A stretch of 43,402 bases of DNA from Candidatus Scalindua sp. SCAELEC01 (GTDB taxonomy: Bacteria; Planctomycetota; Brocadiia; Brocadiales; Scalinduaceae). How positions within the stretch are numbered: the stretch's first letter is position 1; the number at the start of each line of letters is the position of its first letter. This document shows, piece by piece, positions 1 to 43,402 of this stretch. A model generated the notes under the pieces. That model was not told the DNA's origin. It searched no databases and worked only from the letters and a program-made list of their open reading frames with translations. Position numbers and translations under genes: made by a program. The stretch lies in NCBI GenBank assembly GCA_004282745.1, contig SHMT01000037.1, positions 1 to 43,402 on the forward strand, read 5' to 3'.

Positions 1-179
1 GAAAAGAACACTTTACCTGAGTTATCAGGGTCGCCTGGCATACCATACACTTCGTGTGGCACCCAGTGCGTGATGATTTCAACCGCCTGTGCGTCTTTGG
101 TTGAAAAATGTGTGCTAACACAGAACGCACTCAAAAACAATATGAAACCAAGTACTAAAAAACTGCTTCTTTTTAACAT
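1..179 (-). CDS. N-terminus of an exported protein (partial, cut by window edge)
   Basis: The reverse strand from an ATG at 179 reads open to the window edge (59 complete codons). The first 30 or so residues form a signal peptide: MLKRSS, then a hydrophobic stretch through LGFILFLSAFC, then a likely cleavage region before AVEIITHW. The mature start contains HWVPHEVYGMPGD and DNSGKVFF. A strong ribosome site, AAGGAG, lies just upstream (complement of about 186-193). The protein is therefore probably periplasmic or otherwise exported. I do not recognise the family with confidence. A subunit associated with a periplasmic redox complex is a guess only. The gene was missed by ORF callers that need a stop codon inside the window. 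Confidence 0.75.
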   Translation of the reverse strand, partial: MLKRSSFLVLGFILFLSAFCVSTHFSTKDAQAVEIITHWVPHEVYGMPGDPDNSGKVFF

Positions 180-1215
180 AAGACTTCTCCTTTCTAAACC
201 ATTGAAATTCTACAGATACAACTCTCTCGTTGATGTAAAGATTAATCACCCCCCCTCTTCTTTAGATTTTATTCACGTGAGCTACTAAACGTCTATTTTC
301 ATAAACCTATCTTACTTTTTAATAATGTTGAATCAATAATAATAATATACTTTTGGAGTTGAAAATGCGAAATACAAATATTATATAAATATTTAACCCT
401 CTATGAGAATTACTGTTAAGTAGATATATTTTACATTTTTATTATTACAAATATTTTTATTATAATACAAAGAAAATAGCATCAACAACACGGTTTGTTC
501 TCTTTTCTTGACAGGAAAAGTTTTTTTGCATTTTAGAGCGGTGTGCTTATAAAGGTGCACCACATATGAACGCCTCCGTTTACTGCACAAGCTAAAACAG
601 AGGCAATAAAAAATTACAGGACTTACGCATTCACAAATTTTGTACCGATCTTAATAATATAACATAACTTGTATATAGTGAAAATAGTATGGAAATGAAA
701 AGAGAAAAATATTTTCATCAAATTTTGGCAATAACACAGATTTTCGGAAAAGATTATGATATTTCGCGTTTTTAATTATATGAAGAGCTCAAATTTTGAA
801 ATCTTGGTTGTTCGGGTAAGTAAAATATACTCATCTCATAATAGTTTTCGGATAAAATCCGAAATAAAATTGAGCGAGTATACCTTCACCAAGATTTGGT
901 TTCCGGTAAAGCCGAAAACCAAATCGGTTTTAGTATAACTCTCTTCAGGAGTTACTCTAAAGCGGTAAGGACTCAAACTGAGAACAAAAATAATAGACAA
1001 ACGGGAATCATATTATATAATAATTATTATCTTTTAACTCAATAACTCTGTTAGACACATTAGTTACAGCTCATAAAGAGTGTAAAACATTATTCCTATA
1101 AGTTTCTTATTCATATTTCTTCGTATTACAAATTTTTAAGTGCAGATTTGTTTTTCTCCCGTAAAAGGCAAGAAGAACGATTTCTCAAAATTATTTCTCT
1201 GGGAGTAACCAAACG
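180..1215. other. Long AT-rich intergenic region with one palindromic repeat
   Basis: About 1 kb lies between two divergent genes. The short ORFs here are AT-rich and show no protein-like composition or good ribosome site. The only clear structure is the palindromic block at 826-937, listed separately. The promoters of both flanking genes must lie here, but I could not assign convincing -35/-10 pairs. Confidence 0.6.
826..937. repeat. Palindromic repeat D (copy 1) plus adjoining long hairpin
   Basis: The block 826-882 is an imperfect palindrome. It starts TATACTCATCTCA, has a central 8-bp perfect hairpin (TTTCGGAT, AAA, ATCCGAAA), and ends TGAGCGAGTATA. It overlaps a second hairpin whose arms at 893-906 and 912-925 are 14 bp with one G-T pair and a 5-nt loop; outer pairs TATAC (879-883) and GTATA (933-937) extend it. 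The first 40 or so bases recur at 28406-28446, so this is a dispersed element and not a local terminator. Confidence 0.65.
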
Positions 1216-2463
1216 ATGGTCACAATAAGGGAGAACCGTAGACCCAAAGGCGCTATTAGCCATATCGATCTTGACAATAAAATTGCCAAGATTATCTACG
1301 ATAAGTGGCCTCGGTTTGTAACTCAAAAAGAGATAGCAAGTGAGTTGCAATTGTCACAGTCTCTCGTCTCTAAACGTTTAGCTAGTTGGAAAACGAAAAA
1401 TAATGTTCCACTGAAGATGTTTTATGAGGAGAGAAACGTAACGCAGGAAAAATATGTATCCGATAATTATCATGTCAATGATGTCGTGGTCTTGAAAAAT
1501 ACAGATTATTTTATTAACACAAAGGCATACTCAAAACAGATAGGGAAGTATGCCTCAGGCATATTAGTACGAAGAATAAATCATATACTTGAGAAAAAAT
1601 CGGAAAGCGTTGAGAGTAAGAGTGGAGAAAACGACGTAACGGAAGAGACCGTCATCAAAATTTCTGCTTCTGGAGGAAGTAGCGTTTTTTCTACGGTAAT
1701 GAGTCTAGCCGAGGAGTTGGAAAATTCGGACATTAATTTGGTTTTTTCAAGTTGCTTGGCTCTAAGATCAAACAGCTTAATTGAACTATCTCCACTCCAT
1801 ATCGTATCTCAATTACTCAATAAGAACCCAAATGTGGAAGTTGCACACACCTATCAGCTACCTGAAACCTCAAACCTCTATACCAAAGAGTCGTTATATG
1901 AAATTGTCGAGCAGCGAATTCGAACCCAAAAAATGCTCGGATTTGACAATGAAGTTCTCCAAAGCGACATCGTAATTTTCGGTTTAGGCAATATACGGTG
2001 GAATTTCCCTGTAATGGGCTTTATGCGTCATATTTACAATTTACGGTTGCAATCTTTTATACGAAATTTTGGTATTATGGGTGAAATAGCATTTGCCCCT
2101 TTTAGTAAAGACGGTTTTTTGTTCCACCACTTAGTCTCGGAAGTTTTCGAACAGGAAAACGGAGAATTCAGATATGGTGAATTTGAACAGATTAAAAAAC
2201 TAAAAAAAATTGCCCTTAGTAACACAAACATATCGAAGCAAGACCTTGTAGATGCGGCAAACTTCTTTAGTTCGATATTCACGGTAAATTTCTGCTCGAT
2301 TGAAAAAAATCTGAATAAGCAGAAAAAAAGACCTTACATTATCCTCGTAGTAGGGGGAGAAAGTCAGAAAGCCCAACCTCTCAAACTAATGTTAGATCGA
2401 TGGAAAAAGATCAATTTTATCGATGGCTTGGTAACGAGTGAAAATATTGCCCAAAACCTATAA
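1216..2463 (+). CDS. SorC/DeoR-type transcriptional regulator with sugar-binding domain
   Basis: This 415-residue protein has an N-terminal helix-turn-helix (about 22-58, with VTQKEIASELQLSQSLVSKRL) and a C-terminal effector domain like that of SorC/CggR regulators. Visible landmarks are SGGSS near 152-156, DIVIFGLG at 251-258 and GEIAFAPFSKDG near 290; SorC proteins have a phosphosugar site in the equivalent positions. The start is supported by GGGAG at 1201-1205, ten bases before the ATG. It faces the transaldolase gene, with only 47 bases between the two stop codons. A role in sensing a sugar phosphate is inferred from the family, and the target genes are not shown. A linker rich in Ser/Glu (about 128-145) separates the domains. 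Confidence 0.75.
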   Translation: MVTIRENRRPKGAISHIDLDNKIAKIIYDKWPRFVTQKEIASELQLSQSLVSKRLASWKTKNNVPLKMFYEERNVTQEKYVSDNYHVNDVVVLKNTDYFINTKAYSKQIGKYASGILVRRINHILEKKSESVESKSGENDVTEETVIKISASGGSSVFSTVMSLAEELENSDINLVFSSCLALRSNSLIELSPLHIVSQLLNKNPNVEVAHTYQLPETSNLYTKESLYEIVEQRIRTQKMLGFDNEVLQSDIVIFGLGNIRWNFPVMGFMRHIYNLRLQSFIRNFGIMGEIAFAPFSKDGFLFHHLVSEVFEQENGEFRYGEFEQIKKLKKIALSNTNISKQDLVDAANFFSSIFTVNFCSIEKNLNKQKKRPYIILVVGGESQKAQPLKLMLDRWKKINFIDGLVTSENIAQNL

Positions 2464-2510
2464 GATGAAAACCTCAATCGCATCCAAAGTTCAATTTTCA
2501 CACCTGCGTG

Positions 2511-3155
2511 CTATTTCGGAACTTTTTCCCAATCTGCCAGAAAATTCTTCAATCCGTCATCCGTTAGCGGGTGTTGTACTATTTTATTAAAGACATCAAA
2601 CGGTATCGTTGCAATGTCGGCACCCATAAGTGCGGAGTCCCTAACATGCAGTGGAGTCCGTACACTTGCGACAATAATCTGCGTCTCGAACCCATAGTTA
2701 TCATATATGGTACGAATCTCCTCAATAACTTCCATTCCCGTATGTCCCTTATCATCTAACCTTCCCACAAAGGGGCTGATGTAGGTAGCTCCCACTTTCG
2801 CAGCAAGCAGGGCCTGGTTTGATGAAAAACAGAGGGTCACGTTTACGCGTATGCCTTCTGAGGTGAGAATCTTTACCGCCTTAAGTCCCTCTTTAATGAG
2901 AGGAACTTTGACCACGATGTTCTCTGCAATCTTTGCCAAATCTCTCCCCTCCTGAAGGATTCCTTCCACATCCGTGCTCACCACTTCAGCACTTACCGGT
3001 CCCTTCACAATCAAACATATCTCTTCAAGAATTTCTTTAAAGGGTCGTCCTGTTTTCGATACTAATGTGGGGTTTGTCGTAACTCCATCCAAAATTCCCA
3101 AGCTTTCTGCTTCCCTTATCTGGTCAACATCCGCAGTATCAATAAAAAATTTCAT
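2511..3155 (-). CDS. tal: Transaldolase, TalC/fructose-6-phosphate aldolase subfamily
   Basis: This is a 214-residue short-form transaldolase. It starts [13 protein letters not shown], typical of the TalC/FSA group, has the TTNPT motif near 26-30, and has the Schiff-base lysine at K83 in VVKVPL. The family either transfers dihydroxyacetone units (transaldolase, pentose phosphate pathway) or cleaves fructose 6-phosphate; sequence alone does not separate these. I chose the ATG at 3155 because AGGGAG lies just upstream and the motif-bearing N-terminus starts there; a 16-residue extension upstream looks spurious and comes partly from repeat B. It is the last gene of a minus-strand run after cobS and cobU, with mini-B in between, so its link to cobalamin genes may be accidental. 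Confidence 0.9.
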
Positions 3156-3190
3156 TCTATCTCCCTGAAAAAAGTTAATTAATCTACTTC

Positions 3191-3255
3191 GTGTTTGAAC
3201 CAAAATTGACCATTTACGGCGTTGCGGCGCATGGGTAGTTTTCGTTCAAGCACTA
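3191..3255. repeat. Mini copy of inverted repeat element B, supplies cobU stop codon
   Basis: The left arm reads GTGTTTGAACCAAAATTGAC. The right arm, on the reverse strand, reads TAGTGCTTGAACGAAAACTA. The two match the ends of the larger B copies at 36165-36313 and 11010-11319. The first three bases of the reverse-strand end are the TAG stop codon of cobU. Confidence 0.65.
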
Positions 3256-3798
3256 CTTAATCTTCGTTTCGATTCCTGCAGTTACGAGAAATACCGTATC
3301 TGCCTCTTTCGCGATCAATTGGTTAACATGTCCAGCGATATCTCGAAATCTCCTCGCCAACCGACTATCCGGGACAATACCGTAGCCAACTTCATTGGTA
3401 ACAATGATAACATGAGATGCTATCTCCTTGCAAACAATACATAATCGATTTATCGCCTCAAGTATGTCTTTTTCGGGTTCTTCCTTTTTTGAATCTTTCA
3501 GAAGCATATTTGTTACATAAATGGTTATGCAATCGACAAGTACAACATCAAAATCTCCATTAAGTTGAGAAATAGCCTTGTCTAAATCGAGTGGAGCTTC
3601 TACTGTTCTCCAGTGCGCGGGCCTGTCCGCTTGATGTTTTTTTATCCTTTGAAGCATCTCGTCATCATTGAATTCTGCGCTTTGTGCAGGGCTAGCAGTT
3701 GCAATATAGCAGACATTTTGTTGCTTATGAGCAAGTTGCAGAGCAAATGCAGACTTTCCGCTCCTGGTACCACCAATAATAAATGTTAACTGTGCCAT
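3253..3798 (-). CDS. cobU: Adenosylcobinamide kinase / adenosylcobinamide-phosphate guanylyltransferase
   Basis: CobU phosphorylates adenosylcobinamide and transfers GMP to it, giving AdoCbi-GDP in late cobalamin assembly. The 181-residue protein has the Walker A motif GGTRSGKS at residues 9-16. It also has the conserved ATASPA segment, HWRTVEAP, and VLVDCITIYVTNML, all typical of CobU/CobP. Length is normal for the family. It lies 13 bases downstream of cobS on the same strand, so the two are co-transcribed and act in sequence. Its stop codon TAG is the outermost triplet of a B repeat (3191-3255). The C-terminus AGIETKIK is in a family-typical position, so little or nothing has been lost. 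Confidence 0.93.
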   Translation of the reverse strand: MAQLTFIIGGTRSGKSAFALQLAHKQQNVCYIATASPAQSAEFNDDEMLQRIKKHQADRPAHWRTVEAPLDLDKAISQLNGDFDVVLVDCITIYVTNMLLKDSKKEEPEKDILEAINRLCIVCKEIASHVIIVTNEVGYGIVPDSRLARRFRDIAGHVNQLIAKEADTVFLVTAGIETKIK

Positions 3799-3811
3799 CA
3801 GAAATCAGAAA

Positions 3812-4684
3812 TTATATTGTCAAAAAGGTAAGCAAAACTATTAATTCACTTATCTCATTTGCAGCACCCAGGGTATCTCCTGTCATACCTCCAATCTTTC
3901 CTTTCACATAGGACGTAAACATGATACAAACGATCAACACAATAAATAATACATAAATACTTTTGAGACCACAAAAGAAAAAAACAAGAATCCCCGGCAC
4001 CAATGAAGAAAAGAGTAGGTGTTTAAGGTTGAGGGTTTCAACTATTATCTGGCCAGTTCCTGCATCATCTCTGGCATACGTTGAAATCGAGGCACAGAGA
4101 ATCTGAGACCAACGACCAACGACACACATAAAGAGAAGTATTTTTCCTTTTTCAAAGGCAGAGAGTAAGACAGGACTGATTCTGCCCATGACATCTTGGT
4201 CAAAAAAGAGAGATATCCCAACCATACTCTTTGGATCAATCGAAACGAGGCATAAGTATTTCAAACCAATGGTTACGATAAGACAAATTACCCCATAAGC
4301 CCCCACTCTACTATCGCGCATTATCTCAAGACGGCTCTCTCTATTATTGCCACCAAGCAAACCGTCACAACTATCTGCAAAGCCATCTAGATGGAATCCC
4401 CCCGTCATGGCAATGTAGACGATCAAAATTATGGCATCAGCGATGAGGTCTGGAAAGAGTTGAAGTACCAGAAGGTAGAACCCCGTGAGCACAATCCCGA
4501 TGCAAATACCAACTATGGGAAACCAGAAAGCGATATTTGAGATCTTGGGAATTCTTCTTCTTTGGCTCTTGGCTATTGGAACAGCGGTTAAAAATTGCAG
4601 TGTCCAGACAAAGTCTTTTAAGATGCCGAACCCCTTTGTGAGATATGAGTAGAAAAGAGAGCTTTTGCAAAACGCTGGACTCAA
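3812..4684 (-). CDS. cobS: Adenosylcobinamide-GDP ribazoletransferase (cobalamin synthase)
   Basis: CobS is an inner-membrane enzyme joining AdoCbi-GDP with alpha-ribazole to make adenosylcobalamin (phosphate). The diagnostic motif FHLDGFADSCDG is at residues 97-108, followed by LLGG and the MRDSRVGAYG segment. Several hydrophobic helices follow, including ones near 215-250 and 270-288. The start is uncertain: the called start is a TTG at 4684 without an obvious ribosome site, and the family usually begins near VWTLQFLTAVPI (about residue 25). The reading frame is open upstream for another 16 codons, so the 5' end may have been altered. It is followed by cobU after 13 bases. Confidence 0.88.
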   Translation of the reverse strand: MSPAFCKSSLFYSYLTKGFGILKDFVWTLQFLTAVPIAKSQRRRIPKISNIAFWFPIVGICIGIVLTGFYLLVLQLFPDLIADAIILIVYIAMTGGFHLDGFADSCDGLLGGNNRESRLEIMRDSRVGAYGVICLIVTIGLKYLCLVSIDPKSMVGISLFFDQDVMGRISPVLLSAFEKGKILLFMCVVGRWSQILCASISTYARDDAGTGQIIVETLNLKHLLFSSLVPGILVFFFCGLKSIYVLFIVLIVCIMFTSYVKGKIGGMTGDTLGAANEISELIVLLTFLTI

Positions 4685-4999
4685 ACCAATGTGTATTTCA
4701 GGATTAATAGAGAATGGGCAGGTTTGAAATACCCCTAAACCGATGCGCTATCCGACACCGGTTGCTTCATGAAAGTTTCTAAAAGGGTGTATGGCGGCGA
4801 AGCTACCCAGATAAGCCCAAAACTGGGTAAAAAACTAACAAGGCTTTTCCCCGACACCACCACCCGTTTGACATTTTATTTGTTAAGAGGGTATTTGTCA
4901 ATCAAGAAAAATTTGTTGAAGTTCATTTTAAATGTATGTTTAATGAAGGGGCCTAAGGCATATTATTCTTGTTATACCGATTCTATGGAGGTAAAAGAG
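4685..4999. other. Divergent intergenic region upstream of the gcv operon
   Basis: About 315 bases lie between the divergent cobS and gcvH genes. A small hairpin, TACCCAG/CTGGGTA, is present near 4804-4832. I looked for a glycine riboswitch and saw no convincing tandem aptamer fold. The promoters of the gcv operon and of cobS should be here but could not be fixed by eye. Confidence 0.5.
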
Positions 5000-5386
5000 G
5001 TGAAAATTCCAATAGAACTTAAATACAGCAAAGATCACGAGTGGATCAAAATGGAAGGCGATATTGCAATTGTTGGAATAACTGATTATGCACAAGAAAA
5101 ACTTACCGATATCGTATTTGTTGATTTCCCTGAAATTGGCAAAGAAGTTGAGCAAGGGAGGAACCTGTGTGTTGTCGAAAGCGTTAAATCAGTAAGCGAT
5201 GTCTTAAGCCCAATAAGTGGTGAAATAGTTGAGGTAAATAGGTCTCTTGAAGATTCACCGGAACTGGTAAATAGTGACCCATATGAAGGTGGTTGGATTG
5301 TTAAAATAAAAATTAAAGAGAGTGATGAGTTTAAGAATCTGCTGACAGCAGAGGAATATACTACATTTGTTACCGAGAAAGAATAG
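5000..5386 (+). CDS. gcvH: Glycine cleavage system H protein
   Basis: GcvH carries the lipoyl group that shuttles the aminomethyl intermediate between the P, T and L proteins. The 128-residue product has the family opening ELKYSKDHEW and the lipoylated lysine at K63 in ESVKSVSD (equivalent to K64 of E. coli). I chose the GTG at 5000 because GGAGG sits at 4988-4992, seven bases upstream, and this gives a normal family length. The ATG at 4985 would add five residues and has no ribosome site. The frame is open back to 4769, but that stretch looks non-coding. The next gene, gcvPA, begins on the base after this stop codon, so the two are translationally coupled. Confidence 0.92.
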   Translation: MKIPIELKYSKDHEWIKMEGDIAIVGITDYAQEKLTDIVFVDFPEIGKEVEQGRNLCVVESVKSVSDVLSPISGEIVEVNRSLEDSPELVNSDPYEGGWIVKIKIKESDEFKNLLTAEEYTTFVTEKE

Positions 5387-6676
5387 ATGGACTACATAGC
5401 AAATACCGATTTAGAGAGAGAATCTATGTTGAGGGAAATTGGCGTTAAAAAAATTATGGATCTGTTCCATGACATTCCCAAGGAACTAATCCTATCAACA
5501 CCGCTAAATATACCGGGCCCATTCTCAGAATTTGAACTCTTATCTGAATTACACAAAATCTCAACACAAAACAGACCGACTCTCTCCTTCTTAGGCGGAG
5601 GTAATTATAACCACTATATTCCATCGACAGTAAAAGCGATAACGTCAAGAGGCGAGTTCAGTACTGCTTACACACCGTATCAGCCAGAAATTAGCCAGGG
5701 TACCCTGCAGGCGTTATATGAATACCAAAGCATGATATGCGAAATAACGGGTATGGATGTTTCTAATGCTTCGATGTACGATGGCGCTACCAGTCTTGCT
5801 GAGGCCATGCTGGTTGCAACAAAGATAAAGGGGAAAAAGCGGGTTCTCGCTTCAAAGGCCATTAACCCTCTTTATCGAGAAGTCTTGAAGACTTATGCCA
5901 ATGTTGCGGAGATAGAGATAAGAGAAGTTGATTGTCAAGACGGTCTGACCTCTGACTTCGATACAGAGGGCTCATCTGCAATACTGATCCAGAATCCAAA
6001 TTTCTTTGGTTTGCTAGAGGACCTCAATACAATCAGAGAAAGGGCAAAAGACCTCTTGCTTATCACGTCCACCACCGAACCCCTGAGTTGGGCGATGTTA
6101 CAACCTTTCGCAAACAGCGATGTTGATATCGTCACCGCAGAGGGGCAATCTTTTGGTAATCCAATAAGTTTTGGTGGACCTGGGCTGGGTATATTTGCAG
6201 CAAAAAAAGTGTATATCAGACAGATGCCGGGGAGACTGGTAGGAGAAACCGTTGACATCCAGGGTAAAAGAGGTTTTGTCCTGACTCTCTGCGCAAGAGA
6301 GCAGCATATAAGGAGAGAAAAGGCGACAAGCAACATCTGTACAAACCAGGGGCTGTGCGCGCTCGCAGCTGCTGTCTATCTTGTTACCTATGGAGAAAAT
6401 CTGGGGGAACTGGCAAGGCTCAACAATCAACTAGCCGTCTATTTCTCAGAGCAGTTACAGAAAATTGAAGGTATCGATCTGGTCTTCAATGCCCCTTTCT
6501 TCAATGAATTTATAGTGAGGATAGATAAGGGCATCTTGCTAAAATTAACCGATGTAGAGATTGGTATCAATTTAGAAAGATATTATCCGGATCTCAAGGA
6601 CTGCTATCTTGTCTGTTGCACTGAGATGACACCGAAAGAGATTATCGATAGGGTTATCCATGAAATTGGTAAATGA
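5387..6676 (+). CDS. gcvPA: Glycine dehydrogenase (decarboxylating) subunit 1
   Basis: This is the N-terminal half of the two-gene type of P protein, which decarboxylates glycine and passes the aminomethyl group to lipoyl-GcvH. The 429 residues include the subunit-1 landmarks FLGGGNYNHYIPS and FSTAYTPYQPEISQGTLQ (near 65-105), then MDVSNASMYDGATS and the GGPGLGIFA and PGRLVGET segments. Length is close to the usual 440-450. It starts directly after gcvH and overlaps gcvPB by 17 bases, fitting an obligate heterodimer made from one message. Split gcvP genes occur in many Firmicutes, archaea and deep-branching anaerobes, whereas proteobacteria usually have one long gene. Confidence 0.95.
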   Translation: MDYIANTDLERESMLREIGVKKIMDLFHDIPKELILSTPLNIPGPFSEFELLSELHKISTQNRPTLSFLGGGNYNHYIPSTVKAITSRGEFSTAYTPYQPEISQGTLQALYEYQSMICEITGMDVSNASMYDGATSLAEAMLVATKIKGKKRVLASKAINPLYREVLKTYANVAEIEIREVDCQDGLTSDFDTEGSSAILIQNPNFFGLLEDLNTIRERAKDLLLITSTTEPLSWAMLQPFANSDVDIVTAEGQSFGNPISFGGPGLGIFAAKKVYIRQMPGRLVGETVDIQGKRGFVLTLCAREQHIRREKATSNICTNQGLCALAAAVYLVTYGENLGELARLNNQLAVYFSEQLQKIEGIDLVFNAPFFNEFIVRIDKGILLKLTDVEIGINLERYYPDLKDCYLVCCTEMTPKEIIDRVIHEIGK

Positions 6677-8066
6677 AAAATCAAAGGCAGGGAGTAGTTC
6701 CTTCCCTATCAAAGAGTTAGACATAAAGAGTAATATTCCGGCAGGTTTGCAGAGGACATCCCTTACCGTTCCAACGCTTCCAGAAGTTGAAGTTGTGCGA
6801 CACTACACAAATCTTAGTAAGGCTAACTTTGGTGTTGACAACGGTTTCTATCCTTTGGGAAGCTGCACGATGAAATATAACCCGAAGATAAATGAGGTAG
6901 TAGCAAATCGTCCTCAATTTTCCATACACCCCCTATCAAGAGAGAACCGACTCCCGCTGAAAATCATCTATGAGTTAGAAAAGTATCTTTGTGAGATTAC
7001 GGGAATGGATGCCTTCTCAACGCAACCCGCCGCCGGGGCCCATGGTGAATTAACAGGAACCATGATAATGAAGGCCTATTTTGAGAAGAGAGGCGAGAAG
7101 CGTACGTCTGTCATTATCCCCGATTCCGCCCACGGAACAAACCCCGCCTCTGTTTCTCTCTGCGGTTATCAACCTGTTCAAGTAAGATCCAGCTCTGCAG
7201 GTGGGATTGACCTTGTTGACTTGCGACAAAAAATGGACAAAACTGTTGTCGGTATCATGATAACAAACCCGAACACCTTAGGAATATTTGATGAAAATAT
7301 TTTGGAAATCACACAGATCATTCATGATCACGGAGGGCTCTGTTATCTTGATGGTGCCAATATGAATCCAATGCTTGGAATCGTTAAGCCAAGGGATTTT
7401 GGCATAGACCTCATTCATCTAAATCTCCACAAGACCTTTTCTACTCCCCACGGAGGTGGCGGGCCTGGCGCCGGTCCCTTAGGCGTTATTAAAGAGCTGG
7501 AAGCTTTTCTCCCGAATCCAAGGATAAATGAGAATCTGGAATTTGAAAATTCAGAGGAATCTATTGGAAGTGTGCACCCCTTTTGTGGGAATTTTGGTAT
7601 TCTTCTGAGGGCGTACGCTTACATACGCGCTATTGGAGCTGCTGGTCTGAGGAAGGTTGCGGAAAATGCCGTCTTGAATGCCAATTACCTGAAGGAAAAA
7701 CTCAAGAAGCATTACCATTTGCAATATGATCGAACCTGTCAGCATGAATTTGTAATCGACGATAGTTTGATGCCAAACGGTGTGACAACACATGACATTG
7801 CCAAGCGGCTTATCGATTTTGGTTTTCACCCCCCAACCATCTACTTTCCCTTAATCGTCAAAGGTGCCATGATGATTGAACCCACGGAAACCGAGACAAA
7901 AGAGAACTTAGACGCCTTCATAGATGCAATGAAAGTAATTAAGGAGGAGGCGAGTGACGATCCTCAGAAGGTGGTGAAGGCACCACTGAATGCGCCGATT
8001 GGGAGACTCGATGAAGTCCGTGCAGCGCGCGAACCAAAGTTAACATGGTGCAGAGATGAGGAGTAG
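6660..8066 (+). CDS. gcvPB: Glycine dehydrogenase (decarboxylating) subunit 2
   Basis: This is the PLP-binding C-terminal half of the P protein (468 residues). The Schiff-base lysine is K258 in LIHLNLHKTFSTPHGGGGPG. Other conserved segments are DNGFYPLGSCTMKYNPK (near 60-76), the QPAAGAHGE loop (122-130) and DSAHGTNPAS (155-164). The ATG at 6660 lies inside the end of gcvPA. The gene overlaps lipA by 11 bases at its own end. The C-terminal 30 residues, with KAPLNAPIGRLDEVRAAR, are typical of subunit 2. Nothing looks damaged, so with subunit 1 it should form an active alpha2-beta2 enzyme. Confidence 0.95.
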   Translation: MKLVNEKSKAGSSSFPIKELDIKSNIPAGLQRTSLTVPTLPEVEVVRHYTNLSKANFGVDNGFYPLGSCTMKYNPKINEVVANRPQFSIHPLSRENRLPLKIIYELEKYLCEITGMDAFSTQPAAGAHGELTGTMIMKAYFEKRGEKRTSVIIPDSAHGTNPASVSLCGYQPVQVRSSSAGGIDLVDLRQKMDKTVVGIMITNPNTLGIFDENILEITQIIHDHGGLCYLDGANMNPMLGIVKPRDFGIDLIHLNLHKTFSTPHGGGGPGAGPLGVIKELEAFLPNPRINENLEFENSEESIGSVHPFCGNFGILLRAYAYIRAIGAAGLRKVAENAVLNANYLKEKLKKHYHLQYDRTCQHEFVIDDSLMPNGVTTHDIAKRLIDFGFHPPTIYFPLIVKGAMMIEPTETETKENLDAFIDAMKVIKEEASDDPQKVVKAPLNAPIGRLDEVRAAREPKLTWCRDEE

Positions 8067-8919
8067 AAATCTCCCCGATTGGCTTAAGGTCCGAATTCCG
8101 TCTGGAGATAACTACCGTCACATAAGATCACTACTCCATACCAATAAGGTAAAGAGTGTTTGTGAAGAGGCAAGGTGCCCAAATATCGCCGAATGTTATG
8201 GAAGGGGTGTCGCCACGTTTCTGATTCTGGGAGACGTATGTTCTAGGCGGTGCCGTTACTGTAATATCCCTACCGGAACACCGAGGGGGTTGGATATCGA
8301 TGAACCTCAAAAAATAGCAGAGATCGTTCAAGCTCTTCATTTAAACTATGTGGTGATAACGTCTGTAACGAGAGATGATCTCCCGGACCTGGGAGGAGGA
8401 CAATTTTATCGGACAGTAGTCGAGATCAGAAAACGGATACCTGAATGTAAAATAGAGATCCTGACACCTGACTTTCAGGGGGAGACAAGTGTATTAAAAA
8501 GTGTTCTTAAATCTTCCCCCTATATATTCAATCATAATATTGAGGTGGTACAAAAACTTTTCCCTCAGGCAAGATCCAACGGGAGTTACGAACGTTCATT
8601 GAGAGTATTACAACAGGCAAAAAGGTGGACCCCAATCATTAAATCGGGTCTGATGGTTGGACTTGGAGAGACAGAAGGACAAATACTGGAAACGATACAT
8701 GATCTAAGGAGTGTTGGTGTCTCGGTCCTTACGATTGGCCAGTATCTCCAACCGAGAAGAGATCTGTCTGAAGTCAAAAAATTTTACACACACGAAGAGT
8801 TTGAGAGAATTAAATTTGAAGCGTTAAACATGGGCTTTTCCCATGTTTTTTCCGGCCCCCTTGTGAGAAGTAGTTATCATGCTGGCGATATGGTGCGGCA
8901 TAACCTCAACCAAGTTTGA
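8056..8919 (+). CDS. lipA: Lipoyl synthase (radical SAM)
   Basis: LipA inserts two sulfurs into protein-bound octanoyl groups. The 287-residue protein has both clusters: the auxiliary cluster cysteines C36, C41 and C47 (CEEARCPNIAEC) and the radical SAM triad C62, C66 and C69 (CSRRCRYC). The ending SGPLVRSSYHAGDMV includes the conserved RSSYHA segment that supplies a serine ligand. It overlaps gcvPB by 11 bases, so lipoate synthesis is translated together with its substrate protein GcvH. The stop codon lies in the left arm of a structured spacer (8914-8985). Confidence 0.95.
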   Translation: MRSRNLPDWLKVRIPSGDNYRHIRSLLHTNKVKSVCEEARCPNIAECYGRGVATFLILGDVCSRRCRYCNIPTGTPRGLDIDEPQKIAEIVQALHLNYVVITSVTRDDLPDLGGGQFYRTVVEIRKRIPECKIEILTPDFQGETSVLKSVLKSSPYIFNHNIEVVQKLFPQARSNGSYERSLRVLQQAKRWTPIIKSGLMVGLGETEGQILETIHDLRSVGVSVLTIGQYLQPRRDLSEVKKFYTHEEFERIKFEALNMGFSHVFSGPLVRSSYHAGDMVRHNLNQV

Positions 8920-8985
8920 AGTGCCTTAAGTGAACTAACATGCCTAAAGTTAAAAAAATTTCCACAACTTTAGCTCACTTCAAAC
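8914..8985. repeat. Nested inverted repeat between lipA and the lipoyl transferase gene
   Basis: The outer arms GTTTGAAGTG (8914-8923) and CACTTCAAAC (8976-8985) are perfectly complementary. Inside them an 8-bp stem, CTAAAGTT (8944-8951) with AACTTTAG (8966-8973), can also form. The lipA stop codon lies in the outer left arm. This may be a transcript-processing or attenuation structure, or another small inserted repeat. Confidence 0.6.
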
Positions 8986-9016
8986 TTTAGTCACTTTTAA
9001 CTTTTTTTCGTATAAA

Positions 9017-9766
9017 ATGGATTTTATTGATACAGGATTTGATAATGCCTATATGAATATGGCAATCGATGAAGTCTTGCTTGCATCAACGGGTCCCCTT
9101 CTCAGGCTTTATCAGTGGCAACCCGTGGCGGTATCTATTGGCAGGTTTCAGGATATTCATGATATAGATGTCGATTTTTGCAAGAGGAGCAAGATCGATA
9201 TCGTCAGGAGAATTACGGGAGGAAAGAGCGTCTTGCACGAAAAGCAGCTCACCTACTCTTTTATTATTGACAGAGGCACGATGCCAAGGTCAATAATCGA
9301 CTCCTACAATGTTATTAGTAGTGCTATTACTCTTGGTCTCCACTCTTTAGGTTTAGACACTGAAATGAATAAAGTGATGTGTGTGAACAGAGAGAATCCC
9401 GTCTGCTTCCAAGAACCATCCTTCAATGAAATCGTAATGAACAAAAGGAAAATTGTTGGTAGTGCCCAGACGAGGCGAAGAGGAAGACTCCTTCAGCACG
9501 GTTCAATTCTCACCGGAGTAGATATAAAGAAACTCTCAAACTGCTTTATACAAAAACCAAAAATCCATGATTTGAGTAAGAGTATCGCATACATTGATGT
9601 CCCAGATAAAGAGTTAAAGAGTGCTATGAAATATGGATTTTCCAAACTTTTTGAGACCCCTTTAAACAAAAGAGATTTAAGTAGCAGGGAGTTGTCAGAG
9701 GCAAGAGTGTTAGCAAGGGAAAAGTATCGATCGAGGGAGTGGATAGAGAGGTACCAACATGTATGA
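9017..9766 (+). CDS. lipM: Lipoyl/octanoyl protein transferase, LplA/LipM family
   Basis: This 249-residue member of the biotin/lipoate ligase fold has the binding loop RRITGGKSVLH at 64-74 and the catalytic-lysine segment KIVGSAQTRR at 145-154, followed by LQHGSIL. A cysteine at 130 in CFQEPSFNEIV sits where LipM octanoyltransferases have their acyl-enzyme cysteine. This, together with an adjacent lipA, suggests octanoyl transfer from ACP to GcvH more than scavenging of free lipoate; the choice of LipM over LplA is inference. There is no clear ribosome site before the ATG. Its end overlaps lpdA by 8 bases, keeping it within the operon. Confidence 0.8.
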   Translation: MDFIDTGFDNAYMNMAIDEVLLASTGPLLRLYQWQPVAVSIGRFQDIHDIDVDFCKRSKIDIVRRITGGKSVLHEKQLTYSFIIDRGTMPRSIIDSYNVISSAITLGLHSLGLDTEMNKVMCVNRENPVCFQEPSFNEIVMNKRKIVGSAQTRRRGRLLQHGSILTGVDIKKLSNCFIQKPKIHDLSKSIAYIDVPDKELKSAMKYGFSKLFETPLNKRDLSSRELSEARVLAREKYRSREWIERYQHV

Positions 9767-11012
9767 TGCAGTCATAATCGGTGCCGGACCGGGGGGGTAT
9801 TCGTGCGCAACGGAGATAGCAAGTCTGGGTGGTAGAGCTCTCATCATTGAAAGAGAGAGAGTCGGCGGAACGTGTACGAACTACGGCTGTATCCCTACAA
9901 AGGCCTTAATCAGTTCAGCAGGCCTCATCGAAGACCTTGCACACTCTTCGAGAAAGGGGATTGATGCATCCTATACAATCAATTTCGAGAAGATGATGAA
10001 AAGGAAAAATCGTATTGTTAACACTCTCGTCAGAGGAATCAAATTAACTATACACAATAAGGGAATAGATTTTCTCCAGGGGGAAGCGCGTATCATTTCC
10101 GAAAACAGGGTTCGGGTAGGCAGTCAGGAAATTGAGGCGAGGAACATCGTTATTGCCACGGGAAGCGAACCAATCAAGATCGCTTCCGGAGAGAACATTT
10201 TGACGAGTAGGGAAATCCTTGAACTCACGTCTATCCCATCCAAACTAGTCATCATTGGAGGGGGAGTAATAGGGTTTGAATTTGCGATTATTTTTCAAAC
10301 CCTTGGCAGTTGTGTTACCATAATCGAGGCGATGGAGACGATACTCCCGGATCTTGACCACGATCTCTCTGCTGAAATTGAGAGAATTGCACAACGAAAA
10401 GGTATTACCATACTGGTGGAGAAAAAGGCAGAGATTAACCATGGAATTTCTTTGGATGGTAAAGAGATTCCCTTTGACAAAGTCCTTGTCGCTGTCGGAA
10501 GGAGACCACATCTGCCGGAATTGAGTGGTATCGATTATGGTACGGTAAACGGGAAGATGCAGACAGAGATTGATACGATATATGCAGTCGGTGATGTAAC
10601 AGGCAAGAATCAATTGGCACACGTGGCAACGATGCAGGGTATCGTTGCTGCACATAATATCATGGGGCAAGAGAGAATAATGAATTACGCCTGCATACCC
10701 AATTGTATCTACACCCTACCGGAGATTGCGTCCGTTGGTGTATCAGAGACAGAAGGTCACGACGTATATAGGGCTGACTATGCAGCAAACGCCAGGGCCA
10801 GGTGCAGTGACAAATTAGATGGCTTTATGAAGATAGTGGTTGATAAAAAGAGCAGACAGATAAAAGGGGTGCACATTATCGGTGAAAATGCAACCGACCT
10901 AATTGCAACAGCCGTTACAATTATAGAAAAAAAGGTGACACGGGAAGACGTATTAAATATGATATTTCCTCATCCTACGTATAGTGAACTTTTCATTGAA
11001 GCACTCAAATAG
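9759..11012 (+). CDS. lpdA: Dihydrolipoyl dehydrogenase (L protein)
   Basis: The flavoprotein reoxidises dihydrolipoyl-GcvH with NAD+. It has the FAD-binding GAGPGGYS at 8-15 and the redox disulfide C39/C44 in GGTCTNYGC. The NAD-binding motif VIIGGGVIGFEF follows, then AVGDVTG, and the C-terminal catalytic histidine in FPHPTYSE. At 417 residues it is shorter than the usual 460-475. Part of this is loop loss and part is the end, which stops soon after HPTYSELFIEALK. The stop TAG is the first triplet of a B repeat (TAGTGGCTG), so the last residues of the ancestral protein may have been replaced by that insertion. All catalytic residues remain. Confidence 0.93.
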   Translation: MYDAVIIGAGPGGYSCATEIASLGGRALIIERERVGGTCTNYGCIPTKALISSAGLIEDLAHSSRKGIDASYTINFEKMMKRKNRIVNTLVRGIKLTIHNKGIDFLQGEARIISENRVRVGSQEIEARNIVIATGSEPIKIASGENILTSREILELTSIPSKLVIIGGGVIGFEFAIIFQTLGSCVTIIEAMETILPDLDHDLSAEIERIAQRKGITILVEKKAEINHGISLDGKEIPFDKVLVAVGRRPHLPELSGIDYGTVNGKMQTEIDTIYAVGDVTGKNQLAHVATMQGIVAAHNIMGQERIMNYACIPNCIYTLPEIASVGVSETEGHDVYRADYAANARARCSDKLDGFMKIVVDKKSRQIKGVHIIGENATDLIATAVTIIEKKVTREDVLNMIFPHPTYSELFIEALK

Positions 11013-11319
11013 TGGCTGACCCAACTACCCACCTACTGCGTTGCCATAAAAATTCCGTAATCCTCACGTACTATAGGGTTCTGAAAAAAAGAACTCTACA
11101 TTCTTGCATCTCATTTTCAGGTCATCTTTGTCCGACCTTCATTCGCCGAATCCTCAACGTAGCTCTGGCTACGCTTGTGGTCCAGCTCAATCAGCTCGAC
11201 CAAATCTTACCTAAACCTGAGCGCAATAAATTGTAAAATTATTATTTTCAGAACCCTTAGCACGCTCCGGTTCTGAATTTTTTACGCGCCTTGTATCTGG
11301 GCAGTTGGGTCAGCCACTA
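11010..11319. repeat. Element B copy with an A element nested inside
   Basis: The ends TAGTGGCTGACCCAACT (11010-11026) and its exact reverse complement (11303-11319) form a perfect 17-bp terminal inverted repeat, and similarity extends a few bases further inward. The inner flanks (AATTCCGTAATCCTCACGTA on the left, GCACGCTCCGGTTCTGAATT on the right) match the middle of the B copy at 20527. The central 190 bases are an A element (11071-11260). B therefore arrived first and A inserted into it later. Confidence 0.85.
11071..11260. mobile_element. Repeat element A, copy 1 (divergent), inside element B
   Basis: This is a roughly 190-bp element with ends TATAGGGTTCTGAAAA and TTTTCAGAACCCTTAG. The interior aligns with the other two full A copies (16696-16884 and 36436-36624) over segments such as GCATCTCATTTTCAGG, GTAGCTCTGGCTACG, GTGGTCCAGCTCAATCAG and CGACCAAATCT. 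It contains no plausible coding region, so it is non-autonomous. It is the most diverged of the full copies. Confidence 0.8.
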
Positions 11320-11452
11320 AAAATTCTGAAAGTGCGTGATCTAGTAAAAGATGCATTAGAACTGCAGGAAGATATAGCCTTGTCCAACTTTGCAGAAAAA
11401 AGATGTAAATTCATCTATTGCCAAACTCATTGTTTATTAGTAATATGTCGTT
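11320..11452 (+). pseudogene. Remnant of a RelB/Phd-type antitoxin upstream of the RelE toxin
   Basis: Reading from about 11323 gives VRDLVKDALELQEDIALSNFAEKR, the typical tail half of antitoxins paired with RelE toxins. It has no start codon because element B ends just before it. After AEKR the frame drifts and runs into the toxin's own start. The remnant looks like an antitoxin whose 5' half was removed when the B element landed. Confidence 0.55.
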
Positions 11453-11758
11453 ATGGTTGATCCATCATATGCAATCGAATTTTCTAACCCATCATATCGA
11501 CATCTTGAAACCTTCAGGAGGTTTGATAGAAATAGGATTCTTGATAACATCAAGAACCAACTGATTTATAAGCCCAGTGAGGTAACAAGGAATAAGAAAT
11601 TACTACGGGAAAATCCTCTGGCAGATTGGGAATTAAGAGTTGATCCATATAGAGTATTTTATGATATAGACGAAACAAAAAGAATAGTCAGAATTCTGGC
11701 AATTGGTATAAAAGATCATGAAAAAATAATTATTGATGGAGAGGAGATAATTTTATGA
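11453..11758 (+). CDS. RelE/ParE-family toxin
   Basis: This 101-residue small basic protein has the RelE/ParE fold signature: YAIEFSNPSYRHLETFRRFD at the start, a central RNKKLLRENPLADWELRVDPYRVFYD strand pair, and KRIVRILAIGIKDHEK near the end. Such toxins are mRNA interferases or gyrase poisons, and this subgroup is not assigned. It overlaps the next ORF by 4 bases (ATGA-type coupling), so toxin precedes antitoxin. A second, degraded antitoxin lies upstream. The ATG at 11453 is within the array after the remnant; expression control may have changed. Confidence 0.8.
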   Translation: MVDPSYAIEFSNPSYRHLETFRRFDRNRILDNIKNQLIYKPSEVTRNKKLLRENPLADWELRVDPYRVFYDIDETKRIVRILAIGIKDHEKIIIDGEEIIL

Positions 11759-11997
11759 AAACAATAGATATATCATCAGATGTGCCATCTATTAAAAAAC
11801 TCTTAGATATGGCAAAAAAGGAATCACTACTTATCAAAACAATAGATGGGGAATCTTTTGTTATTAGTTCAACAGATGAATTCAATTCTGAGGTAGAGCT
11901 TTTACGAAAGAATCACAAATTCCTTTCTATGCTTGATGATTTCAAAAGTAGTGGTGAAACAATTTCTATTGATGAAGTAGAGAAAAACTTACGTTAA
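11755..11997 (+). CDS. Probable Phd-like antitoxin partner
   Basis: This 80-residue acidic protein has a Phd/YefM-like opening (MKTIDISSDVPSIKKLLDMA, then SLLIKTIDGESFVISS) and a charged helical tail (LRKNHKFLSMLDDF and ISIDEVEKNLR). It is coupled to the RelE-like gene by a 4-base overlap. Small hydrophilic proteins of this type usually neutralise the toxin and repress their own promoter, but no promoter lies between the two genes here. An alternative reading is a conserved accessory protein with the real antitoxin being the upstream remnant. Confidence 0.65.
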   Translation: MKTIDISSDVPSIKKLLDMAKKESLLIKTIDGESFVISSTDEFNSEVELLRKNHKFLSMLDDFKSSGETISIDEVEKNLR

Positions 11998-12202
11998 TAA
12001 ACTTAAGGGAACATTTGAGAACGTTTATTAAAACATAAATTCAGCCTAACCAGTCAGTCGAGTTGACGCCTTTATCATGTGCGATTTCTAAATCTTTGGA
12101 TTTCCTTTAATATTTTACTTTTACTTAATATTATATCCACCATATCGGCGTACCTAATATTTTTCGATAGGCTTTTCCGGTGATATACACAATGACTTTG
12201 GA

Positions 12203-12618
12203 GTGTTTTCCAAAGGCTATTACATGGCAAGTAAAATTCTAGCCAAGCATATCCTTGAGAAAAATCGTTTCTCTTGCTACGAAGCCTATCCTGTAGCTTT
12301 TCTATATCGTCATGCTTTTGAACTTGCACTTAAAAACATTATCTACAAAGGCGCTTTATTGGCTGCACTAAGCAGTTTTGATGATCTCGATTCAAAATTG
12401 TACAACACGCATAGTCTAGAGTTTCTCGCAGATACGTCTCAAAAAGTGCTGAATAAACTCTTTCCTCATGACTCTATATCTTTCTTTTAGCACAGGATTT
12501 CGATGCCATAGATAAGAATTTTTATGTGTATCGCTATCCAATAAATACATCTGGAGAATCAGCTGTGGCGGAAGAACAGTGCGTAAATTTATGTCTAAAG
12601 TCAAATCTTGATTTGTGA
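12203..12618 (+). pseudogene. Frameshifted HEPN-like hypothetical protein
   Basis: The first part (12203-12490, GTG start) reads FSKGYYMASKILAKHILEK, then YPVAFLYRHAFELALKNIIYKG, a HEPN-like helical pattern. Near 12480 the frame breaks. In another frame the protein continues as LAQDFDAIDKNFYVYRYPIN and on to a stop at 12616-12618. The 5' end also lacks a ribosome site. A single frameshift plus a lost 5' end points to decay. No function can be assigned beyond a possible HEPN relationship. Confidence 0.55.
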
Positions 12619-12620
12619 TT

Positions 12621-12695
12621 AGTCAAGTAGGGTAGGCATTGCCTACCGTCATTTATATAGTTTTGGTTGGCAGGCATTGCCTGCCCTACTTGACT
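12621..12695. repeat. REP-like palindrome
   Basis: The arms AGTCAAGTAGGGTAGGCATT and the complementary end (GCATTGCCTGCCCTACTTGACT region) flank a 25-base AT-rich centre. Each arm also contains its own small palindrome, AGGCATTGCCT. The design matches REP/REPIN sequences mobilised in trans by REP-associated Y1 transposases. It sits exactly between a pseudogene stop and a truncated transposase. Confidence 0.7.
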
Positions 12696-12702
12696 GAGAA
12701 AT

Positions 12703-13027
12703 TCCACCCACACATTCACGCTATTGTTTCTGATGGTCTTTTTAGGGAAACTGGCTCATTCTACGTCATGCCTGATGTCGATTTAAAACCACTTGAAGAT
12801 ATCTTCCGCGCAAGTGTATTCAAGATGCTGAAAGACGAAGGTAAAATAGATGACGACGTATTCAACAAACTCATGAATTGGAGACATTCCGGTTTCAGTG
12901 TACACAACGGTTCAAGAGTTGCAAGGGACGATGAAAAGGGAAAGGAAGCCATCTCACAATATATTATCCGCAATACCTTCTCTCTTGAAAAGCTAACATA
13001 TAATGAAGAGACCAATACCGTTATTTA
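12703..13027 (+). pseudogene. IS91-like (Y2/HUH) transposase fragment 1
   Basis: The reading frame gives FHPHIHAIVSDGLF, in which HPHIH is the metal-binding HUH motif of IS91-family transposases, followed by MPDVDLKPLEDIFRASVF and IIRNTFSLEKLTYNEE. It lacks the N-terminus (replaced by a REP-like palindrome) and the catalytic tyrosine region. After 13027 the sequence diverges into unrelated AT-rich DNA although the frame stays open to 13193. The part 12746-13027 is duplicated at 14758-15038. Confidence 0.75.
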
Positions 13028-13127
13028 TGTTCAAATTTGCAAATCTTCAATTTATCTTCCACTTTTTTACCAAAGCAGAGCAATTCAGAGCATCATTTTT
13101 AAAAAATATTTGAATTTTGGTAATAAT

Positions 13128-13217
13128 TTTACTACCCTTACTGAATATCTAATAAGCAAATTCCTATCGTCTCATCTTTACTACCCTTACTGAATATCTA
13201 ATAAGCAAATTCCTATC
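13128..13217. repeat. Two tandem copies of a 39-41-bp sequence
   Basis: The sequence starting TTTACTACCCTTACTGAATA and ending TTCCTATC occurs at 13128-13168 and again at 13177-13217, identical, with a period of 49 bases. It lies between the transposase fragment and mgtE. Only two units exist, so it is not a CRISPR array. Confidence 0.8.
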
Positions 13218-13310
13218 ATCCATCTGTATTTCATTTGGCCTTGTATAGGATATATCTTATTGATTTCCTAGACAAGACCCAAATTTTTTATATATCGAGA
13301 GGAGTGTTAA

Positions 13311-14615
13311 ATGTCAACACGCGAAAACCTGCTGACTGTCATGAAAAAATTTATTGAGAATGACTATCTTACCGCAGCACGGATTATGGAAGAAGTTAAA
13401 GAATCACAGGCGGTTGACGTATTAAATAATCTTCCCCCTAAACTTTCCGTAAAAGTGATCTCCAGCCTGCAACCAAATTCTCTAGCCTCACTATTAACAA
13501 AACTTCCTGCCAGTCTTTTTGATGAGATTATCAGCAATCTTGATCCTCAAAAAATCAGCGATATAATCCTGGGCATTCCTGACGAACTTCGAAAAAGTTT
13601 TCTTGACAAAACCCCTGAAAAAAGTAAGCGGCACATCCAGGAACTTTTAACTTTTCCGGAAGATAGCGCGGGGCGTCTCATGACAAAGGATTATGTTGCC
13701 TTTCACTCACATATGAAGGTCAAGGACGCCATCAGTAAAATTAGGACGACTCGCAAAAGAGTTTCTGATTATACCTACATTGTGGATGATGAACATAGAT
13801 TAGCAGGAGTATTGAGCATGTATAATCTTATCCAGGCTCACAGAGAGAGCAATTTAGAGTCAATTATGGAAAGGGATATTTATAAGGTGGATTGTTTTGA
13901 CGCACGCCAAAAGATAGTTGACGAACTGAAACAATACAGATATTCCAACGCCCCTGTTGTTGACAGCCAGAACCACATGCTTGGCATAATAAGGGCGGAA
14001 AGGCTGATCGGACAGGGGCAGGAGAATGTGGCGGGAGATATCCAGAAGATGGTCGGCGTAAGCGCGGAGGAGCGGACGTTCTCATCCGTATGGTTCTCTT
14101 TGCGCAAACGTTTACCATGGCTTCATGTTAATCTGGTAACAGCTTTTGCAGCCGCTGGAGTAGTGGCGATATTCGAGGACATTATACATCAGATCACGGC
14201 TCTGGCCATCTTTCTCCCGGTTGTAGCGGGACAGGGTGGCAACTCAGGGGCGCAGACCCTTGCGGTTGTAATGAGGGGCCTGGTGATGAGGGAAATTCCT
14301 AAAGGCAGATTTAAAAAGCTTATTCTAAAGGAAGGCATAGTGGGCTGTATTAATGGTGTTGTTATAGGAATAGTAACGGGATTGATTGCCTGGCTCTGGC
14401 GGGGTAATCCTTTTCTCGGAATTGTAATCGGCATGGGGATGATTGTAAACCTGATTGCGGCCGGTTTATCAGGGGCGGCCATTCCAATTGTCATGAAAAA
14501 GCTTGGCGCTGACCCTGCTCAATCATCAAGCATTATCTTGACAACAGTTACTGATGTCGTTGGTTTTTTCTCGTTTTTGAGCTTTGCCGTGTTGTTTCAA
14601 AAACTTTTATTATGA
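13311..14615 (+). CDS. mgtE: Magnesium transporter MgtE
   Basis: MgtE is a gated Mg2+ channel of the inner membrane. The 434 residues divide into a helical N domain (about 1-120, many PxxLxxxLL-type repeats), two CBS domains (about 125-240, with the AGRLMTKDYVAF opening and GIIRAERLIG) and a C-terminal membrane part from about 265. The pore-region signature GGNSGAQTLAVVMRGL is present. GAGGAG lies eight bases before the ATG. The gene looks intact, but it sits together with a glgP fragment between two copies of a transposase fragment. This suggests that it was brought in or carried along as a block. Confidence 0.93.
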   Translation: MSTRENLLTVMKKFIENDYLTAARIMEEVKESQAVDVLNNLPPKLSVKVISSLQPNSLASLLTKLPASLFDEIISNLDPQKISDIILGIPDELRKSFLDKTPEKSKRHIQELLTFPEDSAGRLMTKDYVAFHSHMKVKDAISKIRTTRKRVSDYTYIVDDEHRLAGVLSMYNLIQAHRESNLESIMERDIYKVDCFDARQKIVDELKQYRYSNAPVVDSQNHMLGIIRAERLIGQGQENVAGDIQKMVGVSAEERTFSSVWFSLRKRLPWLHVNLVTAFAAAGVVAIFEDIIHQITALAIFLPVVAGQGGNSGAQTLAVVMRGLVMREIPKGRFKKLILKEGIVGCINGVVIGIVTGLIAWLWRGNPFLGIVIGMGMIVNLIAAGLSGAAIPIVMKKLGADPAQSSSIILTTVTDVVGFFSFLSFAVLFQKLLL

Positions 14616-14626
14616 GAGGTAATCTT

Positions 14627-14763
14627 ATGGACTCTATGAAAGACAAGTTTCCCAAAATACCGGAAAGGATAGCCGGGCTCGGTGAGTTGGCATATAACCT
14701 GTGTTGGAGCTGGAATCCGGCTAGCCAGGATGCTTTTTAAATCTCTGGACAAGGAACGGAAAC
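14627..14763 (+). pseudogene. glgP: Truncated, frameshifted alpha-glucan phosphorylase start
   Basis: A good ribosome site (GAGAGG) and ATG at 14627 begin a frame reading FPKIPERIAGLGELAYNLCW and then SWNPA, the N-terminal domain of bacterial/archaeal glycogen phosphorylase of the DUF3417 type. It stops at 14740, but a shifted frame continues MLFKSLDKER, as expected for the family. At about 14757 the sequence joins the second transposase fragment. More than 90% of the gene is therefore missing. Confidence 0.8.
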
Positions 14764-15258
14764 GGGAACATTCTACGTCATGCCTGATGTCGATTTAAAA
14801 CCACTTGAAGATATCTTCCGCGCAAGTGTATTCAAGATGCTGAAAGACGAAGGTAAAATAGATGACGACGTAATCAACAAACTCATGAATTGGAGACATT
14901 CTGGCTTTAGTGTACATAATGGAGTAAGAGTTGCAAGAGACGATGTAAAGGGTAAGGAAGCCGTCTCACAATATATCATACGCAATACCTTCTCTCTTGA
15001 AAAGTTAACATATAATGAAGAGAATAATACCGTCATTTATCAATCAAGGATGACACCAGGTAAAAACAAGAGGAATTCATAGCGGCTATTACACAACATA
15101 TCCCGGAAAAATCGTTTCAAATGGTCCGTTACTACGGTTGGTATTCAAACAAGTTTCGCGGACTACGCAAGAAACAGGGAATTCCCAAACCAGGAGAATC
15201 TCTGGAACAGGAACCTGTTAATATAGTGATTATACTGGTAATCCAGGATTTGCGTTAA
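14758..15258 (+). pseudogene. IS91-like transposase fragment 2 (C-terminal part, frameshifted)
   Basis: This part duplicates 12746-13027, with the first 110 or so bases nearly identical and the rest roughly 90% alike. It then continues further than copy 1. Near 15070 the frame shifts, and the downstream frame reads EEFIAAITQHIPEKSFQMVR, YYGWYSNKFRG and LRKKQGIPKPGES. These are the IS91 C-terminal segment with the catalytic tyrosines. It ends at a stop at 15256-15258. Broken by truncation and frameshift, it cannot make an active transposase. Confidence 0.8.
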
Positions 15259-15609
15259 TTGTAATATATAGTTTTGGCTCATTATTTGTGAAGTATATAC
15301 AAAACTATATATATCGTCACTTGAAAAGCAAGTGGAGCAAAATAACAAAAGGATAACGTGAACGGGCCATGAACGAGTTAGCTCTCGGAAAGGGGTCGCA
15401 TTTAAGCATTTCATTAGGACGACACCATACCTCTTTAATTTAACCCGGAAAAAGCTGGGATTGTTAGCAAACCTGCGTTGTGGTAGTAAAGGAGTGTCAC
15501 CTCTCATGTTTGCGAACAAGAGAATGGGTTATTATCCAGAACGGTACTACTTATAAGAGATATACTGCTTGAGGGAGTTTCTTGGTTTATCAACTTCAGA
15601 ACAAAATAA
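15259..15609. other. Non-coding tail downstream of the transposase fragment
   Basis: About 350 bases with no convincing gene on either strand. This probably includes the terminal sequence of the IS91-like element, but I could not identify its end motif. A short ATG-initiated frame near 15505 is too small to support. Confidence 0.4.
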
Positions 15610-15631
15610 AAAAAGGACAAACCTCCTTTTT
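15610..15631 (-). terminator. Rho-independent terminator for the RHH-doc operon
   Basis: The stem AAAAAGGA/TCCTTTTT with a 6-base loop is followed on the minus strand by a T-rich run. It lies 22 bases after the doc stop codon. Confidence 0.65.
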
Positions 15632-15653
15632 AGTCTGATCTTTCTCTTGTTTA

Positions 15654-16037
15654 TCATAGTTTTGTGCTATTTGTTTTTATCCAATCAGCGATTTCCTGCT
15701 CACCCATATTCCCCTCAGCAATTTTCATGACAAACGAGTACTTATCACTTTGAGAGGCATGAATATCATATCCATTCATCCTTAGAATGAGGCGCATAGA
15801 CTCAAAACCAACACGTTTGTTTCCGTCAACAAAAGGATGATTGTTAATAAGAGAATACCCTAACACCGCTGTTTTGAGAAATAAATCCGGATAAAAGTCT
15901 TGTCCACCAAATGATGATTGTGGCCTATAGACTGCAGATTCCATTAGCCCTTTATCACGAACTCCATGAGAACCTCCCGTTGCCCCAATAATCTGCTTAT
16001 GAAGATACATAACTTGTTTGGGATAAAGATAATTCAT
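15654..16037 (-). CDS. doc: Doc-type (death-on-curing) Fic-fold toxin
   Basis: Doc proteins phosphorylate and inactivate EF-Tu. The 127-residue protein has the Fic/Doc active-site motif HPFVDGNKR at 67-75 and the typical opening YLYPKQVMYLHKQIIGATGGSHGVRD, with the conserved GLMESAV segment after it. Doc itself has HxFxxANKR, and the GNKR form here is common in chromosomal relatives. The gene starts three bases after the stop of a ribbon-helix-helix gene and ends just before a terminator, making a two-gene toxin-antitoxin operon. The sequence is intact, so the toxin should be active. Confidence 0.88.
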   Translation of the reverse strand: MNYLYPKQVMYLHKQIIGATGGSHGVRDKGLMESAVYRPQSSFGGQDFYPDLFLKTAVLGYSLINNHPFVDGNKRVGFESMRLILRMNGYDIHASQSDKYSFVMKIAEGNMGEQEIADWIKTNSTKL

Positions 16038-16040
16038 GAA

Positions 16041-16256
16041 CTATGCCAATTTTTTAAGCAGCTCCTTATCCTCACGAATCAGCAAATCTATCTCCTTTTT
16101 CAGATCTGAAGTAATAATATCCTCCTTATGTTGCCGGATGACCAACCCGATCCCCTCCCGAATAAGAGCGGACTTTGGAATATGCGTTTCCTTCGAAACT
16201 GCATCAAGAATTTTCAACTGTTCTTCTTCAATTTTTAAACTGATGGATTTCATCAT
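16041..16256 (-). CDS. Ribbon-helix-helix antitoxin of the Doc pair
   Basis: The 71-residue product starts MMKSISLKIEEEQLKILDAV, a typical ribbon-helix-helix DNA-binding opening, followed by PKSALIREGIGLVI and a charged tail ending DKELLKKLA. I chose the ATG at 16256 because GGAGGT is seven bases upstream (complement of 16263-16268); a longer frame to 16325 would run through the promoter. It should neutralise Doc and repress the operon by binding the palindrome at 16280-16305. Doc partners are more often Phd-type, so an RHH partner is a less common pairing. Confidence 0.82.
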   Translation of the reverse strand: MMKSISLKIEEEQLKILDAVSKETHIPKSALIREGIGLVIRQHKEDIITSDLKKEIDLLIREDKELLKKLA

Positions 16257-16262
16257 CTTTTT

Positions 16263-16305
16263 ACCTCCGTAATAAATATACTTAACAATACAAGTATTGT
16301 CAAGT
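16263..16305 (-). promoter_or_regulatory. Promoter and palindromic operator of the RHH-doc operon
   Basis: On the minus strand TTGACA (16303-16298) and TATATT (16280-16275) are separated by exactly 17 bases. A palindrome with 12-bp arms, ACTTAACAATAC/GTATTGTCAAGT (11 of 12 paired), covers 16280-16305, between and over the two boxes. Binding of the RHH protein there would block RNA polymerase. The ribosome site GGAGGT follows. Confidence 0.78.
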
Positions 16306-16334
16306 ATTTCGATGGTTGCTTCCATGCACCTGGT

Positions 16335-16733
16335 TTATATTTTAATATTTTTCATTAACTCGTATGCAATATTGTTACCTACAAGACGCATTATACTCTC
16401 TTCTGCACTACCAAAACTTAATAAATTAATGCTGCCATACCAGACAATTTTTTGATCAATAATCGCAAATTTCTGATGAATGTTTGATCTTAAAATCACC
16501 GTGATCCCCATATTCTTTAACATATCAAAAATCTGTTCTAAAACCGCTTTCCTTTTATCTTTAAAATCTTGAGATGGTCTTGTTACAACAGTAATTTCTA
16601 CCTGTTTATTGACTATATTATTAAAATATTGAAGCGTCTGTATAACTCTCTTATTGGTAACAAACGGGCTGACAATTACAATTTCTCTTGATGCGCTTAG
16701 GGCCCAGGAAAGAATAACTTGTCGTTCTCGCAT
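16335..16733 (-). pseudogene. Severed PLD-nuclease C-terminal domain of the TOTE gene
   Basis: Residues 13-132 form a phospholipase-D-type nuclease half with one HKD motif: H86, K88 and D93 in HQKFAIID, then GSIN at 100-103. The preceding SASREIVIVSPFVTNKR is the usual strand and loop opening of this domain. The first 12 residues (MRERQVILSWAL) are encoded by repeat A, so the apparent start codon belongs to the element and not to the original gene. No ribosome site is visible. Removing element A with one CTAAG copy joins this frame directly to the helicase gene upstream. The domain may be expressed as a separate polypeptide, but it is best read as the broken end of one gene. Confidence 0.75.
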
Positions 16734-16884
16734 CTCATTTTCAGGCCACCTTTGGCCGCTCTTCAGTCGCAGTATCCTCGCTGTAGCTCGGGCTACGCCT
16801 GTGGTCCTGCTCGATCAGATCGACCAAATCTGACCTAAAACTGAGCGCGATAAAACAACAAATTATTCATTCCTGGGCCCTTAG
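16696..16884. mobile_element. Repeat element A, copy 2, inserted in the TOTE gene
   Basis: This 189-bp sequence is bounded by CTTAG at both ends (16696-16700 and 16880-16884). Just inside are inverted ends GGCCCAGGAAAGAATAA and TTATTCATTCCTGGGCC. The interior contains palindromic segments such as CTGTAGCTCGGGCTACG and CTCGATCAGATCGA but no coding frame. It is the inverted, closely similar counterpart of 36436-36624. The CTTAG pair is best explained as a target duplication, because removing one copy plus the element restores the reading frame of the interrupted gene. Confidence 0.88.
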
Positions 16885-19416
16885 TATATCATTTCGGTAA
16901 ATTGGGAGGAAACTGTTCTTGTCAAAGATAATGTCTGAAGATTCTGTTGCAATATTTTCTCCTTTTGCCTTATAGCCAATAGAGGCATATCCATTAAGCC
17001 TTTTGCCATACATTTTCTCCAACATTCTTACATGGGTATCAACATAATCATATACTTGTACTTCATTTTTACTCTCATACAATCTATGCAGTCGACCGGC
17101 ATATTGCTGCAATGTGCCTTTCCATGAGATTGGCATTGTCAGAAATAGTGTATCAAGTCGAGGCTCATCAAACCCCTCACCAACAAATTTGCCTGTAGCG
17201 ACTAACGTTAACTGCTTATCTGTCGGTATAGCTGATATTTTGTTTACTATCTCTCTGGTTTTCTTAGCTCCCATACCACCCATCAAGGTTATTACCTCCG
17301 GAATCCTTTCATTTAACTTCTTTGCGAGTAGCATAACATGGGCTGTCCTCTCAGATATTACTAGGGAATTTCTGCCATTCTCATAGCTATGTAAAACATC
17401 GCTTACTATCAATTGATTACGTATTTCGTCAACAGTGATTTCAGCATATAACTCTTGAATAGTTAATTCTTTACTGTTTTCATCAATCGGCATTCTAAAA
17501 CTGGTAAATCTTGGGATAATATAATGATCAAACGGCCTTTTTTCAGCCTGTTTTTTCGCATCAACCCTGAATCTCTCAACTCCGCAATGCATAAATATGA
17601 TTGGATGATGGCCATCCTTTCTTGTTGGAGTTGCGGTCAATCCATAAACAAATTTTGCGTTAACCTTTTTAAGGATCTGTTCAAAACTAAACGCGGGAAC
17701 ATGATGACACTCATCGATAATAACCATCCCATAATTTTTTACACACTCCTTCACCTCACCCGCATTAATTAAAGATTGCATAATTGCAACATCAATAATA
17801 GAGCTTAAACTATCCTTTCCTGCCCCTATCTGCCCGATTATTCCCTGTACCTTCCTCCTTCCACGCCTTTTCTCCTGAACCGGCAACTTTTCGTTAATCC
17901 TTAAAAATTCAGACAATCTGGCAATCCATTGTAAAAGGAGCTGCTGCCTATGTACCAATATAAGAGTATTTCTCCTTCTCGCGGCAATCAGGTTAGCTGC
18001 CACAACGGTTTTTCCAAAGGCGGTGGTTGCTGATAATACCCCAGTATCATGAGGCAGCAGTTCCTCTAATACTTCTTGCTGTTCTTTTCTAAGGCTCCCA
18101 TTAAACTCAACGTCAATGATTCTGCCACAATTAGTTTCATCAGTCCAGGTAACATCAATTTTACATTTACTTAACAAGTTGTTAATCTCTTCTTCACAAC
18201 CTCTGGGCAGGCACAAATACCTTTCACTCTCTTCAGAACATGAGATGATCCTCGGTTTATTGTAAGTTGGCATTCGCATAGCCTGCGCCTTATAAAAGTC
18301 GGGATTACTAAAAGCAGCTAACCGCTTTAACATATTTAAAGCCATTTGAGAAAATCCTTTTTTTGGAATATATACCATGTTGGACTTCACGACTCTAACT
18401 GTTTTTGGTAAATCTTGCTTCCCCAAACTAACTCTAGTAGTTGCCCATGGTCTCAGGGTCTCGTCATCATCTTTTCTCAATTCACCTAATTCATTGCCTT
18501 TACATAAACGGGTTATCAAAACACCTAAATTGTCTTCAGAAAGTTTACCGATTGTGCCTAAATAAGTCCACTGATCAGCATAAGGCTTAAAATCTTTATC
18601 AATAAAAACAGTGTTGCCGTTTTTCCTTGCAGCCATCTGAAGCGGCAGCGCTATCAGATTTCCAAGGCCGCCTTTTGGCATAGTATCCTGATTGGGAAAA
18701 AGTCTGTCGTATGATTTGAACTTGATTTCGTGTCTCTTGCTCATGGAACAGGTAAGCAATGCTGTACCAAATTTCCTGGCTAAAGCTGCAGATATTTGAT
18801 TCTCAAAGAAAAACCAGAAGTGAGCTCCGTTACCTGACATTGAACGTTCTATTGCATAAGGGATTTTAAATTCAGCGCACACTTTGCGCAATATTGAAAC
18901 ATCTTTCTGCCAACCATTATCATCAAAATCGATAGCCAAAAAATAACACATTTCATCAATGCACATTGGATATATGCCAACTACAATATTTCCTCTAAGA
19001 TGGTCTTCCACAACCTTTTCGTTGAATTCTGCATATAATTTTTGCAAACATTCAGAACATCTAACTTTAGGTTTATAGCATACTCCGGGTTCCCATTCAT
19101 TCAAACAAGCAGGTGGATACCCTGACTTTCCTGATTTATTCTGCCACCGTTTGGCGAACACATCATCTCTTCCCCTGAATAGAGAGAGAAACAGGTTGAT
19201 CTTATCCCTGTTTTCAGAACCGTTATTGATGCTGAGGTTTAAATCCTTGCTGCTCTTGTATTGATATGAAGGACTCCCTGTGTTACTTTTACCAGTAACA
19301 TCCCTCCGTGGCTTGGAAATAACAAACTGTGTCTTTAGCCTTTTGATTTCAGCTTTCAAACGACTATTTTCATTAAGCAGAGACTGGTATTTTACATATA
19401 ATTCCTCAAAATCCAT
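16867..19416 (-). CDS. TOTE-type AEP primase and superfamily II helicase (C-terminus interrupted)
   Basis: The 849-residue protein starts with a short coiled coil (about 1-30), then a zinc-knuckle-like cluster (C104, C113, C120, C123) and an archaeo-eukaryotic primase domain with AIDFDD at 161-166 and SGNGAHFW at 194-201. A superfamily II helicase follows: ATTAFGKT (463-470), DECHH (568-572), TATPTRKDG (594-602), VGEGFDEP (745-752) and QQYAGRLHR (770-778). This primase-helicase arrangement is that of TOTE conflict systems, predicted to act against mobile DNA. The family normally continues into a PLD nuclease. Here the last four residues (RAQE) and the stop come from repeat A, and the nuclease is left as a separate frame (16335-16733). 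The rejoined protein would have 965 residues. Confidence 0.85.
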   Translation of the reverse strand: MDFEELYVKYQSLLNENSRLKAEIKRLKTQFVISKPRRDVTGKSNTGSPSYQYKSSKDLNLSINNGSENRDKINLFLSLFRGRDDVFAKRWQNKSGKSGYPPACLNEWEPGVCYKPKVRCSECLQKLYAEFNEKVVEDHLRGNIVVGIYPMCIDEMCYFLAIDFDDNGWQKDVSILRKVCAEFKIPYAIERSMSGNGAHFWFFFENQISAALARKFGTALLTCSMSKRHEIKFKSYDRLFPNQDTMPKGGLGNLIALPLQMAARKNGNTVFIDKDFKPYADQWTYLGTIGKLSEDNLGVLITRLCKGNELGELRKDDDETLRPWATTRVSLGKQDLPKTVRVVKSNMVYIPKKGFSQMALNMLKRLAAFSNPDFYKAQAMRMPTYNKPRIISCSEESERYLCLPRGCEEEINNLLSKCKIDVTWTDETNCGRIIDVEFNGSLRKEQQEVLEELLPHDTGVLSATTAFGKTVVAANLIAARRRNTLILVHRQQLLLQWIARLSEFLRINEKLPVQEKRRGRRKVQGIIGQIGAGKDSLSSIIDVAIMQSLINAGEVKECVKNYGMVIIDECHHVPAFSFEQILKKVNAKFVYGLTATPTRKDGHHPIIFMHCGVERFRVDAKKQAEKRPFDHYIIPRFTSFRMPIDENSKELTIQELYAEITVDEIRNQLIVSDVLHSYENGRNSLVISERTAHVMLLAKKLNERIPEVITLMGGMGAKKTREIVNKISAIPTDKQLTLVATGKFVGEGFDEPRLDTLFLTMPISWKGTLQQYAGRLHRLYESKNEVQVYDYVDTHVRMLEKMYGKRLNGYASIGYKAKGENIATESSDIIFDKNSFLPIYRNDILRAQE

Positions 19417-19424
19417 AATGTAAT

Positions 19425-19453
19425 ATTGTACTATCGTATTATGGAAAATTCAA
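19425..19453 (-). promoter_or_regulatory. Possible promoter of the TOTE gene, implying a leaderless message
   Basis: TTGAAT (19453-19448) and TACAAT (19430-19425) are spaced 17 bases apart. The start codon ATG at 19416 is only about nine bases beyond the -10 box, and no ribosome site exists. Either the message is leaderless or the match is fortuitous. Confidence 0.5.
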
Positions 19454-19497
19454 AGCATTAGACGTATCCCTTGTGTGAAATGAAATTCGGTTCTCTG

Positions 19498-19523
19498 AAG
19501 TTATTCTTTCCTGGGCCCTAAGG
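19498..19523. repeat. One end of an A element (fragment)
   Basis: The sequence AGTTATTCTTTCCTGGGCCC, then TAAG, is identical to the end of the A copy in the TOTE gene. The opposite end is missing. It borders the group II intron-like remnant. Confidence 0.7.
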
Positions 19524-19741
19524 GAGAGATTCGAGTGGAGGTCACAAAAGAGTGAGAGTACCGATACGAAGCACAGGGGAGGATCACCTTGTAATAGTGG
19601 TAAAATCTCTGAAAGGAGAGGAGGGCTGACATGTCATAAGTAAATTGAAGTTCAACCAGAAAGGGGAGGATCTTTTCAGTATACACAAACTTGCTAATTG
19701 CAAGGGGCATGAAGAGCCGTATGAATCGATAGGTTACGGTA
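19524..19741 (+). mobile_element. Degraded group II intron 3' region
   Basis: At 19712-19740 the sequence GAGCCGTATGAATC, GATA, GGTT, ACGGT resembles group II intron domain V: the base stem with its G-U pair, the short upper stem AATC/GGTT and a tetraloop. A few bases that usually precede ACGGTTC are missing, and the 3' end is replaced by element C. Upstream text such as GAAGCACAGGGGAGGATC is also intron-like. No reverse transcriptase frame is present. The call rests on recall of the domain V consensus. Confidence 0.4.
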
Positions 19742-19787
19742 TACCCATCACGAATTGGTTTTCGATTTTCAGAACCAGATTTCATAG
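19741..19787. repeat. Element C fragment
   Basis: The segment TATACCCATCACGAATTGGT plus TTTCAGAACCAGATTTCA matches one end of the full C copy at 21988-22169. It directly follows the intron remnant, so it marks an insertion into the intron or a recombination junction. Confidence 0.75.
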
Positions 19788-19798
19788 GGACTCAATCA

Positions 19799-20422
19799 TC
19801 AATCAAAATCTTTTTTCTCTTCCACATCATCTATCATAAATTTAAATCTATAGTTCGATATCTGCCCATCAAAATCAATCGGCAAAATAAGACTAAACGT
19901 GGAATTTTTCAGATCTTCTCCACTTCCCTCAAAACTATATCTTGGGAAAAGTGGCACCATTTGGTTGGCTACAGTATGCGATGTGATGGGGTGGGTGCTT
20001 GCACCCTCCCCTGTAGTAGCGTTCTGCCAGTCATTAATCCATACATAGCCATCTATCCCAGAATTTGGAGCTATCTTAATTCTCGGGGCATTCCTGTTAT
20101 ATTCATTTATATAATTTAATACCTCATCCACATAGTCATTACCATAGTGGACACGGTAAGACTTACCGGTAGCGTCTATAAACTGAGCATTGTCTCTCAC
20201 AAAACTTATTTCATGGTCACTGTTGTTTTCTATCGACACGCTTATATTCTCAGAAGATGGAATAAGCTCAAACTGGACTTTTTCATCCTCGAAACTCATT
20301 GCATCACTCTTCGGTTCTATAAGTGAAAAATTATAGCGATAGGGTGAGTGCGAACAACCAAAAAAAACCAAACAGAGAGATACGAAAGCAAATTTTCGTC
20401 TAGATTTAATTAATTGATACAT
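19799..20422 (-). CDS. Putative outer-surface lipoprotein of unknown function
   Basis: The 207-residue protein has a lipoprotein signal: basic MYQLIKSRRK, hydrophobic FAFVSLCLVF and the lipobox FFGC with the acylated cysteine at C23. The mature part is rich in beta-type sequence, with segments such as FELIPSSENISVSIENNSDH and KIAPNSGIDGYVWIND, resembling small proteins that carry an immunoglobulin-like fold. I do not recognise a family. It is a single gene between the mobile-element graveyard upstream of TOTE and a B element. An AT-rich region before it (20423-20520) probably holds its promoter. Confidence 0.7.
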   Translation of the reverse strand: MYQLIKSRRKFAFVSLCLVFFGCSHSPYRYNFSLIEPKSDAMSFEDEKVQFELIPSSENISVSIENNSDHEISFVRDNAQFIDATGKSYRVHYGNDYVDEVLNYINEYNRNAPRIKIAPNSGIDGYVWINDWQNATTGEGASTHPITSHTVANQMVPLFPRYSFEGSGEDLKNSTFSLILPIDFDGQISNYRFKFMIDDVEEKKDFD

Positions 20423-20526
20423 TTTATTCTCCTAATAATTCTCTAGAGGCTCACTATCTTTTCCTATTTAGTCTTAAACAAATATTATAATGATATCGTT
20501 CAAAATATAATACGGGTGCGGAAAAA

Positions 20527-20656
20527 TAGTGGTTGAACCAACTGCCCAGGTGCAAGGCGAGTAAAAATTTCGTGACCGGAGCGTACGAACACTTCCATGC
20601 TTTAGTACGTGAGGATTATGGAATTTTTACCGTAACACAGCAGATGGTTAGTTTCC
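20527..20656. repeat. Element B, un-nested copy
   Basis: It begins TAGTGGTTGAACCAACTGCC and contains GGAGCGTACG ... GTACGTGAGGATTATGGAAT, the reverse complement of the core of the B copy at 11010. Here the core is uninterrupted, so it shows the empty site into which the A element went at 11071. The right end is degraded, and the true boundary is uncertain. Confidence 0.7.
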
Positions 20657-20664
20657 TTTTAACC

Positions 20665-21849
20665 TCACAACACACCCAAACCCTTTCCTATCTCTTCAAA
20701 TTGGCCCATTGCCCAGCTAAGGTCTTCTCTGCTATGTGTCGCTGAAAGCATAACGCGTATACGTGCCCTCTCTTTCGGGACCGTAGGATAGGCAATGGCC
20801 TGGGCAAATACCCCAACCTGAAATAACTTCTGGCTAAACTCCTTAGCCAACCCAGCATCTCCTATCATAACAGGCGTAATAGGTGTTTCTGTATTACCAA
20901 GATCAAACCCCATCTGTCGCATTCCCTCCTGGAAAAATCCAGCATTTGACCAGAGTAGATTGACCAATCTCTCCGAAGTTGATAAGGTATTAACTGCGGC
21001 GATACAGGCTGCCACATCGGCGGCAGTTAAAGCGCTTGAAAAAAGAAAAGGCCTCCCCTTTTGTACAAGATAATCGCACAATCTCTTACTCCCCGCAATA
21101 TAACCACCAACGACGCCAAATGCCTTTGACATGGTTCCAACCTCGATGTCAACTTTACCTTGTAATTTGAAGTGGTTCACGATTCCCCTGCCACCCCTTC
21201 CCAATACCCCCTCACCATGTGCATCATCTACCATGGTAATGACATTATGGATTTCTGCAATCTCCACTATTTCCGGTAACGGAGCAATATCACCTACCAT
21301 ACTAAAGACACCATCGGTAATTATCATCTTGCGTCTGGCCTTCTCTTCAGAAACAACTTTCTCTCGAAGGTCTTTAATATTGCCGTGCTTGTAACGGACA
21401 ACCCGGGCGCCGGAGAGGCGGCATCCATCAATAATGCTCGCATGATTGAGTGCATCTGAAAAGACAACGTCTTCCTTTCCCACGATTGCGGGAATAACGG
21501 CAAGGTTTGCACAGAAGCCAGATTGGAAAGAGAGGGCACTCTCCACCTCTTTAAAGAGGGCGAGTTTCTGTTCCAGCTCCTTGTGCAGGGAGGTTGTTCC
21601 CGCAATAGTCCTGACGGCTCCAGGGCCTACTCCAAAGGCCTCAATCGCCTTACAAGAAGCCCGCTTCAATTGGCTACTGTTGGCAAGGCCAAGGTAGTTG
21701 TTCGAGCAGAGATTAAGTACCTTTCTTCCCTCTACAATGATCCATGCACCCTGAGGCCCCTCTACCGTACGAACACGAACGGATAGCCCCGACTCTTCAA
21801 GCGTATTGAGTTCAGCTTCTATAAAATCAAGTTTTTCCACAGTCTCCAC
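20665..21849 (-). CDS. kbl: Glycine C-acetyltransferase (2-amino-3-ketobutyrate CoA ligase)
   Basis: This is a 394-residue PLP enzyme of the alpha-oxoamine synthase family. It has CSNNYLGLA (48-56), the [14 protein letters not shown] segment, [10 protein letters not shown] (208-217) and the PLP lysine K242 in [12 protein letters not shown]. Family members Kbl and BioF are hard to tell apart. The choice of Kbl rests on its position just downstream of a threonine dehydrogenase on the same strand. Together they convert threonine to glycine and acetyl-CoA. The two genes are 348 bases apart, with a REP-like palindrome and a C element between them, so an original operon may have been opened by insertions. 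Confidence 0.82.
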
Positions 21850-21915
21850 ACACTCCTTCCATAACGGGTTTTATACAATATGTAAAAGATACTTATTCAC
21901 CTCATAACAGCTTTC

Positions 21916-21978
21916 TTACCTGCCTGTGCGACGCACGTCCGACCGGCCATCAGACCATTCAGACGGTCAGGCAGGTAA
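21916..21978. repeat. REP-like palindrome between kbl and tdh
   Basis: The ends TTACCTGCCTG and CAGGCAGGTAA are exact complements around a GC-rich centre that can also fold (GACCGGC and GACGGTC parts). It is much more GC-rich than its surroundings, as REP-type sequences often are. Confidence 0.65.
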
Positions 21979-21987
21979 AATCCGAGA

Positions 21988-22169
21988 TATACCCATCACG
22001 AATTGGTTATCGGTTTTCAGAACCAGATTTCACCGGAACTTTAGATCTTTCTCAATCACAAAATACTCGACTTAGCATTACTAAGCCTCCGGTTTTGTTC
22101 AATCGAAAAATCAAAATTTCAGACAAACTCTTGCCCTGAAATTCCTAAAACCACTCCGTAATGGGTATA
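21988..22169. mobile_element. Element C, full copy
   Basis: This 182-bp sequence has terminal inverted repeats of about 26 bases: TATACCCATCACGAATTGGT at the left, and on the reverse strand from the right TATACCCATTACGGAGTGGT. The interior contains CATTACTAAGCCTCCGG and TTTTGTTCAATCGAAAAATC. A second, partial copy at 36342-36440 is inverted relative to this one, and a third fragment lies at 19741-19787. It has no coding frame. Confidence 0.85.
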
Positions 22170-22197
22170 GATGGCAAAGTTATGCTTTCTCAGCCCC

Positions 22198-23226
22198 TTA
22201 TTCACCCAAAATAATCTTCCCACATTTACCTTCCCTCATAAGCTTTATGCCCTTTTCGTAGTCATGCAATGGAAACTGATGAGTAATGATTGGATTCAGA
22301 TCCATAAGTCCGGAGGTTAAGAAATGTGATGTTTTGTACCAGGTGGAAAACACTTTACGTCCTGTTATTCCATAAATACGTGTCTTCTTAAAGATAACAT
22401 CCTTATTTAAGTCAAGGGTGACACGTTTTTCATAAATACCAAGAATGGAGATCCTCCCCCCCGGAGTAATTACCGATAGGCCTTGATTTAACGCCTGATT
22501 GTTACCCGAAAAATCGAGGACAACATCAACCCCATTATTTTTTGTGGCTTCTAATACGAGTGGTACGACATCCTCTTTTTTCGGATTTATTGTGAGGTGG
22601 GCGCCCATTTTTTTGCCTATATTCAATCGATAGTTATTTGGGTCTGAAACGATGATCAAAGAGGCCCCACTTGCTTTGGCAATACCCGTTGCAAAAAGTC
22701 CGATAGGCCCGGCTCCCAATATCAAGAGGGACTTTGCTGAAACATCTTCTGCCATTACGGTATCGATAGCGTTACCAAACGGTTCCTGAAGAGTTGCCCA
22801 TTTATCGGGAATGTCCGGATCGTTCTTCCAGAGGACATGTTCTGGCAGGACCATGAATTCAGCAAATGTACCATCATGGTCTACTCCTAACAATTTACTG
22901 CTCCTGCATACTTCAGAATATCCGTTCCGACATTGATAGCAATAACCACAAGAAATATGACTCTCTGCTGACACCCTATCTCCCACCCTTACCTGTGTTA
23001 CTTCACTTCCGATCTCGGTAACTACTCCAACAAACTCATGGCCTATTATGCGGGGAGGGATAAGACGCTCTTGGGCCCAATGGGTCCAATCATAAATGTG
23101 AACATCTGTTCCACAGATCGAGGCGTACGTAACCTTTATCAATACATCTCTCAACCCGATCTGAGGAATTCGCGCCACGATTAACTGCATCCCCTTCCTG
23201 CGGTTAGTCTTAACAACTGCTTTCAT
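22198..23226 (-). CDS. tdh: L-threonine 3-dehydrogenase (zinc MDR family)
   Basis: This 342-residue zinc-dependent dehydrogenase oxidises threonine to 2-amino-3-ketobutyrate. The catalytic zinc ligands are C38 in ASICGTDVHIYDW and the histidine and glutamate of GHEF near 62-65. The four-cysteine structural zinc site lies in CGYCYQCRNGYSEVC, and the NAD-binding turn is GAGPIG. CGTDVHIYDW and QEPFGNAIDTV are specific for the Tdh branch as opposed to sorbitol or alcohol dehydrogenases. The unstable product is the substrate of Kbl, encoded next on the strand. It starts 42 bases after the stop of the response regulator gene. Confidence 0.9.
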   Translation of the reverse strand: MKAVVKTNRRKGMQLIVARIPQIGLRDVLIKVTYASICGTDVHIYDWTHWAQERLIPPRIIGHEFVGVVTEIGSEVTQVRVGDRVSAESHISCGYCYQCRNGYSEVCRSSKLLGVDHDGTFAEFMVLPEHVLWKNDPDIPDKWATLQEPFGNAIDTVMAEDVSAKSLLILGAGPIGLFATGIAKASGASLIIVSDPNNYRLNIGKKMGAHLTINPKKEDVVPLVLEATKNNGVDVVLDFSGNNQALNQGLSVITPGGRISILGIYEKRVTLDLNKDVIFKKTRIYGITGRKVFSTWYKTSHFLTSGLMDLNPIITHQFPLHDYEKGIKLMREGKCGKIILGE

Positions 23227-23268
23227 TTGATACTCTCTTTATGATTCAGGAAAAAGGAGTCTACTCTT

Positions 23269-23949
23269 TTACTCTTCCAATTTATACCCCACACCCCTGA
23301 TATTCTTAATTAATTTGCCAGCCTTACCGAGTTTTTCACGTAAATTCTTGATATGTACATCAATAGTTCGGTCTAAGACGATTTTGTCACTACCCCACAG
23401 GTAGTCCAAAATGTCATACCGCGAAAATACTTTGCTCTTTTTTGACAAAAACAATTTTAATATTCTAAATTCGGTAGACGTTAACTCTACCTTTTCTCCT
23501 TCTACAAAAGCTTGATACGTTTCTACATCAATGGTTAATAGTTCTCCAAGACCAAGTTTGTCTGATTCTGCAGCATCGTGCACCCTCCGGAGAACCGCCT
23601 TCACCCTCGCTACGAGTTCTTTTGGAGAAAAAGGTTTTGTAATATAATCATCTGCGCCAAATTCTAATCCCAAAACTTTATCAGACTCTTCTCCCTTTGC
23701 CGTAAGCATAATAATGGGGACAGTGCAAAGGTTGTCTTGTTTTTTGAGATATTTACATATTTCAAGACCATCTGCATCAGGCAGCATCAGGTCTAAGACA
23801 ATAAGGTCAGGAGTCTGCTCGTCCAGGAACCGATAAAAACTTTCTGCGTCAAAGCAACCTTGTACCTTAAACATTGCTCTCTGCAAGTTCACAGTCACCA
23901 GCTCTACAATGTCGGCCTCATCATCAACTATCGCTATTAATTTACTCAT
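23269..23949 (-). CDS. PhoB/OmpR-family response regulator
   Basis: The 226-residue protein has a receiver domain with D10/E11, the phosphorylated D53 (VLDLMLP), T83 and K105 (DYITKPF), and a C-terminal winged helix (about 130-226, LTSTEFRILKLFL, RTIDVHIKNLREKLG and RGVGYKLE). The order is that of OmpR/PhoB activators. I chose the ATG at 23949 because the receiver starts there; the frame is open to 24060. No histidine kinase is adjacent. The next gene on the other strand is an alkaline phosphatase, so a role in phosphate control is plausible but unproven. Confidence 0.85.
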   Translation of the reverse strand: MSKLIAIVDDEADIVELVTVNLQRAMFKVQGCFDAESFYRFLDEQTPDLIVLDLMLPDADGLEICKYLKKQDNLCTVPIIMLTAKGEESDKVLGLEFGADDYITKPFSPKELVARVKAVLRRVHDAAESDKLGLGELLTIDVETYQAFVEGEKVELTSTEFRILKLFLSKKSKVFSRYDILDYLWGSDKIVLDRTIDVHIKNLREKLGKAGKLIKNIRGVGYKLEE

Positions 23950-24497
23950 ACAAGCTTTTTTAGCAACTGCAGTGTACAAATGCAACAATAATTGAAAAAA
24001 CTGTAGGCTATTTCCTCCAAAGACTCCACCCTTAATAACAACAGCTATCATAAACTTCAACCAATTAGACAGTTACAACCACTGTCTATTTTGGCATATA
24101 ATTCGCTTATTAGTTTGTTTACACTATAGTTTGATCTGGATTCTTCATGGATTTGCACTACGTTTAACCATTTTTCTCCCCTTACAACGAAAAGCTCAAT
24201 GATATTGAATCAATCATGCATATATGGTCATATTGACAAGTGTGTTAGTATACATAATGAAAGGACCATGAAAACGGGTTGTTTTTTAACAAAAATGAGA
24301 AATTGGAGTGGAAGCATAGTAGCATTACGCCTTACACCCGTTTAAATGAGTCTTATTACTAAAAGTCCCATAGATATACATCTCTACACCACCAGGGGTA
24401 AGGGAAACAATGTGAGAAATTTGTTCGAGGCGTCAGTTGCACTTCGGGCGATAGCATGAGTGCTGGTAGATGCAGATTTGAAATGAAAAACATTATT
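23950..24497. other. Divergent intergenic region between response regulator and alkaline phosphatase
   Basis: No gene is seen here. A perfect inverted repeat, TAGACAGT (24066-24073) and ACTGTCTA (24081-24088), with a 7-base spacer, lies upstream of the regulator gene and could be a regulator-binding site. No direct-repeat Pho box of the CTGTCAT type was found. A mini-B element follows at 24498. Confidence 0.5.
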
Positions 24498-24551
24498 TAG
24501 TGTTTGAACACAAGGTTCTCGTTAACACACAGGGTTTTCGTTCAGACACTA
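24498..24551. repeat. Mini copy of element B
   Basis: Fifty-four bases with ends TAGTGTTTGAAC and GTTCAGACACTA. The ends match B copies at 36165-36313 and elsewhere, and the interior is largely deleted. Confidence 0.75.
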
Positions 24552-24679
24552 GTTAATAAAGCGTTTGGATGAAAATCAAAATAAACTGGGGTATGAGCTA
24601 TTCAACGATTAGCTATATTTTGTCTAGAAAAAATATCGGGGATTTATCATTTATGATCTTTCCACGAAAAGGGGTATTG

Positions 24680-26377
24680 ATGAAAATTTTTGTTTTTTCA
24701 TGTATGGCGATTTCTCAGCTATTTTGTATGGCTGGATTTGCAACAGAGTCACCTGGAATAGTAACGCGAAAACCGTCAAGTGGGATAGAGAGTGATTTCT
24801 TATCCGTTGAATCACCGAATGATGATGAAATTGGTACTTATGGTGTTCCGATTCCGAAATCAGTCAAAAATATTATACTCATGATTGGTGATGGTATGGG
24901 GCCACAACAAGTTGGGTTGGCCCTTATTTATGCTAAACATGCTCCAAATTCTAATGTCAAAAACCGGCAACTCAATATTGAAAGAGTCATGGAAGCGGGT
25001 GAAACAGGTGTTGTTCTGGTCGGTCCCTATGGAAAGATTGTGGTTGATTCCGCCTGTAGTGCTTCTCAATATGCGACGGGAAAATCCATACGTCCTGATG
25101 TGATTGGTCTGGATATACATGGCAATCCTATTGAGACCATTTTGGAAAAGTCAAAAATGGCGGGAAAATCAACAGGGATTATTAGCGACACAACCCTTAC
25201 AAACGCTACCCCCGCAGCATTTGCATCTCATGTTGCTCATCGCTTGATGGAAGATGTGATTGCTGAGCAGCTTGTTGAATCAAAAGCGGACATTATGCTT
25301 TCCGGTGGAGTGCAGTATTTCTTACCAAGGAAGGTAAACAGAAAAGGTTCTAACAGCTATAAGGCCGCTCTATCTTTAGTCAAAAACGAATCCTTAATCA
25401 AATCAAAAAGGAAAGACCAAAAGAACCTTTTAATAAAGGCAAGAGAAAATGGCTATGAGCTTATTTTTAATAAAAAATCCCTTATGAATAGTAATTCAAA
25501 AAAAATCCTTGGGCTCTTTTCCAAAGCAGAAATGCCTGACGGAATCGTCTGTTCTCAGACAAGAGGCAGTCAGGATCGACCCCCGACACTAAAAGAGATG
25601 ACCCAAAAAGCGATCTCTCTGCTCTCTAAAAACAAAGATGGCTTTTTTTTAATGGTTGAAGGTGGACTCATCGATTATGCTGGCCATGCTAACGACGCAG
25701 GTTGGATGCTTCATGAAATGCTTATGTTTGATGAGGCCATTGGGGCGGTATTTGACTGGATAAAAGAGAGGGAGGACACCTTGCTCATTATAACAGCAGA
25801 CCACGAAACCGGTTCTTTTGGTTTTAGTTATTCAACTGACTCTTCTCAGGAACCTACGGAATCAGGAGGGGTAATAGGTAAAGAGGACAATTTCGGATCT
25901 CAGTTCGATTTTGGGTCCTATGAAGTGTTAGACAAAATTTATAACCAACGAAAAACGCTAACTGGAATATCTTTGATGTTTAATGCATTGCCTCATAACC
26001 AAAAGACTCCAGAGCAACTTAGAAGTCTTATTAACGAGAACCTTGAATTTAAGATTACGCTTGAACAGTCCCAAAAAATCCTAGCTGGGGAAGAGAAGCC
26101 ATTTTACAATAATAAGCACCACCCAAGCCTCTGTTTCCAAACAATTCCCATTATTCATGATTTCAAGGCATTTTATCCACTCATATTTCTGAACAGACAG
26201 GCGCTCATAGCTCGGGAAATTGCAGATCAACAAAAGGTTGTCTGGGGAACAGGAACTCACACTTCAACACCGGTATTCGTCATCGCTTTTGGTCCAGAAT
26301 CTATTCAAAATACCTTTGATGGTTTATGGCATAGTACGGACATCGGAAGAAAGATGATCGAGTCAATGGGACTATGA
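24680..26377 (+). CDS. phoA: Alkaline phosphatase (PhoA superfamily), exported
   Basis: This is a 565-residue periplasmic phosphomonoesterase. It has a signal peptide (MKIFVFSCMAISQLFCMAGF), the metal-binding MIGDGMGPQQ at 69-78, and the nucleophile Ser124 in VVDSACSASQYATG. Further metal-binding segments are VEGGLIDYAGHAND and ITADHETG, with the last histidine in GTGTHTSTPV. AAAGGGG lies six bases before the ATG at 24680, and this start places the signal peptide at the N-terminus; a longer frame to 24569 would bury it. It releases phosphate from organic esters. The neighbouring PhoB-type regulator on the opposite strand suggests joint control. Confidence 0.9.
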   Translation: MKIFVFSCMAISQLFCMAGFATESPGIVTRKPSSGIESDFLSVESPNDDEIGTYGVPIPKSVKNIILMIGDGMGPQQVGLALIYAKHAPNSNVKNRQLNIERVMEAGETGVVLVGPYGKIVVDSACSASQYATGKSIRPDVIGLDIHGNPIETILEKSKMAGKSTGIISDTTLTNATPAAFASHVAHRLMEDVIAEQLVESKADIMLSGGVQYFLPRKVNRKGSNSYKAALSLVKNESLIKSKRKDQKNLLIKARENGYELIFNKKSLMNSNSKKILGLFSKAEMPDGIVCSQTRGSQDRPPTLKEMTQKAISLLSKNKDGFFLMVEGGLIDYAGHANDAGWMLHEMLMFDEAIGAVFDWIKEREDTLLIITADHETGSFGFSYSTDSSQEPTESGGVIGKEDNFGSQFDFGSYEVLDKIYNQRKTLTGISLMFNALPHNQKTPEQLRSLINENLEFKITLEQSQKILAGEEKPFYNNKHHPSLCFQTIPIIHDFKAFYPLIFLNRQALIAREIADQQKVVWGTGTHTSTPVFVIAFGPESIQNTFDGLWHSTDIGRKMIESMGL

Positions 26378-26442
26378 GTGTTTGCTAGATCCAGAGGTAA
26401 CCATCTCAGCATTAAATCGTTATGTTGGTCAGAATACGAGAC

Positions 26443-27909
26443 TCAGGGGCAAGATGTTGCTTTATGGTAGAGTTCTATGTATTTCCTTGCCGATATCTCC
26501 CACGAAAAATCTTCAGCCATTGCATTTCTCATAATTTGCCTCCACTCCTCTTCATTTTCAAACACATTTAAGGCCCGTCTTGTTTTATCAAGAAACGCAC
26601 CGGTTTTGTATTCTTTGAATTTGAAACCATTCCCTATCTCATTCTCTTGATCGTAATCTCTTATCGTGTCATCAAGTCCTCCGGTAGCCCGCACAATTGG
26701 AATAGTTCCATATCTAAGACTGTATATCTGATTTAGTCCACAAGGCTCATAGCGAGAAGGCATTAAAAAGATATCCACGCCTGCCTCGATCTTATGCGCC
26801 AAGACATTATCGTACGCTATACGAATACCGACCCTTTCCGGATATCTACGGGCAAAATTTTGAAACAGTCGGTGGTATCTCTCTTCACCTAATCCCAGAA
26901 GAACAAACCCAATATTAAATGCCATCAAGCGGTCAATAGTTTCAACTATGAGATCAATGCCTTTCTGTTCTACTAAACGCGATATTATGCCCAATAGCGG
27001 ACGCTCCGTTAGTGAAAGCGGTAGTGCAAAATTACGGAGAAGGTCTTTCTTACACTCAATTTTTCCTGAGACATTGTCTTTATTATAATTGGTCGCAATG
27101 AATACATCCGTTTCAGGGTTCCATTCGTGGTAGTTAACGCCATTTAGCACACTAAAAAGAGAATCAGACCGATCTTTCAAGATATGTTGCAGCCCACATC
27201 CATACTCTTCTGTTTGAATTTCTTTACTGTACTTCTGGCTTACCGTATTAATGATCTCACTATAGGCAATTCCCGCCTTCATAAAGTTTACTTTTCCGTA
27301 ATACTCAATACCAGTATAACAAAATACCTCTTCAGGCAGGCCGGTCTTTTCAAATATCTCTTTTTCAAATATACCCTGGTAAGCAATATTATGAATGGTA
27401 AACACCGTTTTGGTGTTTGTGAAAAACTGATCTTTCCGATATAACGTTTTTATGTATGCAGGAATTAAGCCTGTTTGCCACTCATTACAGTGTATGATGT
27501 CAGGTTGAAAATCAAGTTGTTTGCAGAGTTCTAGAATTGATCTACAGAAGAAGATAAAGCGTTCCGCATTATCAGGATAGTCACCATTTAAATCACCATA
27601 AAGGTTTCCCCTGTCATAAAAGTCATTATATGATATAAAATAAACGGGGACACAACCTTCAAGGGAGAGCTGTTTTATTTTCGCCTTTAGGATACCACCT
27701 TTAGAGGGAACGTCAAGATCCTCTATTATGGTTTCATGTTGTAATCGTTGATCTTGAACCATCCGGTAGAATGGCAGGACAATTCTTACATCACACCCAA
27801 GGTTTTTGAGATGCTTTGGTAGTGAACCGGATACATCCGCGAGCCCTCCTGTCTTGGCGAAAGGAGCTACTTCAGAAGAGACAAACATAATCTTAAAATC
27901 TATTCCCAT
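26443..27909 (-). CDS. glgA: Glycogen synthase (ADP-glucose)
   Basis: This GT5-family starch/glycogen synthase of 488 residues elongates alpha-1,4-glucan from ADP-glucose. It has the sugar-nucleotide binding KTGGLADVSGSLP (19-31), IHCNEWQTGL and TIHNIAYQG segments, and the C-terminal LMPSRYEPCGLNQIYSLRYG with the catalytic glutamate, followed by ATGGLDDT. Length is normal. It is a single gene, with no other glycogen gene adjacent; the only other one in the window is a broken glgP near 14.7 kb. A second possible start is the methionine at residue 8. Confidence 0.93.
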   Translation of the reverse strand: MGIDFKIMFVSSEVAPFAKTGGLADVSGSLPKHLKNLGCDVRIVLPFYRMVQDQRLQHETIIEDLDVPSKGGILKAKIKQLSLEGCVPVYFISYNDFYDRGNLYGDLNGDYPDNAERFIFFCRSILELCKQLDFQPDIIHCNEWQTGLIPAYIKTLYRKDQFFTNTKTVFTIHNIAYQGIFEKEIFEKTGLPEEVFCYTGIEYYGKVNFMKAGIAYSEIINTVSQKYSKEIQTEEYGCGLQHILKDRSDSLFSVLNGVNYHEWNPETDVFIATNYNKDNVSGKIECKKDLLRNFALPLSLTERPLLGIISRLVEQKGIDLIVETIDRLMAFNIGFVLLGLGEERYHRLFQNFARRYPERVGIRIAYDNVLAHKIEAGVDIFLMPSRYEPCGLNQIYSLRYGTIPIVRATGGLDDTIRDYDQENEIGNGFKFKEYKTGAFLDKTRRALNVFENEEEWRQIMRNAMAEDFSWEISARKYIELYHKATSCP

Positions 27910-28038
27910 GCTTTGTGTCGTTCAGAAAAAAGGGATTTCAACTCTTCAGAAAGCTTAGCCCTCTTTTCTGATGAAAAAATATCTTTCCCGGCTATTTTCA
28001 ATTTGAAATTGTTCGGAAGTTTGTATAGCATTGTAAAC

Positions 28039-28344
28039 GTGAAAACAATAAAAACAATGATAATTACCTTGGTCGCGGTCTTACTCTTTTCTTGTACAGC
28101 TCTTAAACCTGTGGAAAAGTTATCTGACCAAGAGTTGATTGATAAGTACTACGCAACAGACTTAGCGTTATACATGGTTAAAGGCTCATCTGGGAAAGAC
28201 AACACAAATGTTCCAAAACCTTCAAGTAGAGGTAATATCGAGGGTTATGAGACTAAGAAAAAAGGTTCATCTAAAATTTATAAATTAGAACAAAAATTAG
28301 AGGTTATGAGGCAAGAGCTTCTTAAGAGGGGTTATATGCCTTAA
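28039..28344 (+). CDS. Small lipoprotein of unknown function
   Basis: From a GTG at 28039 the product is about 101 residues. It has a lipoprotein signal, KTIKTMIITLVAVLLFSC, with the lipobox ending LLFSC, and a polar mature part. The C-terminal third (KIYKLEQKLEVMRQELLKRG) is a probable coiled-coil helix. The frame is open to 27913, but that would hide the signal peptide; an ATG at 28057 is the other choice. No family is recognised. It is divergent from glgA with little space between them. Confidence 0.6.
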   Translation: MKTIKTMIITLVAVLLFSCTALKPVEKLSDQELIDKYYATDLALYMVKGSSGKDNTNVPKPSSRGNIEGYETKKKGSSKIYKLEQKLEVMRQELLKRGYMP

Positions 28345-28405
28345 TCCATAAGTACTTAACAGTTGGATAAAACAATCCATCTCCAGCTTTCGGTAAAATT
28401 CTGTA

Positions 28406-28483
28406 TATACTCATCTCATAATAGTTTTCGAATAAAATCCGAGATAAGCGGGTTATGTGGTGCTATGCTCCGCATAACCCGCT
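28406..28483. repeat. Repeat D (copy 2) joined to a strong hairpin
   Basis: The sequence 28406-28446 repeats the D element of 826-868 with a few changes (TATACTCATCTCATAATAG, then TTTTCGAATAAAATCCGAG). It is followed by a 14-bp stem, AGCGGGTTATGTGG/CCGCATAACCCGCT (one G-T pair), with a 9-base loop. The hairpin could act as a terminator between the convergent lipoprotein and ahcY genes, although no T run follows. Confidence 0.65.
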
Positions 28484-28591
28484 GTTACGTTTGCTGACAA
28501 GCCCCCCCTATAATGACAGAGATCGCTATTGCTACCTGCCATAAGCAACAATTAAGTGTAGCCAATGAACAGCAATGCTTACATTCTTACT

Positions 28592-29998
28592 CTAGTATTT
28601 GTAATCATTGGACTTGAAAGGACCCTCTACCGGTACGTTTATGTACTCGGCCTGCTGTTTCGTGAGGTGCGTAATAACACCGCCAAAACCTTCGACCATG
28701 TCTTTCGCAACCTCTTCATCAAGTTTCTTCGGAAGCACGGTGACACTAATTTCACCTGTTTTCGTATCCGCCCATTTTTTCTCGTAAAGGTGCATCTGTG
28801 CCAACACCTGATTTGAAAAAGAACCATCCATTATTCGTGATGGATGACCGGTTGCATTACCGAGGTTAACCAGTCTCCCTTCAGATAAAAGAATCAAGTG
28901 ATTATTGAGACTACGGTTACGGTAGATTTTATGTACCTGGGGTTTGACTTCCTCCCATTCATAATTATCACGTAAGAATTGAGTGTCAATTTCATTATCA
29001 AAATGACCAATATTACAGATCACTGCTCCCGATTTTACCGACATCAGCATTTGGGCATCGCAAACATTTAGGTTCCCCGTAGTCGTTACAATGAGATCAA
29101 GCTGGCCAAGAAGCTCTTTGTCGACATCTTCAACTTTACCGGTATTCCTTCCGTCGTTATAGGGTGAAACAACCTCATACCCGTCCATACAGGCCTGCAT
29201 CGCACAAATAGGATCAATCTCTGAAATCTTGACGATCATCCCTTCCTGGCGTAAACTCTGTGCTGAACCTTTGCCGACATCGCCATAACCGATAACGAGC
29301 GCTTTCTTCCCGGCAAGAAGCATATCGGTACCCCGTTTCACCCCATCATTTAAGCTGTGACGACAACCGTACTTATTGTCATTTTTGGATTTTGTAATTG
29401 AGTCGTTTACATTGATAGCGGGAACCTTAAGGGTTCCTTTCTCAAGCATTTCAAGCAATCGATGTACACCCGTCGTTGTCTCCTCGGTTATACCATGAAT
29501 TGTATCAAGCATGGCAGGGTATTTTTCATGAACCATTAACGTTAAGTCACCACCATCGTCAAGCAACATATTAGCATCCCAAGGATTGCCATCTTTAAGG
29601 ATGGTCTGTTCAATACACCATTCACCCTCTTCATTGGTTTGTCCTTTCCAGGCGTAAACTGGCACACCAGAGGCCGCCATAGCTGCTGCAGCATGATCCT
29701 GTGTCGAAAAAATATTGCACGAAGACCACCGGACCTCAGCGCCCAAAGCAATCAACGTCTCAATCAATACTGCTGTCTGAATTGTCATGTGAATACAACC
29801 GATAATTTTTGCTCCGCGTAGGGGCTGTTTCGAGGAATACTTCATCCGTAAGGCCATCAACGCAGGCATCTCTGTTTCCGCAATTGCAATTTCTTTCCTT
29901 CCCCACTCTGCCAAACTAATATCAGCGACCTTAAAGTCTCCTTTTTCTTTACTATCAACAAAATTAAGATCAGCTACTCCACACTCGTTACTTGCCAT
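28592..29998 (-). CDS. ahcY: Adenosylhomocysteinase
   Basis: This is a 468-residue enzyme that splits S-adenosylhomocysteine to adenosine and homocysteine, clearing the product of methyltransferases. It contains [12 protein letters not shown], the substrate-binding [13 protein letters not shown] with the lysine and aspartate that contact the substrate, and the NAD-binding [16 protein letters not shown]. The extended insert ([12 protein letters not shown] region and MVHEKYPA) marks the long bacterial/eukaryotic form. The C-terminal KSNDYKY is typical, with the conserved lysine and tyrosine. AGGAG is seven bases before the ATG. No methionine-cycle partner is adjacent, and I saw no SAH-riboswitch fold in the leader. 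Confidence 0.97.
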
Positions 29999-30490
29999 AA
30001 AATACTCCTAATAGAAAAACGTTATCGAATAATACTAAGGTTGAATAATCCTGAATCGAGGAATCTTTGGAATTGAGGATAAATTAAACGCAGCTCAATT
30101 AAAACTTCTTTGGGTTACCCACCCCAGCGGGGTGGATAGCAAAAATCGCTCGATTCGGGACAAATTGGGCAATTTCCATGCCATGAGGACTGCTAGGGTA
30201 AAACTTAAACTATAAGACAAAAGATTTCAACTATTTTTTTATCGTCTCTATTTTTTCCTGCTTGAACTCACCTCTTTTCCTTACGTTGCGTGTCAAGCTT
30301 CTCGCATAATATTTTAATGCATTTATTTGCTTTTACTTTTGTGTCCATGCAGAGTATCATGGAGGGTAAGCGAAAATATTATCCTCAATGAAACGAGACC
30401 TTAAAAGACGAGCACTGTCAATGAGTGAAAGTGTGTTTGGTGATGTCGAAAAGGAATTGAGCGCTTTTGTAAAATCGGGTAAATAACAAT
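29999..30490. other. Intergenic region upstream of ahcY and nrnA
   Basis: About 490 bases without a convincing gene. A GC-rich hairpin CCACCCC/GGGGTGG is at 30119-30135. A 32-codon frame from about 30389 (reading MKRDLKRRALSMSESVFGDV) looks protein-like but has no ribosome site, and I leave it uncalled. Confidence 0.45.
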
Positions 30491-30518
30491 TGACAACTAT
30501 CGAAGAAAGCATAGAATA
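30491..30518 (+). promoter_or_regulatory. Likely promoter of nrnA
   Basis: TTGACA (30491-30496) and TAGAAT (30513-30518) are separated by 16 bases, and the nrnA reading frame opens about 27 bases further on. Confidence 0.5.
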
Positions 30519-30544
30519 CCTGAGCAAAATACCACACATATTAA

Positions 30545-31579
30545 TTGATTATAGAAATATTTAATGCAGAGGACTACCGTATTTTGAAAGACTCTACTGT
30601 AACAAAGTATGTAAATGATATACAAGACGCAATAAAACGCCACAACCAATTTCTCATTACCACCCACATTCGGGTGGATGGAGACGCCCTTGGTTCTGAA
30701 TTGGCGCTCTACCACGCACTCAGACAAATGGGAAAATCAGTTACGATTGCCAATAACTCCTCTATCCCTCGAATTTTTGAATTTATGACACACAATACCA
30801 ATATTTTCATCTATCCAGAAATCCCCAAAGAGCACCCGGAGGTCGTTTTTGTCCTGGATTGCCCCACCATGGAACGGCTGGGTAAAACACAGAAGATTAT
30901 TCCAAGTAATGCAACAATTATCAATATCGACCATCATGTTTCCAGTGAATATTTTGGTAATATCAATTGGGTAGCAAGTGATGTCTGCGCAACAGGAGAG
31001 ATAATGCTCAACCTTTTAAGGGCAATGAAAATTGACGTTACACCGGATATTGCTACAGCCCTTTATGTGGCTATCGTGACAGATACCGGCCGGTTCGTCC
31101 ATAGTAACACCACCCCAGAAGCTCTCAGAGCAGCAGCATTTCTGATCGAACAGGGAGCAAACCATTTAGAGATCTCTAAGCACATTTACAATGCAAATTC
31201 TTTTCATCAGATTCGGTTACAATCACTCGCCCTGGACACACTTAAGCTTCACATGAAAAATCAGGTGGCCACACTCTGGCTAACCAACAAAATGTTAGAA
31301 AAAACTAATGTTAATGCTTTGGATACCCATGCGTTTGCAGACATACCGGTATCAATTGATAATGTATCCGTTGGGGTATTGCTTCGTGAGATGGCGAAGC
31401 ATAATCGAGTTAAAGTGAGTCTGAGGAGCCGCAACGGTTACGATGTAAACGCCGTAGCAAAAAGGTTTGGTGGCGGTGGTCATAAATATGCTGCTGGTTG
31501 TGAGGTAAACGGCGACATTGATGTGGTACAGCAACTCATCCTTGATGTGTTAAAGACTATGTTATTTAGAGAGAAATAG
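30545..31579 (+). CDS. nrnA: DHH-family oligoribonuclease / pAp phosphatase NrnA
   Basis: This 344-residue phosphoesterase degrades nano-RNA and 3'-phosphoadenosine 5'-phosphate. It shows the metal motifs THIRVDGDALGSE (40-52), VFVLDCP, the DHH triad IDHHVSS (128-134) and AIVTDTGRF. The C-terminal DHHA1 domain carries FGGGGHKYAAGC, which holds the nucleic-acid-binding glycine loop. The called start is a TTG at 30545; a TTG near 30584 is also possible. An upstream promoter fits either. A 62-base gap separates it from the DedA gene on the same strand. Confidence 0.88.
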   Translation: MIIEIFNAEDYRILKDSTVTKYVNDIQDAIKRHNQFLITTHIRVDGDALGSELALYHALRQMGKSVTIANNSSIPRIFEFMTHNTNIFIYPEIPKEHPEVVFVLDCPTMERLGKTQKIIPSNATIINIDHHVSSEYFGNINWVASDVCATGEIMLNLLRAMKIDVTPDIATALYVAIVTDTGRFVHSNTTPEALRAAAFLIEQGANHLEISKHIYNANSFHQIRLQSLALDTLKLHMKNQVATLWLTNKMLEKTNVNALDTHAFADIPVSIDNVSVGVLLREMAKHNRVKVSLRSRNGYDVNAVAKRFGGGGHKYAAGCEVNGDIDVVQQLILDVLKTMLFREK

Positions 31580-31641
31580 ATACTACTCTTTGTGGAAACC
31601 AATAGTTCATTGGTGATCCATACATAACTCAAATTATATTT

Positions 31642-32322
31642 ATGACTGATTTCTGTATCCAATATATTGAATGGGGGGTAAAACACGCCCATTTATGGGG
31701 TTTTCTGTTTGTCTTTGTATTTATGGCCGTAGAAAGTTCATTTATCCCCTTTCCAAGTGAAGTGGTCATGATTCCTGGTGGTTTTCTCGCATACCGGCAT
31801 GAACTGTTTTTTGCCTCGCCTGTTACGGACTCGCTCATAGTCTTAGTGTGTGGCACAGCGGGTTCGCTTTTGGGCGCCGCTATTAATTATTTTCTCTCTT
31901 TAAAGCTTGGACGCCCCTTTTTATACCGATATGGAAGATATTTTTTTCTGTCACCTCCCACTATTGCAAGATCCGAAGAAATTTTCAACAAATATGGTGA
32001 TATTACAACCTTTGTGTGTCGGTTGCTCCCTGCCATCCGCCAACTCATATCTATTCCCGCGGGGCTGGCTCAAATGCCACTGTTACGTTTTACATTTTTT
32101 ACGCTTCTTGGAGCCGGTATCTGGTCTGCCATACTTGTGCTTATCGGATACTATTTTGCCTCTATCGCAAGCGAGATGAGTTATGCTGAGCTAGTACTGA
32201 ATGGTAAAAATCTTGTACACGATAAGTTTCCATACCTGCTTCTCGGTTTAGGGGTAATTATAGCTATCTATATTATTGTCCATCGCAAGATCATGACGTC
32301 TGATTCTGTAAAACTGAAGTAG
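31642..32322 (+). CDS. DedA-family membrane protein (SNARE-associated/VTT domain)
   Basis: This 226-residue integral membrane protein of the DedA/VTT family has members implicated as lipid scramblases or transporters that recycle undecaprenyl phosphate and related lipids. It has the family marker ESSFIPFPSEVVMIPGG (near 30-46) and the re-entrant/arginine motif CRLLPAIRQLISIPAG (near 132-147), with hydrophobic helices near 12-32, 65-88, 150-175 and 193-215. The start at 31642 has no strong ribosome site. It may be co-transcribed with nrnA. The substrate of this particular protein cannot be told from sequence. Confidence 0.85.
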   Translation: MTDFCIQYIEWGVKHAHLWGFLFVFVFMAVESSFIPFPSEVVMIPGGFLAYRHELFFASPVTDSLIVLVCGTAGSLLGAAINYFLSLKLGRPFLYRYGRYFFLSPPTIARSEEIFNKYGDITTFVCRLLPAIRQLISIPAGLAQMPLLRFTFFTLLGAGIWSAILVLIGYYFASIASEMSYAELVLNGKNLVHDKFPYLLLGLGVIIAIYIIVHRKIMTSDSVKLK

Positions 32323-32339
32323 TTCGATAAAATGCCCGA

Positions 32340-32888
32340 TCATGAAATAATATCTACCGTAAATACATAGACTTCAGTAGCTTTATCCTTCCACGCATCT
32401 GGCGGCAGACCTGCTTTTCCCTGGCAGCACTGTGTCAGAAATTCCTCTTTTGACCAACCGGTCTCTGAGGCAACTTGTGGCAAAAAGCATCCGTTTTTGC
32501 GGCCTCTCTTTATGTACACTCCGTGCCGGGCAAGTTCAAATTCAAGGGGGTTTGCAATCCTTTGCAGTGGAGACAAGAGAGATATCTCTATCTCCAGGTC
32601 ATCTAATTCATTAATCGCTATTCTGTTTTTCTCAAATCTAGTGTCTTCTAATGCTGCCGATACCGCCATCTCTGAAACAAGCTCTCCCAAAGGCTTACGA
32701 GAAACAAGCTGACCGATGCATCCTCTCAATTTTCCGGCAGTTCGTAGGGTCACAAATACACCGTGCTCTTTATTACTCTCCTGGGCATTAACTTGGAAGT
32801 GGGTAAGATCGATTGGTATGCCCTGAATTGCAGCTTTAATACTATTTCTTGCTATATCGAGTAATACTCCCTTCTCATCACTATTCAT
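32340..32888 (-). CDS. amrA: AMMECR1-domain protein (AmmeMemoRadiSam system protein A)
   Basis: A 182-residue stand-alone AMMECR1 domain. Markers are GVFVTLRTAGKLRGCIGQLV (near 45-64), AVSAALEDTRF, LDDLEIEISLLSPL and FLPQVASETGWSKEEFL, all conserved in this family. AMMECR1 occurs with MEMO and a radical SAM enzyme in the AmmeMemoRadiSam system. That system is widespread in anaerobes, and its biochemical role is not settled. It follows the MEMO-AMMECR1 fusion gene on the same strand after 48 bases, so the operon carries two AMMECR1 domains. Confidence 0.9.
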   Translation of the reverse strand: MNSDEKGVLLDIARNSIKAAIQGIPIDLTHFQVNAQESNKEHGVFVTLRTAGKLRGCIGQLVSRKPLGELVSEMAVSAALEDTRFEKNRIAINELDDLEIEISLLSPLQRIANPLEFELARHGVYIKRGRKNGCFLPQVASETGWSKEEFLTQCCQGKAGLPPDAWKDKATEVYVFTVDIIS

Positions 32889-32936
32889 ACGAACCTTAGT
32901 ATCAGACCAAAAAATAGAGGGAGCTGACCAGGTAGA

Positions 32937-34484
32937 TTAAATCCTATTCTCATGGAACACCTCTGCAGAAAAAACAAAAAACTCCATGTCATCCTCTTGC
33001 CAGGCAAATGACGGTAATCCAGCCTTTTTGCAAAGATGGCAAAGGGTATCCTCTCTATTCCAACCTTGTTCAGTAGCAACTTGTGGGAGAAACACAGCAC
33101 TAGCACCCAACTTCCGGATAATGATTCCATGTTTTCCCGGAATAAAGTTTTCTGGAGTATCAATCTTTTTTATCGCACTGAGTACAGAAATGTCGATCTC
33201 TATCTCTTCTAATTCATCTTCGTTTACTTGACCAAAACGTACATCGTTTGTTGATGAGTTAACGGTGTTATCCATTACGGCTAAAATCAGTGGTTTTCTT
33301 GGGATGATGTGGCCGATACAGCCACGAAGGTTACCATTCTTATTGAGAGTCACAAACACACCTCTTTTTTCATTCAACTTTTGTGTAATCTTATGTTTTT
33401 CAGATTCGAGGTCTGGCAACCTTCTCTCCCTTACATAAGTGTCCAGTGTCTCTCTGGCAACCTTTAGAAGGGTCTCTTGTTCGGGCTTGCTGAGTCCAGA
33501 TGTTTCATCAAGAAGTGAGGAGCGTTTTTCTCCTCTGGTAAAGACAATTGAAGCGTAACTTACAGAATTCTCAAAATTCCCCGTTTGATTGCCAGACGTA
33601 TCGTATTGGAGTAGCTTTCCTTGGGCATCACTGGGTAAGAGTTTTAATAAGAGCGCGATGGGCATAAAACCACAAGCCGTTATCCTCGTAGCCTGTTTGT
33701 ATCTGATGAAACCACTGAGATCCTTCGCTAGGATACGTTCAAATGCCCCCTGGTCAAGTTTTTTAATATTCTCTTTAACATCACCCTCTTTGAATTTAGG
33801 AACATAGTCATACGCAGGGCCATAATGGGTAAAATCGGAGCTGACAACGATTAGGGTATCTTCATCAACAAACGGTTTAATTTTTTCAGCAAGAAAATCT
33901 ATTGTTTCATTGTTCAGTTTGCTAACGAGTATGGGAATAAGCTCAAAATCCTTGATTGTCTCCTGCAAAAACGGCAATTGTGTCTCAAGAGAGTGTTCTC
34001 TCATGTGTGCATTTTTTAAGGTCCCGATCATTGGTGGGTTATTGATAAGGTTGTTGCATATCCCCTGTGCAAGCTTTACCAATCCTAATGGTGTTTTATA
34101 GTAACTCACGTCAAGAATTGAGGCTCCTATATATCTTGAGTAATGGCTTGGTGCAATTACAATTACTCGTTTATAGTCATAGCCCACTATTGTGCGATAG
34201 CCGTATGCGGCAACGGAACCAGAATACTGATACCCTGCATGCGGTGAAATGATTGCGATGGGCTTACTGCGGACGTCTTCGGTACGTCCCTCATCCAAAA
34301 GAGCCTTTACCTGTTTTCTCAGTTCCACTGCAGTTCCCGGATAGAAACGTCCTGCTACGGCAGGTTCACGGATATTCTTGGTTTGAAGGATGTCCTGTTC
34401 CGACAGGGCATCCCTTTCTAAAGAGAATAGAGAGGCTGTTAGACAGATGAGTAAACAAAAGAAGAGGTTTTGACATTTTTGCAT
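32937..34484 (-). CDS. amrB: Exported MEMO-AMMECR1 fusion protein
   Basis: This 515-residue protein has a hydrophobic signal at 5-25 (FFCLLICLTASLFSL). A MEMO domain follows (about 37-300), with REPAVAGRFYPG, ISPHAGYQYSG, VIAPSHYSRY and VVSSDFTHYGP, the histidines and aspartate expected of the family. The C-terminal AMMECR1 domain (about 335-510) carries GVFVTLNKNGNLRGCIGHII and FLPQVATEQGW. It joins two normally separate AmmeMemoRadiSam proteins. GGGAG is eight bases before the ATG at 34484, and a 62-base palindrome lies in the leader. The predicted signal peptide would place both domains outside the cytoplasm, unusual for AMMECR1. Confidence 0.9.
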   Translation of the reverse strand: MQKCQNLFFCLLICLTASLFSLERDALSEQDILQTKNIREPAVAGRFYPGTAVELRKQVKALLDEGRTEDVRSKPIAIISPHAGYQYSGSVAAYGYRTIVGYDYKRVIVIAPSHYSRYIGASILDVSYYKTPLGLVKLAQGICNNLINNPPMIGTLKNAHMREHSLETQLPFLQETIKDFELIPILVSKLNNETIDFLAEKIKPFVDEDTLIVVSSDFTHYGPAYDYVPKFKEGDVKENIKKLDQGAFERILAKDLSGFIRYKQATRITACGFMPIALLLKLLPSDAQGKLLQYDTSGNQTGNFENSVSYASIVFTRGEKRSSLLDETSGLSKPEQETLLKVARETLDTYVRERRLPDLESEKHKITQKLNEKRGVFVTLNKNGNLRGCIGHIIPRKPLILAVMDNTVNSSTNDVRFGQVNEDELEEIEIDISVLSAIKKIDTPENFIPGKHGIIIRKLGASAVFLPQVATEQGWNREDTLCHLCKKAGLPSFAWQEDDMEFFVFSAEVFHENRI

Positions 34485-34500
34485 GATTTAAACTCCCAAC

Positions 34501-34562
34501 CTGGCCAAGCCAGAACCGATATTAAGGATATGCGCAGATACTAAAGATTCTGGCTTGGCCAG
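34501..34562. repeat. Perfect 15-bp inverted repeat in the MEMO-AMMECR1 leader
   Basis: The arms CTGGCCAAGCCAGAA (34501-34515) and TTCTGGCTTGGCCAG (34548-34562) are exact complements. Each arm is itself a small palindrome (CTGGC, 3 bases, GCCAG). It ends 16 bases before the start codon of the downstream gene. Confidence 0.75.
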
Positions 34563-34710
34563 AGTGTAAAAAATCTACGGCTATCAACATTTCCTTGGTC
34601 GTTATTGAACAAGAATAGCTGAATTATACCACTGTTTGATTTGTTTTAACCAATCTCCAACTCGGAGACTATGACAAAGAGAGATTGCTCCTCGAAAAAA
34701 GGTACAATCA

Positions 34711-35919
34711 TTATCCTACTGACTCTCCTTTGCTCATGAGCTTCGGTGTGTATATACAGTATGGTTCTTCATCCATATAATCCCCGGTGTCATAAAACGC
34801 ACGGGCCCTACACCCTTCACACACCTTTTTATATTCGCATTCGCCACACTTCCCTCCAAGCAGATCGGGATCTCTGAGTTTGGCAAATACTGGAGAATCC
34901 TTCCAAATATCTTTAAACTTCTGCTTCTTGATGTGCCCGGCTTCTACAGGGAGGTATCCACAGGGAAAAACCTCTCCCTTGTGAGAGACAAAGCAGACTC
35001 CGGTTCCCGCTAGACACCCCTTGGTCATTGCAGCCATTCCATGTGTTTTTGGTGTAATTTTGATACCCTCTTCTTTTGCACGTTCGCGCATTATTCTGAA
35101 ATAGTGAGGTGAACACGTCGCCTTTGTCTGGATAACGGCATCTTTGGACAAATCATAGAAGAGGTTGAGGAGCTCTTCATACCGTTCAGGCGCCAGCATC
35201 TGATCATCAGCAATTTCTACTCCACAGCCAACGGGTACCAGCATAAATATGTGAATAGCTACCGCACCAAGTTTAACAGCAATATTATAGAGGTCTTCTA
35301 GTTGGTCTTCATTATGCTTTGCAATTGTGCAGTTGATCTGCATACTCATACCTGCATCTTTCAGATTATTGAAACCTTCAATGGCCTGATTGTAAGAGCC
35401 TTTCAACTTTCTGAAATTATCATGCGTTTCTGCATCAGCACCGTCTAAGCTGATAGAAACCCTCGAAACCCCGGCATCAACGATTTTTCTTGCCATCTCT
35501 TTATCAACCAAAGTGCCGTTCGTAGCCAAAGCTACCGTTAGTCCTTTGCTTACGGCGTGTTTGGCAATATCAAATATATCGGGACGAAAAAGTGGTTCTC
35601 CCCCGCTTAAGACAAGGATCGGATTGCCCGCGTCAGCTATAGCATCAACGAGCTCGAAGGACTCCTTTGTTGTCAAATCGTCATTGGCCAGCTGGGTACT
35701 GACGTCTAACCTTCTACAGTGAATACATTCCAGATTACAACCCGCAGTCGTTTCCCAGAAGACAAGCCGAAGCTGATTTTTCATATTCTTCATATACTGA
35801 TGGGCAACCTTGCCATGCCCATGATCTTTTATTTGTGAGTAAACTTCTTTTATCGTTCCTTCAGGCATACCCTCTGGCATACCAACAGGATCTGAATCCT
35901 TTCCATGAAAATCCTTCAT
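34711..35919 (-). CDS. ahbD: Radical SAM/SPASM enzyme, AhbD-like (heme b synthase type)
   Basis: The 402-residue protein has the radical SAM triad C61, C65 and C68 (CNLECIHC) and a C-terminal SPASM-type cysteine cluster (GCLAGTGVCFVSHKGEVFPC, CGECEYKKVCEGC, EEPYC). These C-terminal segments look most like AhbD, which decarboxylates Fe-coproporphyrin III to heme b in the siroheme route; NirJ and AhbC are close relatives and possible alternatives. GGGGGAG precedes the ATG at 35919. It is adjacent to AMMECR1/MEMO genes but is not the PFL-activase-like partner of that system. Other heme genes are not in the window, so the role rests on sequence alone. Confidence 0.65.
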   Translation of the reverse strand: MKDFHGKDSDPVGMPEGMPEGTIKEVYSQIKDHGHGKVAHQYMKNMKNQLRLVFWETTAGCNLECIHCRRLDVSTQLANDDLTTKESFELVDAIADAGNPILVLSGGEPLFRPDIFDIAKHAVSKGLTVALATNGTLVDKEMARKIVDAGVSRVSISLDGADAETHDNFRKLKGSYNQAIEGFNNLKDAGMSMQINCTIAKHNEDQLEDLYNIAVKLGAVAIHIFMLVPVGCGVEIADDQMLAPERYEELLNLFYDLSKDAVIQTKATCSPHYFRIMRERAKEEGIKITPKTHGMAAMTKGCLAGTGVCFVSHKGEVFPCGYLPVEAGHIKKQKFKDIWKDSPVFAKLRDPDLLGGKCGECEYKKVCEGCRARAFYDTGDYMDEEPYCIYTPKLMSKGESVG

Positions 35920-36164
35920 ACTTGCTCCCCCAGTAGTCTATAATATTGATAAGATGTGCCAAATTGTTTGCGTTATGCAAGCCAACTTTGCACTGAAATT
36001 GTAATTTTAGACAATCTCAACGATTCTACCCTTATTTTACATAAATTCAAATACAAAAATGTTATCAATCCTGCAGAAAGTACAAAATGGATCCGGATCC
36101 TCGACAGTGTGGCTTATTATCAAATGTTTAATAAAAGGTGTGTTATATCGACAACGTGCATAAC
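35920..36164. other. Intergenic region upstream of the radical SAM gene
   Basis: About 245 AT-rich bases without a gene on either strand. It must contain the promoter of the minus-strand radical SAM gene. A B element begins at 36165. Confidence 0.5.
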
Positions 36165-36313
36165 TAGTGTTTGAACGAAAACTACCCATCTCCTTTGTTG
36201 CTGCAATAATTTCGCAATCCTCAAGTACAATTGTACGTTCCGGTTACGAAATTATTACGCGCCTTGTACCTAGGCACTTTTCATTCAAACACAGGGTTTT
36301 CGTTCAGACACTA
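36165..36313. repeat. Element B, near-complete copy
   Basis: The ends TAGTGTTTGAACGAAAAC and GTTTTCGTTCAGACACTA pair at 17 of 18 positions. The core has CTGCAATAATTTCGCAATCC and CGTTCCGGTTACGAAATTAT, which pair with each other to form a long stem around TCAAGTACAATTGTACG. It is a whole-element palindrome of about 149 bases. Confidence 0.85.
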
Positions 36314-36341
36314 ACTATTGATATTTCAACAAAAAACTGGA

Positions 36342-36440
36342 TATACCCATTGCAAAATGGTTTTAGGGATTTCTGGGCCGGAGTTTACTTGAAATTTTGA
36401 TTTTTCGATTGAACAAAACCAGAGGCTTAGTAATACTAAG
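36342..36440. repeat. Element C, partial copy interrupted by element A
   Basis: It begins TATACCCATTGCAAAATGGT and includes TTTTGATTTTTCGATTGAAC and AGAGGCTTAGTAATACTAAG. It corresponds, in inverse orientation, to 22065-22169. It stops at CTAAG, where the A element starts. Confidence 0.85.
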
Positions 36441-36624
36441 GGTTCAGGAAAAAATAACTTGTTGTTTTATAGCGCTCAGTTTTAGATCAGATTTGGTCGA
36501 TCTGATCGAGCAGGACCGCAGGCGTAGCCTGAGCTACAGCGAGGATACTGCGAGTGAAGAGTGGCCGAAGGTGACCTGAAAATGAGATGCAAGAACGACA
36601 AGTTATTCTTTCCTGGACCCTAAG
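36436..36624. mobile_element. Repeat element A, copy 3, at the end of element C
   Basis: This 189-bp copy matches the TOTE-gene copy in inverted orientation with few changes. It has CTAAG at both ends (36436-36440 and 36620-36624) and inner ends GGTTCAGGAAAAAATAA and TTATTCTTTCCTGGACC. Element C elsewhere (near 22077-22090) has a single CTAAG at the matching place, which serves as an unoccupied site. Confidence 0.88.
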
Positions 36625-36720
36625 GGTTAAGAGGACCTAAGCAACTCTCAACATACCTAATGCATATTCAACACTAATAATAGGCAAAACCGTGTTTCAG
36701 GGTGGCTGATGATAAGTTTA

Positions 36721-36749
36721 TTGACACATTCCTCCCTTTTTTGTACTTT
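36721..36749 (+). promoter_or_regulatory. Likely promoter of cimA
   Basis: TTGACA (36721-36726) and TACTTT (36744-36749) are spaced 17 bases apart. AAGGAG follows at 36757-36762. Because element B lies between that ribosome site and the cimA coding region, this looks like the original promoter and ribosome site, separated from the gene by an insertion. Confidence 0.65.
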
Positions 36750-36779
36750 ACAGGTTAAGGAGAAACGCATTTTTGCCAT

Positions 36780-36928
36780 TGCGTATTTTAACGAAAACTA
36801 CCCATCACTTACTTTGCCGCAATAGTGACGTAATCCTCAAGCTCTTTAGAAAGTACGGGTTACGAATTGGGCAGGCCTTGTATCTGATGAGTTCTGGTGT
36901 AGGTCAAGCGTTTACGTTCAAACACAAT
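36780..36928. repeat. Element B, divergent copy fused to the 5' end of cimA
   Basis: It contains TAACGAAAACTACCCATCAC, CGTAATCCTCAAGC, GTACGGGTTACGAATTG and the end TTTACGTTCAAACACA, all parts of B. Its reading frame is open and in phase with cimA, giving a 56-codon N-terminal extension if translation starts at the TTG at 36773. Confidence 0.75.
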
Positions 36929-36940
36929 TTGAGAGAAAAA

Positions 36941-38521
36941 ATGAAAACTCGCGAAAAAATAACCATATATGATACAACTTTGCGTGATGGGAGCCAGGCT
37001 GAGGGAATCTCTTTCTCTCTGCATGATAAGCTGAGCATTGCCATTAAGCTTGACGATCTTGGAGTTGATTACATTGAGGGGGGATATCCATTAGCAAATC
37101 CAAAAGATGAGAGTTTTTTCAAAGAGATAGGGAAAGTAACCTTAAAAAATGCCAAAATAGCCGCTTTTGGCAGCACAAAGCGAATGGATAAGAGGGCGTC
37201 TGAGGACCTTGGACTCAACACTCTGCTTTTATCGGAAGCCCCGACAATAACGATTGTTGCCAAGAGTTGGGATTTCCATGTTACGGACGTTCTCAAGGTA
37301 TCACTGGATGACAATCTAAAGATGGTTTCTGATTCAGTAAAATATTTAAAATCGAAGGGAAGAGAGGTAATCGTCGATGCTGAACATTTCTTTGATGGCC
37401 ATAAGCATAATGCAAAATATGCCTTAAAAGTCCTACAAGTTGCCCAGGAATCGGGCGCAGACACGATAGTGTTATGTGACACAAATGGCGGGTCTCTTCC
37501 CAACGAAGTAAGAGAAATTGCCAAAATCGTTTGTGATAAAAGAAAAATTCCCTTGGGCATTCATACGCACAACGATTGTGACCTTGCCGTGGCAAACGCG
37601 ATATCTGCTGTTGACATAGGAATCCGGCATGTCCAGGGCACCATAAATGGATTTGGTGAAAGATGTGGCAATGCTGACCTTTGCTCCCTTATACCCAATC
37701 TTGTTTTAAAGGAGAAGTTTGCTTGCCTTGGAGATTCTGGTCTGAAAAAGTTAACGGAGATATCACGGTATGTGTATGAGGTCGCAAATGTCGTCCCAAG
37801 GACGAATCAACCCTTTGTGGGATCGAGCGCCTTTGCCCATAAAGGTGGTTTACATGTAAACGCGATACAAAAAAACAAGAGAACATATGAACACATAGTT
37901 CCAGAAACCGTGGGAAACGAGAGAAAGATTTTGATCTCAGAACTCTCCGGGAACTCTAATATCTTGGCAAAGGTTGAAAAGTATAACATTGAGCACGATC
38001 CCAAATTAATGAAAAAAATTCTCAAGAAAGTGCAAGATCTTGAAAATGAAGGCTACCATTTTGAATCGGCTGAGGGATCATTTGACCTCTTGGTGAAAAA
38101 GATATTGGGAAAGTACAGGGGTTTTTTTGATCTTGAAGATTTTAGGGTAATTGTAGAAAAGGGAAAGGATGGAAAATCGATTACCCGCGCAACCGTTAAG
38201 ATAAAGGTTGATGGTATAGAAGAACTCACCGTTAGTGATGGGGATGGGCCCGTAAATGCTTTGGACGGCGCTCTCAGGAAGGCCCTTGGGAAATTCTTCC
38301 CTGCTATCAACGATATGAAGCTTATGGACTATAAAGTGCGCGTCATTAGCCAAAAGGATGCAACTGCCGCGAAAGTGAAGGTCGTTATCGAGACACATGA
38401 CGACAAAGATATCTGGGGTACGATTGGTGTCTCTAAAAACGTAATTGAGGCGAGTTGGCAGGCGCTGGTTGAGAGTTTTGAGTATAAGCTTTTAAAGGAT
38501 GACGGGGAAAGCTTCGCATAG
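36941..38521 (+). CDS. cimA: Citramalate synthase
   Basis: CimA condenses pyruvate and acetyl-CoA to citramalate, opening a threonine-independent route to isoleucine. The 526-residue protein starts with the catalytic TIYDTTLRDGSQAEGIS segment and has YIEGGYPLANPKD, LGIHTHNDCDLAVAN with metal-binding histidines, and GTINGFGERCGNADL. A LeuA-type regulatory domain fills about 395-520, so feedback control by isoleucine is likely. The ATG at 36941 is the family-typical start, although only a weak GAGAG lies upstream. A longer frame starts at the TTG at 36773 behind a good AAGGAG and would add 56 residues encoded by element B. The next gene is valS. Confidence 0.9.
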   Translation: MKTREKITIYDTTLRDGSQAEGISFSLHDKLSIAIKLDDLGVDYIEGGYPLANPKDESFFKEIGKVTLKNAKIAAFGSTKRMDKRASEDLGLNTLLLSEAPTITIVAKSWDFHVTDVLKVSLDDNLKMVSDSVKYLKSKGREVIVDAEHFFDGHKHNAKYALKVLQVAQESGADTIVLCDTNGGSLPNEVREIAKIVCDKRKIPLGIHTHNDCDLAVANAISAVDIGIRHVQGTINGFGERCGNADLCSLIPNLVLKEKFACLGDSGLKKLTEISRYVYEVANVVPRTNQPFVGSSAFAHKGGLHVNAIQKNKRTYEHIVPETVGNERKILISELSGNSNILAKVEKYNIEHDPKLMKKILKKVQDLENEGYHFESAEGSFDLLVKKILGKYRGFFDLEDFRVIVEKGKDGKSITRATVKIKVDGIEELTVSDGDGPVNALDGALRKALGKFFPAINDMKLMDYKVRVISQKDATAAKVKVVIETHDDKDIWGTIGVSKNVIEASWQALVESFEYKLLKDDGESFA

Positions 38522-38595
38522 CTTCTGGCCGTTACGTCTCCTTTAAAAGAGTCAATTTATCAAGTTTTTGAAAAATTACTACTAGTAAGGAAAAG

Positions 38596-41328
38596 ATGGA
38601 ATTACCGACAAAGTATAATCCCAAAGAGATTGAAGATAAGTGGTATAGCTTTTGGGAAAAGGGCGGCTTTTTTCACCGTGTGCCTGATACAGAAAAAAAG
38701 CCGTATAGTATCGTCATTCCCCCACCAAATGTTACGGGCGTTCTCCACATGGGACACGCTTTAAACACCATTTTACAGGACATCCTCATACGATGGAGAC
38801 GAATGCAGGGCTACAATACCGTATGGCTGCCGGGAACGGATCATGCCGGTATTGCTACCCAGAACGTAGTTGAAAGGGAACTCTTAAAAAAAGGCCTGAA
38901 CCGCGAACAGATTGGACGGGAAAAGTTTATTGAGAAGGTATGGGATTGGAAGAGTGAATATGGCTCTGAAATCCTGAAACAGTTAAGGAAACTGGGTAGC
39001 TCTTGCGATTGGGAGAGGGAAAGGTTTACGATGGATGACGGCCTTTCAAAGGCCGTAAGGGAAGCCTTTGTTGTCCTGTACGAAAAGGGATTGATATATA
39101 AGGGAAAATATATCATTAACTGGTGTCCGAGATGTCTTACGGCACTCTCTGATGATGAGGTGGAGCATGAAGACCATGAAGGCCACCTCTGGTATATTCG
39201 GTACCCGTTTCGTGACTCACCCCACCTCTTTTTCACTATTGCAACAACTCGCCCTGAGACAATGTTAGGTGATGTTGCCGTTGCCGTGAACCCAAACGAT
39301 GAAAGATATAAGGAGATGATTGGTGAAATTCTCACACTTCCCGTAGTTGGGCGAGAAATCCCGATAATCGCAGATGAATCTGTTGACCCTGAATTTGGGA
39401 CAGGGGCGGTAAAGATCACACCTGCACACGATCAAAACGATTTTGAAATTGGTCAGAGGCATAAGCTAGAGTCAATTCTGATCATGAATGAAGATGGTAC
39501 AATGAGCGGTGATGTACCGGACTATAAGGGTATGGATAGATTTGAGTGTCGAGAAGCATTGGTTGAGGAGTTGAAAGAGGAGAAACATATCATAAAGGTT
39601 GAACCCCACTCTCATCCTGTAGGGCATTGTTACCGCTGTAGAACGGTAACCGAACCATATCTTTCCGACCAATGGTTCATCAAAATGAAGCCTTTGGCTA
39701 AAGCGGCAATTGAGGCCCATGATAAAGGGCTTGTTACCTTTTACCCCGAACGATGGACAAAAGTATATTTAAGTTGGCTGGAAAATGTTCGCGACTGGTG
39801 CATTTCACGGCAGATATGGTGGGGCCACAGGATCCCTGCGTGGCACTGTAAAGGTTGTGGTGAAACACACATTAGGAGTGAAAAAGTTGAAAAATGTTCA
39901 AAATGTGGCAATAGCGAACTTGTGCAGGATGAAGATGTCTTGGATACATGGTTCAGTTCAGCGCTTTGGCCTTTTTCCACTATGGGGTGGCCCGACAAAA
40001 CAGAAGAGTTACAATACTACTACCCAACATCCACACTTGTAACGGATAGAGGAATCATATACTTTTGGGTGGCAAGGATGGTCATGATGGGATTAGAGCT
40101 CAACGGAGAAGTTCCGTTTCGTGATGTCTACATCCATGGCACAATCCTGGATGACTTGGGAAGAAAAATGAGTAAATCTTTGGGAAACGGAATTGACCCA
40201 TTGTTAATGATTGATCAATACGGTGCGGATGCGATCAGAATCTCTATTATCATGCTGACCGTTGAGGGCCAAGATATTAAACTCCATGAAAATAGATTTG
40301 AAATGGGGCGAAATTTTATTAACAAGGTTTGGAATGCTGCTCGATTTGTCATGATGAACCTTACCGATAATGACTCTTTAGGAGTGAAGATTGAAGAGGA
40401 TGATTACGAATTTGAGGATGTTTGGATCCTTAATTGTTTATCCCGCGTAACCGTAACATGCACTTCTGCGTTGGAAAAATACCGGTTTAATGAGGCCATA
40501 AAAAGCCTTTATGAATTTATATGGAACGACTTTTGTGACTGGTATTTAGAGATTGTAAAGCCTCGTCTTTATGATTCCGCTGATGAGAAAAGGAGAATAG
40601 TAGCGCTTAAGACTTTAACGCATGTGCTGGACAATATACTACGTTTTTTACATCCATTTGCACCTTTTTTTACCGAAGAGATATGGCATAGTGTAAAAAG
40701 TCTCGTGGAAAATAACAGATTAATTGCACCTGAAACTATGGTAAACGAAAGCCTGATGGTATCCCCATGGCCCGATTCAAATTTATCAATCAATGTTCAG
40801 GGCTCAGCATCTTCACTAGATGGTGTAAAGATACATGATGTTACCGAAACAATGCAATTTCTTCAAAGCTTGGTAAGAGCTACAAGAAATATCAGGCGTT
40901 CCATGAACCTCCCCTTAAAACAGCCATTGGAAATTATCTTTTCGGTTCATGACCAAGAGACAAAAGAGAGGCTTGATACTCATCACGCCTTTTTATCTCA
41001 AATGGCAAATCTTAAGGAGATAGATATTGGCATTAACAGGAAGAAACCCGATTCTGCTGCTAGCGAAGTGGTAGATACCGTACAGATCTTTGTCCCCTTA
41101 AAAGGGCTCATTAATCTAGAGACAGAACGACAGAAACAGCTGGACCAAATTAAAAAGCTTGAATCTCATCTGGCTATTGTGAGAAAAAAACTTTTAAATA
41201 AAAATTTTATTAAAAATGCACCTGTACATATTGTTGCCGCAGAAAAAGAGAAAGAGTTAGAGTTGCGAGGACAAATTGAGAAAGTAAAGGATATTTTAGA
41301 TGATTTACAGAAGAACATTTCGAATTAA
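38596..41328 (+). CDS. valS: Valyl-tRNA synthetase
   Basis: This is a 910-residue class I aminoacyl-tRNA synthetase. It has the HIGH-type signature PPPNVTGVLHMGHAL (43-57), the editing-domain segments TRPETMLGDVAVAVNP and GTGAVKITPAHD, the KMSKS loop GRKMSKSLGNGIDP, and a C-terminal coiled coil (LETERQKQLDQIKKLESHL). A zinc-finger-like CKGCGE/CSKCGN pair lies in the catalytic insert. AAGGAAAAG is just before the ATG. The coding region overlaps the next gene by 29 bases. Nothing appears altered. Confidence 0.98.
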   Translation: MELPTKYNPKEIEDKWYSFWEKGGFFHRVPDTEKKPYSIVIPPPNVTGVLHMGHALNTILQDILIRWRRMQGYNTVWLPGTDHAGIATQNVVERELLKKGLNREQIGREKFIEKVWDWKSEYGSEILKQLRKLGSSCDWERERFTMDDGLSKAVREAFVVLYEKGLIYKGKYIINWCPRCLTALSDDEVEHEDHEGHLWYIRYPFRDSPHLFFTIATTRPETMLGDVAVAVNPNDERYKEMIGEILTLPVVGREIPIIADESVDPEFGTGAVKITPAHDQNDFEIGQRHKLESILIMNEDGTMSGDVPDYKGMDRFECREALVEELKEEKHIIKVEPHSHPVGHCYRCRTVTEPYLSDQWFIKMKPLAKAAIEAHDKGLVTFYPERWTKVYLSWLENVRDWCISRQIWWGHRIPAWHCKGCGETHIRSEKVEKCSKCGNSELVQDEDVLDTWFSSALWPFSTMGWPDKTEELQYYYPTSTLVTDRGIIYFWVARMVMMGLELNGEVPFRDVYIHGTILDDLGRKMSKSLGNGIDPLLMIDQYGADAIRISIIMLTVEGQDIKLHENRFEMGRNFINKVWNAARFVMMNLTDNDSLGVKIEEDDYEFEDVWILNCLSRVTVTCTSALEKYRFNEAIKSLYEFIWNDFCDWYLEIVKPRLYDSADEKRRIVALKTLTHVLDNILRFLHPFAPFFTEEIWHSVKSLVENNRLIAPETMVNESLMVSPWPDSNLSINVQGSASSLDGVKIHDVTETMQFLQSLVRATRNIRRSMNLPLKQPLEIIFSVHDQETKERLDTHHAFLSQMANLKEIDIGINRKKPDSAASEVVDTVQIFVPLKGLINLETERQKQLDQIKKLESHLAIVRKKLLNKNFIKNAPVHIVAAEKEKELELRGQIEKVKDILDDLQKNISN

Positions 41329-42673
41329 ATTAATACTGCTATTGTGCTTAATGCTCTCCACCACGATAGCAATTGCTGAGGTTAATCAACAGAATAATGA
41401 CACGGGCATTAACTGTCCCACGTGTGGGACTCATTACGCAAATGATGTCAAGTTTTGCGGAAAAGATGGGAGCGCATTAATAAGTGCGGAAAAACTTCCA
41501 ATCTGTTCTGTCTGCAAAAAGAGTGGTTTACCAGGAGAAGAATTCTGCAGAGAAGATGGGGGAAGATTGCTAACCGCTGAAGAGGCAATAGCAGATGAAC
41601 AGAGGCTTCTTCAGGAGAGAGAGAGTGCCTTGAAATATCTAAAAAGTGGCAACACTTTTTCGGATCAAAAAGAGTATGGAAAGGCTCTCGGTGAGTATAA
41701 AAAAGCTGTGGACTTATATCCTGACATCCCAGAGCTTCAATTCAATATAGCCTTGCTTTACGGGAAGATTGGGTCACCGGAAAAAGCAATAGAGCACTTT
41801 AGGAATTACTGTATTTTGCAGCCTGAAGCGGAAGACAGAGATAAGGTACTTGTAAAAATGTCGGTATTGCAGTCCATCGTAGACAGGAAAGATAAATTGG
41901 TCAAATCTCAAGAAAACAGAGATACGGTGATGAAGAGTGCTTTACCAAGAGTTAAGGAAAAATGTGATATGGTCTTCATTCCTCGGGGGCCGTTTGTTAT
42001 GGGTATTGATGATATCAAAATAGAGCAGCGACCGAGTCATGAAGTTTACCTGGATGCGTATTATATTGACCGCTATGAGGTGACAAATGCTCAATATTTT
42101 GAGTTCTTGGAGTACATAAAGTCCACTTCAGACCATAGTAAATGTCATAGAGATGAGCCTAAAGGTAAAGACCACTTTCCTTCTAGTTGGACCAATGACT
42201 ATTTTAATAATCCCGAGTTTCCCGTAATAAGGGTTGATTGGTACGATGCGTTCGCTTACGCAAAATGGGCTGGAAAGAGGTTGCCAACGGAAGCGGAGTG
42301 GGAAAAAGCAGCTCGAGGGACGGATGAGAGAAAATGGCCATGGGGTAACACATGGGCCCCAGAGAAATGTAATGTTGGTGGTTCTCAACCTGGTGATCCG
42401 AAACCCGTTGGAAGTTATGAAGAGGGGAAGAGTCCGTATGGTTGTTACGATATGGCAGGTAGTGTGGGGGAGTGGTGCTCCGACTGGGCAGATGTTTTAT
42501 ATTACACGATAAGTCCCAAGAAAAATCCAAAGGGACCTGAGAAAGGGGTAAAAAAGAGTGTTAGGGGAGGTTCTCGGTATGCCACTGTTGGTCTTATGTT
42601 GAGAACAACTGCTCGCAAAGCGATGGATCCGAGACTTGGAAATAAAGGTGTTGGTTTTCGATGTGTGAAATAA
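41300..42673 (+). CDS. Exported zinc-ribbon, TPR and formylglycine-generating-enzyme-domain protein
   Basis: This 457-residue protein has a signal peptide (8-26), then two zinc-ribbon motifs (CPTCGTHYANDVKFCGKDG and CSVCKKSGLPGEEFCREDG, about 39-85). A tetratricopeptide-like helical segment follows (about 105-175), then an FGE/SUMF1-type domain (about 215-457; MVFIPRGPFVMG, YYIDRYEVTNAQYFEF, RLPTEAEWEKAAR, DMAGSVGEWCSDW, SVRGGSRY). True FGE has a pair of catalytic cysteines near the end; here only one is in a similar position (FRCVK), so it is probably a relative without that chemistry. Zinc ribbons after a signal peptide are uncommon. It overlaps valS by 29 bases, so it may be translationally coupled. 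Confidence 0.8.
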   Translation: MIYRRTFRIKLILLLCLMLSTTIAIAEVNQQNNDTGINCPTCGTHYANDVKFCGKDGSALISAEKLPICSVCKKSGLPGEEFCREDGGRLLTAEEAIADEQRLLQERESALKYLKSGNTFSDQKEYGKALGEYKKAVDLYPDIPELQFNIALLYGKIGSPEKAIEHFRNYCILQPEAEDRDKVLVKMSVLQSIVDRKDKLVKSQENRDTVMKSALPRVKEKCDMVFIPRGPFVMGIDDIKIEQRPSHEVYLDAYYIDRYEVTNAQYFEFLEYIKSTSDHSKCHRDEPKGKDHFPSSWTNDYFNNPEFPVIRVDWYDAFAYAKWAGKRLPTEAEWEKAARGTDERKWPWGNTWAPEKCNVGGSQPGDPKPVGSYEEGKSPYGCYDMAGSVGEWCSDWADVLYYTISPKKNPKGPEKGVKKSVRGGSRYATVGLMLRTTARKAMDPRLGNKGVGFRCVK

Positions 42674-42820
42674 CCGTTTTTGTATAGAATGGTTGACATA
42701 TGTTCGTGAGAAATGCCCATATCTAAACTTTTATTGAGAGAGTGCCTCTCTTAATGCCACTCAAATTAACCGCTTATAAAGAACATTTTTTTTATTTACC
42801 CATTGGCACTGAAATTGTTT

Positions 42821-42955
42821 CTATTGTGAGCTTAGGGTGCAGGAAAAATAGCTTGTTATTCTTTCCTGAACCCTTAGTATCCTTCCAGCATCAGACGGAG
42901 CGGTTTGTTCTGGAGCTGGCTTTTTGCAATTTAAACATTCACACGTAGAACCCAT
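42821..42955 (-). CDS. Tiny Cys-rich protein with an in-frame mini-A insertion
   Basis: From the ATG at 42955 the frame reads MGSTCECLNCKKPAPEQTAP, then SDAGRIL, then 14 residues encoded by the mini-A element (RVQERITSYFSCTL), then SSQ and stop. AGGGA is nine bases upstream. Without the element the protein would be 30 residues and end SDAGRILSSQ. The CxCxxC group could bind a metal. No family is recognised. The frame is also open upstream to 43003. The reality of the gene rests on the ribosome site, the cysteine pattern and the frame-preserving insertion. Confidence 0.5.
   Translation of the reverse strand: MGSTCECLNCKKPAPEQTAPSDAGRILRVQERITSYFSCTLSSQ
42831..42877. mobile_element. Mini-A element with CTTAG repeats
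   Basis: Forty-seven bases: CTTAG, GGTGCAGGAAAAATA, a 5-base centre, TTATTCTTTCCTGAACC, CTTAG. These are the two ends of element A with the interior deleted. The insertion, counting one CTTAG, is 42 bases or 14 codons. Confidence 0.85.
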
Positions 42956-43016
42956 TGTTCTGAATTCCCTTTTTGTAAGTGTGTGAGTAATCAAATTTAT
43001 CATCAGGATGTAATAA

Positions 43017-43376
43017 ATGGAAAAATTTTCAAAAGAAAAAGAGAGGCGAGCAGATCAACGGCGGAAACAAACAGTACAAATCAGATTAAATGACCATCAG
43101 GTCAGATCTAAGAATATCTGTTCAGGAGGCGCCTATTTTGAAGTAATTAACGAGGATATCAAACCGTTTTCTCTCGGAAAAACATTTGCACTTGAAATAA
43201 CAATATCCTCAACTGAATCTGGCTTTCCAAATAAAACGGTAAGGCTTTCCGGATTTGGTATTATAATCAGGACAGATAGATATTCTGATGAAAAAGAGGT
43301 AAACGAATACGAGAAAACATTTGGAGTAGCCGTAAAGTTTAAAAAAAAACTTAAAGTAGAATCCGTTACCTTTTGA
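43017..43376 (+). CDS. PilZ-domain protein
   Basis: The 119-residue protein has the two c-di-GMP-binding marks of PilZ domains: an arginine-rich start (ERRADQRRK, near 9-17) in place of RxxxR, and NICSGGAYFEV near 33-43 in place of (D/N)xSxxG. The rest is beta-rich, ending with FGVAVKFKK. Single-domain PilZ proteins usually tie c-di-GMP levels to surface behaviour or secretion. It is not in an operon with the genes seen here. AGGATG lies about 11 bases before the ATG as a weak ribosome site. Confidence 0.75.
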   Translation: MEKFSKEKERRADQRRKQTVQIRLNDHQVRSKNICSGGAYFEVINEDIKPFSLGKTFALEITISSTESGFPNKTVRLSGFGIIIRTDRYSDEKEVNEYEKTFGVAVKFKKKLKVESVTF

Positions 43377-43402
43377 TTTGTAGAAGAATTCCGGATTCCT
43401 TC

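What the first reader, a model, noticed from the sequence alone, without database searches (positions are those of the whole stretch)
16335..19416. A TOTE-type primase-helicase-nuclease gene split by a small repeat; taking out the repeat restores one 965-codon frame
The helicase frame ends RNDIL then RAQE-stop, the last four residues coming from element A. The PLD-nuclease frame begins with 12 residues from the other end of A and continues SASREIVIVSP. If A and one of its two flanking CTAAG copies are removed, the codons become ATA CTA AGC GCA TCA, joining NDIL to SASREI in frame with no stop. Primase, helicase and PLD nuclease in one protein is the layout known for TOTE conflict systems. This is a defence-like gene inactivated, or turned into a two-subunit system, by a non-autonomous element.
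Basis: partly seen in the sequence, partly recalled or inferred. Interest (0 to 1): 0.9.

Follow-up and report, generated by a model that had tools for sequence, protein, structure and literature searches.

The report
Small jumping repeat splits defence-like gene
A 179-base mobile repeat with dozens of copies in this anammox-type bacterium has landed, probably recently, inside a three-enzyme gene (primase, helicase, nuclease) that relatives keep whole, cutting off the nuclease; the event is real, but of a familiar kind.

Summary
A MITE-like element (16701-16879, 179 bp) flanked by a perfect 5-bp target duplication (CTTAG, + strand) interrupts a minus-strand gene. Without the element and one duplicate the frame is open for 965 codons. 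Related Brocadiales carry the same gene uninterrupted (66-86% identity), and nearly all close homologues in 80 named loci continue in frame into the PLD domain at this point. The element has at least 40 copies in the genome; of 39 examined, this is the only one in a long recognisable gene, with one other possible gene split. Both halves are unique in the genome, keep their catalytic motifs and show no relaxed selection, so the insertion is probably recent. Most likely: insertional truncation leaving a primase-helicase without its nuclease. A separately translated PLD is possible: the element supplies an ATG and a helix-like start, but both lie in a -104 kcal/mol RNA hairpin. The 'TOTE system' label is only partly right: the primase matches Pfam AEP-TOTE, but the gene stands alone (no TBP gene in 59 Brocadiales genomes, no conserved partner in 81 loci). 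More distant relatives lack PLD or carry a DUF559 nuclease instead, so a nuclease-less form may still work.

The parts
16867..19416 (-). AEP-TOTE primase + SF2 (XPB/RadD-like) helicase ORF, 849 aa; last 4 residues (RAQE) come from the target duplication and the element
   Evidence: (PF22548 1.2e-100, PF04851 1.1e-23)
16701..16879 (.). MITE-like element, 179 bp, imperfect palindrome with terminal inverted repeats GGCCCAGGAAAGAATAA..., at least 40 copies in the genome
16696..16700 (+). target-site duplication CTTAG, left copy
16880..16884 (+). target-site duplication CTTAG, right copy
16335..16733 (-). PLD (single HKD) nuclease ORF, 132 aa; first 12 residues encoded by the element and the duplication; native PLD part is 16335-16700
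   Evidence: (PF13091 3.1e-11)
19425..19453 (-). sigma-70-like promoter TTGAAT-17-TACAAT upstream of the helicase ORF, conserved in two related genomes
19501..19522 (-). solitary terminal-repeat end of the same element family, about 85 bp upstream of the gene
36433..36624 (-). second full copy of the element in the window (intergenic)
42831..42877 (.). 47-nt short form of the element (two terminal repeats back to back)

Best explanation
A 179-bp non-autonomous transposable element (MITE) with a preference for CTNAG targets inserted, duplicating CTTAG, into a stand-alone gene for a fused primase (AEP), SF2 helicase and PLD nuclease. Shown: the element, its multicopy status, the 5-bp duplication, and uninterrupted orthologues whose reading frame crosses the same point. 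Inferred: the insertion is recent; transcription from the retained upstream promoter gives an 849-residue primase-helicase truncated inside the nuclease domain; the PLD part is not made, or is made poorly, because its only standard start codon lies in the 3' arm of the element's strong RNA hairpin. The nuclease function is therefore lost or uncoupled, while the truncated product resembles naturally PLD-less relatives and may keep some activity.
For: Unbroken orthologues with 978-1002-codon open frames and 66-86% identity up to residue 847/848; PLD in frame in nearly all of 80 named loci, 62 of them with intact ORFs of at least 900 aa. Perfect target duplication; 179-bp length shared by 27 of 29 aligned copies. 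At least 40 long copies and 262 terminal-repeat ends in the genome. No relaxed selection in the PLD part (13 synonymous, 6 nonsynonymous changes on the window branch), as expected if the break is young. Both halves are single-copy. Insert RNA hairpin -103.8 kcal/mol, z -12. PLD-less relatives.
Against: No expression data. Both halves keep their catalytic motifs (Walker A ATTAFGKT and the others seen: DECH, QYAGRLHR, HxK...SxN) and show no decay, so continued function cannot be excluded. This copy differs from the all-copy consensus at 11 of 179 positions and from its nearest copy at 6, so it need not be very young.
Confidence: 0.75

Rival explanations
1. The insertion turned one protein into a working two-subunit system: the element supplies a start codon and an N-terminal helix for the PLD nuclease, translated from the same message or from a promoter near the element, and the PLD re-associates with the primase-helicase.
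For: The PLD ORF has an ATG (16733), an AGGTGG 12 nt upstream, and 12 element-encoded residues. AlphaFold2 predicts residues 2-12 as a helix in the place of the native first PLD helix (native helix 840-849 ends exactly at the insertion point), overall pLDDT 83. No relaxed selection.
Against: Start codon and Shine-Dalgarno-like site are buried in a very stable hairpin. The helicase stop is about 130 nt upstream of the start. A young insertion gives the same selection signal. The helix prediction is helped by an alignment of homologues that have a helix there (first block pLDDT 69).
Confidence: 0.14
2. The contig is a repeat-mediated misassembly, and the gene is intact in the organism.
For: The repeat has many near-identical copies, and the genome is a draft in 104 contigs.
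Against: A chimeric join between unrelated loci would not give both a perfect target duplication and an exactly restored frame with a homologue-matched junction.
Confidence: 0.03
3. The element is skipped at RNA or translation level (bypassing over the hairpin), so that the full protein is still made.
For: Hairpin-forming insert between duplicated CTAAG sites; both parts under constraint.
Against: No second clear long-gene case among 39 copies that would suggest tolerance of genic insertions. The element is far longer than known bypassed segments (general knowledge).
Confidence: 0.02

Closest known systems
Prokaryotic MITEs such as Chunjie of Geobacter uraniireducens and Correia elements (review PMC10969869)
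   Same: Short, non-coding, terminal inverted repeats, target duplication, dozens of mostly intergenic copies of several sizes, one copy disrupting a gene
   Different: The parent transposase family was not identified; target CTNAG
Pfam PF22548 AEP-TOTE primase / TOTE conflict systems (TPR, OB, TBP, Effector; PMC12458937)
   Same: The primase domain matches PF22548 at 336 bits
   Different: Stand-alone gene; no TBP in the genome or its relatives, no conserved neighbours
CRISPR-associated primase-polymerases (solved as 7nqd, 7nqf)
   Same: Primase related by sequence (E 3.8e-9)
   Different: Below the NCBIfam cut-off for PrimPol_Msp (94 of 200 bits); CRISPR linkage not tested
Mokosh MkoC and other helicase-PLD defence proteins
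   Same: The PLD domain is closest to MkoC in PADLOC (8.6e-17)
   Different: The helicase half did not match MkoC, and there is an added primase
NucT / Zucchini single-HKD PLD nucleases
   Same: Fold match of the PLD model (6ehi, E 1.2e-7)
   Different: Here normally fused to a primase-helicase

Membership tests
MITE (miniature inverted-repeat transposable element) | terminal inverted repeats | tested here: met
   GGCCCAGGAAAGAATAA / TTATTCATTCCTGGGCC
MITE (miniature inverted-repeat transposable element) | target-site duplication | tested here: met
   CTTAG/CTTAG here; identical 5-bp flanks in 21 of 39 copies examined
MITE (miniature inverted-repeat transposable element) | short, non-coding, multicopy | tested here: met
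   179 bp, at least 40 copies, no long frame in the consensus
MITE (miniature inverted-repeat transposable element) | autonomous partner with the same ends | tested here: inconclusive
   No transposase beside the ends in six loci examined; not all 262 ends were examined
TOTE conflict system | AEP-TOTE primase domain | tested here: met
   PF22548 1.2e-100
TOTE conflict system | TBP gene | tested here: not met
   PF00352 absent from G000 and 58 Brocadiales genomes; found in 4 archaeal controls
TOTE conflict system | conserved operon with a TPR-CSD/OB partner | tested here: not met
   No neighbour family in more than 11 of 81 loci; none of the ten neighbour proteins typed is TPR/CSD
Fused AEP-helicase-PLD protein family | one reading frame through primase, helicase and PLD in homologues | tested here: met
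Single-HKD PLD nuclease | HxK...S-N motif and PLD fold | tested here: met
   HQKFAIIDQKIVWYGSIN; NucT/Zucchini fold
Anti-phage defence system | protects against phage | not testable with these tools
   Only indirect: patchy distribution and TA/Fic/AbiEi-type neighbours in some loci

The most novel reading that the evidence does not exclude
The element acted as an instant gene splitter: it stopped the primase-helicase, supplied a start codon and a replacement first helix for the PLD nuclease, and left a functional two-subunit enzyme from a formerly fused one.
Probability: 0.1. Interest if true: 0.6.

Novelty: new member of a known kind. Interest (0 to 1): 0.32.

Why it matters
It is a clean case of a small mobile repeat cutting the nuclease off a widespread three-enzyme protein for which the searches made here found no experimental study. 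The comparison shows that the C-terminal nuclease of this family is a swappable part (PLD, DUF559 or none), which makes the role of the nuclease testable.

Tried and rejected
No Rfam match in the window. Autonomous partner transposase: none next to the ends examined. Apparent split homologues L065, L109 and L131 turned out to be open across the junction (an artefact of a stop elsewhere in the match); only L115 has a real deletion in PLD. Functional split and bypass considered and given low probability. Pfam scan of the second candidate split gene (L028 joined frame) gave nothing. The TOTE review (Aravind 2022) is not held, so its own description of effector layouts could not be checked; literature searches found no paper on this fused protein. 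The full-length structure model has low pTM (0.47), so it was used only for secondary structure at the junction.

Full report
Observation. The minus strand carries an 849-codon ORF (16867-19416) with an AEP-TOTE primase domain (residues 71-297, E 1.2e-100) and an SF2 helicase (ResIII/DEAD, Helicase_C), followed by a 132-codon ORF (16335-16733) with a PLD domain. Between them lies 16701-16879, a 179-bp element bounded by CTTAG on both sides. Joining the flanks with one CTTAG gives 965 codons with no stop, through NDILSASREI.

Relatives. In five other Brocadiales genomes the gene is uninterrupted, with matches to residues 1-847/848 at 66-86% identity and open frames of 978-1002 codons; a sixth, partial copy (L037) also continues into PLD. 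In 80 named loci from many phyla nearly every locus that reaches the end of the helicase runs in frame into a PLD domain with a nearly constant junction; 62 have an intact ORF of at least 900 aa. So the fused form is ancestral for this clade.

The element. It has at least 40 long copies in the genome and 262 terminal-repeat ends at up to 3 mismatches against 0 for the reversed control, including 45-48-nt short forms. Most copies have 5-bp flanks of the type CTWAG, identical on both sides in 21 of 39. Of 39 copies tested by joining flanks, only the present one lies in a long gene (622 aa of joined frame within the fetched stretch); L028 (201 aa) is a second possible case, with flanks that do not match. 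Diverged relatives of the element occur in other genomes of the family and order. No transposase was found beside the ends examined. It is a MITE by structure; the mobilising family is unknown.

Age and selection. The copy differs at 6 of 179 positions from its nearest copy and at 11 from the consensus. Pairwise omega for the PLD part between window and G015 is 0.18, as between intact genes (0.14-0.22), and the window branch has 13 synonymous and 6 nonsynonymous polarised changes in PLD. That is no sign of decay, but the test has little power if the insertion is recent.

What is made. A sigma-70-like promoter (TTGAAT-17-TACAAT) upstream of the gene is conserved in the window, G015 and G006 although the sequence beyond it is not; such matches are common by chance, and the support is the conservation. 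The transcript would carry the element as a hairpin of -103.8 kcal/mol. The helicase frame stops within 15 nt of the element's edge. The only ATG/GTG/TTG start for the PLD frame is the ATG at 16733, with AGGTGG 12 nt upstream, both paired in the hairpin. The native first PLD helix (840-849 in L061) ends exactly at the insertion point; AlphaFold2 predicts that the element-encoded residues 2-12 form a helix in its place. This makes a separate PLD thinkable, not likely.

What the protein is. The helicase is XPB/RadD-like and the primase is related to CRISPR-associated primase-polymerases by sequence. The PLD model matches NucT and Zucchini, single-HKD enzymes that work as dimers (general knowledge). 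The gene is patchy: AEP-TOTE in 39 of 294 Planctomycetota genomes, with different neighbours in related genomes, and the family tree does not follow phyla cleanly. Typed neighbours include DUF4143 ATPases, Fic, AbiEi, HipA, PhdYefM/ParE and PIN proteins in minorities of loci, an accessory-gene setting; no enrichment test was run. TOTE systems are defined as TPR, OB, TBP and Effector; TBP is absent from all 59 genomes searched, so this is an AEP-TOTE-domain protein outside a TOTE operon. PF00352 may miss very diverged TBP domains.

Modularity. Among twelve more distant relatives examined in Planctomycetota, nine end after the helicase (one of them with an internal deletion), two carry a DUF559 nuclease, and one is cut by a contig end. 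The truncated product in the window therefore resembles a natural form and may keep activity without PLD.

Verdict. A real, well-supported MITE insertion in an accessory gene; most likely a recent truncation. Interest is moderate to low. The swappable nuclease of this family is the more useful lead.

Noticed in passing
L028 (G000:C39, about 35888-36070): Another copy of the element may split a gene: joining the flanks gives a 201-codon frame with no Pfam match; its flanking 5-mers differ.
   Followed up: partly
window 19501-19522: Solitary terminal-repeat end of the same family just upstream of the interrupted gene, inverted relative to the end at 16696.
   Followed up: partly
window 11010-11319: A diverged copy (11074-11260, 78-79%) lies inside a second repeat with 27-nt inverted ends (11010-11036 / 11293-11319): one element nested in another.
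   Followed up: no
window 12746-13028 and 14758-15040: Direct repeat of 283 nt at 92%; the first lies in an ORF with a Y2_Tnp (PF04986) match (7.3e-6).
   Followed up: partly
window 15654-16325 (-): Ribbon-helix-helix antitoxin-like plus Doc/Fic toxin-like pair directly downstream, with its own promoter-like site (16303-16275).
   Followed up: partly
L221, L224: AEP-TOTE/helicase proteins with a C-terminal DUF559 nuclease instead of PLD, in other Planctomycetota.
   Followed up: partly
G000, for example C71:19251-19298, C50:70293-70340: Many 45-48-nt short forms made of two terminal repeats back to back.
   Followed up: no
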